From: Thuidium tamariscinum
Lineage: Eukaryota; Streptophyta; Bryopsida; Hypnales; Thuidiaceae
Length of the DNA: 64,000 nucleotides
NCBI GenBank assembly: GCA_947034885.2
Contig: OX344756.2
Location: forward strand, 19,885,489-19,949,488
Reading direction: 5' to 3'
The notes under the pieces: generated by a model
Told to the model about the DNA's origin: nothing
Databases searched by the model: none
The model's input: the letters and a program-made list of their open reading frames with translations, nothing else
Position numbers and translations under genes: made by a program
Part shown: in pieces, positions 1-64,000 of the stretch
Position numbering within the stretch: the first letter of the stretch is position 1
Layout of the letters: each line of letters opens with the position of its first letter

Positions 1-1185
1 CCAATCATCAATTCCACCATCTCCGTTGTTTTGCTACCTCAAATCTCAAAGTAAACGACATAATTTTTTATTTGTAAATCTAATTGTTATCGAAATTGGA
101 TTTAGACTCTACAGACTCTTTAGACTTAAAATAAACTCTCTTGACTTAGCTAGAATGTCATATGCATCCTTAAAAGGTTGATTTTGTACAAACAAACATT
201 AGGACTTACTCACTCTCTTATCCTCACATCTCTCGAAACTACTAACTAATCACTTAAATTCATCACTAGGACTTAAAATTTGGGTAAACATTAGAATTTA
301 TGCTTTTCCAACCTCTAAGATGATTCTTCACTATTTCGGTAGGGATTGCTACCAAAACCTTCTTCAACATTCTTTTTATTTATTTATTCTATAAAAATAG
401 ACTAAAATTTGTAATAGATTTGTAAAAAATAACCCCAGAGTTCCAAGTGCCAACTTGAAGGCTCATACAAATCAAATTTTTTATAGCAATTTGAAGTTGA
501 TTAGATCAAGAACTAGAAGATGTAGAACGTTTTGTTGAATCTATTAAATTTCAAACCATTATTGTATAAATTTGAAGATATAGAGTAAACAAGGGAGTTT
601 CATGGGAAGTCTTCCTTCTCTATAAACCCCATTCTTTATTTATGTGTTACTTTTGTATGGGCTTTTGAAGCTATTGCAACATTCTATTTTATTATTTTCC
701 CTTTCTTTTCATTAATAGCCACATCCACTTGTTTCTCAATTGAGATAATACATTGTACATTCACTATTGATTTCAATCATTTGATATTAACATGCACAAA
801 AAAATTGTTGGCAAATCTTTAATATTTTCATTTCTACAACAAAAAGACTAGCATCATGGTATTAAAGGAGTATATGTAACAAAATTTGTATATTTATTTT
901 TAAAAAGACACAAATATTTGTCTACTATAATGTACAAAAAAATAATTGTTTTTATAATCAAAAGTTGAAATTTGAATAAATATTTGAATAAATCATGAAA
1001 ATAAAAATAATCAATATATTCTAGTTTAGAAAACAATGGTACAAATCAAGTTTCTATATCATTCTACCTTTAGAAAATTAAAAGATCATGACTTAAGGCT
1101 CAAACCCTCAATTCTAATAAAATCCCAAAAAAATTCAATTGGAATAGAATATAAACTTGGTAAACATCACTTCTCAAATTGGTTT
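1..1185. other. AT-rich gene-free stretch
   Basis: I see no gene here. Open frames are at most about 67 codons, of low complexity, and have no recognisable domain or splice pattern. No inverted-repeat element could be delimited. Confidence 0.6.
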
Positions 1186-2113
1186 TTAACCCTTAAAAGA
1201 CTAACATGCCTTTTTTGGCAACACAACTATTTCGCGTAGGTACATGTGACTAGAGATTTCCACATTTTGGGACCAGATTTTAATAGAAGGTGTGGATGAG
1301 GAATATCTTTAAAGCCCAACAATTTCCGTGACTTTTGATTGCATGGTTAAAAAGTTATTACATTATATGTTGTTTATTTCTCAACTTGGGCAGTTTGGGC
1401 AGATAAAAAAAATCACTTTTTTAGAAAAAAAAAATCGAAATTGGTTTTATAGATTTATATATATGTGGAAAGATTTAAATCATTTCATTTGGACTAATGA
1501 GTCAAAAGCTTTGAAGAGTTTTAGTTTGCTGGTAGTATAGATTCCCTACTCTAAAATAAACTTTGAAGTCCTTTATTTTACTCAATTTTCAATATTTTGG
1601 AAAAAAAATAAAAAAATTGGGTGTAGGTTGTTTATTACAACATTTGAACCATTGGAATTGGAAAATTTCAATTTCACAAATAAATTCTTAACAATTTAGT
1701 ATTTTGAATCATTCTCTACTTCTTTTACTTACTATTTTTTTTCTATATGTTGTCCAATTCCAAATGATTTGAAATTTTTTGAGCATGTAGCCAACTTGCC
1801 TTGGAGAATGAATCCAAAGATGCACTACCATTTTGGACTCTTTTTCATGCAAATGTGAGCTTGTAAAGTGCAGCTGCCCGGATTTTTGCAGTGATAAAAA
1901 AAGATTTTTGTAACTTCAAACACTAATATCTTGTAATCCACATGGTAAAAATTTCTGAAATTTTTTCTTTGTCTTTTCAAACCTGAATACTACAAGATCC
2001 TATGGTTATATGTGTCCCAAAACAATATTTTCTGAATATTTGGTACTTGTGTTAGAAATGGCAGTTTTGGAGGGGTTTTGGTGAAAACATAATCAAAGAA
2101 CTTTAGGGGTTAA
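1186..2113 (+). mobile_element. TTAA-flanked non-autonomous element, copy C1
   Basis: A 928-bp element begins TTAA|CCCTTAAA and ends CTTTAGGGG|TTAA, so its terminal inverted repeats (TIRs) lie inside a TTAA on each side. It has no coding capacity. A diverged full-length copy in the same orientation lies at 53732-54658; shared landmarks include the GTGACTAGAGATTTCC-type stretch near the left end and the ATATCTTGTAATCC stretch near the right end. TTAA is the target of piggyBac and of Sola3 transposons. Membership in either is an inference, since no transposase is visible. Confidence 0.75.
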
Positions 2114-2471
2114 TACAAAAGGTATCTTTTTCATAGTTCAAATTTATATCAAAGGTATGGTGTTAGAAGTTGCATAAATACACTAATTGGTGATCATTCA
2201 CCAGTGTAAACATCTCTTTTAAGTTGCCAATAATACCATGGTGAGTTGGTGACATAATTTCTAATACCATCCATTGAAAATACATTCAACTAGGATATTT
2301 CACTATACCTTGTAATCCATATATATCTCTGTTGAAACTTTTTATTATGAGGGTCATTGATTTAGCTATTGTTTTAATTAGATATATCCCTATTTTTTTC
2401 CCTAATTTTACTTTTTCCCCATTTCTTACACCCAATAATAGTTAAAATTGAAATTTGGGTCCAAAGAAATT

Positions 2472-2870
2472 TTAACCCTTCAAGGTCCAAAGACCATTTT
2501 TTAGCAACATAGCAATTTTGGGCAGCTCACTATAAATGGAGTTTTGTTTTTTTTTCCTTGAAATTTTCAAATAATATGTACTCAAAGAATAGCTTTAAGG
2601 CCCAACAATTTTCATAACTTTTGATTACATAGTTAAAAAGTTATTGCATGATATGTCATTTTCATCATTTTATAGGCAACGAAGACAAATCATAAAACTT
2701 CTTTAAAAATCACTTTCTGAAGAATTCAGAATTTGAAATTGATTCTCTAAATTGATATATATATAGAGAGAAAGAGAATCAATTTCAATTAATGATATGA
2801 AAGTTAGGAAGAGTTTTAATTTGTAGGTAGGTATGGTTTTCATAGACTTTCGACTTATTTCTAGCTACAG
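2472..2870 (+). mobile_element. partial TTAA-family element (C-prime subfamily)
   Basis: The left end TTAA|CCCTTCAAGG is followed by sequence matching 49.31-49.67 kb and, inverted, the 45.2-45.3 kb end (GGGCAGCTCACTA.AAATGGAG region). I could not place the right end; homology fades near 2870. No coding sequence. Confidence 0.5.
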
Positions 2871-3480
2871 ACTTTTATATTAAGGTAGAACCACCCATAT
2901 CCAATCATTTCAACAATTCTGGAACAAACCATGAAGAGTATGAGATTATGTAAGTTTTTCCATATAAAAATATAGGAAATTATATGGAAATTGCAGGTTT
3001 TTAATAATTTATTCCCAAAACTAAAATTATTATGATTTTTGGAAGTGAAAAAGTACTTTGAACCCATAATCAATGTCTAGGCTCTTCTAATTCCAATCAT
3101 TCTAGAGACTACTTTTCCAATAAGTATTTTTTACATACTTTATAACACTTTGGGATATGTGTCATGACCTTATTAGTTCCTACCTTGAAAATGAGGAGAA
3201 AGTATATTTTACTCTTTAATTGGAAATCTCTTTTAGCTTTGGTTGAAAATAGCCACATCTTATAAGTTGGATATGGGTCCCTAGTCAAGAATAAGTGCTT
3301 CTACTTTAATTATTGTAGTTGCAATAGGAGATTCAAGAAAGTAGGTATGTAGTCCAAGAGTTTTTGTTAAGAGTGGAGTTAAGTCTGTCGGTTGCTGAGT
3401 TAGGTGCAACAGGAAAATTGCTCAGTTGATCGTTGTCAGTTTCGTCAACTCATAGACATCTCAAGTTTAATTTGTAAGAC
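2871..3480. other. gene-free stretch
   Basis: AT-rich to moderate DNA. I see no domain, splice pattern or bounded repeat. Confidence 0.4.
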
Positions 3481-3584
3481 GTTAAACACCCTATATCAAG
3501 CTAATGTTAGGGCTAGGTGGTAGTGTGTATGGTAGGCATCTCAGGTTGGTCCTTGTCCTGTATTCAATCAAGATCTGCTTAAGG

Positions 3585-3875
3585 TTAGACGCTATCTGGC
3601 AAGAAGAGGTGACATTTCAAAGGAACTTCAAAGAGCATGGTTCTATGTGTGCACCAAAGATGGCATTCTCCCATTTTCATCTCCCGTTTTGTACCAACTT
3701 TCATATGCTCTTGTTGGAAATCATGAATCATGTTATGAATCTCCACCCTCATTTCCAATTATTTTCCACTCTTGTCTGTATGTAGATGTTGGTGAGAAGC
3801 TTTTCAATCCAGCACGTTTGTTAATGAGCTAGCTAAGTTGATTCTTTGCATTTTCTTGGGGTCTTTGAAATCAGC
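3585..3875 (+). pseudogene. possible remnant of serine acetyltransferase N-terminal domain
   Basis: In broken frames this stretch carries an AIWQEE motif, then ILPFSSPVLY, then KLFNPARLL. These resemble the order found in the plant serine acetyltransferase N-terminal domain (D-x-IW-x-x-IR-x-EA, EPxLSSFLY, then a KL-x-NPTLLA-type motif). The resemblance is short and needs frame changes. It lies about 50 bp from a better-supported C-terminal remnant on the opposite strand, so both may come from one gene copy that was inverted internally. It could also be chance similarity. Confidence 0.28.
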
Positions 3876-3925
3876 ATTGAACTAGTATATTCCAAAGTTT
3901 TAATCTAGGGTTTTATTTTCTCACA

Positions 3926-4335
3926 TTATTTGTTACCAAGACTTTTTTCACTCCTTGTTTCAAGAGAAGAATGTAACCCATTGTGCCTTTCTACAAACAA
4001 ATTACATTGTGCAATGTTAACCACCATCAAATCATTGGCCCTAGATCCAATTTTTGCCCCATCTTCAACATGAATGTTGTCATGCAAGATTGCTCCAACC
4101 TTGATCAACACTTGTTTCCAATATTGGAATGCTGATCACCATTGACAGCACCTGTCTTCCCAAGAGTCATACCATGCAATGTCAATACATTCTTATTGAT
4201 GACAATCATTTCTCCTACCAACTTGTTGCGTGATCCAGAAACAGTCTTAAGCCAAAGAGTCAATTTAGGTAGCTATGTCAATGTCCACATAGAACACTTC
4301 AAAGACCTATCTTTGCATTAAAAATGCAAGAGATT
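3926..4335 (-). pseudogene. serine acetyltransferase C-terminal (hexapeptide) remnant
   Basis: Read on the minus strand, the stretch yields in order VFYVDIDIAT, LVGEMIVINKNVLTLHG, MTLGKTGAVNGDQHSNIG and, after a frame change, VLIKVGAILHDNIHVEDGAK then IGS. These follow plant serine acetyltransferase: VFAVDIHPAA, VVIGETAVIGDNVSILHN, VTLGGTGK..GDRHPKIG, VLIGAGT.ILGNI.IG.GAKIG. That enzyme makes O-acetylserine for cysteine synthesis through a left-handed beta-helix. Here an in-frame stop lies after the VDIDIAT part, another follows HSNIGNKC, and the final frame ends in unrelated residues. The HPKIGDG-type catalytic region is degraded, so no enzyme can be made. No introns are visible within the matched part, so a processed copy or a captured exon is possible. 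Confidence 0.65.
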
Positions 4336-4423
4336 TGTAGTTGTCCTTCTAGAGCCAGTGGGAGACTTTGTAAGCTTAGCAGGTAAAGAAGTCCTAGTAA
4401 TAGAGAAGGAAATGACAATAAGG

Positions 4424-4680
4424 GGTGATTACAAGAAACACTTTACATTTTGGGCTCAAAAGTGCAATTTTTGGTCATAAGACTAGCAATAGTACGCAAT
4501 ATTGGCAATACTCTGCATTAGCACTGCACCTACAAATCTTAACTGTTAATTTTAGGTGCTTGCAGATTTGAACCGTCAATCAATACTATGCAATCCTATA
4601 GACTCCTACAAAGTACTATAGAGGCCACTAGTAGCAGAAAATAGAAGAAAAGGGGGTTGTGAACCTTTTCATTTTTAGTA
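4424..4680. mobile_element. truncated GGGTCATTGC-family element (D5)
   Basis: The left end reads GGGGTGATTACAAGAAACAC, a close match to the ends of the elements at 24534, 26090 and 39650. Interior similarity to the 26 kb copy includes clustered AGTACTATNG-type words. No matching right end was found. Confidence 0.45.
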
Positions 4681-5395
4681 ATTAAAAAAAATTAAATTTT
4701 GTTTTAAAATAAAATCAATTTTTTTATATAAGATTGTCCTCACATTGTAATTAAAAAGTCCTCTAGGAAATTTCCCCCCTCTTCATAGCCTTTGTGCAAA
4801 GGAATATCACTTTGACTTGATGTGCACAAGAAACATGTTTCTATTTTTATAAAAACTCATCATCAATCTTTGTAATATTAGTAGACCTCCAACTTGTCCA
4901 ATTTGTGGTTTCAAATTCAGATTTTTGGGTCAAAAATAGGACTAAAATCTCCTTGAATGGCAGACATCCAAATGAAATAAAGTAGATTGGAGTGATGTAT
5001 TGCCCAATATTGTGAATCAGGGGTCTTTTGGAGTGTTTTAAACACAACCAATGTTTTTTCTATTGTTATCTAGTCTATTCACTATCTTCACAATATTGAA
5101 GAATATTTGGAGGGATGTAATTCGATTTGTCCTAATCTATTGATAGTTTTGGCAAAAAATGCCAATGAAAAAAAAATACGAAATTCTTTACAATAGACGG
5201 TTTTAGGTCTTCATTATGAAGGCACTTCACAATAAAGTTCCGTCAAGTTTTGACTTTGGAAATTTATGAAAATACAAAAATCTCCACATCCTACAAAAAT
5301 TTATAATTTATATCTTTCATCTGTATAATTATAAGTAATAAATATACTTTGATTGTAATATAATTGTCATTTTGACTTTGTCTATGCACATTAGT
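4681..5395. other. gene-free stretch
   Basis: AT-rich DNA with no recognisable gene, domain or bounded repeat. Confidence 0.4.
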
Positions 5396-5505
5396 ATTTT
5401 TTTTCATTTCTTGTGAAGTGCCAAAGTGGCGATACTTCATTTTATTATGGTAATCTAAATTTCAATATTCATCCATATATTGGATAGAAAATATTATATT
5501 AGCAC

Positions 5506-5548
<43 letters not shown>

Positions 5549-5670
5549 TCCTATTTTCATCCATTATTTGGCGATTTCATCAATAGTTTAAAAAATTCGA
5601 AATTTATTGGTGACTTCATCTAAAATTTTATTGTTTATTTTCTATAGGTGTGGTGCCAAGAAAAAAAATT
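5396..5670 (+). repeat. dispersed repeat, copy 1 (mate at 58.56-58.80 kb)
   Basis: The stretch from TTTTCATTTCTTGTGAAGTG to the TTTTCTATAGG end is repeated in the same orientation at 58563-58800 with moderate divergence. In this copy a long TA tract replaces the short ACACATCTA segment of the other. Identity unknown; no coding sequence. Confidence 0.6.
5505..5547. repeat. (TA)n microsatellite
   Basis: About 20 uninterrupted TA units lie inside the dispersed repeat. The mate copy at 58.68 kb lacks the expansion, so it arose after duplication. Likely polymorphic in length. Confidence 0.95.
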
Positions 5671-5730
5671 TGGTACAATTTTGCTCCAAATTGCTAGAAA
5701 AAAAGTGTTGATGCACATCAGCGCATGAAC

Positions 5731-6869
5731 TTAACCTCTAACTGCTTAAGTGACCATATATGGTCATGCAAAAAATTTCAGTTCAAATTTGAATGGGCAG
5801 TTAAATTTCTTTGACCGTTTTGAAATTTTTTTTGGGCAGTTTTCAGTGTTAACTATTAGAAACTTTCATTTTTCACAAAAAGAAAGTAAATATTTGATTA
5901 TTTAGGGGTCTTCAAAGGCATGTAAGTAACATTAGTAGAGAGTAAAACTTGCTAATTTTATTTCATTTTCCGCTTTAGTGTACAACTTGCCAATTTCACT
6001 TGATTTGAGATCTAAGAAATTGTACTTATCCAAATGATTTGAAAATGGTCCCAATAGAAAGAATATAGTATTTTCATCACTTTCGCCATTGAAAATTTGA
6101 ACGTGCAAGTGTTGATTTAAAGATTTTTGCAATTTTTAGTTATAGAAAAAATTTGTATTACAATAATTGCAAGGTGGATTGTGTAATGAATTTGATAGCT
6201 TTTCAAGTGAAATTAAGTTTTTTGAAAGTACACTTTAGTATGCTAATACTATTTGTATTTATTCATGTTACCATTAATTCCAAAAAAACTTTAATATACA
6301 AATTTCTAAACCATTGTGGAGAGAGGAAACATACTAAAAATAGAAAACATAAGGGAGGAAGTCCATAAACCGACCATCTAAGGGCTGGAACAGAATTTTG
6401 GGCAGGTCAAACATCTTGAAGTATTTTCCGGTGAATTTTTCTTGAAAGACAGCTTGAATAGGCATCTAACCCAAGTCGTTTCATATTTATTGGAGCTCTT
6501 GTAGAATTAGTTATGAATTTCTGAAGTCAAAGTGGCATAGGGCTCCTAAATCGCCCACCCCCTCAAATGTTCACTGTTTGTACATTATTGTAAAGATCAA
6601 AAAGCATCCTCTACCAGAAATATACATTTTAGAAGGTGAGCGGTTTTGGAGCCTCCTCCCTTACATTTCTCTTGTTATAATCTCACAACTCTTTTGTGAT
6701 TTTGCACTCAAAATTGATATGTAGAATAATATGCAAACTCTTAAAACATCTATACGGTTAGATTTTGAAAAAAGAAAAATTTGCTTCATTAAAGTTTACT
6801 AGAAATCAATGCTCTTTTTTCTTAAGAAAACACACTTGCCAAAGCTTACACACTTAAGGTAGGGGTTAA
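5731..6869 (+). mobile_element. TTAA-flanked element left of the kinase gene (C7)
   Basis: It starts TTAA|CCTCTAACTGCTTAAG and ends CTTAAGGTAGGGG|TTAA. Most of it matches, in inverted orientation, the element at 13738-14438: for example GGGGTCTTCAAAGGCATG here against its reverse complement near 14245. This copy carries about 300 bp (roughly 6360-6665) absent from the right-hand copy. Apparent short frames are not conserved between the copies. Confidence 0.7.
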
Positions 6870-7473
6870 GTGAACAATTTGAGATCTTTCAACGTAATGC
6901 TTGGTCACTGCCATCCTTCCCATTTTCCCATCTCAAATCTTCGAAAACCTCAACGATGGACGATGGACTCACACGTGTCGACATGCAACATTTGATGGCC
7001 AAACTGCTGAAGAATGAATATGAGAAAGGCGGGCAGTGAGAATCTGCAAGAATCTCCAAGAAATCTCTCCCGTTTTCGAATACACTTGAATCCTCACTCT
7101 CACAGCAGGCCTCGATCAACAGAACCCACCGAAACTTTCTCGACATTTTCTCCACAAGAAGCGACGAATTTGTTCGCTAATCAGAAGAATTCCAAAGCAG
7201 GTTTCAATTGAAGGTACCGGAAGAAATTCGGAGTTTGTTGATCACCTGCATTTGGTTTTTCAATTGGTTGTGTATTCTGTAGTTGACGATCTGCGCATTG
7301 CGATGTCGGTGCTGTATTAATCTTGGCTATTAGGACATTAATTAGGGTTTGGAAAGCAAGTGTGTTTCTTGATAGGAAAATTGGAAGGTTTAGGGGTTGC
7401 ATTGATATTCGGTTATATTTTGTATTTGTAGGTTGAAATTCTGTTGACGGACTAGGCAACTTGAGGTTGCGTC
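6870..7473 (+). promoter_or_regulatory. upstream region and probable 5' leader of the kinase gene
   Basis: Base composition becomes balanced from about 6890, which marks the start of gene territory. A small frame, ATG at 6956 to a stop at about 7039 (27 codons), is an upstream-ORF candidate only if transcription starts that far out. I could not identify a convincing TATA box. Minus-strand frames of 88-92 codons here resemble nothing I know. Confidence 0.35.
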
Positions 7474-10400
7474 ATGGAAGGAGCTCAGCAGCAAAGAAGG
7501 ATGGCTACAATAGCTCGCCATCTTTCGGATTCCACGTCGTTGCATGCTTTGGTGAGCATCTCTTTGCTACGATTTGTGAGTTTTGTTTGTAATTCACATT
7601 TTATGGCTTCAACATTGGTCAAGCTTTTGTTTAGAATATCAGCTGCATTTTTTATTCAGAGTCTCTTTACATGTATTGTGTTGTGTTATGTTATTGTAAA
7701 CAGTTACTGAAGTTGGTCACAGGATTATTCAATGTAGGCTTATAATCACTAGTAGGAGCTATCCTTGAAAACATCGCCACTTGAAGTCTTGCCAATTGTA
7801 ACAGTCGTTTCCAATGTGAGCTAGGGCTATTTAGAATGATTGTTTCTTAGAAGTCCTCTAGGGAGTGGATTTTCTAGTAATGAGTAAAATGTAATGTGAC
7901 TTTGGTTTGGTCTTTGAGGCTTATGAACATCTTCGCAAACCTGGAGATAAAGTACCTGTGGTAATTGGAGGGATGGTACTGGACATTCAAGCAACACCCA
8001 CTGGAGGACGACTCCTGCGAGGAAGCACCACGCCTGGCGAAGTAATCCTTTCATTCTCATGACTTTGTTGTAAGTTCCTTGTTGTCAACTCCGTGATGTG
8101 CTAATCAATTTAGGTCAATCCTGTTTTACGAACGAATCGGCACCACATGTCTAGGAGTACTTTGTAATATTAATGCCCTTGTCTTTGAATGGTGCAGGTG
8201 AGCTATGCTAGAGGAGGCGTAGCAAGGAATGTTGCGGAAAGTATGGCTCTTCTCGGAGCACATCCGTTTCTTATAAGTGTGGTTGGCGACGATGTTGCTG
8301 GTATGAGTTTCAACTTTGGTGAACTCTTTGGATTTCTAGGTAGCTTACTTAATTTGAATGTTGGAAATCTCCAAGTTTTCAAGCATTTTGCTATTGTTTT
8401 CCTGTTTGTCTTGCTTGATGTCCTCCACTTTTCTGAGTCACCTTTGAGGGTGTTAGCTCTCACATACACACCGTTAATAATTTTGGTCTTTGTTATCTGC
8501 AGGGGAAGATATGTTGAACCACTGGAAATCACTTGGGCTCTCAATAGAAGGTAATGAATTATGCAACCAATTCTACTTCTAAGTTTGATTTCTTCACAAG
8601 TTTGTTTTGAGATGACATGAAGATGCAAGTAGATTTGGCGTAAGGTTAGAGGATCCCAGAACCTTCGGGGACCTCGTCTAGAACTCGTTGAGATAACTCG
8701 ATATTGTACATGTTGTGAGACTTTTGGATATGAATACCCTGCTGAAATTAGTGTCGCAGGAATCCGCAGGTGTAAAGGAACCACAACTCCGGTGGTGTCA
8801 GCTGTTTTTGACAAGCAGGGCGAGCTAGCTGCAGCTGTTGCGGACACCTGTGCTATTGTAATCCCTTGCCATGATCCTTATTAGTTCTGGCAAGCTTTGG
8901 GGGACTCATGAGCTTTGTGATTTTTTGTTCAAAAATTACCACATGTAGTTGAATATGCCCTAGGATACTAGAAATGCAGATGTGTGCAGCTAACGTGTTG
9001 GGGTTGACATCATCTCCAAGATCCTCTTGAGAGACGCTACTTGTTTTAACGCATTTTTGGTGTTTTTGTCCACGAGGACAGGAAGAGCACTTAACAACTG
9101 AATGGATTCAAAAGTTTGAGGACGTCATAAAACGAGCACCAGTTGTTCTGCTTGATGCCAATCTGCTACCTCCTGCAATAGAAGCTGCCTGCAATTGTAA
9201 GTTTACTACATTTTATTGCTTCATTATTTGTAAAGCACTAGAGAGACCTTCCTCCCATAGAACAGTCACGTTGAATCCTGCCAACTGTAACGTCATGTAT
9301 CGCTGAAAACTGCGTTGATGGCACTGCCATTAGCAGGGTTGAACACGGTTTCGTTTTCTTCTAGTGAAATCCATGTTCCTCTTTGAAGATTTTTGGGACA
9401 AAGAAATTTTGTAAATCTTGTAAGATGTCTGTTTTTACATCATGCCTTGAATCTCTGTTTTAATTGCTGTAATCAGTGGCGAAGGAGGCGAATGTACCAA
9501 TCTTGTTCGAGCCTGTATCCGTATCAAAGAGCGTTAGAGCATCTAAGTTTCTAAATATGGTAAGTGATTTTTTCTTCTTCGACTGCATGGACTCACCAAA
9601 TTAATCATAACATTGTTAGTCTTTGTAAGAGGAACCTTAGAAACATGTAACAGTCGCTTTTTGAATTATTTATCATTACCATTCTACCTTGCCAGATTTG
9701 TCTGGGGAAGTAATTCCAATTTCAGAAATCATATATCAACTATGTTGTTAGGTGAAAATTAGGACTTTTTTAATTAATGTCCTTTTGGGATTCGTATATC
9801 TCTAATTATATACCTCCGATGTTTGGGTTGATTAGAAATTTGAGTTCGTAGGGTTTCAAGTAGTCTAGGTAGTACTTATTGAATTATCAATTACACTTCT
9901 TTCGAAGAGATCACAGAAAATCACAAAATGAAAAGGAGGGCTGGACTTAAAGATTTTTTATTATGTTTACATGAATTCTGATTGTTTAAAATACTGTACT
10001 TGAGTTGTTTGTTGCAGATAACGTATACCTCGCCTAATGAGGCAGAGCTAGTTGCTATGGCTGAATCTTTGTACCCAGATCGCAAACAAGAAGAAAAATT
10101 GATTGACGATGAGGTTCGTGCTGACAGAGAACTGTCAGAGCCAGCTGCTTCACTTTGGCGGATGCGACGCTGCATTCGAACTTTGCTTGATACTGGCTTA
10201 GATTATATCATTCTCACCATGGGAAGCTATGGAGCAGTGTTGTGCTCATTATCGTCCACCAGCTCTCAAAATATTCGGTGAGGTTAAATGGCTTCTAAGC
10301 TCATTGTGCCCTGTCATGCTTTGCTTTTTTTTGACAATAGCTATGTAGTTGGTTTCTGCTAGAAGATTCTCTTTATGCTGTTGTGTAAGACCTCTTGCTA

Positions 10401-11300
10401 CAATATAATATTACTTTATACCCTGTTGTGATAAACGAAGAGATTAGACTTGTATTAAGAAGACGCGAAATATCTCAGGTTTTTTTTCACGCATTTGTTT
10501 CCCTTGTGCTCATCACATTTTGGCTTCTACTTATTAGAGTCTTTTCATCTATCTTCGGAACAGAAAGTTGCAGAAGAACTCTCCTCCTAGTAATATCAAA
10601 AATGATTCAGGAATTAGTTTCCTTCACTTTCCTGCGCTACCTGCTTCCATTTCCAACTTGAGCGGAGCCGGTGACTGCTTAGTAGCAGGAACAATGGTAG
10701 CTCTCGCTTCCAGTGAAGACATTTCTAGTGCGTTGGCTTATGGTGTTTCTGCATCCAAGTGGGCGGTTGAATCAGACTCCAATGTATCACCAAATTTGGA
10801 TCGTCATTTAGTTTCAGGCAAGTCCCTTCCTTATCTTATCCTGTTGTCTAGGTTTGTCCCGATTCTTAATTAATTCCTTCGAACTTACTTTAGTTCTACA
10901 GAAAAACTTATGCTTCTTGATATGATGAAATTTTTGGCATTAAATTTATGATAATATGAAATAACCAACCATGATAAGCTCGCAACAGTGTACTGTTAAA
11001 ACTTGCTTGCTTCAATTTCAAGTTGCTGGTTCTAAAACCAACAAGTCTAATCTCTTCGTTTATCACAACAGGGTATAAAGTAAACATGTTGAATAACTTT
11101 CTGGTTCTCTAGTTTATTACGTGGTTGTGCACTGTGCTTAGGAATCAAGGCACTCCTGGAAAAATATTAGTTGTTAATGCTCTTCTTGTGAGGCTTATAA
11201 ACTCTTAAGTCATAGTTCTGTTGCTGAATTTGTGATGTACATTGAATTTGCAGATGGTGCAAAGAAGGTAACTTCGATGGCTCAACAATTAGTGATCTGA
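7474..11300 (+). CDS. PUKI: pseudouridine kinase, PfkB family (10 exons)
   Basis: Exons: 7474-7551, 7919-8041, 8198-8300, 8503-8550, 8760-8857, 9082-9196, 9477-9559, 10018-10277, 10564-10817, 11254-11300. They join in frame to 402 residues. PfkB (ribokinase-fold) hallmarks are VVIGGMVLDI (40-49), GGVARN (73-78), TTTPVVSAVFD, DANLLPPAIEAA, FEPVSVSKS, SPNEAEL and LSGAGDCLVAG with catalytic-type Asp340. This order and wording match plant pseudouridine kinase, which phosphorylates pseudouridine before a glycosidase releases uracil and ribose-5-phosphate, reported in Arabidopsis peroxisomes. Residues 9-17, RMATIARHL, resemble a PTS2 peroxisomal signal; the C-terminus LVI is not a PTS1. The start is the first ATG of exon 1, and its 26 codons run into a GT donor. 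Introns are GT-AG except the last, which uses a GC donor (AG|GCAAGT). A 43-bp inverted repeat flanks exon 9. The family call is very secure; the substrate is inferred from family resemblance. Confidence 0.9.
7482..7524 (+). other. possible PTS2 peroxisomal targeting segment of the kinase
   Basis: Residues 9-17 read R-M-A-T-I-A-R-H-L. The PTS2 pattern is R-(L/I/V/Q)-x-x-(L/I/V)-(S/G/A/K)-x-(H/Q)-(L/A/F). Every constrained position fits except position 2, where Met stands in for Leu/Ile. It lies within the first 17 residues, where PTS2 signals work. Confidence 0.5.
10411..11083. repeat. perfect 43-bp inverted repeat around exon 9 of the kinase
   Basis: The arm at 10411-10453 in intron 8 is the exact reverse complement of 11041-11083 in intron 9, 43 of 43 bases. 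Similarity stops abruptly at both ends. The arms enclose exon 9 (10564-10817), which codes for the GAGD catalytic motif. Paired in pre-mRNA, they would loop out that exon. The arms look like neither end of any transposon in the window. Confidence 0.95.
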
Positions 11301-13176
11301 CGTTGTGCTCCTACAAGTGGTCTACAGGGGGGTAACACTTAGATCCCAAGGAGACTTGGATATAATTTAGATGTGCTATAATCTTACAACTTTGTTGAAA
11401 TTTACTTCCAAAGAAATGGAATGCATATTGTTTATAAAGTAAGATTAAATTTGCAAAAAAATGATAAGATCTGTGGTGTCATTTAAATTAAAACATATTT
11501 CTTTTTAAAAACATTTTCATTTTTACCAATTGAAATTTGAAGTTATTTTAAAGTAGATATTCTATTGTGTACAAAACTAGTATGAATATTGTTGTTTTGC
11601 AATTACCAGGATTGCTATGTAGTGGTAGTTGATTTCAATTTTTTTAATTTTTTAATTTTGTTGTTTGTAATGTAAAAGTAAACGACCTCATTCTTAGTAA
11701 TTGCTAACTTTAGGAAGTTGATTGCACAAAATGAAGATAAGATTGTTTGGAATGAATAGAATCTATATCACAATTACACACTCTCATCAATATACTCTAA
11801 GTTTGTTTCAAATCAATGCAAATCAATTCATTTTGGCACTTGAAGTTAATAAGTAGTTGATATTGACGTCATTATGGATTGAATTGGGCATGTGTTAATC
11901 CCTATTGGCCCCAACAAGCATTTTTTGGTTGCTACTTTTCTTTTGCACTATTCAGTCTCAATTTTGAACTTTAAAGAAAATATATTTCTTAAAATAGAGT
12001 ACATTATGAATCCTATGGTCGTAGTTACTTTCATCAAATTTTGAATTAAACTTTGCCTTGTAGAATTTGTTTAAGCTAAATGATGTAGTTTCCAAGTAGT
12101 TTGTAGCACATTTTTTAGGATGTAGTTTGACCAAAGATTGAAAAGTCAACCAACCAATCCAATTTTCATTCACCCAAAAAAATAGATATACTTCAAAAAA
12201 GAAAAATTCAAACAGCTCAAGGAGGACATGTGTGCCTATTCTTGTTTTTTTTACAATTCAATTACTACTCTCATTTTGGTGACCATTGTGCATCACAAGT
12301 TCCACTATGAATTATAAGATGAAAAATATTCTTTCATTGAGCACAAAAGGTCATCATTTCAAATATTGTCATCAAGATATACTCCTTCAAAGTGTTCAAA
12401 GATTAAGTTTCAAATTTAAACATCTACAAAATTGTGTAGTCAAATAATATGAAATTTTTTAAGGTATTCACTTTCAATGTGACCTTCTATCTTCTAAAAT
12501 TACATTCTATCTGATCACAAGAAAAAATGAGCAAACAAATTGCTCAATTTCTTGGAGTTTTGGTCCATTTTGAATGTATACTATTGTAATTTATTCATTT
12601 TTGCTCACCCTCCATTTCCAATGTCTAGGTTGTTCTATTTTTTAGCATAAGAAGGAGGAGAAACCAATTGATTATGATGCATTGTGAACCATTCATTTCC
12701 TATCTATTTCTTGACCAACCAATAGTCTAAACTAGATATACCTATATAAAAAGCATAGGTTTCACAGAGTCTTGACAAAAAAAAATTCATAGTAATTTTG
12801 TTTTGTGTGAAAAAAATGGAAAAAAAAATCAAATACATCTAAAATCTATATTTCCTCATAGAGAATTTTTTTTTCCACCAAACTCAACCACAAGCTATGC
12901 TAAATTCCTTAAGTGGTTGGAAAATGAGTTACAAGCTTCTACTCTTACGTTATAAGGAGTTAAGTTGGTATGGGTTGGTATAAGCCCTATGATATCTATT
13001 TTTTCTAATGTTGACAAGTATTAAATGAAGTTCAAAAATTATTTATTTGATTAAAATATGGTTTCTTATTGCTTACCTGTAACTACACTAATTTATTCCC
13101 ACATTTTATTGTCATACTACACTAGTCAATTTGCCTATAATGGGATATTTTACCTTGGATATTTTAAATTTGATGT
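11301..13176. other. 3' flank of kinase gene, then gene-free AT-rich DNA
   Basis: The first few hundred bases probably hold the 3' UTR; I cannot place a poly(A) site with confidence. The rest shows no coding pattern. Confidence 0.5.
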
Positions 13177-13741
13177 ATTAACTCCTAAGCGTCAAAAGAA
13201 GACATTTTTTAGACATTGAAGACATGAATTCTCTGAAAAATTTGTTGATCGAATGTTATAATGTCAAAATCCGCTTGGTAGATCCTCCTCAAATTCAGTG
13301 ACATTAGATGAAATTTGGCTTTTTAAAGGGCCATTTCTTGCCGTTTCCCTCTATTGTTTCCACAACAATGAAGGAATGACTAACAACAACCATCCAATAT
13401 AAATACCAAAATAAATAAATAAAATAAAATTGGGGGGTCACTAAAATTGAAAAAAAAAATTGGAAAAAAAATTATAAAAAAAATAAATCTGACATGGTCA
13501 TCGCTTGACCACATGAGCTTTCTGTTGATCTACAATTCCCACAATTTTGCACTACATGGAAACTTATAATCTTCTTTTCACTAAAATCTCCTCTAATGTT
13601 TATAGGCACAACTAAGTTGTTTGCAAATTGGAATGGTGAAATTGTGGTTGACCAAGTATTGGTGAAGTTATTTTGTGTATTCGAGAAAGTGTAGGAAAGC
13701 TCCATATTTTTGTTGTTAATTTTGTAAGCCTTAGGGGTTAA
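13177..13741. mobile_element. TTAA-flanked element C9
   Basis: It begins TTAA|CTCCTAAGCGTC and ends GCCTTAGGGG|TTAA (565 bp). Its right TTAA is also the left TTAA of the next element, so two insertions share one target copy. The left end resembles the element start at 63816 (TTAA|TCCCTAAGCGACGTC). Confidence 0.6.
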
Positions 13742-14438
13742 TCCCTAAGTGTCTAAGCTTTGGCAAGTGTGTTTTTCTTATGAAAATAGAGCATTGGCTT
13801 GTGGTAATCTCCAATGAAGCAAATTTTTCTTTTTTCTAAATCCACCCGCATAGATGTTTTAAGAGCTTGCATATTAATCTACAATCCAATTTTGAGTACA
13901 AAATTGCAAAGGAGTTGTGATATTTTAACAAGAGAAATGTATGTTTTCTATTTTTAGTATATTGCTTCTTCCCACAATGTTTAGAATTTTGTATATCAAA
14001 GTTTTTTGCGATTAATGGTGACATGAACAAATACAAATAGTGGTAGCACACTAAAATTTACTTTCAAAAAACTTAATTTCACTTGAAAAGCTATCAAATT
14101 CATTATACAATCCACCTTGCAATTGTGGTAATACAATTTTTTTTGTATAACTAAAAATTGCAAAAATATTCAAATCAACTCTTGTATATTGAAATTTTCA
14201 ATGGTGAAAATCATGAAAATACTATACTCTTCACTAATGTTACATACATGCCTTTGAAGACCCCTAAATAATCAAATAATTACTTTTTCTAGTGAAAAAT
14301 GAAAGTTTTCAATATTTAACACTAAAAAGTGCTTGAAAAAAAAATTTAGAATGGTCAAAGGAATTTAACTGCCCATTCAGATTTGAGCTGAAATTTTTTG
14401 CGTGACCATATATAGTCGCTTAGGTAGTTATGGGTTAA
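13738..14438 (-). mobile_element. TTAA-flanked element right of the kinase gene (C8)
   Basis: It runs from TTAA|TCCCTAAGTG to TAGGTAGTTATGGG|TTAA (701 bp) and is the inverted, shorter relative of the element at 5731-6869. Landmarks include AAGCTTTGGCAAGTGTGTTT near the left end and TGAAGACCCCTAAATAATC in the middle. No coding sequence. Confidence 0.7.
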
Positions 14439-16099
14439 TGGTCTTTGTTGTTTCACAACTACAATAATTTTTACCAACTCTTCCTTTTAGACTAGATTTT
14501 CAATTTTTGTAAAAATATATTGAAATTTATTAAATTAATCATAATATATCAAAAATTAATTAAACTTTCAAAGTATAGTGTGCATTCTTGTAGGCTTTCA
14601 ATATCATAGTACCAAGAATAATTTTATCAATGTTATCACTAGTGCATTTAGTAAGGCATTGATTAGTGAGGAATAATACCCATTTTATTAGTTGCATGAT
14701 TTTAGAGATCCATGTATGTAATTTCAAAACAAAATTCTTTTATGATTCTAAACTATTTCTATTTATTTTTTTATTTTTTCTTTGATGGCAAATATCCTAA
14801 GAAATTCTATGTTTTATGCCTTATATAGTCAAGTTTTATACATCCTTTGATGTGCATATCTTATAGTTGTGAGGTAGCCAATGTAAAAAATCTCTAGAAA
14901 AAAATACTCACTATTTGTCTTTGTAATTTTTGTTACAACATTTAGAATGAATGAGTGTCTTCCATTCTATTTAAGACCCATTTCCATATTTTTATGACAC
15001 TATTTTAATCCCACCCTTGTTTATACAAAGGATCATTTTTCATTTAAGTAAAATATAAAATTTGAAAATGATTGATATTCAAAGGGTTGTTCAATGATAC
15101 TTAAATAATTTTTATATAATTACACAATGTATATTAACAATTTAGATATAGTTTTGCATTCATTAGGAGAATATTTCAAAAACTTGATATTAGGATAAAA
15201 TTTTCAAAGTGATTCAAGGATAGTTATTTATAAGCCACAAATTAAAGAATTTTATTATTATTAATTTATTGTTAAATGTTTATGGTATCTTCAAACAAAC
15301 AACTTTGTATTTTCTATTTTATCCATTTTGAAAATTTATAGAAACTATAATTTCTATTTGAATTGTTCATTTGGGATTCTTTTATACTATGATTTTTCAT
15401 TCTAGGAAAAATGTAAACCAATCTTATTATAGCATATTATTTGAGGTGTTTGAGATCTATGGAAAAGTTGTGAATTGTATTGGTCTTTTGGCTAAAATTA
15501 CAAAAGTAGGGATAAAGTAATTATTGCATTGATTTTGATTTTTGTTTTTTTAATATTTGGAATTATGGTGTACATTCTATAGCACTTTGAAAGACCCCAT
15601 TCTCTTGTAGTGCTTCCCTCTTTGCTTTCCTCTTTGCACATTTATGATTTATCCTATTCTCATGAATTCATGAACATGTGCTTATGCACATCTTTTAAAA
15701 TTCATAATTTAGAAGAATTCCATGATATTCATAGAAGATTTTAATCTCATGTCATGGTGAAAATTAGAGAGAATTTAAAGAAAAAAAAGAGGTCAACACC
15801 ATTCATGATTCTTCAATGTGAATTTATATATAAAAGATTTGCCGAGTTAGAGGTCTTAAGACAATTTAGAATAAAAGAATATTATTTTGTTTTGATATCT
15901 TTTTCGAATGTTCCAAATGAAACCAAGAACAAGAGAGACAAGAACAAGATAAGACAAGATAAATACATAAGAGAATATATATTGAGTAATAGTTGTTGAG
16001 ACTAAGGAATTCTTCAGTCTTGACTTACTTATATACTCAAGGATCTTAAACTTCCTTTACTTTAATCCTAATTTTACTTTTAAGGATCGAGAACTTTTA
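14439..16099. other. gene-free AT-rich stretch
   Basis: No domain or bounded repeat recognised. An 81-codon frame at 15754-15999 is lysine-rich and low in complexity; I do not support it as a gene. Confidence 0.5.
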
Positions 16100-16109
16100 C
16101 AAGGTTCTA

Positions 16110-16460
16110 TCTGTGTGACAACTCAACCTTTCTTCTACTTGAGCCAAAGATTCCACAACCCTTACACTAGCTATACATTCAACTTGAGTCCTTAACCTTT
16201 CTTCTAGTACTTGAATCAAAGATTATGCAGCCCTCACACCAACTACATATTCAACTTAATTGAATCCTCAATTTTTCTTCTACTTAAGCCAAAGATTCTG
16301 CATCCCTTTCACCAGCTACATATTCAGCTTGAGTCCTTAACCTTTCTTCTGCTTGAGCTAAAGATTTTGTAGCCTTCACACTAGCTAAATATTCAACTTG
16401 AATCTTCAATATTTCTTTGGTCTGTCTAGCAAAACAATCTCTTGCTCAAATGCATTTGAT
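16110..16460 (-). pseudogene. decayed coiled-coil repeat coding segment (23-residue period)
   Basis: On the minus strand a 69-bp unit repeats: the AACCTTTCTTCT-type landmark falls at 16125, 16194, 16270, 16339 and 16408. Spacing is 69, 76, 69, 69; the 76 reflects two small insertions. The best frame reads units such as SLAQAEERLRTQAEYVAGER then DAE, an Ala/Glu/Gln-rich 23-residue motif typical of a long helix or coiled coil. A stop codon and the frame-shifting insertions show it is no longer coding. The parent family is not recognisable to me; a LEA-like or cytoskeletal coiled-coil protein are both possible. Confidence 0.6.
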
Positions 16461-17469
16461 ACATAAACTAATACTACCTCAATGTCGAGGAACTATATGA
16501 AAAGTATAGAAACAAAACAAATAAAAATAATAAAACTAAAGGATCTTGACAACAAGGTATATACTATTTCTTTCATTATTATATTTCTTAATATAAAATA
16601 TTTATTTATTCATTATATATATTACTATATTTCTTTCTATACTACCAAAGTTCATAACAAAAATAAATTAAATCACAAAAATAAAAGACCTTTTTAATTT
16701 TGTATAAATAAAAACTTACAACTTATGCACTATAAGTTGGAAGGCTACAAAACCAAGCCTGTGTACCCCTCCTCATCGAGAGCTTTCCAACAATACCAAG
16801 ATCGCTAAGAAAATATAAATAGAAGTAATTTTTATATTTTTTAGAACCAAAATTAACTCAAAAATCCATAACTTTCTCATCATGAGTTGGAACAAAGTCC
16901 ATGCATCCCTCCTCGTTAAAAGCTTTTTGATGGTATGGAGTATGCAACCAGTTCAAGAGGGATAACAATTCATATATTGCATCCGTATTCTATATATTAT
17001 GCCTCTGTGCATTCTGGTAGTATATATTCTATATATTGTATTCATTTAAGAAACATTGGTTTTGTTTGGGAGGTAGATGGGCAACTCAAGTGTTTTATTT
17101 GTTTATTTTGGATACTTTTAAATTTGCAAAGGTTGTTAATGAATTGATAGGATCTCTATATGAAGAAAGAACATACTATTTGGGGTGATTGGTCTGTCAC
17201 CCTTGGTTTTTGATACCAGCCTCCCCTCCTTTCCTAAAAATCAAGAGCCATTGGATTGGGGGAAAATAAATTTCCACCTCCTCTCAAAGAAAAATCAAGA
17301 GCCATTGGATTTGAATACAAATACAAATACATGCGATAGGTTCATATATGTATATGTATACGGTTGACAAAATACAAATACAAATATTGGAAATGATATC
17401 CCATATTGTTTGCATCTTCCACCCCCCTAAAAATTACAAGAAGGGAAGGGGCGAAGGAGTTGCTAAGGG
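16461..17469. other. gene-free stretch
   Basis: AT-rich DNA. The sequence AAGAGCCATTGGATT occurs twice (about 17240 and 17296) as a short local duplication. Otherwise nothing is recognised. Confidence 0.45.
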
Positions 17470-17606
17470 GTGAAAAAAATCTTCAATTTCCAATTTTTTC
17501 ACTTTCTAATTCACCACCCCCTCCTCCCACCTAAAATTTTCTTAACTTTTTAGGTGGGAGGAGGGGGGTGGTGAATTAGAAATTGAAAATTAAAGATTTT
17601 TTTCAC
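17470..17606. mobile_element. small foldback element
   Basis: Two arms with outer ends GTGAAAAAAATCTT and AAGATTTTTTTCAC pair over most of their length, including the GC-rich AATTCACCACCCCCTCC / GGAGGGGGGTGGTGAATT segments. The loop is about 16 bp. No clear target duplication. Confidence 0.75.
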
Positions 17607-17772
17607 TATGGTGCATGGTTTTTCAATCATCACTATACTCCTAATTCATGTTAGCCTATTAAGAAAATGATCAAATCTCCTTTCATTTATGAGCTAGATT
17701 ATATGATGAGTGGTAATGCATGAAAAAATGCCTCAAAAGTAAAGAGTTCCTCACTCAGTGAATGCCCAAATG

Positions 17773-18057
17773 AATCTAAAGTGGGTACACCTAAAAGTGC
17801 CACTTATTCATACTGTGGTTAGTTACTGTTATTAGCTTGTTCAGATTTTCATGCAATCTTGTTGGCAAGTGAAAGCATGTTCCAACGCACCAAAGAATGC
17901 AAAATTTGGATACCATATGCAAAAGTTATTAACGGTTAAAGTCAATTTCTGAAAGTGCCATCTACAGTCTGTGAACATGACTGATTTTGGAAATGTATAC
18001 ACACTATAGATGGCGCTTTTAGGAACGTAGCACTTTTGGGTGTACCTACCTTAGATT
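17773..18057. mobile_element. inverted-repeat element E1 (CTAAGGTAGGTACACCC ends)
   Basis: Ends AATCTAAAGTGGGTACACC and GGTGTACCTACCTTAGATT are inverted repeats; the element is about 285 bp and non-coding. A full relative, in opposite orientation and split by a TTAA element, lies at 43219-44419; a fragment lies near 51293. It ends about 510 bp upstream of the TBL reading frame, so it could contribute promoter sequence. Confidence 0.75.
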
Positions 18058-18615
18058 ACTCCGCTTTCCTTGTCTACTTTTCACACTCTACTGACATAAA
18101 ACAATCTCCCGAAAGTATTAAGATAACAGAAAATAGAACAAGAAATTGCACACTTCCCTAGAAGGAAAAGTGAGCACTGGTCACCTTAACTGAAGTCAAG
18201 TCCAGATCGACATGCCCCGGATCAATCAGCTCAATCATCAGTTCGCCCGTCCCAAATCATTGTGAAGCCACCAGATCACTGATTTCCATGCGCGCTTCCA
18301 TCGTTGGACACCTCCACCATGCCCAGATCGAGTCGCAACCAATCGACCGCAAACTACAGAACTAACAATGAAAGACCCACCTACAGCACTAATTGCAATC
18401 TTCGGCCGGTACTTGCAATTGAAGAAATTTGGAGATCGAGAATGGGCTTTGTAAACGTTTTAGCAATTGTTGCAGAAGAATTTCAGAGAGAATTGGCTTT
18501 CATTGTAAAGGTCTTAGCAGTTGTTGCAGAGGATCGAATTGTTGCAGAGAATTGGCTTGTGAGGGTTTAGCAATTGTTGCCGACTGGAGAGAGCCGCGAA
18601 GTTTCTTTTTCCAAG
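18058..18615 (+). promoter_or_regulatory. TBL promoter/leader with upstream ORF and leader repeats
   Basis: Composition becomes balanced here. A frame of 88 codons (18304-18570) ends 3 bp before an in-frame ATG at 18574 and 45 bp before the preferred start at 18616. Three imperfect units (about 18439-18488, 18489-18549, 18550-18593) share TTAGCANTTGTTGC and AGAGAATTGGCTT words. If the transcript starts upstream of 18304, this frame would act as an upstream ORF. Confidence 0.35.
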
Positions 18616-21600
18616 ATGGAGGGGCGACGTGGGATGAACCGAGGAATGCAGACGATGCTGCTCTTGTTGGCAATGGTGGCCAGTTTCGCGGTGGTGCTGC
18701 TTTGGGAAGTTTCTCCTTTTGCTCCCAACGAAGTCACTCACAGCGTCGTCCTCGAGTCGCCGATTCAGAGCTTCGCTGGTATGTACTGTATGTCTGTTCT
18801 CTGAAACAATTGCACCTTCAAGCTTCGGATGAATCCCAAGCTTTTTCTGTGAATGTTTGGAACTGAAAAGGAAGCAAAAATTCCACTTCTAGAGGTATTT
18901 TTATTTAGATTCTACATTTTTCCAAATTGTGATTGAAGATTCCACAAAATAATATACTTGCCAACACCAATATAATTTCAAGGCTTGAATCATTAATTCA
19001 CCCCTGATTTTTCAAGCTAACAAGATCTGCAATTGTAATTCGATAGAGTACACTAATTTGGTCAGCAAGGAATTACTCGTTCAAGGTATTTCTCTTTGTA
19101 GTTATCAGTTCTGACAATTTCTTTCAATAGGTGTGTTGAACTTCCAGTTTCGTGATCGACAATTTGCAAATTTGTTACCAAATTGGGCAGTGAGATTGAA
19201 CAGAATCCTCACTCTTTTCATAAGAACGAGTCCTCTCTGAAATGTGGAACGCACTTTTAGAATTATGCAAGCTCGCTGTTTTTAGCTCTTGAATTTTGTG
19301 TAAACCGATTACATGACCCTTCAAGACCCGAGAGGCTTGGGCAGATTGTTTAACACAACGCCAAGTTCTTTTCTTGAATCACGAACTTCCAGACGATTGT
19401 ACATTTCTTAATTTGAGGGGAATAAATTACAACCTTAGTCCTAGTCAATGAAGTGACACAGTTGTCTCGAACTGAATATATATGAGTTTCGTTGCACGAG
19501 AGCACGATAGTTGCGATATTGGGCAGTCCAGGTCCATCAACTTGATAGAAATTTTCATTCGACGCTTCAGTGGACCACCGGTTTTCCACCGTTTTTTAGG
19601 GTTTTGGGTACCCGACTCCAGCTTGAACCTTCTGTTATTTTCGTTTTGATGCCGATAAATTACTGCAGGCTTTACCATGAAAGACGAGGCTTTTCGTGAT
19701 TGATTCGGGAATCTGACCTGTTTTGGTGTTGGTGTTGGTGATCACAGGGCCAAGTAATGACCTTGAGGACCTGACCAAGAGCTACGAGCCAACTCAACAA
19801 AGATTTCCTTCGTTAGAAAACACACAAGGTGCGTAACTGATTTATGTTCTTGACATGGCGAAGATCCCTGACTAGTGCTCCAACTTATACTCCAAATCTG
19901 TTTTCAAAAACTACCTTCTAGACACCTTTGATGTCTGCTTGACCATCATGCCAGGTCTCTGCAAACACAACAGATCAATAAATTATTACGACGCGTGTCT
20001 CAGGTGATTTGGCAGACACCGATGGAAATGAGAACAAGACGACGCCTTCGGACGGACCCAACAGGGAATCTTCGTCCTCGGAAGTGGGTGAGTCGGGTGG
20101 TGGGCCAATTGGGGCAACTTCTGCATGTCACAATAATTGGTGACTCATTCCGAGTTTCTTCAATCAGTCCCAAAAGCTGCTATAAAATCCGGGACAGACA
20201 ATCATTCGGGTTGAATTCATTAGGTGACCTCAGTATGTTTTCTTCGGTCAACTATTTTGTGTACGTTTCCACTGAAACTGTGATTCTCCAGGTACAGACC
20301 TAACAGAAGAAAGGGAAACCACGCCGGACGGCCAAAGCTCCACGGATCTGTCACAGCAACAAAACGTGACGGGAATTATTGTCGAAGAGAAGGAACCCAC
20401 CACAGTGGCAGAAGACAAGTCCACTACAGACATCCCAAGTACTAATGGAACTCAGAGTACCAACGACCTTGAAGCCATCGTACCCTCGGAGAGTCAGCAG
20501 CGCTCCCACGCCGTAGCTGAACCCCCAGAGATGACCTCCGAGACAGAAAATGCAGCGGTGACAGAGAAAGCAATGAGCGAAAACTCTACTAACTTGATTT
20601 CTAATTCTACGTTGCAGCTTGAGAAGCCCTCCGGCACTGAAAATAACACAGTGGAGGTGGCAGGTGAGGGATCTGAGTGGGAGAAAGAGAGCAGTATAAA
20701 TCAAAATATCACTGACGCCAATAATGAGCCCCAACGGAGGAGAAAGTCGAGCGGTGCTACTCAGTTGTCTGACGAACTTCAACTTCAGGAAAATGTGGAT
20801 GACTCCAAGGTCGATAAGAGTATCTCTTCAGCTGTGAAAGATGGTAAACAAGCTGAGGTAGCAGATGCAGAGGGTCCAGAAGACAATATTCGTGAAAATC
20901 TAGGTTTAGATGCGGAGGATGACGAAACCAGATTCAAAACAGATGTGGAGAAAGGGGCTCATGAAAAGGAAGCTGAAGTGAAGGTGTGTGATTACACGGT
21001 GGGGACCTGGGTGCTGGACAAGACGCGGCCGCTGTATTCCGGCCAAGAGTGCACCCTGTGGTTGTCCCCTGATTGGGCGTGCCGCCTTCGCAACCACCCT
21101 GACAAGCAGATGGATCGCTACCGGTGGCAACCGGCAGGCTGCAATTTGCCAGTCTTCAACGCTTCCGCTGGCCTGGAAACGTAAGCACTAAACCCTAATA
21201 ATGAACCTCACAAATTTCCTCTTAAAATCCAAAGCTCAAAGTTCTACATTTCGATCGCTATGTGTACGCTTACGGTCAGGAGAGTTAATTGTTATCTCAG
21301 AGGCTTCCAGTCTGCTTGCTCAGACGAATTAGGGCACGGATCATCATAAGCACTAAACCCTATAATTTAGCTTCGCGAATTTCACCCTCAAATTCAAGGC
21401 CAGAAGTTCAGAGTGCTGCTGCCTTTCGATCGCCGTAGTTCTGCATACGATAAGGAGATTTAGCTGTTACCTGGAGAGATCCACAACCGCTTGCTCTGAC
21501 GAATAAGGGCATGGTTCATCACAATCACTAAACCCTAAAATTAACCTCACAAACTCCCACTCCAAATTCAAGGCTCAAAGTTCAGTGTGGTCCTCCTGTC

Positions 21601-22655
21601 GATCGCTGGAGTTACGGTTCCGATGGGGATAGTTAGTTGTTACCTGAGAGGAATCCAAACTGCTTGCTCTGACGAATAGGGACTCAGAATGATCACTGAA
21701 CCCAAAAATTTAGCTTCACGAATTCCTAATTCAAGGCTCAGTATTCATCCCGCTGCTACACTTCGACTACGTGGTTGTAATTTCGATTGGAAGAGTTAGC
21801 AGTAGGATTCCAATCTGACGAATTAGGATTTGGCATTTCAGGCTTCGGGACAAGGTGTTGGCGTTTGTCGGAGACTCCCTGGGCCGTCAACAATATCAAT
21901 CCCTTCTCTGCATGCTCACGCACGGCAGAAATTCCACCCCAATCTCCGACGCCGCCTCGACGTTCGGCTTCTACACGCCACGCGGCTCTCGCCGCCCCAC
22001 TGGTTGGGCGTACCGCTTCGACGCCACAAACACCACCATCATCTTCAAATGGTCCGTCACTCTCGCACGCGTCGAAGCCCTGAACAAATCCACGAACGCG
22101 CTCCACCTCGACCGGCCGGAGAAGTTCCTCTCCGACCACCTCCACAACCTCGACGTCGTTATCTTAAACTCCGGCCACCACTGGAACAACGGCAAAATAC
22201 AACAAAACGGGTACACCTTCTACACGAAAGGCAAGCCCTTGACCGACACTTCCGTCCCGGTGGCGTACAACCAAACGATCCACAACATTGTCCATTGGAT
22301 CCACGAAAAGACGCGAAACTCCAGCAAGGTGATCTACTACCGGTCGCTCTCTCCGCGGCATTTTCGAAACGGGGATTGGAACACTGGCGGAACATGTGAC
22401 ACCATTCGATTTGAAGAGGGCAAGAAGGCGCAAGCGGAGACGGTGACTGTGGATGCAAATGCTGAGAGCGCGGTGAGAGGTACAAATGTAAGATTGCTGA
22501 ACATCACGGCGTTGTCAACAGAGCGAGGCGAAACGCATGTTTCCAAGTATGGAAGATACAAAGGAGGACAAGATTGCTTGCATTGGTGCTTGCCAGGCGT
22601 ACCGGACACTTGGAACGAGGTTCTGCTCGCGGAGCTCGCGAAGCTGAGACAATGA
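18616..22655 (+). CDS. TRICHOME BIREFRINGENCE-LIKE (PMR5 family) polysaccharide O-acetyltransferase
   Basis: Exons 18616-18778, 19748-19828, 20004-20087, 20292-21180 and 21842-22655 join to 676 residues; an in-frame ATG at 18574 would add 14. Residues 11-30 form one hydrophobic helix, a type II Golgi signal anchor. About 310 acidic, Ser/Thr/Asn-rich residues follow as a stem. The TBL domain starts at Cys342 (CDYTVGTWVLDKTRPLYSG), has the esterase motif GDS at 416-418 (FVGDSLGRQQYQS) and the second motif DCLHWCLPGVPDTWN with Asp650 and His653. Family members transfer acetyl groups to xylan, pectin or mannan in the Golgi; wording such as SPRHFRNGDWNTGG is closest to the TBL14/15/16 group as I remember it. 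The stem is longer than in most angiosperm members. The last exon is GC-rich, unlike its surroundings. Target polymer unknown. Confidence 0.92.
20224..20232 (+). other. possible 9-nt microexon in the TBL gene
   Basis: The nine bases GTGACCTCA are preceded by TTCATTAG and followed by GTATGT, both splice-like. Including them keeps frame (phase 1 to 1) and adds GDLS before TDLTEE, echoing GDLADT at the start of exon 3. The downstream intron would be only 59 bp, which is short for plants. It may instead be a relic of an exon duplication. Confidence 0.25.
21181..21841 (+). repeat. TBL intron 4: about four tandem copies of an ancestral intron
   Basis: The landmark CACTAAACCC (CACTGAACCC in the last copy) occurs at 21186, 21351, 21526 and 21694, a period of 165-175 bp. 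Each unit then shows AAATTCAAGGCTCAAAGTTC, TTCGATCGC and TTGCTCTGACGAATNAGGG-type words. The first unit starts with the donor itself (GTAAGCACTAAACCC) and the last ends at the acceptor (CTGACGAATTAGG..CATTTCAG), so the unit equals the original short intron. Confidence 0.85.
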
Positions 22656-23536
22656 GATCCTTGAAGTCCGAGCAAATGGACTCTCGATTCATGTGGGCCT
22701 CGAAAAGAAAGTGCGGGAGTTTATTTACTTTTACTTTTTTAAGTTATTTGGAAGGGTCGAGGTCCTTATTATAAGGTCGACTAGCCTAAAACCACCCAGA
22801 TTAGGTATCTGGGTACATTGTACAAGGTGCTTATTTTTGTCTCTATTTTTAATAGAAAGAATTAGTTGAGAGGACTCAAATTAACCCATCAAGAATTCAA
22901 TTGAATATGAATTTGGTGTAAAAATAAAGAACTTTCTAAAAGTGGGGTTTTAACCATCTTACAAAGATTAGTTCCAGACTATAGCAAGCGCCATTTTGTG
23001 ATGTTTGGATGACAATCTAAGGTTCTCAAAAGAAATGAGAAGCAATTTTTTCATCCACTTTCATTTGTTCACCTTTCATATTGAGTTATGAAGAGTATCC
23101 AATTGAGTTTTTAGTCTAACTAGTGTTTGCTTTCATGTAGTTGATAAATAAATAAATAAAACAGATGGCAAAATTTGCTATTTTAGTGTATTATGAGAAG
23201 TTGTTACTCCTTATTCTAAATCTAAAATTTCTCCTTAAAAATGAGATTTTTTGAGTTTGAGCCCAATTAATGAAATGAAGGTCATCTATTCTAGTTTCTA
23301 CTCCAAGAGTTTAGAGTTTCAAAATTACTTGATGTAAATCTGTTTTTGTATTCTTATTGTTGCGGACGGCAACTCTTGGACGGAACCAAGATCAGAATTG
23401 AGGAGAAGCCTCAAACAAGGACAAAATTGGACTAGAAGTGAGGGGATTCCTCACAAGTGACTCAAACTACAACTCAAAGTGAGAGAACTAGAAGATGTAT
23501 TGATAACAGGAAGTTAATACAAGACTGGGGTACAAC
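22656..23536. other. TBL 3' flank and repeat-derived DNA
   Basis: The first 200 bp probably hold the 3' UTR. The segment 22985-23160 (CAATTTTTTCATCCACTTTC to TTTTCATGTAGTTGA-type words) is a diverged copy of the last 160 bp of the window (63837-64000). No gene seen. Confidence 0.5.
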
Positions 23537-23774
23537 TAAATCCTACCATCAAAGGTGGGCCTAGTAGGATAAATTTTGGATTCTTTGGGGCAAAATTTTT
23601 TTTTAAAACTATTTTGTGCCATATCTAGGGTATGTCCTAAACCTCTCCTAGCTAATTTGAGGTTTTTGATTGGAAAGATGAATTGAGGATTTGCAAAAAA
23701 ATTATTTGTGAAAAATAAAAAATTCCATTGAGGTAAATCCACCCTATTGGTTCCACCTTCAATGGTAGGATTTA
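23537..23774. mobile_element. inverted-repeat element A1 (TAAATCCTACC ends)
   Basis: Left end TAAATCCTACCATCAAAGG and right end CCTTCAATGGTAGGATTTAA are inverted; length is about 238 bp. Related copies: 45295-45540 and, with different ends, 42931-43166. The outer right flank reads TTAA. Confidence 0.75.
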
Positions 23775-24533
23775 ATGTCCATGGTTGTTTAGTGACACTA
23801 CATCTCAACTTCAAAAATTCCTAATTCATCCATGAAGGTTTAAATATATATGAACGGCTTGGTTTAGATTGCAATTCCTTTATTCTTCATACAAAAGTTT
23901 ATTGAAAAATTGTTTTAAGGAATTAAGCCTCCTCTAAATGCAATGAGCTCTCAAAAGGTCAGTTTAAGAGCAAACCACATTATCTAGAAATCCTCTCATG
24001 ACATCAAGGTTCTTTAGAAATCTTTTGTGTCATATGGCTTTGCTAGTAAATCTTGAGTTTTGTGCATTTACTTCTTAATAAGTTGAAGTCTACTTTGGGA
24101 GTTCCTTAGCAACCAATTCAATTATCTTATGAGAGTTACACATTAGTATCCCTTAAACATAAGGTAAGGTTTTCTTAGGTTTTCTTAGGTGCTCAAACTT
24201 TTGTTGTAGAATATTTTGATTTTGAACATATTTTTCTTGTTGTTTAAGTACTTCAATACCTTGTCCTTTTTCATTCTAGTTGCACTTCAAAATTTGTTAA
24301 TGGAAATAAAATACCAATGAAAATTTCTAGATGATTTAAAACAAAATGCATCTACCATTGAAAATATGTTCTTTGTACTTAGCTACATGCAATGGTGTTT
24401 CTACGGGTTGATGTGTCCTAACCACTACTTTTTGAAATGTAGTTCATTTGTAATCAAGATTAGGTAGATAGCTGCGGTTTGGTGGACAATCAAGAATATG
24501 CTCCATTGTGGCCATTAAATTGTGGGTCATTGC
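23775..24533. other. gene-free stretch
   Basis: AT-rich DNA with no recognisable gene or bounded element. Confidence 0.4.
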
Positions 24534-25241
24534 AAGAAACACCGGTCCTATTTCGCGACACAACGCAAACCACTTTTTGTTTTCCACTATAACTTTTGGA
24601 GATTAAGTCCAATGAATATGAAATTTTTATTGAACATACCTAACTTGAAGTTTATTAGATCCCTTCTTTTTCAGAAATTAAAAAAAATAATTTTATATTT
24701 AAAAAACATTTTTGTTGAACTGTCACAAAATTACGTTTATGGTTATCATTACGTTTGCAGTGTCTAAACTTAATGATTTGAAGACAAAACTTTCAAAGTC
24801 TATTTTCATAGGTGTAAAACCTATAAATTCCAAATGAAAATCTAAAAAGATGTTTTTTTATGTCCTCCACATGAGTACAAATTTTTTCCCGTGGCATGCA
24901 ATTTTTGAACATTGATGATGGTTCTAAGATCATTCTTTTGGTCAAATCTCCTCAAAATCAACTTTCCTCAAATGGACAATTTTTAGTTTTTCTTAAAATT
25001 TATTTTCCTAGTTTTTACAAATTAAAATGTGGAAATACTAATTTTTATGAGATTTTGCACTTTTCTGGATTTCCTACTTAGAGATTTTTCCTATGCCTTT
25101 CCTTTCTAAGGTACCTTCTTCTTAAAGGTTTATACATAAAATATATTTTTCACTTTTTTTTCTAATTTTAAAGTACTCCCGAAAGAAAAAATACGTTTGA
25201 AAACGCTACGCTTTTTGCATGGTGTTTCTTGCAATGACCCT
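24534..25241. mobile_element. GGGTCATTGC-family element D1
   Basis: It starts GGGTCATTGCAAGAAACAC and ends GTGTTTCTTGCAATGACCC, a 19-bp perfect inverted terminal repeat. Length is 708 bp and it is non-coding. Flanks are ATTGT| on the left and |TTGTTTG on the right, a 4-bp TTGT direct repeat. Confidence 0.85.
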
Positions 25242-26089
25242 TGTTTGCTTGGTCGGATGGCGAGTCCTCTCAAATGCCCTCTACTCTAAACCACCTATCC
25301 AACTGCTCATCCAACCATGCACTAAATGCAAAGATTACAAAAATTCAAATGTCAAATGACATCCAAGGGGCAACAGACCTAGCAACAGACATAGACACTT
25401 GATATCATGACATGATTCAAGACCTCTAGATATTCCGTCAACCTTAATATATTTATAGTGAAAGTCATTGTCCATCCATGTTCAAATATATTAAAAGATG
25501 TAGAATAATTTGGAGATAGAAACTTGACTACTAGAAATGTGGACATTATTTTAGATATGTGAATGTTGTTTCAAACACAGAGAGATTGTTTTGAAAATTC
25601 ATTTGTACTTGGACACACTTATTGATGTACTAATCCCATATGATTTGTTATTGTCTATACTACCCTATTCCTCCAAAAAGCTTTTGTTTTCATATGTATA
25701 TATGTGAGCTCCAAATTCATCACCTAGGATTCATTGTTCGAAAGTCAATTTAAGAATTAAAGTATGTGTAGGCCGAAGCTAAGAGCATAGTTAAAACCTT
25801 TAGAAGAAGATTGTAGTATATATGTGACTTTAAAATCTAATAAAAAAAAGTTGAGAGCTTTTCAAAAACATAAAATACAAAGAATTTCGAATTGATTTAA
25901 GTAAGCTATGAGTGCATGAAGTTTTAAGCACTAATTAGCAATTACAACTTCATCTATGTATAACTTTGATGAAGAAGGTATAATTTGCAAGTTTCGCATC
26001 AATTTAGAAAGATAACTTAGCCTATACAAAGAAAAAATATTAAAAATATAAAAATAATAATCTATCACAAAATCAAACCAAGAGCTGAA
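25242..26089. other. gene-free AT-rich stretch
   Basis: No gene seen. Words such as AACTTCATC..TATAACTTT near 25950 recur around 28700, 29140 and 31840, a diffuse old repeat without clear ends. Confidence 0.4.
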
Positions 26090-27150
26090 GGGTGGTTGCA
26101 AGAAACACTGTTTACTTTTCGTAGTGTTTTATTGGAGACTGCATTTTTGCTACATAGTATTGCCAGTACTACGAGTACTATCAACAAACTATCAATGTAA
26201 TGTACTTTTGACATTTGTACTAGAGTCAAGAATTAATGTGGCCATTGAATGACATTATCTTACATATTACATCATTTAAAAAGCTTGACTAGTGGACGAA
26301 TGTGGGATTAAAGTCAAATGTGGGAGTACTATATCCATATAGCAGTATATAGGAGCAAAGGATTGTAGTTGTTTTTTTTAAATACAGGGATCCAATTTTA
26401 ATTCATAAAAAATCAAAAGTGATTTCATTTATTTATTTATAATTAGAAGGTTGCTAGTATATGAGCATAAAAGTGTTAGCTTATGAGCCTCAAAGATCAT
26501 ACACTTATAATATAGGTGCTTTATACTATAGAAACTTTCTATGATAAGAGTATATTTATACTATAGGTACCTATATTATAGGTAATTTTACTATAAACAC
26601 CTTCAAAAGTAATAGTATATCTACTTATATACATATTAAAAGCTCACATGCTCGCATGTTCATACTTACACACTAGCATCATTGATTATAATTATGGACA
26701 TTTTTCCAAAGCTCCTTGTGATCACTTTCATCCCAAAAAATTAGAGCCACAATACTTTTAGAATTTGTAAATGTGCGTGCCACTGAGCTATATTATGTAG
26801 CATATACATCATTCAAAAATAACTAAAAATTGGATTCCAAACCACACTTATAAGTTTACTAAGTGGAGGAACACACCACCAAAATATCAACTCAAAAGTA
26901 TTCTTTTTTATTACTACAAATGTAGTGAATCCTTGTTCACAAAATTTGTGACAAGAGAACAAAATCAATTTTTAAATACAAAAATTTTTCTCCAAAATTT
27001 GGAAAAATATAAAACTCTTAAGCATGAAGTTAGTTATATCCAATAAAAATTTCAAAGTCAAAGCTTTTTGGATTCAAAAGTTATACTACAAGAGAAGAAA
27101 GTCATTTTAATTGTGACAACAAATAAGACCAGTGTTTCTTGCAATGACCC
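26090..27150. mobile_element. GGGTCATTGC-family element D2
   Basis: Left end GGGTGGTTGCAAGAAACACTG, trimmed to 20 bases GGGTGGTTGCAAGAAACACT, pairs with right end GTGTTTCTTGCAATGACCC. Length is 1061 bp. Immediate flanks are TGAA and TAAA, compatible with a 4-bp duplication carrying one change. No coding sequence. Confidence 0.75.
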
Positions 27151-27416
27151 TAAAGCACATAGAAAAAGAATTAGAAGATAGAAATAAAAATTAGCAATCT
27201 AAAGTGTAAAAATTAGCAAATTCTATTTCACCATTTTTTTCTCATTAGCTTACATATCAATAAAAGAAACAATTGAGTTAAGACTTGAACTATAGAATGA
27301 TAGAATTGTAGTTGGAGGTTTGAATTAGAGTTAAATAAATCAGTTGGAGAAGGAGGAGAAGGAAATCTTAGAGATTTCCTCCCAACCACACAATAGAGAC
27401 TTCAAGATATGATAGA

Positions 27417-27728
27417 CATAAGAGGATTTCTAGGCCCCCAGGAGACTATTTCAGGGGTGTTCCCTGAAATTGTTCCCACTGCTGCCGACCAGCCCCCTGC
27501 TGGTCTGAATTTTTGAATTTTGAAAAAAAAAAAATTTTATAAATTTTAAAAATTTTTCAGAATGTATTAAAGAGAAAAAAAATGATTTTTCAAAATATTT
27601 AATTAAAATTAATAAAAAATTATTATTTTCTGAGGTGGCAGTCACTCGACCACATCAGCATCGCGTTCCTAGTGTTCCCAGCGTTTGGGAACTCGCAGTC
27701 CTGTACAATAGCTGAAAATCCTCTTATG
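27417..27728. mobile_element. CATAAGAGG-ended inverted-repeat element B1
   Basis: Ends CATAAGAGGATTTCTAG and AAAATCCTCTTATG are inverted. Subterminal GC-richer blocks carry GGTGGCAGTCACTCGACCAC and GTTTGGGAACTCGCAGTCC-type words also found in the copies at 27928, 46783, 50365, 52720 and 56439. Confidence 0.7.
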
Positions 27729-27927
27729 TTATGATAGGAAAATGAATCTAGTCCTTTAAAATCTTTTTTAGTCTCTATGCGGAATTTGAAAAAGAATAGT
27801 TCAAATATTTCTAGTATCTTAAATAATTGAAGGAAAGAAAAAGAAAAGAAGATAAGTAAAAGATAGCACAAGCTGTAAGAAACTCTATTTTCAAGTGGTG
27901 AGCAAAAATTGTAAAGATCTTAAAAAG

Positions 27928-28259
27928 CATAAGAGGATTTTCAGCTACTCTAGAAGACCGTGAGTTCTCAGGCCGTGGGAACTCTCTGAACGCTGCCACT
28001 GAGGCGATCTGATGTGGCCAAGAGACTGCCACATCAGATAATAATTTTTAATTAATATTTTAATATTTTTTTTGAAAAAAAAATTATTATTTTATTATTT
28101 TTAAATTTTTTTAATAATATTTTAATATATAAAGAATTTTTTGTATTTTTGTATTTTTGTATTTTTGTATTATTTTTTATTATTATTTTATCTGACGCGT
28201 TCGTAGCTTGGGGAACAGGGCTGAAACAATCTCTTGAAGCCCTGAAAAATCCTCTTATG
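27928..28259. mobile_element. CATAAGAGG-ended inverted-repeat element B2
   Basis: Ends CATAAGAGGATTTTCAG and CTGAAAAATCCTCTTATG are inverted; about 332 bp. It lies 200 bp from B1 and is largely inverted relative to it (GTGGCCAAGAGACTGCCACATCAG-type block, quoted partly as GACTGCCACATCAG). The middle is an AT-rich tract. Confidence 0.7.
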
Positions 28260-31200
28260 ATGAAAAACAAAGAAGGGTGGGAAGACATATACCATAATGT
28301 CCAAGAAGAGTCACAAAATGAGGTGAGTTTGTAATTTCTTCAAAAGTTATTGAATTTTAAAGTAGGCTAATTTAACTTAGGGATTCAAACTAGAAGTACA
28401 AGTTAGAGTAGTTAAATCAAGTTCTCTCTTAATTTTGGAATTATAATAGTGTAGAGCTCATTTGTAACTTTTCAAAAACATATTATACTTAGGATTTGGA
28501 ATTAGAACAAGGAAGTGAGAGTTGGATGATGTTTAAATAGAAGATTGGATGAAAAATAGATGGAGTTTGAAAAGTTGGGACAAGTTGAGTGAAAGTGAGG
28601 AAGATGAAAATCTAAAAGTCATAAGTGAAAGTAAAATCCAAAATTCAAGTTACAAATAAGGAGAAAAATAGGGATGAAGTTTGAATGACCGATTAGCGGT
28701 CAAACTTCATCCACTTATAACTTTTTGTAGAAGTTTAAAATCAATTTAGAAATATAAAATGAATACTTAGGAGAAGAAAATTATAAAACTCAAAAAATGA
28801 TAAATTGACAATAGTTAGACCATTGCTTAAAATTCAACTAAGATCCCTTAAACACATCTAGGATAGATTAGAAGCAAATTATTAGGGACATAATTGCATA
28901 GAAGAAGCTAAAAAAATTCTAGAAGTGTCATGCAATTTGAACTAGAAGGAAACTAGTAGGATGAAGTTTTAGATGTAAACCAGATGAAAACTTTGAAAAA
29001 TCATTTAATGTAAGTAAAACTTAACATATTAGTAGAGGTAGTCCCTAAGAGGTCATATACAAAGTTTCATTTGATTTCTATTGTTAAAACCTTAGAAAAC
29101 TATGGATGAAGTTTGATAAACCAATTAGCAATCAAACTTCATCCCTCTATAATTTTCACTACGAAAGTTGGATTGTGACAAATTTTATAGTTTTAAAAAA
29201 GGTCAAGGTGTTCTTCAAATTTAGACCAATAGTTTAATTCTGACCCAAAATCTAAGAAAGAACTACAACGGCCTTAAGATTGGCCAAAACCTCAAATAAA
29301 CCTATTTTAAATTTAGGTTTTAAGTTATTTTCACTACTTGAGTTACTTAGGCATCTCAAAAGATTCATTTCTTGGAAAGCACAGTGGACCAACACCTAGG
29401 TTCTTTATTAATAAAGAAATTAAAAAAGAAATACAAGAATCTGGTTGTGTTAGGTTGATTATCAAAGGTGGGTAATTAATCACTCATATACATAGTGTAC
29501 ATTCATCTACACGTTTTTTTTCCAAACCACACTATGTAGTTGCTCCTATCCAATGATTTTTCTTAGGCCTTATAAGGCCTAATTTCCTTAAAGAAAACAT
29601 CAACTTCAAGCTTATAGAAAAGAGGGAAAATGTATTAAAAAAACGCCAAATAGCAATAATGTGCTTGCACACTGTTGCCACAATGTTTCAAAATTTCATT
29701 TCATCTATTGTGCAAAGCCAGCACATACAAAAATTACACTAAAAAATTATGTATTCAAAATTGTATACTCAAATATGGCCTTTTATAATTCAAGTCCTCC
29801 AAATTAAGGAGCCACACAAATTAAAACTTTCTTGAAAGGAAGGCCACACAACCATTTGTCCGAAAACAAAAACAAAAACCTTGGCCCCCCCCTCCTAAAA
29901 TTATCATAGTTGGTCATCATTTTATTGCGCACTAGACTATATCTTACAAATTTACCAATACTGAAAATGCAATTGCTTGCTGACATGGCAATGCTATGCT
30001 ATTTAGACATTGAAAAAAACATCAAAAGTGTCCATGTTTGTATCAAATAGAATATAGATGTCAATGACAACATCATATAAGGGAAGGGGGATCTTACCTC
30101 TTTATGTTTGGTAACTACATGCAATAAAGGATATTCAATAGGTAGGTATTTTAACTCCTTCCATTGTTTTATATCTCCCTAGTTGTAGATAAAAAACTAC
30201 TAGTATATATTATTTTGTACCCTATTGTTTTTTGTAAATGGATACAGAGACTAATCTTTGGCACCCTATTTTTTTGGTACATTTTAGAACTATAGAGTAT
30301 TGAAAAGAATGTAAACACCTTGTAAAGACAAGCCTGTGAGCAGTAAATTTTCCATAGCATTTGAATTAGCATTGGGCGCAACATTCAATACAAATAGCAT
30401 ACCATAGAAAAGACCATTGAAAACAAAACCAATCACAAAAGTATACTATTGACAACAAAACAAACTCTAAAATACTTAATACATAAACTACAAAATTCAC
30501 AAAACAATAGTATGCAATTCATGAAAGAAGGGCACTTTAATATACAAGGAAATTTGAAAATATAGTAGTTTATTGTGCCATTTATACAAATGTTTTCACA
30601 AAAAAATGAATGAGTATTCCTAGTCTGCCAAGGTACCTAAAATTTACAACTTGAAGGTTTGTAGACAAAGGTCATATACAAATTGTAGCTTTTTATTTTG
30701 ATAGCTAGCATGTTTCTACTACAGAAGCATGACCTTGGGAGCATTTCCCACCAATCCAAAGTTGTGCTTAATTCAAATTCAAAATAGCAATTACAACAAC
30801 CTTCCTAAACCATTTAATCACAAACTAAACCTACCAACCATTTTAGGGGGATTCCATGTTTAGCACCCTACTTTTTTTCAATTGTACAAAAAAAGGAGAA
30901 ATTTATTCTATACCCTATTTTATATATGATCATCTATTAGCATACTACCAATGCTATGGTAAATCTACTAAAAGTATAAATCATTTTTCCTTCAACAAAT
31001 TATGTTGGCCTTATTTTTGATCTCACACCATTTTCTACTACACACTGGTTTCTTCTTCAAGTAGCATCATTGAACTTCTTTTAGTGGCAATTTACAAACA
31101 AACTTTCCAAAATCAATGGAAATCAACATTCTCTAGCCACCAACACTCATACATCATAGTGTCTACTTGAACATTGCATATCAAGGGTTTGACATTAAAA

Positions 31201-33972
31201 AATGGTTATTTTATAGTGTTGAAAAGCTTAGAAATTGTGTAAGGAAAAGAAGATTAGGAAGAAATCCAAGAAATTTTCGATAACCATTAGGAATAAAAAA
31301 ATAAAATAGTTGATTTGGATAGAGGAACAAGAATCTCTAATTGTTAATTATATTCTTGAAGTTTATAGAAAATATTTTATTCCATTCCAAAGTAAGCTAG
31401 AAGAGTTTGAGGGTGCAATCAAATATCAATTTCATGAAGTACAATCTAAGATATGTGATTAAAACCTCTACTATCCATTTGATGCTCTTAATTAGCAAAT
31501 TTTAAACATGGCCGAGAACTAGGGTCAAGTTAGACCATTAAAACTACGTTATATTTTAAGTTTAGCTTTAGAACCTCATAGAAAATTTGTAGAGGTTTTC
31601 AAAAACACACTTAAGATAAGTAGAAAACATATATAGTTAAAGTAAGAAGGATATAGGTGGACGAAGGTTAGGAATAAAGTTGGATGAAACTTAGTTAATT
31701 TCAACCAAAAAGAACAAAGTTCAAATCTTAAATAGACCTAAGGCTCCAAATCACAATGTCAAATTAGAAAGTAGATTTGAATGATTGAATTAAAAGTTGA
31801 CCACAATTAGTCAATGAAGAACAGATTAGGATTCAAACTTCATTCATCAATAACTTTCACTAGGAGAGTTCAATCTTAAAATGACTTAACACTTTGTATA
31901 GGCAAAGCCAAGCTCAACAATGAATAAAATTCAAAAGTAAGAAAATAGTTATTGAATAGAAATGGTAGGTATTAATTGACTAACTTAGATGATAATAAAG
32001 GAAAGAATTTAGATTTAGGAATTCTTAGAAGAAGATTAGAAAAGTCTAATACTAATTTAAACTTTGAAAAATACTTTAAAATCTAAAAGATATGGAAGGA
32101 TGAACTTTGTTAGACATTATCCATCAAAGTCTATACTTATGATTTGAGTAGTAGTTTTTAACCTAAGCAAATAGCCAAAATTCTAAGTTAAGTTAAAATT
32201 CAAAGTCAAGGAAAAAGATGGAAGAAATTTAAATTTCTTTTCCAAAGTCAATAATTCATTGGGTCATATTTTTTGCTAGATGTATCAAATTTCTTTAAAT
32301 TCTATGTTTTTTGAAATGGAGTGATGTACTATACTTTCTCAACTTAGGATTGTTAATTTTAGTTTACAAAATCTTGTCTTTAAAACCACAATGTTTGGTT
32401 ATTCAACCATTAAATTAAAAAATCATATTTGAAGTTAGAACTTGTAAATCATTATGCAAATACAATTCACTTCAAAACACATTGAAAAATCAATTTCTTA
32501 GAAGATAAAATGGATTGACATTTAGATACTCATTTGTACAAAATCTTAGATAGAATAATAAAACCTAATTGTATTTTGCCTCTACATTAAGAGTGAAAAA
32601 GCTTACAAGGGTCATAACTTTTTAAGGACCTTTAAAATACAACAGTTGGTTAAATCAAATGTACATACATTAGATTTAGCTTATAGCAACTAATCATAGA
32701 ACCCATATATTCATCCCAAAGCTTTCAAGTGATTCAATATCAACCAAGAAGAATACTTACAAATGGTTACTTGACATGCACTTTCAAATGGTTGTAGGGT
32801 AGCAATTGCCCACAAATGCTTTGATGGAAGAAGAGTTAAGTCAAAAGAGATTTGATTCTTACACCATCTAAACAAAATCTAGCAATGAATTCCTTACCTA
32901 TCACTATATATGTATTTCCTTAGATCATTTTCTTACCTCAACCACTATATAAAATTTTAAATTGCAACTTTAAGTTTTATTGACAAACATCTTCAATGAA
33001 AGTTTGCAATATAAGCCACACTTGTTGGTTTTGTAAACTTATCTTAAATTCTAAGGGTGCAACTTGTTTTTTTTTGTTGTAACTTGCAAGAATTTGTATT
33101 CTTGGAAGTTAAGCACAAATTGTTGAAGTTCCACCCTATATGTACTCAAGTTAATTTCAAGCTCTCTCAAGAGCTCTAAATAAATAAAGATGATTATTAG
33201 ACAATTATTCTATATTTGGTTCATGGTCTTGTAAAAGAAATTGTTGAATACACAATGTGAGATGTATCAATCAAAGTCTTGATTGGAGAAATTTTAACAT
33301 ATATAAACCAAATAAAATTTTCAAAAGAGTAATAGGCTACTATATACCCAAGAATGTCAACTATGTTTTCTAATTTTCAATGCAATGTCCCACATCTCTT
33401 GTCATATACAATGTATGGGTATGGATATAGATATGGGTATATGCATACAAGGCATGAGTAAAAATATATATACAAATGCATACATTATTTTGGACTATTT
33501 GGCACCCTTGATGAGCTTACTCATTTGTACATTAAAGAATTTACATCTTATATTGTAGTTTTTTAACAATTGGACACCATAAGACATGGCACATGTTCAA
33601 GTGCATATCTTATCACTATATAACCAATGGTTCTCAATTACAATGGTTTTTAGCTAATGCACAATGTAGCCTACATTGGAAGGGACAAATTTAAAAGAAT
33701 AAATAAAATAAAAGCTTAATTACAATCAATAATACATGTAGTAAATTAGAGTTGCTTTTAGTAAATTCTTTAAGTTTATTGGTATTCTTTCCAATCATAG
33801 CCTATATAATATATCTAAGAAAAATACATACAAAAATCACAAATGTACTAAAATATATTTTTCAATATACAAGGGTATCCTTCGAAATTCCCAAGAAAAC
33901 AATATTCGGACTAAGTAAAATAAGATTTGTTATTCACTCCAAGAATGTAGGACGGAAAAACAACTATCAACA
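28260..33972. other. 5.7-kb gene-free AT-rich region
   Basis: I find no domain, splice pattern or delimited element. Weakly repeated phrases (AAACTTCATC..ATAACTTT..TTTAGAAA) recur at intervals, suggesting very old repeat-derived DNA. All reading frames are short and unremarkable. Confidence 0.5.
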
Positions 33973-36069
33973 CTATTTGTTGAACATTGGTTGAAATTTT
34001 GATTTCACCATGTTTCTAAAATTTTTGGAAAGAGTGTACCACACCATTTTGCATATAAATACCATGCAAATAAAACCACCTATAGCTATTGTAATGTACA
34101 TATTTGTTTGGTATTTCTTCACTGGAGGTAGAACTGCAATTCCAGCACATGAAAATGCTGCCAAAACACAAACTACAGATGCAAGGAATAGGTTGGTTGC
34201 CCAAGTGAGTTTACGCCGCAACTTTTTCATTGCCTTGATTGCATATGTATCTTCCACTACCTTGATCGCCCCAAATGTTTCCATTCCTGCAATTATAGAT
34301 GCAATTGCAAAATAGAATGATAAAGAGTTGAAGATTGCAAAGAGTTGGATGGTGAAGTGACCTTGAACGGACATGTATGAATCATTTGAGTCAGATGGAG
34401 ATGGAGCTATTGTTGGATCTACAAATTGATAATACGGATTGTATCCCAAGGGAGGTTGTAGCCATCCTCCAAATGTAATGCCAGCAATTAGAGTACCTCC
34501 TACCATGAATGCATTGGAAGAATCCACCGCCAATTGCCTCTGATTTTTAGCTTCTTCTATAGCATTTTTTACTTCTGGCCTTTGCAGTAGAAGGTTTTGA
34601 ATCTTTCTCTTCACATCTTTGGTCTTACCATTTGTAACCTTCAAATTTGTAGCAATTTCCAATGGTGTGAGGTCATTGGAATTTTTTTCATTGCAATTTA
34701 ACTGTAGTTTTGCAGTAGTACAAAATGCATCCACCACTGAAACATCCATTCTCAACACAGCAACATGCAACGGTGGTTCATGTGGAAATTTCTTCATTTT
34801 GTCCTCGACTTTGTCAAAAAAATACTGAGAATAGTATAAATGATAGGGAAGCTCCCAACTTAGCAGCTCTTGTACAATTCGTGTATGACCCATATAAGAA
34901 GCATTCCAAAGTGCCTTGGCCCAAGAGTCACCTATAGATTTCTCCCAATTAAAGTCAAAGTTTTTATCTGACTTTATACTTTTAAAATAGTACTTTAGAA
35001 GTACCCTAACAAACCCAAGATCATTTGCCGCACTTGCCCATGCCAATAATCTATCCATGCTCAAGCATCCCAAGGATCCATTGCTTTGTTTTTTATGTTT
35101 TGTCTTCTCAGCAAAAGAGAGACATTGCTCCTCTCTTTCTTGGTCAAACAAGTCTTCATCTTCAATAATCATCTTTCGAACAAGATGACAAAAGGGCCCC
35201 TCATAATCAAAATTCTTGAATTTTCCAGCTCGACCATTAGAAATTCCAGTATGCCTTGCAAGGCCCAAAAAGTAGTAGAAGCGAGCCCGGTTCCTCCAAC
35301 TCCTCTCCTTGAAGGACCTCCCATGCAAATTGAATTGTTTGGCTAGAAACTTCTCTTTGGCTTCTTTCACCAAGTTGTCGCAATGGGATTGGTTTCCATC
35401 CTCCCAGGGTCGCAATGCATTGAGAGCTTCACCAACCAATATTTCACGGTAGAGTTTGATAGATGCTACCAACCACTTAGCATCCTCTCGCCATTTAAAT
35501 GGCTTTTCCTCACCCTTGTCAACACAATAGTGCTTGAACATGATCTCTTCATCTTCATGGACTTGATCAACCAAATAAGTGTAGAATTGTTTTGGTTCCA
35601 ATTTTAAAGAAGCTTCATAATAGAAATCATCTGTGAAGCTTTGCTCTTGAAAACATGAGCTCTCATTTTCTTTTGTAACAGATAAAGCAAGGCGTAAGAA
35701 ATAGTTATAGATCTTGATTCGTCTATCCCTCCATTTTTTTCTGAATTGCCTTGGATTTTCTTTGTGAAATGAGTCATACTTCACTTTTTCATCATTTAAG
35801 ACCTTGTGAAATTGCTCCTTCATCCTATTCAGTTGCTCTTTCTCCTCAAGTGATTCTAAATTACAATTCTCTTGGAATCGAGTCATCATCAATTCCAAAT
35901 CTTCTTGTAATTCGATTGAATCATTTGGGCTAGGAAAGCAATGAGGTAAATCTTTGTCCCATTTCTCTTTTATCTTGTTTGGATACAAGGTCCTACGGAA
36001 GCAGTTGATCTCCACCTTGTCATCTAGATTTGGAAGGCTTGTTCCAACTACTTCATTTATCTCACCCAT
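33973..36069 (-). CDS. ankyrin-repeat/PGG-domain membrane protein, single exon
   Basis: An uninterrupted 698-codon frame on the minus strand, starting at ATG 36069-36067. Residues 1 to about 320 are charged, with an RKKWRDRRIKIYNYFLRLAL helix and a similar NRARFYYFLGLARHTG segment, and match no family I can name. Ankyrin-type units follow (LLAWASAANDLGFVRVLLKY, ALWNASYMGHTRIVQELLSW, PPLHVAVLRMDVSVVDAFC, LTPLEIA). From about 514 comes a PGG-type module: SNAFMVGGTLIAGITFGGWL then QPPLGY, and four hydrophobic helices at roughly 518-538, 573-596, 623-648 and 655-680. Plant proteins of this layout (ACD6, ITN1 and relatives) act at membranes in defence and salt signalling, but the function here is unknown. 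Lack of introns could mean retroposition or a naturally intronless lineage. It stands alone in repeat-rich DNA. Confidence 0.88.
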   Translation of the reverse strand: MGEINEVVGTSLPNLDDKVEINCFRRTLYPNKIKEKWDKDLPHCFPSPNDSIELQEDLELMMTRFQENCNLESLEEKEQLNRMKEQFHKVLNDEKVKYDSFHKENPRQFRKKWRDRRIKIYNYFLRLALSVTKENESSCFQEQSFTDDFYYEASLKLEPKQFYTYLVDQVHEDEEIMFKHYCVDKGEEKPFKWREDAKWLVASIKLYREILVGEALNALRPWEDGNQSHCDNLVKEAKEKFLAKQFNLHGRSFKERSWRNRARFYYFLGLARHTGISNGRAGKFKNFDYEGPFCHLVRKMIIEDEDLFDQEREEQCLSFAEKTKHKKQSNGSLGCLSMDRLLAWASAANDLGFVRVLLKYYFKSIKSDKNFDFNWEKSIGDSWAKALWNASYMGHTRIVQELLSWELPYHLYYSQYFFDKVEDKMKKFPHEPPLHVAVLRMDVSVVDAFCTTAKLQLNCNEKNSNDLTPLEIATNLKVTNGKTKDVKRKIQNLLLQRPEVKNAIEEAKNQRQLAVDSSNAFMVGGTLIAGITFGGWLQPPLGYNPYYQFVDPTIAPSPSDSNDSYMSVQGHFTIQLFAIFNSLSFYFAIASIIAGMETFGAIKVVEDTYAIKAMKKLRRKLTWATNLFLASVVCVLAAFSCAGIAVLPPVKKYQTNMYITIAIGGFICMVFICKMVWYTLSKNFRNMVKSKFQPMFNK

Positions 36070-37797
36070 AATTATGCCAAAGTAGGGTATTTAAGACACC
36101 TTCTAGCTTACAATGACATGAAAGTCATTTCCATATAAGGGGAAAGTGAGTCAAGGATAAATGTCCAACTCTTTTGAGTAATGACATAAAAATAAAAAAA
36201 TATATCAAGATCAAGGATTCATTGCAAATCCTTTGTATATAAGAGGAAGTTATTGAATATAAAACTATAATACATAGAGAAGGAAAATACCTTTCTCTAT
36301 ATTTTTCAATGGCTTTTTAAGAAAAGAATATTATTTACAAGCCTTCTCCTTTATGATAACCCCTACAATCAATCAAAAGAAAATTCTCACACATTATAAT
36401 TCAATAAAAGAACCTAACATTTGGTGAAAAAATGACCTCAATTAACGCTTTCCAAGCTTGCAACATAAGCTAGTCCAACACAATTGTTAGAATACTAATG
36501 CCCTCCCTTGAAATGACATGTTAATAACTTATTAGGACACTTTTTAAAATTGTTGTTACAATAAAAAAATTTATAGGTTTTGGAAAGTTCAACCACTAAA
36601 TTGGAAGATTCTTAAAAAAAAATCTTGCAACCAAAAAAAATTTGGTAGATTCTAGAAGAGACCATTATCCTATAATATTTCTTGAAAAGAAGCCGAATTA
36701 GAGACATAAATAGTATAGGTGATTTTTAACTTGGAATAAAACAAGTCCTATGAAGAGATCCACACATAATATATTTCTAGAATTCCAAGTATTTACCAAA
36801 AATGAAAATTCAAAATTCTAGGATATTCATCATTCATAGGTTTGAAGAAGAATATGAAATGTGCAAAATTGATAGATTATTTAATCTGAAATCTATAAAC
36901 AACTAAATCACAAAATTTGAAATCTCCTTTTTTAATATATTTTTAAATCTAAAATAAGTATTTTAAATAGATTTCTTACTTGTAAATTCTACTTTTGGGT
37001 ATATTTCAAACAAGAAACAAACAAAGTTGCAACTACCATTTCCCAATTTTCATACCTATCTTGATATTGAAATATCATGAAGTAAAGGACATTTCAATGT
37101 GGTTTCAACAACCCCTAGCAATGGTTGAAACAATGTTCAAATGTGAGTTAGGATGTTTCAATTCCAGTTTTGCATTAGGAGAAATGATTTATTTAAATAA
37201 GATACTTATGTGATTTTTTTCTAGAGGTTTCAAAAAATTTATGGAAGACTCTTTCCAATTCAAGACTAAAGTTCTTCTTCCAATCTAACCATAAAATCAT
37301 TAAAAGAAAAAAGTAGCCCTTCAAAATAGAAATGAATCAAAAGTTCTTGTTATAAAAATGCAATTTGCGTTGAATTAGAGTCCAAACCATGTAGAAACAA
37401 ATGAATCTACTCCAAATGAAAGATTATTGTCATTCATGCTAAAAAATGAAGTGTGAATAATAGTGTTAGAAATCAATGTTCAAAGATTTACTTAAAGTTT
37501 TTCAATAGTACAAAACACTAATTGAAATAGCATCCTAAACAAAACTTGGATGTTGTTTTACTTGATGTTAAAGTTAGTTTAAACACCAAGCCAATCAGAA
37601 CATTATTAATCAACCTAAATCATTTTTGTTTGGAGATTGGAATAATTCTTGATTGTAGAGATGTCAAGCACAAAAACTTGATTAATCTGTAGAAAGACAT
37701 TGGATGACTATGAAGTTGCAACAATAGTTTCATTGATTAGTTGACTAGCTAGGAATTTGCTATGTTAGGACACTATAACATTGGTTAATAATGTATA
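36070..37797. other. upstream flank of the ankyrin/PGG gene, gene-free
   Basis: The minus-strand promoter of the ankyrin/PGG gene must lie just right of 36069. I cannot point to a definite TATA box. The rest is AT-rich with no bounded repeat. Confidence 0.4.
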
Positions 37798-38531
37798 GGG
37801 GTGATACTGAAAAACACTTGTCCTATATTGTATCACATAGTGTCTGCTGATTTATTTTCTGGCCATAACATTTGTATTTTGGCTTCAAATGACTCAAGAT
37901 TTATAGAGAAGGTACTCATGACTATCTTATACGTTCTCTAATTTTTTCATAATTTTCAAAAATAATTTACCATCCCAAAATAGACCCTGATTGAATGTCA
38001 CACTTTGCGATTTAGGGTTTTTTAGTACTACTAAGGAATACCTCTTTTTAATGATTTGAGATGAAATCTGGATGAAATGGTCTTCTAATAGACTTCTAGC
38101 TTTCTAGAAAAGGATTTTAAGAAATAGTTAATTTTATGTGGTGTGGAAGTTTAGAAAGTGAGCTTCTTTCTGCTTGTATTTTAAATCATATAAAATATGA
38201 TTTTGGTGAGTTTTTTGGTGGATGACCATCTCTATAGAATTGTTGAAAATGAACACTTTTTTATTTTTATTATTTATTTATTTTTACTATTTTTTCCTAA
38301 TTAAAACATGAAGATATGTATTTTATTAAGATTTGGCACTTTTCATGTTCTCCTACTTCGAGAATTTTTATATGCAATTCCTTCCATAGGTACCTTTATC
38401 TTAAAGGTTTATATATAAGTCATATTTTTTAGATTTAAAAAAAAATAGTTTTCTAATTTTAAAGTACTCCAAAAAAAGTCATGAGTTATATTGTAAAATG
38501 CAACAAATAGTATAGGTGTTTCTTGCAATCA
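37798..38531. mobile_element. diverged GGGTCATTGC-family element D4
   Basis: Left end GGGTGATACTGAAAAACAC and right end GGTGTTTCTTGCAATC are degraded versions of the family terminus; about 734 bp. Target duplication not readable. Confidence 0.5.
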
Positions 38532-38885
38532 TTGATAGATATCATTTAAAATGTTTATTTGATGTGATTAAGCTCAAAGGTGAAACAACATTTAAAAAAT
38601 ATTTATTTCAACTTCATAGATTTTTAGTTGAAATCTACACCAAAAGTAGATTCCACATTTAGAAAAATATTTTCAAACATAGGTTATAGATTTTGAATCC
38701 ATCACCAATGTAGATTTTAGATGGCTTAATTTATTTGGATCATAAATTTGAGATTTAATAATCTAGCCAAAATCTATAAATAACATAGATTCCTAAAAAA
38801 TTTAAATCTACATATCTGGTAGATACTCACACTCATGAAATCTACTCCAAACACGGATCTCATCAAAAAAATTATATGATTTTAC

Positions 38886-40569
38886 TTAACCCCTAAAAAA
38901 CCAAGCCTTTTTTTTGCCAAAAAACATTAAAAACTGCCATTTCTACGGCATAGAGTAAAAAAAAAGTTTAATTGTTTTTTTTCACATCTAACCATAGGAT
39001 CTTACATCTTACTAGTCTAAAAAAAGTGTGGAAAAAATTTCAGAATTTTTGACCGCATAGATTGCAAGATATTTGCATTTACAGTAAAAAAAAACAAGTT
39101 TTTCAGTACATTGTGGAACTAGATTTTTTGACTTTGAACATTTTTATCTTAAAAATTTTGCACTATAGACTTTTGAACTTTAATTCTTTATAGTGCAAAA
39201 GTGAGTTGAGAATATAGGGGGTGAAAAAATTTAATTAAATTTTCATTCTTAAGAAAATTGTTAAGTAGAAGCAGGTATAAGATAGAAGGAAAATCTAAAA
39301 TATCAATATCTTTTAAATGGAATTAAAATGAACTAATTCTAGTGGTGAGATTATTCTAGCAAGTAAACTAAACCATGAAGGAAAAAGAAATTTAATTTAA
39401 AAAATTGCATTCATAAATGAATCCTACAACTTATTTTTTTCAAGAAAATGCTCTACCTACCCAAAAAAACAAGAATGTCTATAATTTTCTCATTACAAAT
39501 CCAAATGAAATGAATCAAAGCTTTCTAGATAGGAAAAAAATATAATCTATAAGAAAAAAAAATCATATGAAAATTTTTTGCCAAATTTTCTTTGCTGCCC
39601 AAATTGCCCCCCATCCCCTGTTTTGAGCTTATTTGGGCATAACTTTTGTGGGTGATTGCAAGAAACACTTGTCATTTTTTTTGTCCCCTTGACCTTTAAC
39701 AATTAACATGTAGTTTTTTACTCATAAGTCATAACTTTTTCATCTTTTGTTTGTTTGACTTGAAATTTGGAATGAAGGTGCACACAGAGTTTTATATGTT
39801 GTGTAATTTTTTTCAATTCCTTAAAAATTATTTTCTATTTTAAACTACCCTCAATTAGGTGTCTACTTAGGCCATTTTGCCATTTCGGGGGGTTTTAGTC
39901 CTATTTTTGACCCGAAAAAGCAAATTTTGAGCTGAAAATTGGCATGCATACTCCTTTAGTATAGTTACACAAGTCTAGGAGATATTTTTTGAAAATATTA
40001 TACTGTCCAACTTCCACATGTGCTCAAAGTGCACTACCAAGGTACACTTATACAAAATACAAATTTTTTTGAAGATGAAATTTATTGGAAAAGAAGCATC
40101 TTTAAGTTAGGAAAAATGGATTGTTTTATTTTATTTTTTGAATTTTTTTATTATTTTTAAAAAATTAAAGAAAAAAGCATCTATTTTCATTGTATTTTCC
40201 ATTGTAGACTGTGCATGACTTTTAGAGGTAAATTTTCTTAGGTTTGAATTTTAAAATACATAATATTCTTGCTGCTCTTCAAATTATTCATATTTCATTT
40301 ACTTAAAAAAAATTATTCCAAAAGTCATAGGACTCATGGAAATAGACCATTTTGAGACAAAACCAGTAAGACAAAACTAGTAAGACTAGTGTTTCTTGCA
40401 ATGACCCTTGTTCCCAAGCATTTGAAAAAATAATAATATCTTCACCAAGATATTTAGTTTTTTCTATCTCAAAAAAAATTTCAAAAAATTAGGACAAAAA
40501 TTCAACCTATAGGTACTTGCCTAAAATCCCATTTGCCCCCTAAAGGAACAATAATCCTTTAGAGGTTAA
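38886..40569 (-). mobile_element. TTAA-flanked element C4 split by a nested element
   Basis: Ends TTAA|CCCCTAAAAAACC and CCTTTAGAGG|TTAA. In inverted orientation it matches the family of 1186-2113 and 43252-44179 (for example CCATAGGATCTTACATCTT). Element D3 sits inside (39650-40407). Without D3 and one TTGT, C4 would be about 920 bp, the normal family length. Confidence 0.75.
39650..40407. mobile_element. GGGTCATTGC-family element D3 nested in C4
   Basis: Left end GGGTGATTGCAAGAAACACT and right end AGTGTTTCTTGCAATGACCC are inverted repeats; 758 bp. Flanks are TTGT on both sides. Relatives of C4 at 43.4 kb and 59.9 kb show the uninterrupted site, confirming a 4-bp duplication. Confidence 0.88.
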
Positions 40570-40849
40570 ATAACCACTTATAGTGCAAATTTCTCCAACC
40601 TACCCTCTCCTTGACAATTTTTATGGGATTATTATTTCATCTAAAAACTACCAAATTTGAGCAAATTTCACAAATTTACCAATTCAGTGGTTGAAACAAC
40701 ATTTTCCAAAATCTACCACTTTTTGTTGTTGAACTGACAATTTTTCAAAAACATGTCGTTTCACCCTCGGGCATGCACCAGTGTGTCTCTCCAACTTTAA
40801 TTTAACACTAATAAAAAAGTGCAACACATTAAGCTCATAACTTAATTAA
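40570..40849. other. gene-free stretch
   Basis: AT-rich DNA, nothing recognised. Confidence 0.4.
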
Positions 40850-42120
40850 AACGCAGTACTCCAAACCTTTCATCATGATTACGGCTTTTGCCTATCAATG
40901 GTCTCCAAATGAAGCATACTTTGGTACGTTGAAAGTCTCCCCGCCATGCTCACTGGGAATACGGAGAAAACTCGATTCTTCTAATAATTAATCAACTGAA
41001 ACTATGCTGAGAGCGGGACTCCAAGATGCTTCATCGGAGCAATTAGGTGTGTGTCCGATTTCCTTTACGTACATCTATATTTACGGGATATAAAATTCAA
41101 AGATATCTGGAGATTGAACCACTGGCAGGCGGACGACTTAACAGCTCAAATGATCGATAGGAATTTATTAGAACAGCTAGCTCGCTTTCGAGGTCCAAGG
41201 TTTACCAACTAATATTGAAACCCTACGGACGCACTGAACAAGAAGATGTTCGCCGGAATCAATTAAACAAGTTAGACCAGTGTAAGTTCATACCTTCAGG
41301 GCTCGATCTAGCTCGCTTGCTCGCTTCTTGCCTCGATCATGGACTCAGTGAAGTCGGCTCCATCAATCATCACTCACAGTCAGGTTCTAGCTAGCAACAA
41401 GCAGGACAAGTGATCAAGTTTCGTCGCTCAGCTGAAACATTCAGTGCTAGCTTTTCAGCTACGATCGTCAACCCGGCCTCTCTTGAATCACGCTGGCTCA
41501 CACGCGGCTCATGCAGCTTAACTTGGATCGAAACTGCATAATTAACTACGAAAGGAATGAGGAAGACGCATGGCTGCACAGCACCAAGCGCAGGCTAGAT
41601 ACCTGAACGAAAACCCGCGCCGCCTGCAAGTTGTGGGACTCCTCAGTCCTCACAGAGCACATAGAAGAGTCTTGGGATGGACGGACTATAGTTCTAGACA
41701 CAAGCCAGTAACATCTACTGTAAATTAATAGTACGGAGTACATATGGTAGAACCTCCTTTATTGGAGTAGGTGGGCAAGATCTTTGTTTGTGGTTCATGC
41801 TGTGGAGTGTGGAGTCAGGACCAGAAATCGATGCTCTGACAGTACTTTAATGAATTATCTAGACAGGGTTGAGCAAGGGAGGTCCTACTGTAAGTCAATG
41901 GACTGTACATGCAGCGTATGCAAGATTCCGTAAAAAGTTATTTAATTTACTTGCACGACGTTTCGTGCGGGGTTTCCTGCTGGTACTTTTTTTTATTTTA
42001 TTTTTACACAAATGAACGCGGTGCGAGTTACTGTACAACGTGCATAACATTCAGTAGGGTAGATGGCTCTAAAAGCGACACTTTAAGGGCTGATCCGCCT
42101 TTTCGTAGGTTTGCATGAAC
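40850..42120. other. balanced-composition island of unknown function
   Basis: About 1.3 kb with ordinary GC content and no similarity to repeats elsewhere in the window, unlike both flanks. Frames are short (up to 70 codons) and none has a recognised motif. A 15-codon stretch from ATG 41339 (MDSVKSAPSIITHSQ) is followed closely by a stop. It resembles a promoter/leader region, a non-coding RNA locus, or a much-decayed gene. I cannot decide between them. Confidence 0.35.
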
Positions 42121-42599
42121 AGGAATATTTTTAGCTAATTTTTCAGAGAAAGAAAAATGGATGCTGAAAGTAACACAAGTGGTTTCATATTTTTTGAAGC
42201 ATTTTGGAATTAGTTATGAATTTTCAAAGATTTCTGTAGTAGGTACCTATTTGTGACATGTAGCCCTTGTAAAATCCACTCATATGTGGTCTGAAAAAAG
42301 ATATGGCATTACCATAAACAAACATTGTGGTATGCTTAAATGGATAGAGAAGGTTTCTAAATGTGATCCTTCCTAAATCTTAAAGGAAAGAACAAATCGT
42401 TCAATAATTTCAGATTTTGTAGTACACTTAAAGAAGGTAGTTGGTCCATCAAATCTTATTTTGAAATTATTTAATGAATGGCTATTCACTAAATTGAAAA
42501 CGAATCCACTATGGCTCTTAAACCAACCATTAAAGAACTATGAACGAACCCTTGCAAAGCTCTGACACAACTAGGAGTCCATTATAGGACAAGCTCATA

Positions 42600-42930
42600 T
42601 CCATTTCAAAACCACCATAGCCCAAAGAGGTGAAACCCGTAAAGGGTGTGGCTTTTACTCACAAACGCCCGAAGGCAGAGGATAACTGCCCGAAGGCTAG
42701 AGATTGACGCCCGAAAGCGGACCTGATCGTGGCAAGTAAAAGGACCCTAAGACCGGGAGCCCGGTCATGGTTGGACCTAAAGAGGGACCGACAAGCAGCC
42801 CGAGAAAGACCCCGAAGGCGGTGAAGGAGCTAAGCAGCGAATCCTAATTGCAAGCCCTGGCAAAGCAAGGCGGGGTTGATCCTCTCGTTAGCGTAAGAAT
42901 CCAGTGAGTGCGAGCTTGAGGTTTCAGGAT
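42600..42930. other. GC-rich segment with GCCCGAAGGC repeats, possible organelle-derived insert
   Basis: The decamer GCCCGAAGGC (or GCCCGAAAGC) occurs three times within about 65 bp, followed by a GACCGGGAGCCCGGTC stem-loop and other stable-looking stems. Composition is far more GC-rich than the flanks. This looks like structured organellar intergenic or intron DNA, but I recognise no mitochondrial or plastid gene in it. Confidence 0.3.
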
Positions 42931-43166
42931 CTGGGTGGATTGGCCCCCTCGCTCGGCCTTACCATGTTTTATCATAGGTGCAATCAAAACAAAAAGCCCC
43001 CTAGTTGGGGCCATGATCACCCCTACTTTCTTCACCCTTAGCTAATTTGCGGTCTCTGATCGCAAATATGAATTCAAAATTTGCAAAAAGAAATCAGTGT
43101 GAAAAATAAAAAATTACAGCGTTTTACCCAAGTGGCCGAGCGAGGGGGTCGGTTCTCCCTACCCAG
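42931..43166. mobile_element. inverted-repeat element A3 with GC-rich ends
   Basis: Left end contains TGGCCCCCTCGCTCGGCC and right end GGCCGAGCGAGGGGGTCGG, inverted. The interior (CTAATTTGCGGTCTCTGATC to GTGAAAAATAAAAAATT) matches the interiors of A1 (23.6 kb) and, inverted, A2 (45.4 kb), whose ends are different. Confidence 0.65.
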
Positions 43167-43218
43167 GTTTCAGTAGCCCATAGAAGCACTGCCTTTCCGT
43201 TTGTGAAGTCCCCATCAC

Positions 43219-44419
43219 CTAAGGTAGGTACACCCAAAATGGCACCTGACCTTAACCCCTAAAGTCCCAAAGTCCCCTCGGGGGACACTTGGGATTTCGG
43301 GCAGGCTCGTGTGACTTGAAATTTTGACCTAATTTTTTGAAACTTTTTTTGAAGATAGGGAATCACATCAACTTTCTAAAAATATAATTTTTTTATCATT
43401 CGGTGCTTGGGAGCAGAAGTTTTGCCATCCGAAGTCAAAAAAGCAGTTCAATGGGCAGAAGAAAAAAAACCACAAAAAAATTAAATTTTTTTTTTCAATT
43501 TTTTTCCTAAAAGATTATGTTTTTGTCTACATTTGAAGCTTTGATTCATCCTATTTGGACTAATAATGAAAAAATTATGGACAATCTTGTTTTTAGGGCA
43601 ATCTAAGCATCTTTTTCAAAAAACAACTTATAGAATTCATTTTTGAATGCAATTTTCAATTTTTTTCAAATTTTTTTTTTAAAAGGTTAAATTTGTTTTC
43701 AAGAACAATCCCACCGTTGGGATTATGATTTTTTAATTCCGTCTAAAGGCTATTAACAATTTAGTATTTTGTTCAACTTTGGACCTACTTCTACTTAACA
43801 ATTTTTTTATGTGTGAAAATCAAGTTTTGACATTCTGAAATTTTTTTCTCCAACTCTCAACTCAAATGTTCAAGATAAAAAATTTTAACCTTATGGTGTG
43901 TAGTGCAAAAAAAATCCACAAATGGCCATCAAAGTCACCTGAAATTGCAGGCCGCAGTTGAAAAAAACTTTTTTTATCAACTTCAAATGCTAATATCTTC
44001 CAATCCGTACGGTCAAACTTCATGAAATTCTGACCACATGATTTGAGACAAGTGAAGTAAAAGATCCTACGGTTACATTCTAAAAAAAAGTTTTTTTGGG
44101 TTTCTTGAGTGATTGCAGCAGAATTGGCAGTTTTTAGTGGTTTCAGAGCCAGAAAATGCCTTGGTAACTTAGGGGTTAAAGCGCCCTGTACAACGTTTAT
44201 ACATTTTCAAAATCAGTCACGTACCGAGACTGTAGATGGCGCTTTCAGAAAGACACTTTGACTGTTAATAACTTTTGCATACGGTATCCAAATCTATTGT
44301 TCTTTGGTGCGTTGGAACGTGCTTTCAATCACCAACAAGACTGTAAAAAATCTATATAACATAATAACAGGAACTAGGCACAGTATGAAAAACTGGCGCT
44401 TTTGGGTGTACCTACTTTA
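43219..44419. mobile_element. inverted-repeat element E2 interrupted by C3
   Basis: Left end CTAAGGTAGGTACACCC and right end GGGTGTACCTACTTTAA are inverted. The two parts (about 33 and 240 bp) together equal the 280-bp relative E1 at 17.8-18.1 kb, with high similarity across the whole right part, including GACTGTAGATGGCGCTTTC. Confidence 0.85.
43252..44179. mobile_element. TTAA-flanked element C3 nested in E2
   Basis: A 928-bp element, TTAA|CCCCTAAAG to AACTTAGGGG|TTAA. Its length equals that of C1. The interior keeps the AATATCTTCCAATCCGTACG and GATCCTACGGTTACATT landmarks of the family. Comparing with the uninterrupted E1 shows that insertion added the element plus exactly one extra TTAA. 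Confidence 0.88.
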
Positions 44420-44459
44420 ATTCATCTGACATTTCTTGAAGTTTGCAACTTTAGTTATT

Positions 44460-44540
44460 GAATGGTGTGGGATATTCCACACCATTTCATCTGCTGGATG
44501 GAATGGTGTGGGATATTCTACACCATTTCATCCGCTGGGA
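44460..44540. repeat. 41-bp tandem dimer with internal palindromes
   Basis: Two copies of a 41-bp unit, with starts at 44461 and 44502, each containing GGTGTGGGATATTCCACACC, a near-palindrome that would form a hairpin. The copies differ at only a few bases. Confidence 0.85.
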
Positions 44541-44954
44541 GGCAGTGTGACAAGCTGCTATTGAATGTTATGTTATGCATGGTATCTACGGAAAATGTAG
44601 ATGCCAAAAAACATCTTATTTACCCAATTTGAAGACTTCTTGTAAAAGTTACATCCGTTTGAAGATCGCAGCCGGTCAACCCTAACTCATCCGATTTTGT
44701 CCGTAAACAGTGATATTCCGTCCGATATGACAACCATGAATAAAATAACACCCCCCCAGCCACAAGTGCCCTGGGGGGAGGACACGGCAAACCAAAGACA
44801 AAATACATACCAAACTGACGGGCACTAACAACAAGGACACCAGGGCTTAACACAGGACGAGCAACTAGCCAATTTGAGGGATGACGTTAAAGCTACTCCT
44901 CACTGCCCTCGGACACTTTTTGTGTGAAAATTTTTAAGAAATTTCCACCCCTAG

Positions 44955-45118
44955 CACTAGAAGAAATCTGCGTTCCATTCAACACAATTTACTTTACTAC
45001 TTTGTTGAGGCAAACGCAAAAACTACGTTTTTCTGTGTTTTTCAACGTAGTTTTTATGTTTGCCTCAACAAAGTAGTCAAGTAGATTGTGTTGAATGGAA
45101 TGCAGATTTTTTCTAGTG
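44955..45118. mobile_element. CACTA-type foldback element a
   Basis: A 164-bp near-hairpin beginning CACTAGAAGAAATCTGCG and ending TTTTTTCTAGTG. It is flanked by the 3-bp direct repeat TAG (44952-44954 and 45119-45121). Plant CACTA transposons have CACTA termini and 3-bp duplications; this is a non-autonomous foldback derivative. Confidence 0.9.
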
Positions 45119-45199
45119 TAGCCATGTCTGGCAGGCTAGCTTGTATTTGTTCTTTGCAATGAAATTTTGTTTCATTTGTGTCAAAAAATAAATAAATTT

Positions 45200-45298
45200 G
45201 AAGAAATAAACTTAAAAACTCCATTCATAGTGAACTGCCCGAAATCGCTATGTTGCTAAAAAACATAACTCAAGGGTTTAGGGGTTAAATCCTACCCT
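45200..45298 (-). mobile_element. end of a C-prime TTAA-family element
   Basis: The sequence GGGTTTAGGGG|TTAA closes a reverse-oriented relative of the element starting at 2472 (GTTGCTAAAAAACATA and ACTCCATTCATAGTGAACTG landmarks). Its other end is not identifiable. The closing TTAA is also the left flank of A2. Confidence 0.55.
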
Positions 45299-45540
45299 CA
45301 AAGGTCCGCCCAACAAGCTGGATTTACCCCAAGGAGTAAACACTACAATTTTTTATTTTTTGCACAATTTATTTTTTGCAAATTTTGAATTCATATTTGC
45401 AATCAAAGACCCCAAATTAGCTTTGAGGGGTCAAGAATATATCCAAAAATACTGCACAAAACAGGAGGCTTTTTTACTTGTATCCCAAGATAATTTGAGT
45501 TTTACTTTGCTAAGTCCACCTTCGATGGTAGAATTTAACG
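45295..45540. mobile_element. inverted-repeat element A2, TTAA-flanked
   Basis: Left TTAA|ATCCTACCCTCAAAGG and right CCTTCGATGGTAGAATTTAA are inverted, so both outer flanks read TTAA. About 246 bp. The interior is inverted relative to A1 and A3. No coding sequence. Confidence 0.7.
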
Positions 45541-45589
45541 TCTTGCCAATTTGAGCCTTTTTTTTTTTTTTTGGTATTGTGAGCAATTT

Positions 45590-45835
45590 AATGCTTGTAG
45601 GATAGACTAGTGGTTGTGGAAATCATGCATTTTGATATTGTGTGACGTCATCTACTTTGAATAAGCCAAATATAGTCATTGGAAGTCAAAGTACTATAGA
45701 AGATCTTCCTTTTCCACCCCTAATATCAAGGATGAAAAGTTGCACTGCTCTCCTACAAGGAAAGATTCTTTATCATTCAAAGGACACTAAACATCTATAG
45801 TGGCATTTAAAGATTAATTTTTATATTTGAAGAAG
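45590..45835 (+). repeat. dispersed repeat, half copy of the 60.5-60.9 kb inverted repeat
   Basis: From GGATAGACTAGTGGTTGTGG to AAAGATTCTTTATCATTCA it matches 60680-60860 in the same orientation. The opposing arm present at 60.52 kb is missing here. Confidence 0.6.
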
Positions 45836-45854
45836 CATAATTACCATTGCATCT

Positions 45855-46782
45855 TTAACCCTCAAATTCCTAGACTATGTTTTCACAAAAAAAAAACTTC
45901 AAAACTACCATACATTCAATACAAGTACCAAATTTTAGGAAAAAAACACATTTTTTCAACACATGTAATCGTAGGACCCTATAGTGCATTACTTTGAGAA
46001 GATGAGCAAAAAAATTTAGAAATTTCCACCATGCACATTTCAATGCATTAGCATTTGAGTTTACAAAAATAAAATTTTTGGTCCTGAAAAAAATGGATAG
46101 TTGTACTTTACAAGGTCAAACTTGTATGAAAAAATGTCCAAAACAGTTGTGCTTCTTTGCATTCATTCTTCAAAACAAATTTTCTACAAGCTTGAAAGTT
46201 TTCAAGTCATTTAGAACTATACAACATATAGAAAAATAATAATAAGTAGAAAGAAGTGGAAAATTATTCAAAATAGTAAATGGTTAAGTATTTATTTATG
46301 AAATTAAAAAATGTCAATCCCAATTATTTTAATGTTGCAATAAACAAGCTACATCCAATGTTTTTAATTTTTTTTAAATATTGAAGTTTGAGCAAAGTAA
46401 AGGACTTCTAAATTTATGTTTGAGTACAAAATCCATAATTGTTTAGAAATTGAAACTCCTCATAACTTTCATCTCATAATTCAAAATAGCATAATTCAAA
46501 ACTTTCTACATTTATATAAATCTGCAAAAGTCAATTTCAAATTTTGGTTGATCAAAAAAGGAATTTTTTTAGATTTGCCTCAATCGCCTAAGTAGTGAAA
46601 AAAAATGTTATACTTTTTATCCATGTAGTTAACAAGTACAAAAATTGTTGGGCCTTAAAGGTATTCCTCATCCACATATACGTTGTGTGAAAATTTTGAA
46701 GAAAAATTATAAAATTTATAGTCACTCATATCTAACCAAAATTCCTATGTTGCCAAAAAACATAGCCACTACAAGAGAAAGC
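45855..46782 (-). mobile_element. reverse-oriented TTAA-family relative
   Basis: It starts near TTTAACCCTCAAATTCC and ends near TTGCCAAAAAACATAG, with GTAGGACCCTATAGTG and GTTGGGCCTTAAAGG..CCTCATCC landmarks of the C family in inverted order. The right terminus is eroded. Confidence 0.45.
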
Positions 46783-47299
46783 ATTAGGAGAGATTTGAAG
46801 GCTCTAGGAGCCCGTGAGTTCCCATAGCTTGAGATCACGTAATCTGCCGCGGGAACGTACACTAGAAGAAAACCCTGTTAGAATTTCAGAAATCACGTCA
46901 TGTAGTTTGTGTTGTGGTCATGTTGCAAAACGCAGTCAAAATGCTGTGAAAACACAAAAAAACGCAGAAAAATGCTTTTTCTGCGTTTTTTTGTGTTTTC
47001 ACAGCATTTTGACTGCGTTTTGCAACATGACCACAACACAAACTACATGACGTGATTTCTGAAATTCTAACAGGGTTTTCTTCTAGTGGTAGTTCTATAG
47101 GAATCCTACATGGTCAAGTGACTGTCACGTCATAAATTATTTTTTTTGAAATTATTTTTTGACTTTTTTCATATTTCAGGACCCCCCTAATTTTTTATTT
47201 TTTTTTAGAAGTGCTGACCTAACATCGGCCTGCCGTTCCCCAAACCAATTTAAGAACAGTCCTGAAACGGCCTGTTGGAGCCCTCAAATCCTTCCTAGT
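46783..47299. mobile_element. ATTAGGAGAG-ended element B3 interrupted by a CACTA foldback
   Basis: The left part has ATTAGGAGAGATTTGAAGG and CCCGTGAGTTCCC; the right part has GTCAAGTGACTGTCACGTC and GGAGCCCTCAAATCC. Removing the 229-bp foldback restores a roughly 290-bp family member. Confidence 0.7.
46860..47088. mobile_element. CACTA-type foldback element b, perfect 113-bp hairpin
   Basis: The element is 229 bp: two arms of 113 bp that are exact reverse complements, separated by 3 bases. It begins CACTAGAAGAAAACCCTG and ends CTTCTAGTG. The flanking direct repeat is GTA (46857-46859 and 47089-47091). No mismatch between the arms indicates very recent insertion or correction between arms. 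A transcript would form one long duplex. Confidence 0.95.
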
Positions 47300-48639
47300 G
47301 GGGTGTTTTAAATATAGTCCTAGTAGTATAGTCATTTAAGTAATGACCTTTAAATAAGGTTTTAGTAAAATATTACTAAAAAGATAGGGTTGTTTGAAGA
47401 ACAAGGTTGCTTTATTAGCCACCTACCATATACAACTTATACAATTAAAACATCCACACCTGACTAACTAAACAAATTTGACATGCCAAATGTCTCATGA
47501 CAAGCTCACTTCACTCTTTTTGTTTAAGGCACTCCCTAAATACATATTTATATGGTTAAAGAGTCAGCACATTCAACAATATACAGTGGGCTACTATTCA
47601 TGTTGCCAACATTGTTTATCCAATGAGTTGTTAAAATGAGAGAATCCAAAATGGAAGGAAGGGGGGTATGGAAAGGGTGATGAATAATATGGTAGGATTT
47701 TGTGCAACAAGTTCAATTTTGGGAAGGGGCTACTTCAGATTTTTATCCTGGGAGTGTGAAGATGGAAGGGCATTTATAGACTAGGTGCACTAGTAGCCAA
47801 AGTAGCTACTTTTTTTAATGGTAGTGTGGTTGTTCTTGCAATTGTTCAATATGTAACAATAGTTAATTGCAAACAAGGTAACTACATCTAAAACCAACAC
47901 CTTTTTGAAAACCAAAATCTATTCATTCTTACCTAAGATGTATGCACATTATTTTTGAAAGTGTATTGTTGATTTTAAGAACGCCTATACTTAACCTTTA
48001 AAATTTCATAATTTATTTTTATAATATCCATAATATACTTCCTAATAGATTTTGAGAATTTCTTAACAATTACCTTGATTATAACAATAGTATAATTTCT
48101 TATTTTGTCAATTTTATTTGTATTTAGCTTATCTCTACCAAAATAAATATGTATCACTTTTGGCTTTTACACATCTCTTTTCATACCATATCTGATAAAA
48201 TCCTCTATAGACATTTTACAATTTGAAGATATTAAAATTTCTATAGGACAATCTTCTCCTCAATACCATTACTACATCTTTCTTTTTAGCCACACGTGAT
48301 AAAAATCCTCAATATATAATAGAACCACCAATTTTCAATCAAGAATTCAAACCCAACTTGTAGGTGCAACTATTTCCAATTAAAGTTTGGAATTTATTTT
48401 TCACTCCTTTTCAAGATTGTGACTAATGAATTCATGATAGATATATCCCAAAATAGTGAGTGGAAAAGTAATTTTCGAATTATTAAAGTTGAAAGACTCT
48501 ATACATTGGATATGAATTCAATCCAACTTTTGGCTTCGAAAACTAGTAGTAATTTGACTTTAAGGAAAAAAATAATGAAAAATTAGCAATCCCCATAATT
48601 CTATCTTCTTACATGGAAAGAAATTTAAATTGCCTTATA
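47300..48639. other. gene-free stretch
   Basis: AT-rich DNA with no recognisable gene or bounded repeat. Confidence 0.4.
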
Positions 48640-49670
48640 TTATTCCAAAACATGTTAGTAATTGCAGAACGCCTAGAAGACCAACCTATTAAATTTGGTA
48701 ACAAAGCAATTTTAGGCAGATACGTGTGACTAGAGATTTCCAAATTTGAAGCCCAAATTTTAATAGAACATGGGAATGAGGAATATCTTTCATGTTCATA
48801 ACTTCTTGGATTGATATGAATTTTAAGCACAAGAATTAAACTAGTATGCACAACTTTTCTAATAAAAATGATAGAAAACAAACCTTGTCTAAAGAAGTTA
48901 CAAGTTAAGGAAGTTTACTATAATGAAGAAATGTTTGGATTTTGAACTTTGAATTGCTCCCAAGCATTCAAAACAACATGGATTGACATGACAATTTTAC
49001 CACAATAAATAGACTATGTGGGGACAAAATCCAACAAATTTTATTGAAACTAACATTTGATGAAAAGATACAAACCCTTGAAGTTGCAACCATCTCAATG
49101 TTGTGTGGTGAATTCAAATTGAACCTACCAAAGTTTGAATGGTTCTCAAAAACTCAATACATCTTGGATAGATCTAAAAATTTTACCACCAAAACTAGAC
49201 TAGCATGTGTAACTTTCTCAATAAGTTTTATTGAATTTGAACATTGAATGCAAAAGTTACAACACTTTGAAGTTGACTGCTAGACTGTGTGAGGACACTT
49301 TTAGTCCCCTTGATTAATCCTTAAAGCCATGAGGTGCATTTTTTGGCATTATCAATTTTTTGGGAAGCTCACTACGAATGGAGTTTTTATTTTTTTTTAC
49401 TGAAATTTTTACACAAGATGTGCCCAAGGAGTAGCTTTAAGGCCCAATAATTTTTGTAACTTTTAAATTTGTGGTTAAAAAGTTATGGCATGATATGTCG
49501 TTTTCTTTACTCACAGGGCAGCCTGGGCAGCTGAAAAAAATTCTTAAAATTTTTTTTTTCAAAAGTGAAATTTCAAATTGGTTCTTTAGGTTTTCACATA
49601 CATAGGAAGTTTTGTTTCATCCCATTTAGATTTAAGAGTCAAAAGTTATGAGCAATTTTAGTTTGTGGGT
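48640..49670 (+). repeat. mosaic of C-family and G-repeat fragments
   Basis: 48715-48790 matches the left part of C1 (GTGACTAGAGATTTCC). 48930-49280 is repeated at 51990-52345 in the same orientation (CTCCCAAGCATTCAAAACAA and GTGAATTCAAATTGAACCTA landmarks). 49310-49670 matches the C-prime element at 2472. No gene. Confidence 0.6.
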
Positions 49671-50077
49671 AGGTATGGAATTTTTGATAAGGATCATATT
49701 GTGAAAGGTCAAAATGATCTGAATCAATGAATATGTAAGTATAAAGTGCTCCCTCCATCCCAAAATGATTGTCCACAATTTTGTTGATGGTTGTTGGAGC
49801 CACTATCATTGACCATATTGTGGAAAACAAAATTAAGAAACATTCCAAATTTTATACCACTAAAATCGAAGAACATTGCATGTGTTCATTGCAACCTAAA
49901 TAAATTAGCCACTAGAAGGTGTATTTTTTATCAACTCAAAACAACCTTAAAAAAAACATGGCATTTAAAGTGGACAATCATTTCGGGACGGAAAGCAAAC
50001 CATTCCTACTCACCTTCATTTTGGATAGATTAAGTAGGGCCATAGGGTGGTTTATTTCCAATTGGTTTCAATGAATT
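49671..50077. other. gene-free stretch
   Basis: No gene or bounded element recognised. Confidence 0.35.
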
Positions 50078-50262
50078 TTCCATAAGAAGTAGAGCTCACT
50101 GTATCCTCTTGAGGTAGAGGAAGGTGTCCCAATCCATATGGGACATAGAAGAATATGAACTTGAAGGAATTCCCTCAAGTTCATATTCTCTTTTGTCCCA
50201 CATGGATTGGGACGCCTCCCTACACCCCAAGACGATGTAGTGAGCTCCACTTCTCATGGAAA
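50078..50262. mobile_element. foldback element F1
   Basis: Two long arms pair with moderate mismatch: CATAAGAAGTAGAGCTCAC against GTGAGCTCCACTTCTCATGG, and GAATATGAACTTGAAGG against CCTCAAGTTCATATTC at the centre. About 185 bp, non-coding. Confidence 0.8.
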
Positions 50263-50341
50263 CTCATGCTTTTTTATATCCACTTCATGTGGATGGAAGA
50301 AGTGAATTTGCAATGGAACAAAGCTCCTTATATCTCTATAT

Positions 50342-50863
50342 GATGGAGGGAGGTGCCCCAACCCATTAGAAGGGATTTGAAGGCAATAGAAGCCCGTTTC
50401 AAGGTTGTTCCTAGTCCGTTCTTTGATTGTTCAAAAATTGCAAATCAATCCTATTGGCTGAATCTTTTGGATTTCTAAAAAAAATATTAAATTATTTCCC
50501 AAAATATTCTAAAAAGTGTTCTAAAACCTAAAACTAAATTAAAATTATTATTATTTTTCAAATAAATATATTTAAAAATAATTGAATTTGAAAAATAATA
50601 ATATTCTCTAATGTGGCAGTCTCTTGGTGATGTCAAATTGCTAATGTGTCACGTTCCCAATACATTCCTACAACTTGGGAACTCAAAATAACTTGTGGGC
50701 TTTAAATGCCCTCAAATCTCTTCTAATGCCATATGGGATATAAAGATTTGAAGTAGTTTGAACTAGGAATTCAAATTTTCAATTTTCAAAATTTGAATTC
50801 CTAGTTCAAACTACTTCAAATCTTTGTATCCTACATGGATTGGGGCACCTTCCTCCACCCCAT
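50342..50863. mobile_element. foldback element F2 split by element B4
   Basis: Outer arms GATGGAGGGAGGTGCCCCAA and TTGGGGCACCTTCCTCC are inverted, and the inner arms AAAGATTTGAAGTAGTTTGA / TCAAACTACTTCAAATCTTT meet near 50787. The left arm is interrupted by 363 bp. Related to F1 through the ATTGGG and CCTCCNNCACCCC words. Confidence 0.8.
50365..50727. mobile_element. ATTAGAAGG-ended element B4 nested in F2
   Basis: Ends ATTAGAAGGGATTTGAAGG and CCTCAAATCTCTTCTAAT are inverted. The uninterrupted right arm of F2 shows the empty site and indicates a short duplication of about 3 bp (CCC left, GCC right). Confidence 0.75.
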
Positions 50864-52719
50864 GGGGATATAAAAAACCTTATTCCATTGCAATCTCAAA
50901 TTATTCTGAGATCTCTTCAAGCAAAGAGAGTGAGACCTCAAAAAATAATAAACTAATGCTTTGGGGTTCAAATTTAAAACAAAATAAACTAGAGACCTTG
51001 ATTAAAAAAAAACTAACTTTTATAGGGTTGCTTCTACTATTTAGCAGAGGGGCAGATGACTATCACCCGACTTAGCGTAAGTTGGAGAGCCTTGCAAAGG
51101 ACCTTGTGTTGAGTCAAATTTTGAGCCATGTCGTGGAGATGCCCTAAGGATGCCATTAACAACCTTACACGACCCCAAACATCCAAAGTCTATTTAAATT
51201 TTTTTGATAAGACCTGACTTATTTATCTAGTTCTTGCCCCCAAGGTTAGAGACCAAATAGTATGGAACAAGATCCCCCTTCCTCCAAGTATGTTTAAGGT
51301 GGGTACAAAAAGCACCACTTATTGGTACTATGCCTAGTTACTATTATTAGACTAATCAAATTAACAAAAAGACGGCCTACATCACGACAACGCTTTTGGA
51401 TATACGCACCTTAACCCTTCATTGCCTAAGGACCACACACACTGAAAAGCATCATTGCTTTTCAAGCCTTATAAGTCTAAATGTCATTAGGTTGTGAAAA
51501 TCTCAACTATACAATCTTGTATTGTGCATGTTGTGGATGATATGGGTCATATTTGGAGTCATTTAGATGCATAGATTGCAAGATCATAATGTTCTAGTGT
51601 TGAAAAAAGAGGATGAAATTTTCCTAAAAACACATTTGGAGGTGAAATTTGATTTCTAAACCTACTCAAATGAAAAAAAATTCAACTAGAAGGTGCTTTG
51701 AAATAAATATACAAGCACATTGGTAAAAAAAATTCACTCAAATGCTTTGAATTGTTTGCAAAATGATTGTGAAATGTCAATAAAAATCGCAAAAAAGGGT
51801 GAAAAACACATCTATAATTGCACCTCCTTCAACTAAAATGCTTCTCAATCATTGATACCTTCTTGAATTGATATGAAATTTTAATTACACAAACTAGACT
51901 ACAATGTGAAACTTTTTCAAATTTTTTTATTTGAAACAAATACTGTATGAGGAAGAAAGAAGCCGTCAAAGTTCATTGTAATCCAAAAATGTTTGGTTTT
52001 TGAACTTTAAGTTGCTCCCAAGCATTCAAAACAACTTGGATTGTCATGAAAATTTGACTACATTAACTAGACTCTTAGGAAAACATAATCCAATAAATTT
52101 GATTGAAAACAAACATTGGATGAAGGAGATACAAGCCCCCAAATTTGTAGTCTTCAATTGTAGTTTTGGTGAATTCAAATTGAACCTATGAATTTTTGAT
52201 TGGCTCCCAAAAAATCATAACAACTTGGATTGATGTGAAAACCTTACCATGCAAACTATACTAGTATGTGCAACTTTCCTAACAAGTTTTATTGAATTCA
52301 AACATTGGATGGAAAAGTTGCAATACTTTGAATTGAACTATGAAAACACTTTTCATCCCCTTAGGTGATGAAAAGTGAAGCTTCAGTTAATTGAGTTGTT
52401 TTTTTGTCCTTTTTTTGGTTGTGCTTGTCTGTGTTTATTGTCCAACCTCCAACTAGCTTGATTGTTGTTGTTCTCTTGATTTGGTAGCAAGCTCAAAAAT
52501 CAACTAGTCATTTAGGATCGCTCCTATAAAAGACTCTAAAACAATGTGTGCAATTTGTAAAATAGAAAAAATGTGTTTGTAGGAAAAAAAAATGTGTTTG
52601 CAAGTGACAAGTGTTTGTAGCTTTGTAGTTTTATGAACAATATATAGATTGGTTAGGGCTCATGTTGGGAGTGTTTCTATTGAGAAGTGTCTAATTAATC
52701 AGGTCACTATAAATTACTC
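50864..52719. repeat. gene-free, with E fragment and G-repeat copy
   Basis: 51293-51370 is a truncated copy of the E family (AAGGTGGGTACAAAAAGCAC then GTTACTATTATTAG). 51840-52350 contains the G repeat also seen at 48930-49280. An 83-codon frame at 50824-51075 begins in the F2 arm and is not supported as a gene. Confidence 0.5.
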
Positions 52720-53004
52720 ATTAGAAGAAGTTTGAGGCCTCCAAAGGGCCGTTTTGGGATTGTTTCCGAAACAATTGCCAAAGCGGCTAGAGGCTGTTAG
52801 GCCAGTATTTTTAAAATATTAAAAAAAGAAATTGGGTCCTAAAATGTAAAAAAAAATCCTATTTTTTAAAATTTATTCAATCAGAAAAACAAAACAAAAC
52901 GTGGCACCGCCCTTGCCACATCAGATTCCTATGAAACTATACTACAATGCATTCCTAGATTGCGGGAACTCGTAGTCTATTTCAGCCCTCAAATCTCATC
53001 TAAT
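52720..53004. mobile_element. ATTAGAAGA-ended element B5
   Basis: Ends ATTAGAAGAAGTTTGAGGCC and CCTCAAATCTCATCTAAT are inverted; about 285 bp. It carries the family words CTTGCCACATCAGATTCC and GCGGGAACTCGTAGTC. Confidence 0.75.
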
Positions 53005-53731
53005 GATTTTCTTTAACCCCTCAAAGCCTTAGGGGACTAAAAGTATCCTCACACAGTTTGATAGTCCAATATAAAGTACTATAACTTTTGTATTTCATGT
53101 CCAAATTCAATAAAATTTCTTTGCAATGTTGCACATACAAGTCTACTTTTTGTAGTAAAATTTTCAGATCAATCTAAGACTTATTGAGTTCATGAAAGCC
53201 ATTTGAAGTTCATAGGTTCAATTGCAGTTCACACAGTGCATTCTAATGGTTGCAACTTTCGGGGCTTGTATTTCGTCATCAAATGTTTTTTTTCAATAAA
53301 AAAATGTTGAAAGTTCTTTTTTTTAAAAGTTTGGTTATTGTGGTCAAATTTTCATGTCAATCTAGGCTATTTTGAATTTTTGGGAGCAATTCAAAGTTCA
53401 AAATTTAGAGATTTTTGCATTAAACTTTGGCACCTTATAACTTCTTCATACACAATTTTTTTTCAATAACTTTTGTTGGAAAAGTTGCGCATTCTAGTCT
53501 AGTTTCTATGATTAAAATTCTATGCCAATCTAAGAATTTATGAATGACTGAAAAGCATTTTAGTAGAGAGAGGTTTAGCCACAAATGTGATTTTCTACTA
53601 CTTTTTGGAGGTTGGGTAGTAATTTACAAGTACTAGTGTATGCAATATAAAAATTTTGGGCTTGTACATGGGAGCCAAATGTTTTGTGCATATAGTATAG
53701 ATTTTGTTCATGCATCTTTGTATTGATCACT
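53005..53731 (-). repeat. inverted G-repeat copy beside a TTAA-family end
   Basis: TTAACCCCTCAAAGCCTTAGG at about 53031 looks like a TTAA-family left terminus (first 20 bases quoted: TTAACCCCTCAAAGCCTTAG). The following 500 bp is an inverted, diverged copy of the G repeat at 48.9 and 52.0 kb. No gene. Confidence 0.45.
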
Positions 53732-54658
53732 TCAACCCCTAAAGGACCAATATGCTTTTTTTTGGCAACAAAACTATTTTGGGCAGGTATGTGTGACAAG
53801 AGATTTCCATGCTTTGGGACCAAAATTTAATAGAAGGGGTGGATAAGGAATATCTTTAAAGCCCAACAATTTTCGTGACTTTTGACGATATGGTTAAAAA
53901 GTTATTGCATGATATGTTGTTTATTTCTCAACTTGGGTAGTTTAGGTAGATAGAAAAAATCACTTTTTTTGAAAAAAAATTTAATTGGTTTTATAGATTT
54001 ATATAAAAGTGAAAAGCTTTGAATCATTCTATTTGGATTTATGAATCAAAAGTTATGAAGAGTTTTAGTTTGCCGGTAGTTATGTATTCTCTATTCTAAA
54101 ATAAACTTTGAAATCCTTTATTCTACTCAATTTTCAATATTTTTGGAAAAAATTATAAAAATTGGGTGTAGATTGTTTATTACAACATTTGAACCATTGA
54201 GATTGGCAAGTTTCAATTTTGCAAATAAATTCTTAACAATATAGTATTTTGAATCATTCTCTACTTCTTTCTACTTACTATTTTTTTCCTATATGTTGTA
54301 CAATTTTAAATGATTTGAAAATTTCCAAGCATGTAGCCAACTTGCCTTGGAGAATGAATCCAAAGAAGCACTACCATTTTGGACTTTTTCATGCAAATGT
54401 GAGCTTGTAAAGTATAGTTGCCTAGATTTTTGCAGTGGTAAAAAAAGAATTTTGTAACTTTGAGCACTAATATCTTGTAATCCACATGGTAGAAATTTTT
54501 GAAATTTTTTCCTCATCTTCTCAAACCAGCATACTACAAGATCATGTAGTTACATGTGTCTAAAAACAATAGTTTCCAAATATTTGGTGCTTGTGTTAGA
54601 AATGGAAATCTTGGAGGGTTTTTGGTGAAAATATAGTCAAAGAACTTTAGGAGTTAAA
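53732..54658 (+). mobile_element. TTAA-family element C2
   Basis: The right end is CTTTAGGAG|TTAA. The left end CCCCTAAAGGACC is preceded by TTCAA, apparently a TTAA altered by one inserted base. It is collinear with C1 (1186-2113) over its whole length in the same orientation. Non-coding. Confidence 0.75.
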
Positions 54659-55604
54659 CAACTTCCTTGCCCTATTGACAACCACTTCTGTATTCACAAA
54701 TTGATGCACTATATGAACATTAATAGATGCCTACCCTCGAGTTACTTGTAAAAATTGTTTGTAATTCATTTGGGCTTAGAAAATTCTAGTTTCAATAGCC
54801 ACCAAATTGCTCTTCATTTCTCCTTCCACCAAAATGATAGAAATTAGGTTTTTGTTCACTAATTTCTCTACAGAGTTGTGATTTCCCTTACATGGGCTTT
54901 CTCTAGGGTGTTTGGAATCATGTCCAAAATCGACAATTTGAAAAGAATCATTATAAAGTCCTATTTGGAAGAATATTTTGGGATTGAAATACAAACAAAA
55001 GTTGTAAATTTTGAGTTTTAGATTCCATCCATATGGTTAGATTCTCCAATGCTTTCACCAATATTTTTCTGTAAATTGAGAAAGAAAAAATTAAAAATTC
55101 CTTCAAAATTCAATTACAAACAGAATGTTGTCATTTTTCAAGTAAAAAACTTGTTGGAGTGGGTTTGAAATGAGGTCTTCTTTATATGGTGATTCTTTTA
55201 AAATTTTTTGTTCTTTGATTCTATGACCTTATTTTTGCAAATTTTGTTTTGAACTACAGTTAATCCAAGTCAACCACTTGACATACTTCTACATTTGTAA
55301 TTTAAAAAAATTATGTATTCTAGTAATACCAAATCCAACCCTTGGATAGAACAAAAACTTCATAAAAATTTTCTAAGAATTAGGATGACTTCCATCCAAG
55401 CAGTAATGAGATAGAAAAATAATTTCAAATTTGTTCATCGTCTAGAAACTAGATGTTGGCACATTCCAGGGTTAAACCTGCTACCATTCCTATTAATGCG
55501 ACCATTCTACATTTGTTAAAAGAAAAAGTCGAGAATCTTTGTGCTACACTAGTGTACACCATCCAACTTGCATTTGTACACTAAGGTTGGTATCAATATA
55601 ATAA
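54659..55604. other. gene-free stretch
   Basis: AT-rich DNA, nothing recognised. Confidence 0.4.
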
Positions 55605-56234
55605 TTAACCCCTAAATGCCCAAGGCACCCAAAAGTGGTGTTGAAGAAACTTTGAAGATAAATAAAACCTTACCAAATTCTTATTTTTAGTAGTTTATAT
55701 TTTTGAAGTCTAATTTTAGCATCAATAATCTGATTTTGAAAATGAATGATTATGATTTTTCTATTCAAGATTTAGTGCAATGGTACCCATTGCAATCTTG
55801 ACATTCCGCAAAAATAAGGACTCTTGAAAATGAGCCTCAAATACACTAGATCTTAGAAAAAAATCATACTAAAAATTCATTTAAAAAAATTGTAGAGTAG
55901 ATTTTGAGAAGCTATAAATTGACTGGGGTTATGCTTGTTAGGCCCTTCAATCTCATATTTTTTTGGTGACCAAATTTTAAGATTTGACATACAAAAAGAA
56001 AGCTCAAAGATTTTCATAGTTTTTACACCTTCATGATCAAACATTATAATCTTTCAATCCATGAGTGATATTGTTGTGTTTTCTTTTCCTATGTCGTCTC
56101 TAACATGTCTACTTTGAGTTTATATGGTTACAATTCAAAAAAAATTGATTCAACTTATCAAAATGTTGGATTTTTGTTCAATCTAGAGCAAATTCCAAGA
56201 AGTTCAAAACAGGCCTTGGACATTTAGTGGTTAA
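55605..56234 (+). mobile_element. TTAA-flanked element C5
   Basis: TTAA|CCCCTAAATGCCCAAGGC to GGCCTTGGACATTTAGTGG|TTAA, 630 bp, with inverted ends of about 18 bp. The element at 60895-61521 is the same subfamily in opposite orientation. No coding sequence. Confidence 0.85.
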
Positions 56235-56438
56235 CTTATGTTAAAGTCTTGGTTCTTGTCACTCAAGCAACTTGACATAGCTAGCAAGCTTGTACTTTGC
56301 AATAAAGTTTTGTTTGATTATTAAAAAAACAAGAATGGTGTGATTGTGAGGCTTTGTCTTAGGTGAACAATAATATGAGTTTTATTGCTAAAAAATATTA
56401 CAATACAAAGTAGACGAGAAATTTTAAAAAATTATTAT

Positions 56439-56763
56439 ATTAGATGAGATTTGGGGCCTCCAAAAGACTATGGGTTCCCAAACTGTAGGAACACTAAAAC
56501 TGCTACAAGAATGCATCGCAGAAATACAGAAATTGCTAAATCCGATGTAGTCAAGACCATGCTATGTCATCAATTTCTTTTTTGAAAGTTTTTTTTAGAA
56601 GTTATTTTTTGGACTTTTTTCATTTGAGGACCCCAATTTTTCAATTTTTAATTTTTTTAATTTTCTTTTGGTAATTGTTGGCCAAAAAATGGCCAACAAT
56701 TTTGGAAAGTGTTTTAGGAACAACCCCAAAACAGCCCTCTCGAGGCTTCAAATCTCATCTAAT
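56439..56763. mobile_element. ATTAGATGA-ended element B6
   Basis: Ends ATTAGATGAGATTTGGGGCC and TTCAAATCTCATCTAAT are inverted; about 325 bp. Central words such as GTAGTCAAGACCATGCTATG correspond to the family's cytosine-rich block. Confidence 0.7.
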
Positions 56764-57786
56764 GAAATGATATAAATAATGAACTTAATGAGGTTTGCCT
56801 AGGCAACCCTCCTTGACTAGCTAGGGATCTACCTAGGTCTTACGCAGACTCCTCCCATCAACCAAATATGAATCCACCCATGTAGACCTCCCCTAGCAAA
56901 TGCTTGTCTATGTCATTGTATTGCAATGTGAATGAGGTTATAGATAAGATTTGGAAATAGAGATTCAAAACCGACCATAGTTGATGCCATAGACTTTGTC
57001 CAAAAAGACAAAGCCAACAAATAAATAGTTTAATGCATGTACATAAATTTTTACCATTTTTGGTGGTCACCCAAGTGAATGAAAAAAATATTTCTTTAGA
57101 ATCTAACTATAGGATCTTGTACTTTATTTGTTTGAGATAATGTGGTAAAAATTTCATGAAGTTTGACTATATAGATTAGAAGATATTTGCATTCAAAATT
57201 GAAAAAAAGAATTTTCTTGGAATATTATCATACAATTTCAAATGACTTTGATTGCCATTTGTTGAAATTTTTTGCACAATCAACTTTGAATTACAAAAAC
57301 AATGTATTGAAGAATTGAATTGAGAATCTAGGAAAATAAAATTTAATTGCTTGATAGTTTTCATTCTTTAAAAAATTATTGTAGAGAGGTACATTTAACA
57401 TTGAAAGAAAAATAAAATTGTTTTTAGCTCTAAGATGGGATCAAAACACAATAATTCCAGTGGTGAGATTGTTTTAGCAAAAGAATTTAACCTAGTCAAG
57501 TAAATTTTTTTGAAAAATTGTAAAAATTACATTTAGAAATGTGTCTTGTAACTTGGAAGGGGCTATGAGCACTAGCAATAGAAAACTAGGTGTGAACAAA
57601 TGATAGGGTGCCTAAAAAATATTTGAGATAAAAATTTGAATTTGTTTTTTTATACTATAGGGTACCAAAAATGCCATGACATGTGTTGTAACTATTATAG
57701 GGTATAGAAAAGAAGGTTCAAATAGGAAAAAATTGGACCTAAGATACCCCCTTTTTAATTCTTTTTTTGGGCCAAAAGTATGAAAT

Positions 57787-57972
57787 CACTAGAAGAAAAC
57801 TGTATTAGAAATCAGCAAAACACGTGAGCTGAAATTTGTTGAGTTCCACATTTCTAGCGCAAAAATCTGCGTTGAAATGCATTCCAACGCAGATTTTTGT
57901 GCTAGAAATGTGGAACTCAACAAATTTCAGCCCACGCATTTTGCTGATTTCTAATACAGTTTTCTCCTAGTG
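57787..57972. mobile_element. CACTA-type foldback element c
   Basis: A 186-bp near-perfect hairpin beginning CACTAGAAGAAAACTG and ending CAGTTTTCTCCTAGTG. The direct repeat AAT flanks it (57784-57786 and 57973-57975). Centre words AAATCTGCGTT are shared with foldback a, so the two belong to one family. Confidence 0.92.
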
Positions 57973-58139
57973 AATGTTGGTACCTTGTAAGTGGCATATT
58001 CAACAATTTCATAGAATTTTGGTGGCTTTAGCTCACTTTAGTTGGCTATTAAAGTTGAAATTTTGACAATTCTTGATTCCCATTCCTATGTTTGTTGCAA
58101 ATGCCGTTATGTTCAAGGTGCGCTAGGATTTTGGTCAAG

Positions 58140-58560
58140 CATGTTTAGGTTTTCTACAGAATTATACTCTCCCATTGGCGGGCAACTTCCTAAATGATTA
58201 CTAGAAGGCTAGGAGCTTGCATTTATAGAGGACAAAATGACATTCACCCTCCTCCCATGCTTACTCACAACTTGCAAGGATTGGTATGACGATGTAAAGA
58301 AACTTTCGTGTTATGTTGCTCTCTGAATTGCAATGGTAGATTTCATTGTGCTAAAAGCTCATGGCATTTCTTGTGTTGGGTCATTGACAAGGAAACGTGA
58401 CATGGCATGGATAACTACCAAGTATGACTTGGCTTACTCTATGCTTTCCCGTACATGTATGGTCTTTGTAGGTGGATGTGCATTAGACCTTGTATACAAC
58501 ACCCCTAGTAGACTTGAGTGTATTGAAGCTATAGGACTTGCAATCAAAGGTGTAGAAGGC
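58140..58560 (+). pseudogene. possible captured gene fragment, unidentified
   Basis: Composition rises to near 45% GC. A frame from ATG 58333 reads through KAHGISCVGSLTRKRDMAW and GGCALDLVYNTPSRLECIEA before entering the dispersed repeat at 58563. Upstream, another frame has RLGACIYRGQNDIHPPPM. This looks like former coding sequence, but I do not recognise the family. Confidence 0.3.
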
Positions 58561-58562
58561 AA

Positions 58563-58800
58563 GGTTTTTTTTTCATTTCTTGTGAAGTGTCAAAGTGGCA
58601 ATATTTCATTTTATTGTGGAGCTCCAAATTTCAACATTCATCCATATATTGGATAAAAAATATCATATTAGCACATAATACACATCTATCATTCTATTTT
58701 CATCCATTATTTGGCGATTTCATCTACTATTTTCAAATAAATTGAAGTTTATTGGTGATTTCATCCAAAATTTTGCTATTTTTTTCCTATAGGCTTGATG
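58563..58800 (+). repeat. dispersed repeat, copy 2 (mate at 5.4-5.67 kb)
   Basis: Collinear with 5396-5670, including TCATCCATATATTGGAT and ATTATTTGGCGATTTCATC, but without the TA expansion. Confidence 0.6.
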
Positions 58801-60519
58801 CTTGGCCAAAAAAAAACACTGGTAGAAAGATAGGGATGCCAAAGAGGTCAATATTGTAGCAACAACAAAATTAGAGACAAATCTAAGACTGTATATCACA
58901 CCTTTGCAACATCCACATTGAGGCTCCACTTTGTTTGGGTTTTAGGGTATGTGCACTTGAAAAACCGTAAACCTAAACCCTCCTCATGTTAAGCACTTGT
59001 AATATGTTTATGATTACTTTTTACAAATACTATTGATTCAATGGAAACACTTCTAATGCTAGTACTGTTGTGGTGCCAGAGAGAACTTTGGCATGGAAAA
59101 ACTAGAGGCTCTGGAAGTTAGCATTCATGCTTTCATTTTTTATGGATAATGTAGGTTTTGTAAAACTTTTTCTCATCCACATCACTCTTCTAAAAGCATA
59201 TTTGTAAACTTCAAGCTTGTAATAGGTTTCATGACCCCTAAATTACTAAGCATTTGGATACTAAGATTTTTGTGTTTTTCAACACATTTTTAGCTTAACA
59301 ACATACTTTGGTTATCATCTATCATGTGCACATACAATTCCTACTCTCTAGTTTGTATGGCACTTTACAAATGTGTTGCAATTTATAAATTCTATAGGAC
59401 TTTACAAATGGTATAGTACTTTACAAAAGTTTTGCATATAAAGAAAAAAATGTGAGTGTCATGGAAAAAACAATAGTAGAAAAAAAATTGAAGTAAGATA
59501 GTATATAATATATTTGTGACAATTGGAGATTACAAATAATATATTACCCCTTGTTAATTAACCAAGTTTGAAAATTATATAATGATAGGGTGTGGAAAAA
59601 ATAATAATAATACCCCCCTCCCCACCCCCATTTATCACTTGGTGTTTGCACCTATTTCTTTATTTTTATAAGGAGTGACCCCTTTGAGTCTAGTAAGTTA
59701 TTTTTTCAAGAAGATGCTCAAATTGCCCAAAAAAACAAGATTGTTCATAACTTTCACATAAATAATCCAAATGGAATGAACTAAAACTTTACATGTACTA
59801 GATAAAAATGTAATCTATAAAATGAAAAAATTTGAAATATTAGTTTCAATTTTTTGTAGGTTTATTTTTTTGCCAGCCAAGTAGAAATTTTGAATTTTTG
59901 TGGTATAACGTTTGCTACCAAGCACTAATTGAAATAAAAAAATTATATCTTGACATAGCTAATCAATTTTCCTATTTGATGAAAAAGTTTCAAGAAGTTT
60001 CACCAAAAATTTAAGTCATCAAATGCTACCCAAACTCCAAGTTGTCTCCTAAAGGGACAATGGGCTTTTAGGAGTTAAGGGTCATAGGACACAAAGGGAT
60101 TGAAAGAAAACATAGACTTGAATAGAGTAAGGTAGTGTAAAAAAAAATTAGGATGCTAGAAATGTTCATGTAAGCTATTAATGCATCCAATGAATTTTTA
60201 AAATAATGCCATCATCATTTATACCCTTTGCACTCTACAATAGTAAGTTCTATATTGATTTATGTGAAGATAGTTAAATGAACTATACATAATTTTCCTT
60301 TCATGTTAACGGGGGAATGTAGGCACCTTGCAATCTTAAACTACACCTTCAAAATCCATAAATCAACCACATTTTATCATCACAAAGAATTTGCTCTCTT
60401 TCACAACCACTTGTATTGTTTTTGGTACTCCCCTATGGTTGATTCTTTACCCATAAACAACATTGAGGCCATTTTTTGTTTAATGAATAAGAAGGACTCT
60501 CTCTATATAGGGTAGAAAT

Positions 60520-60860
60520 GCAACTATTCATCCTTGGAATTAGGGGTGGAAAGGGAAGATCTTCTACATTGCTTTGATTTCCAACGAGTGCCTTTGGATT
60601 TTCTTAAACAATGATTCCTTCAATATCAAAATTCATCATTTCCACAATCATTAGCTTGTCATTCAAGAGTTATCCCTTGAAGGATGGACTAGTGGCCTTG
60701 GAAATCATGCATTTTGATATTGTGTGAAATCATCTACTTTGAACAAGCCAAATGTATTATTTGGAAGTCAAAGTATGTAGAAGATCTTCCCTTTCCACCC
60801 CTAATATTGAGGATGAAAAAATGCACTTCTATCCTGTGAGGAAAGATTCTTTGTCATTCA
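60520..60860. mobile_element. foldback element G2 with arms at 60.52 and 60.84 kb
   Basis: The left arm TAGGGGTGGAAAGGGAAGAT pairs with the right arm ATCTTCCCTTTCCACCCCTA, and pairing continues inward with mismatches. A single-arm relative is at 45590-45835. Non-coding. Confidence 0.65.
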
Positions 60861-60894
60861 TATGACGTTAAATGTTTGTCGTAGCATTCAAGGG

Positions 60895-61521
60895 CTACCC
60901 CCTAAATGCCCAAGGCTTGTTTTAAGCTTCTTGAAATTTGTTCTACATTGAACAAAATGCCAATATTTTGATAAGTTGTATCAATTTTTTTTGAATTGTA
61001 ACCATACAAATAAAAACTAAACATGTTAGAGATTGCATAGGAAAAAAAATACAACAATATCACTTATTGAGTGAAAGGTTATAATGTTTGACCATGAGGG
61101 TGTTAACATCCTTTTTTCACAAGTCAAATCCGAAATATTCGTGACCAAAAAAATATGAGGTCAAAGGACCTAACATGCACAACTCCAATCAATTTATGGC
61201 TTCTCAAAATCTACTTTACAATTCTTGAAAATGAATTTTGAATGTGATTTTTTATTCACAATCTAGTGTATTTGAGACTGATTTTCAAGATCTCTTAACA
61301 CTACAGAAAGCCAAGATTGCAATCGGTACCCTTGCACAAAATCTTAAATAGAAAAATCACTATCATTTATTTTCCAAATCGTATTTTTGACATAGAAACT
61401 AGACTTCTAAAAGAATTTCCCAAAAATATAAACTACTAAAAATAGAAAATTGGTTAGGTCTTATTTAACTTCAAAGTTTTACAAACACTATATTCTGATG
61501 CCTTGGGCATTTAGGGGTTAA
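60895..61521 (-). mobile_element. TTAA-family element C6
   Basis: The right end is GCCTTGGGCATTTAGGGG|TTAA; the left end CCCCCTAAATGCCCAAGGC has a mutated flank (CTAC for TTAA). 627 bp, inverted relative to C5 with which it is collinear. Confidence 0.8.
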
Positions 61522-61549
61522 TGACCAAACAATTTTCAAGCCTCCTCCT

Positions 61550-62741
61550 GTAAAGAGGTCTGACATAGGGTTTTTTTTTCTGGCGATTTATTGCCAGATT
61601 CGAAATTGTCTATAGCCCCCTGTGCTGGGAGGGCACGCAAGGCTGTTTCTTGTTCATCTACAGTGCACAAAAATAACCCTGATCCGACATCAAAGCTCCG
61701 AAGCGTGGGTAAAGCCTTTCACGAGTTCCTGGCATGCCTCGGCTTTGAAAAATACAGACATCGTACTTGAGGGAGGGCGATTCCAGTCGCACTGCAGAAC
61801 TCGTCCAGCTGTCTCCTGAAAATCTGAATGGATGGAAAAATATCGCTGCCAGCCAGCCAGCAACTGGCGAATGGCTGCAGTGAGTGAGTCCTGCTTTCCG
61901 TCTGTGCATCGTCCAAATATTGGACGTCGATTTGTGTTCCGTTCAGTCTCCAGTCGAACAGGAGGCCCCGGAGGTAAGTTAGCATAGAATATCAAAACTT
62001 TTTCTTTGCTCGAGTTACCTTACCACCAAAACTCTCTCTTTGCACTTTCGTCCACCGAACAGTCGGTCTTCGGACCCCTCTTTAGGACCAATTTTCGGTC
62101 ACTCCTTTTCTTCATCGATCTTTTGTGTTCAAGCGAGAGTTCCACATTACAGTCAAGCTGGTTTGTCTTTGTGGAGTGATTCGAGTCGAGCCTCTAAAAA
62201 TTCTCGCCACCTTTGTCTGCAGATCGAGTTACCGACTCTTAATGTGCAAGCAATTCGCACAATGTCAAGTCGAAACGCTGTCGTGTACGTCCACTACTCA
62301 GTACTCTAGCTGAGGTTTGCTGTGATTGATATTTCATGCCACCGGTCATTAGCAAGTCAATGGGAACATTGAACCCACAAATCGATCGATCTGTCCGTTG
62401 CTAGAAGCAGGAATTTCGACCCTGACAGTAGTGCAGTCATCAGTTGTCGATCCGTTCAATCGCTCTCACCCCACCAGCGTGCACAAAGTACACTCTGGCT
62501 ATGGCCGGAAGAGCGGTAGACGTACACGAATTGAAATCGATCGCTGTGCTTCAATTCAGCTAGGTACGTAAGTCTGCACTTCAGCGTTCCTTGGGGTGAT
62601 TGTAAGAGATGTCTCCAAGCACGGGTCGTGGTAAGTGTTTTCAAAGTCCAAAGAAGTTGGCCAGGATTTCTAACGCCCTCGTTTAGTATGATCATCAGGT
62701 TTCTAAACATTCGAGGCCAGCTCTGAACGAGGGTGCGTGAC
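61550..62741 (+). promoter_or_regulatory. balanced-composition island, possible promoter and spliced leader
   Basis: About 1.2 kb of ordinary composition without matches to the window's repeats. GGAG|GTAAGTTAGC at 61974 is a strong donor-like site, and pyrimidine-rich tracts with CACCGAACAG (about 62063) and TTTGTCTGCAG (about 62222) look like acceptors. Together they suggest a spliced 5' leader feeding the ATG at 62742. No domain was found in any frame, including a 126-codon minus-strand frame ending near 62836. Confidence 0.3.
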
Positions 62742-62829
62742 CATGGCGGAACTTGCAGAGTGGTCAGCTCAGGCGCTTCGATGTCAAGGCAGTGATGTTC
62801 CTGTGAAGGTGGTGTACATTCGGAGCAGG
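62742..62829 (+). CDS. possible first exon of a gene leaving the window (2-oxoglutarate oxygenase-like start?)
   Basis: ATG at 62742 sits in a favourable context (GACCATGGCG). The frame reads MAELAEWSAQALRCQGSDVP then VKVVYIRS, stopping soon after if not spliced; AG|GTTTGC at 62830 is a possible but weak donor. The phrase QAL..QG..VP..YIR resembles the extreme N-terminus of plant 2-oxoglutarate/Fe(II) oxygenases (for example VQ.LA..G...VPE.Y.R). With under 30 residues this is a suggestion only. No second exon is seen by 64000. Confidence 0.22.
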
Positions 62830-63815
62830 TTTGCATCTCACATCTCCAAGCTGAACATTCTGCTGGTCCTCATTACCTTTGAATGACTGATTTGGATTAA
62901 CAGTATTGTTTATCATTGTTTATTATTGTACCGTCATTTTGGTTCAATTGATCGGAATTCCATGACTTGGGTACTTTCCAAGGCGCGTGTCTTGAAACTT
63001 ACATGCTACTCCAACCCTATAGCTTTGTGCAAATGAATGTCGAAATAATTTACGCTCAACGATAAAGATTTGAACATTACTGAACATAGTCACGATCTGC
63101 CCCTATCCAATGTGCCATTTCTTGTGGGGAACATTCAGACTTGCACAACTACGTTGCAGAGAACGATGATAGTAAATACGAAATTATCACTACCACAAAT
63201 GAGCCTCTGAGCAAGAATTTTGAGCAACATTTTTCTCCAATGAGCAGTGTTTGTATTTAGAAAATAACCTTTCAGGTGAAAAGCAACATTTAGGTATTAA
63301 AACAATGCTTCAATGTTTCCAATGATGAGCAATCTTATTCTTTGAAGAAAGCATTGTCGCATTAGCATGTCCTTGGTGAGACTCTCATGAAGAATAATTA
63401 GTAGGTCTCTCATAGGAAAGAATAATGTTGCATGAGCGTGTTTCAAAATGTGACTCATTTTGAACAACATTTTTTGTGATGTTTCTTAGTGAAACTTCCA
63501 AAATGGCAAATTTTGTTAAAATGGTGGTGTTTCATTAGATTCACACTTTTTACAAGTCAAACTATGTGGTTTGAAATCTAAATTTGTCATAGATTTTTGA
63601 AGTCTATAAGTGTTGTAGATGTATGAAAATCTATACTACTCCTAAATGTTTGTTTTTAATTTAGATCGTGTGGTCTGAAAAATGGGATATGGAATACCAC
63701 CATTTTAACAAAATCTGACATCAAATGGTTTTTGGTGTTGATGACAATGTTTTTGCTATTGCTAAGGTGTCTCATATATATAGTATAAAGTAGTTGATAT
63801 CCTGATGTTACATAC
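62830..63815. other. gene-free stretch
   Basis: No domain or bounded element. If the exon at 62742 is real, this is intron. Confidence 0.35.
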
Positions 63816-64000
63816 TTAATCCCTAAGCGACGTCAGTGCCATTTTTTGGCGTTCACATGACTTCGTAGGGACATGAGAACAATAGTTTTTTCATCCACTT
63901 TTTTTTTAATGACCTTTCACGTTCAATTGTAAAGAGTCTCCAATTGAGTTTTTAGTCTAACTATTATTTGTTTTCATGTAGTTGAGAAGTAATTAGAGAA
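63816..64000 (+). mobile_element. TTAA-family element running off the window edge
   Basis: It starts TTAA|TCCCTAAGCGACGTC, like C9 at 13177. The interior from 63837 matches 22985-23160 (TTTTTTCATCCACTTT, GAGTTTTTAGTCTAACTA, TTTTCATGTAGTTGA). The right end lies beyond the window. Confidence 0.55.

Follow-up and report, generated by a model that had tools for sequence, protein, structure and literature searches.

The window analysed here, a stretch of 64,000 nucleotides from the moss Thuidium tamariscinum, encodes PMR5N and PC-Esterase domains, and an open frame of 698 aa on its minus strand (33973-36069) carries a PGG domain. The element of main concern, C3 (43256-44175, plus strand), is 920 bp long, is bounded by the ends CCCCTAAAGTCCCAAAGTCCCC and CCCCTAAGTTACCAAGG, has no transposase match and very probably belongs to the piggyBac superfamily as a non-autonomous, MITE-like element. 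It is adjoined by two TTAA tetranucleotides, which on the basis of empty sites are the left (43252-43255) and right (44176-44179) copies of a duplicated target site. C3 splits a host MITE, E2 (43222-44417, plus strand), which has the TIR AGGTAGGTACACCC and TA outside its ends at 43220-43221 and 44418-44419. An earlier note, made from the letters of the window, had placed C3 within E2 at these coordinates, with CCCCTAA ends and TTAA on both sides, and this arrangement is confirmed. The ends of C3 are inverted repeats of 19 nt including the TTAA (84% complementary), and E2's own ends outside C3 span 20 nt (95% complementary). A search of the window with two piggyBac proteins at 1e-5 found no transposase sequence. 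With ends and no gene, C3 would depend on a coding relative.

E is an abundant small element itself, with 2,945 first-look candidates in the genome, AGGTAGGTACACCC ends and TA outside both ends. The uninterrupted copy E1 (17773-18057 in the earlier note's coordinates, minus strand) had been taken as the empty counterpart of E2. Its spacing fits this role, but the TTAA itself is absent from its version of the target site (CCTAAAAGCGCC, compared with CCTTAAAGCGCC in E2 minus C3). Since the site in E1 is mutated, E1 was dropped as the reference and other E copies of the genome were used as empty sites. The search query consisted of the E2 flanks joined at a single TTAA, and 40 main matches were scored among the first-look candidates, with a weak inverted piece as a 41st row. 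Uninterrupted copies made up 38 of the 40, a proportion that gives no estimate of occupancy because the joined query favours such copies. All 15 copies fetched, the best-ranked of these 38, read CACCTGACC-TTAA-AGC with one TTAA and no insert. This comparison of filled and empty sites shows that C3 duplicated its TTAA target. It also bears on the idea that the TTAA belongs to the element's own inverted repeat and that no target is duplicated. Such an arrangement would account for the TTAA that adjoins nearly all copies examined, but the empty E copies already contain exactly one TTAA, and two abutting elements in the window appear to have a single TTAA in common (13738-13741), so that this idea has very little to recommend it.

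The two interrupted E matches are the window copy and the locus L002. At least 4.2 kb around C3 (window 41719-45919) recurs on the same contig as an inverted duplicate of 99.6% identity, at a distance of about 3 Mb, and L002 is this copy. It was therefore rejected as an independent insertion and is counted as a duplicate of one event. A different situation is seen at L003 on contig C2, where a C3-family element occupies the same TTAA of an E copy and points the same way, and the outer flanks are unrelated. Relative to the majority sequence of 24 copies, the window C3 and the L003 C3 have 30 and 27 derived bases, of which only 1 is common to both, the level found between unrelated copies; the L003 copy has 9 derived bases in common with each of L038 and L012. 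With just one common derived base the insertions look independent, and the simplest reading of the sequences is that C3-family elements apparently entered one and the same TTAA of E twice. Movement of E plus C3 as one unit is disfavoured by the same count, and gene conversion could also have supplied the second C3-family copy in E.

TTAA was tallied at insertion boundaries across the genome, as the earlier note had proposed. Left ends of C3 were sought with 22 bases and at most one mismatch, the flank not being part of the pattern, and 150 were found; the reversed pattern gave 0. One hundred of the 150 ends were listed, all of them exact, and the 67 of these on contigs C1-C5 were used for the left flank, since for these contigs the list of exact ends bearing TTAA is complete. 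TTAA lies directly outside 62 of the 67, and the five exceptions are each one base off (CTAA, TTAT, TTTA, TTAT, TTGA). On the right side, TTAA adjoins 26 of 26 distinct places with a full-length match, which derive from 28 of the 38 loci L001-L038, the window and L002 representing one event. On the left, TTAA is present in 27 of the 28 full-length rows, a biased count given that TTAA was part of the pattern by which most of these loci had been chosen; the exception is L010, a relative with 71% identity. In a genome search with a query that spans C3 and both TTAAs, 37 of 37 main matches begin at query position 33-34 and finish at 960-968, which are the two TTAA positions. These 37 exclude the window's own match, the duplicate L002 and the E copy in L003, and one of them is in two pieces; at least two (contig C3:36197037 and contig C5:30237745) have a one-base variant of the left TTAA. 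Three further rows of this search are weaker partial relatives.

Insertion at TTAA with duplication of TTAA, as in the piggyBac superfamily, was thus found. The empty site alone cannot separate a piggyBac-type element from a TA-duplicating Tc1/mariner-type transposon with the ends ACCCCTAA and a strong preference for TTAA, because at a TTAA target the duplication of TA plus a terminal A yields identical filled and empty sequences. A transposon of the latter kind would leave the outer bases free to vary, but the outermost T, at position -4, is kept in 66 of the 67 left flanks and is as constant as the inner bases. Insertions at NTAN sites have so far been confined to TTAA, and piggyBac transposases are what the sequenced coding elements with such ends encode, as described below. 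A Tc1/mariner-type origin is accordingly very improbable.

Besides C3, the window contains several other elements with CCCCTAA-type ends. Exact CCCCTAA occurs 22 times against 6.0 expected (0 of 100 shuffles reach 22), and 8 of the 22 have TTAA directly outside, against about 0.2 predicted from a window TTAA frequency of 0.0082 per position. Eight further elements with TTAA on one or both sides had been proposed; an exact TTAA lies outside the noted end in six cases (1186, 5731, 13177, 13738, 38886 and 55605), but 53732 has TCAA and 60895 has CTAC at this position. A diverged relative of C3 (38890-40565, minus strand; 1,676 bp, TTAA on both sides) is 68% identical to C3 over 714 bp and 68% identical over 193 bp to the 3' end of a coding element (L077). 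Another relative (57082-60074, minus strand), which encloses about 2.1 kb of other sequence, is 70% identical to C3 in two pieces and has a right-end TTAA; its left end was not found. A 920-bp element (1190-2109, plus strand; TTAA on both sides) is 87.5% identical to a 918-bp element (53736-54653, plus strand) that has TCAA on the left and TTAA on the right. The first bases of this family resemble those of the coding element L063/L074/L075 (CCCCTAAAGGACCAA), but BLAST at 1e-6 gave no match between them and a relationship is not claimed.

At 13182-14434, two back-to-back elements of different families appear to use the single TTAA at 13738-13741, as expected if one was inserted at the target of the other. 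The first is a 556-bp candidate (13182-13737, plus strand; TTAA on both sides) in which the pairing of the ends is inferred, and the second, of 693 bp (13742-14434, plus strand), also has TTAA on both sides and is 86-88% identical in three pieces to a copy of its family at 5735-6865 (minus strand). The latter copy, with TTAA on both sides, is broken by other sequence, and about 203 bp within it match, at 94% identity, the DNA that immediately flanks a recent coding copy (L057:4000-4200). A 622-bp element (55609-56230, plus strand; TTAA on both sides) has 14 of its first 16 end bases inverted. Its 619-bp copy (60899-61517, minus strand), with CTAC on the left and TTAA on the right, has 16 of 16 inverted and is 78% identical to it.

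Genome-wide, TTAACCCCTAAA occurs 19,746 times on both strands, compared with 111 occurrences of the reversed pattern; the window's C3 has a right end (CCCCTAAG) that falls outside this count. In the first 2.8 Mb of contig C1, where 100 places were listed, 22 neighbouring pairs of ends face each other within 8 kb, and half of these pairs (11/22) enclose 922-931 bp. We estimate, by inference rather than by census, that the genome holds CCCCTAA-type elements on the order of ten thousand. C3 and the 1190 family, at 918-920 bp, agree with these 922-931 bp pairs in their uniform length. Within the C3 family, the mean K2P distance is 0.045 among 24 copies, and the distances to the majority sequence are 0.010-0.044. 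C3 has the properties of a MITE: it is 920 bp long and non-coding, it has many near-uniform copies, and its ends are common to a coding transposon.

Coding relatives were sought with the transposase model PF13843, which gave 116 scored matches among 658 candidates (245-276 bits, cut-off 22.4) and 0 matches in 14 control genomes. The earlier note had called for long members with the same ends and a DDE transposase, and one such member is C7:1354927-1360069 (contig C7), which measures 5,143 bp from TTAA to TTAA and contains a frame of 774 codons, defined as an open frame with no start codon assigned. Its left 106 bp are 82% identical to C3 (6e-26) and its right 303 bp are 74% identical (7e-51); within the C3 interior (107-625, about 520 bp), a single 21-base stretch matches it. 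As in C3, the two ends of the coding element are unlike each other beyond the first bases. Inverted ends starting with CC or CCC are a mark of the piggyBac family, and they are seen in C3 and in the coding elements. At the right end of the C7 element (L072:104-132), a second TTAA lies 8 bases past the right TTAA and adjoins GGGGG (TTAATTTGGGGGTTAA), perhaps as a remnant of another end. Two sister copies on contig C2 share these ends and are flanked by different bases: C2:44474392 is 96% identical over all 774 residues, and C2:25812556 is 97% identical over residues 303-774 and 92% over 1-206. Between two coding copies dN/dS is 0.51 overall (0.0188/0.0366); in residues 246-774, where changes are few, dN (0.0137) is not below dS (0.0121), and the comparison gives no sign of selection on the catalytic core.

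The 774-codon frame matches the transposase of Trichoplusia ni piggyBac (6x67/6x68) at 8.9e-33 and piggyBat (9c0f) at 2.1e-22 (phmmer, residues 298-681), and PF13843 is the sole Pfam match of two coding frames at E<=0.001. In the alignment with T. ni piggyBac, residues D268, D346 and D447, which form the catalytic triad of that enzyme according to the available text of PMC7351741, are matched by D429, D518 and D636 of the frame. The C-terminus contains cysteines and histidines, and the HMMER alignment to piggyBat in this part is below significance. Coding relatives that have the same ends as C3 and carry a PF13843 transposase were thus found. Sola3 and Kolobok are further superfamilies with TTAA targets, and TTAA duplication alone cannot separate them from piggyBac. 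The transposases read between such ends, however, match PF13843 and T. ni piggyBac, and there is no need to invoke Kolobok, which makes an assignment to either superfamily highly unlikely. The earlier proposal of a new piggyBac- or Sola3-derived group stands in its piggyBac part, and its Sola3 part finds no support in the transposases read. The designation as a new group was too strong, given that all 116 scored matches fit the existing model far above its cut-off; what is new is at most the host, the abundance and the recency, the superfamily being known.

C3 would be moved by a piggyBac transposase whose gene lies elsewhere in the genome, most likely in the C7:1354927-1360069 lineage or a close relative. 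This enzyme would bind the CCCCTAA ends and the adjoining DNA, excise C3 and join it into a TTAA, which is duplicated in the process. By analogy with T. ni piggyBac, the ends would be paired, cut via hairpins that carry the TTAA, and joined to a bent TTAA target, and the same chemistry, including seamless excision, may operate in the moss elements. Mobilisation of C3 by such a transposase appears likely, and the C7 lineage is probably its actual partner. C3 may have arisen from a coding element by loss of the interior. With its interior mostly unmatched and its ends 82% and 74% identical, it is not a simple deletion of the coding copies seen, and a more similar coding partner may have escaped notice or died out.

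Within the same interpretation, C3 could be a piggyBac-type MITE mobilised by a different or extinct piggyBac lineage rather than by that of C7:1354927. The diversity of the transposases is in keeping with this variant, since grouping 35 loci at 80, 60 and 45% amino-acid identity yields 17, 8 and 3 clusters, and a TTAACCC end lies within 1.5 kb in 21 of the 30 loci L039-L068; so is the 18-26% divergence of C3 from the ends of the C7 element, together with its largely unmatched interior. Among the transposase loci fetched, many of which were read without one or both of their ends, a match to C3 beyond the terminal bases is confined to the C7 lineage (L048/L076, L077, L078), and we regard mobilisation by another lineage as a tentative possibility. 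The C7 lineage is kept as the probable partner.

Another coding lineage contains very recent copies. It comprises 11 loci with an open frame of 1,023 codons. Over 3,984 bp up to the 3' TTAA, 9 of the 11 are identical (the reference included) and two differ by one base, and the 11 right flanks all differ. Three of them are available at full length, 5,096 bp, with 0 mismatches from TTAA to TTAA and different flanks. As judged from these sequences, the lineage has moved very recently, and the C3 family looks older than it. At one locus of this lineage (L052), the coding copy sits directly at the end TTAA of an element in its 3' flank that is 85-88% identical to the 1190/53736 family. TTAA-inserted piggyBac-type elements are thus abundant and young in this genome, and strikingly so for a land plant. 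We lean towards the view that a piggyBac radiation has long resided in this moss, has diversified into at least three deep transposase lineages and is still moving, with coding copies of very recent date and TTAA-inserted derivatives on the order of ten thousand. If so, piggyBac would be a main shaper of a land-plant genome, and a plant would possess an endogenous system for seamless excision.

The piggyBac family is known chiefly from animals. T. ni piggyBac resembles the moss elements in its TTAA target, as given in the accessible parts of PMC8086355 and PMC7351741, in its inverted ends and in the aligned D268-D346-D447 triad. A C-terminal cysteine-rich domain may be a further resemblance, as the 774-codon frame has cysteines and histidines towards its end. 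The moss elements differ in the size of the coding copies (5,096 and 5,143 bp, against 2,472 bp for IFP2 in the text available), in their ends CCCCTAAA, in a long N-terminal part ahead of the matched core, and in their host. Asymmetric ends are needed by T. ni piggyBac in cells (PMC7351741, available portion). The piggyBat element of Myotis lucifugus (9c0f) belongs to the same superfamily and has a mammalian host; it is likened here by protein only. The piggyBac-like MITEs of corals, from an animal host, are likened by description only, through a MITE paper whose available text uses the term "piggyBac-like" 32 times (PMC2872659). The Stowaway and Tourist MITEs of plants are likewise small and are classified by their inverted ends and target duplications; however, their duplications are TA and TAA/TTA, and they belong to the Tc1/mariner and PIF/Harbinger superfamilies (PMC10004981, in the parts available).

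According to the earlier note, the abundant small elements of land plants do not usually derive from piggyBac, and the literature accords with this view in part. A MITE survey of 207 plant genomes, including four bryophytes, lists five superfamilies and Micron, with piggyBac absent from the main text as available (PMC12550479), and six TIR superfamilies are named in a review of transposons in land plants, whose available main text also lacks piggyBac (PMC9033089); the word is likewise absent from that of a second plant review. On the other hand, PiggyBac is included among the MITE superfamilies of angiosperms in the accessible text of PMC10004981, the occurrence of piggyBac-like elements in plants is stated broadly in those of PMC8086355 and PMC10813416, and a fern repeat table gives 1,230 PiggyBac entries, amounting to 0.00% of the assembly (PMC6890710, in part). 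No report of piggyBac in a moss was found among the literature matches listed, which cover few subscription papers, and the available text of a moss genome paper contains "piggybacking" and no piggyBac (PMC10619864). Since plant piggyBac-like elements are already in print (PMC8086355, available portion), the moss elements extend a known kind.

Current schemes for plant MITEs and TIR elements that omit piggyBac would misfile elements such as those of this moss. If active, the moss system would provide a transposase that is native to a plant and may excise without a footprint, and elements with a common TTAA offer a simple way to test how targets are chosen. Contamination is unlikely, since the elements are carried by chromosome-sized contigs. 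The LEAFY DNA-binding segment of the genome finds its best match in the structure 4bhk, with 238.5 bits against 173.2 for the next one, and carries D at a position occupied by H in 2vy1. We take 4bhk to be from Physcomitrium and 2vy1 from Arabidopsis, and D at this LEAFY position presumably marks mosses; by this comparison the segment supports a moss host.
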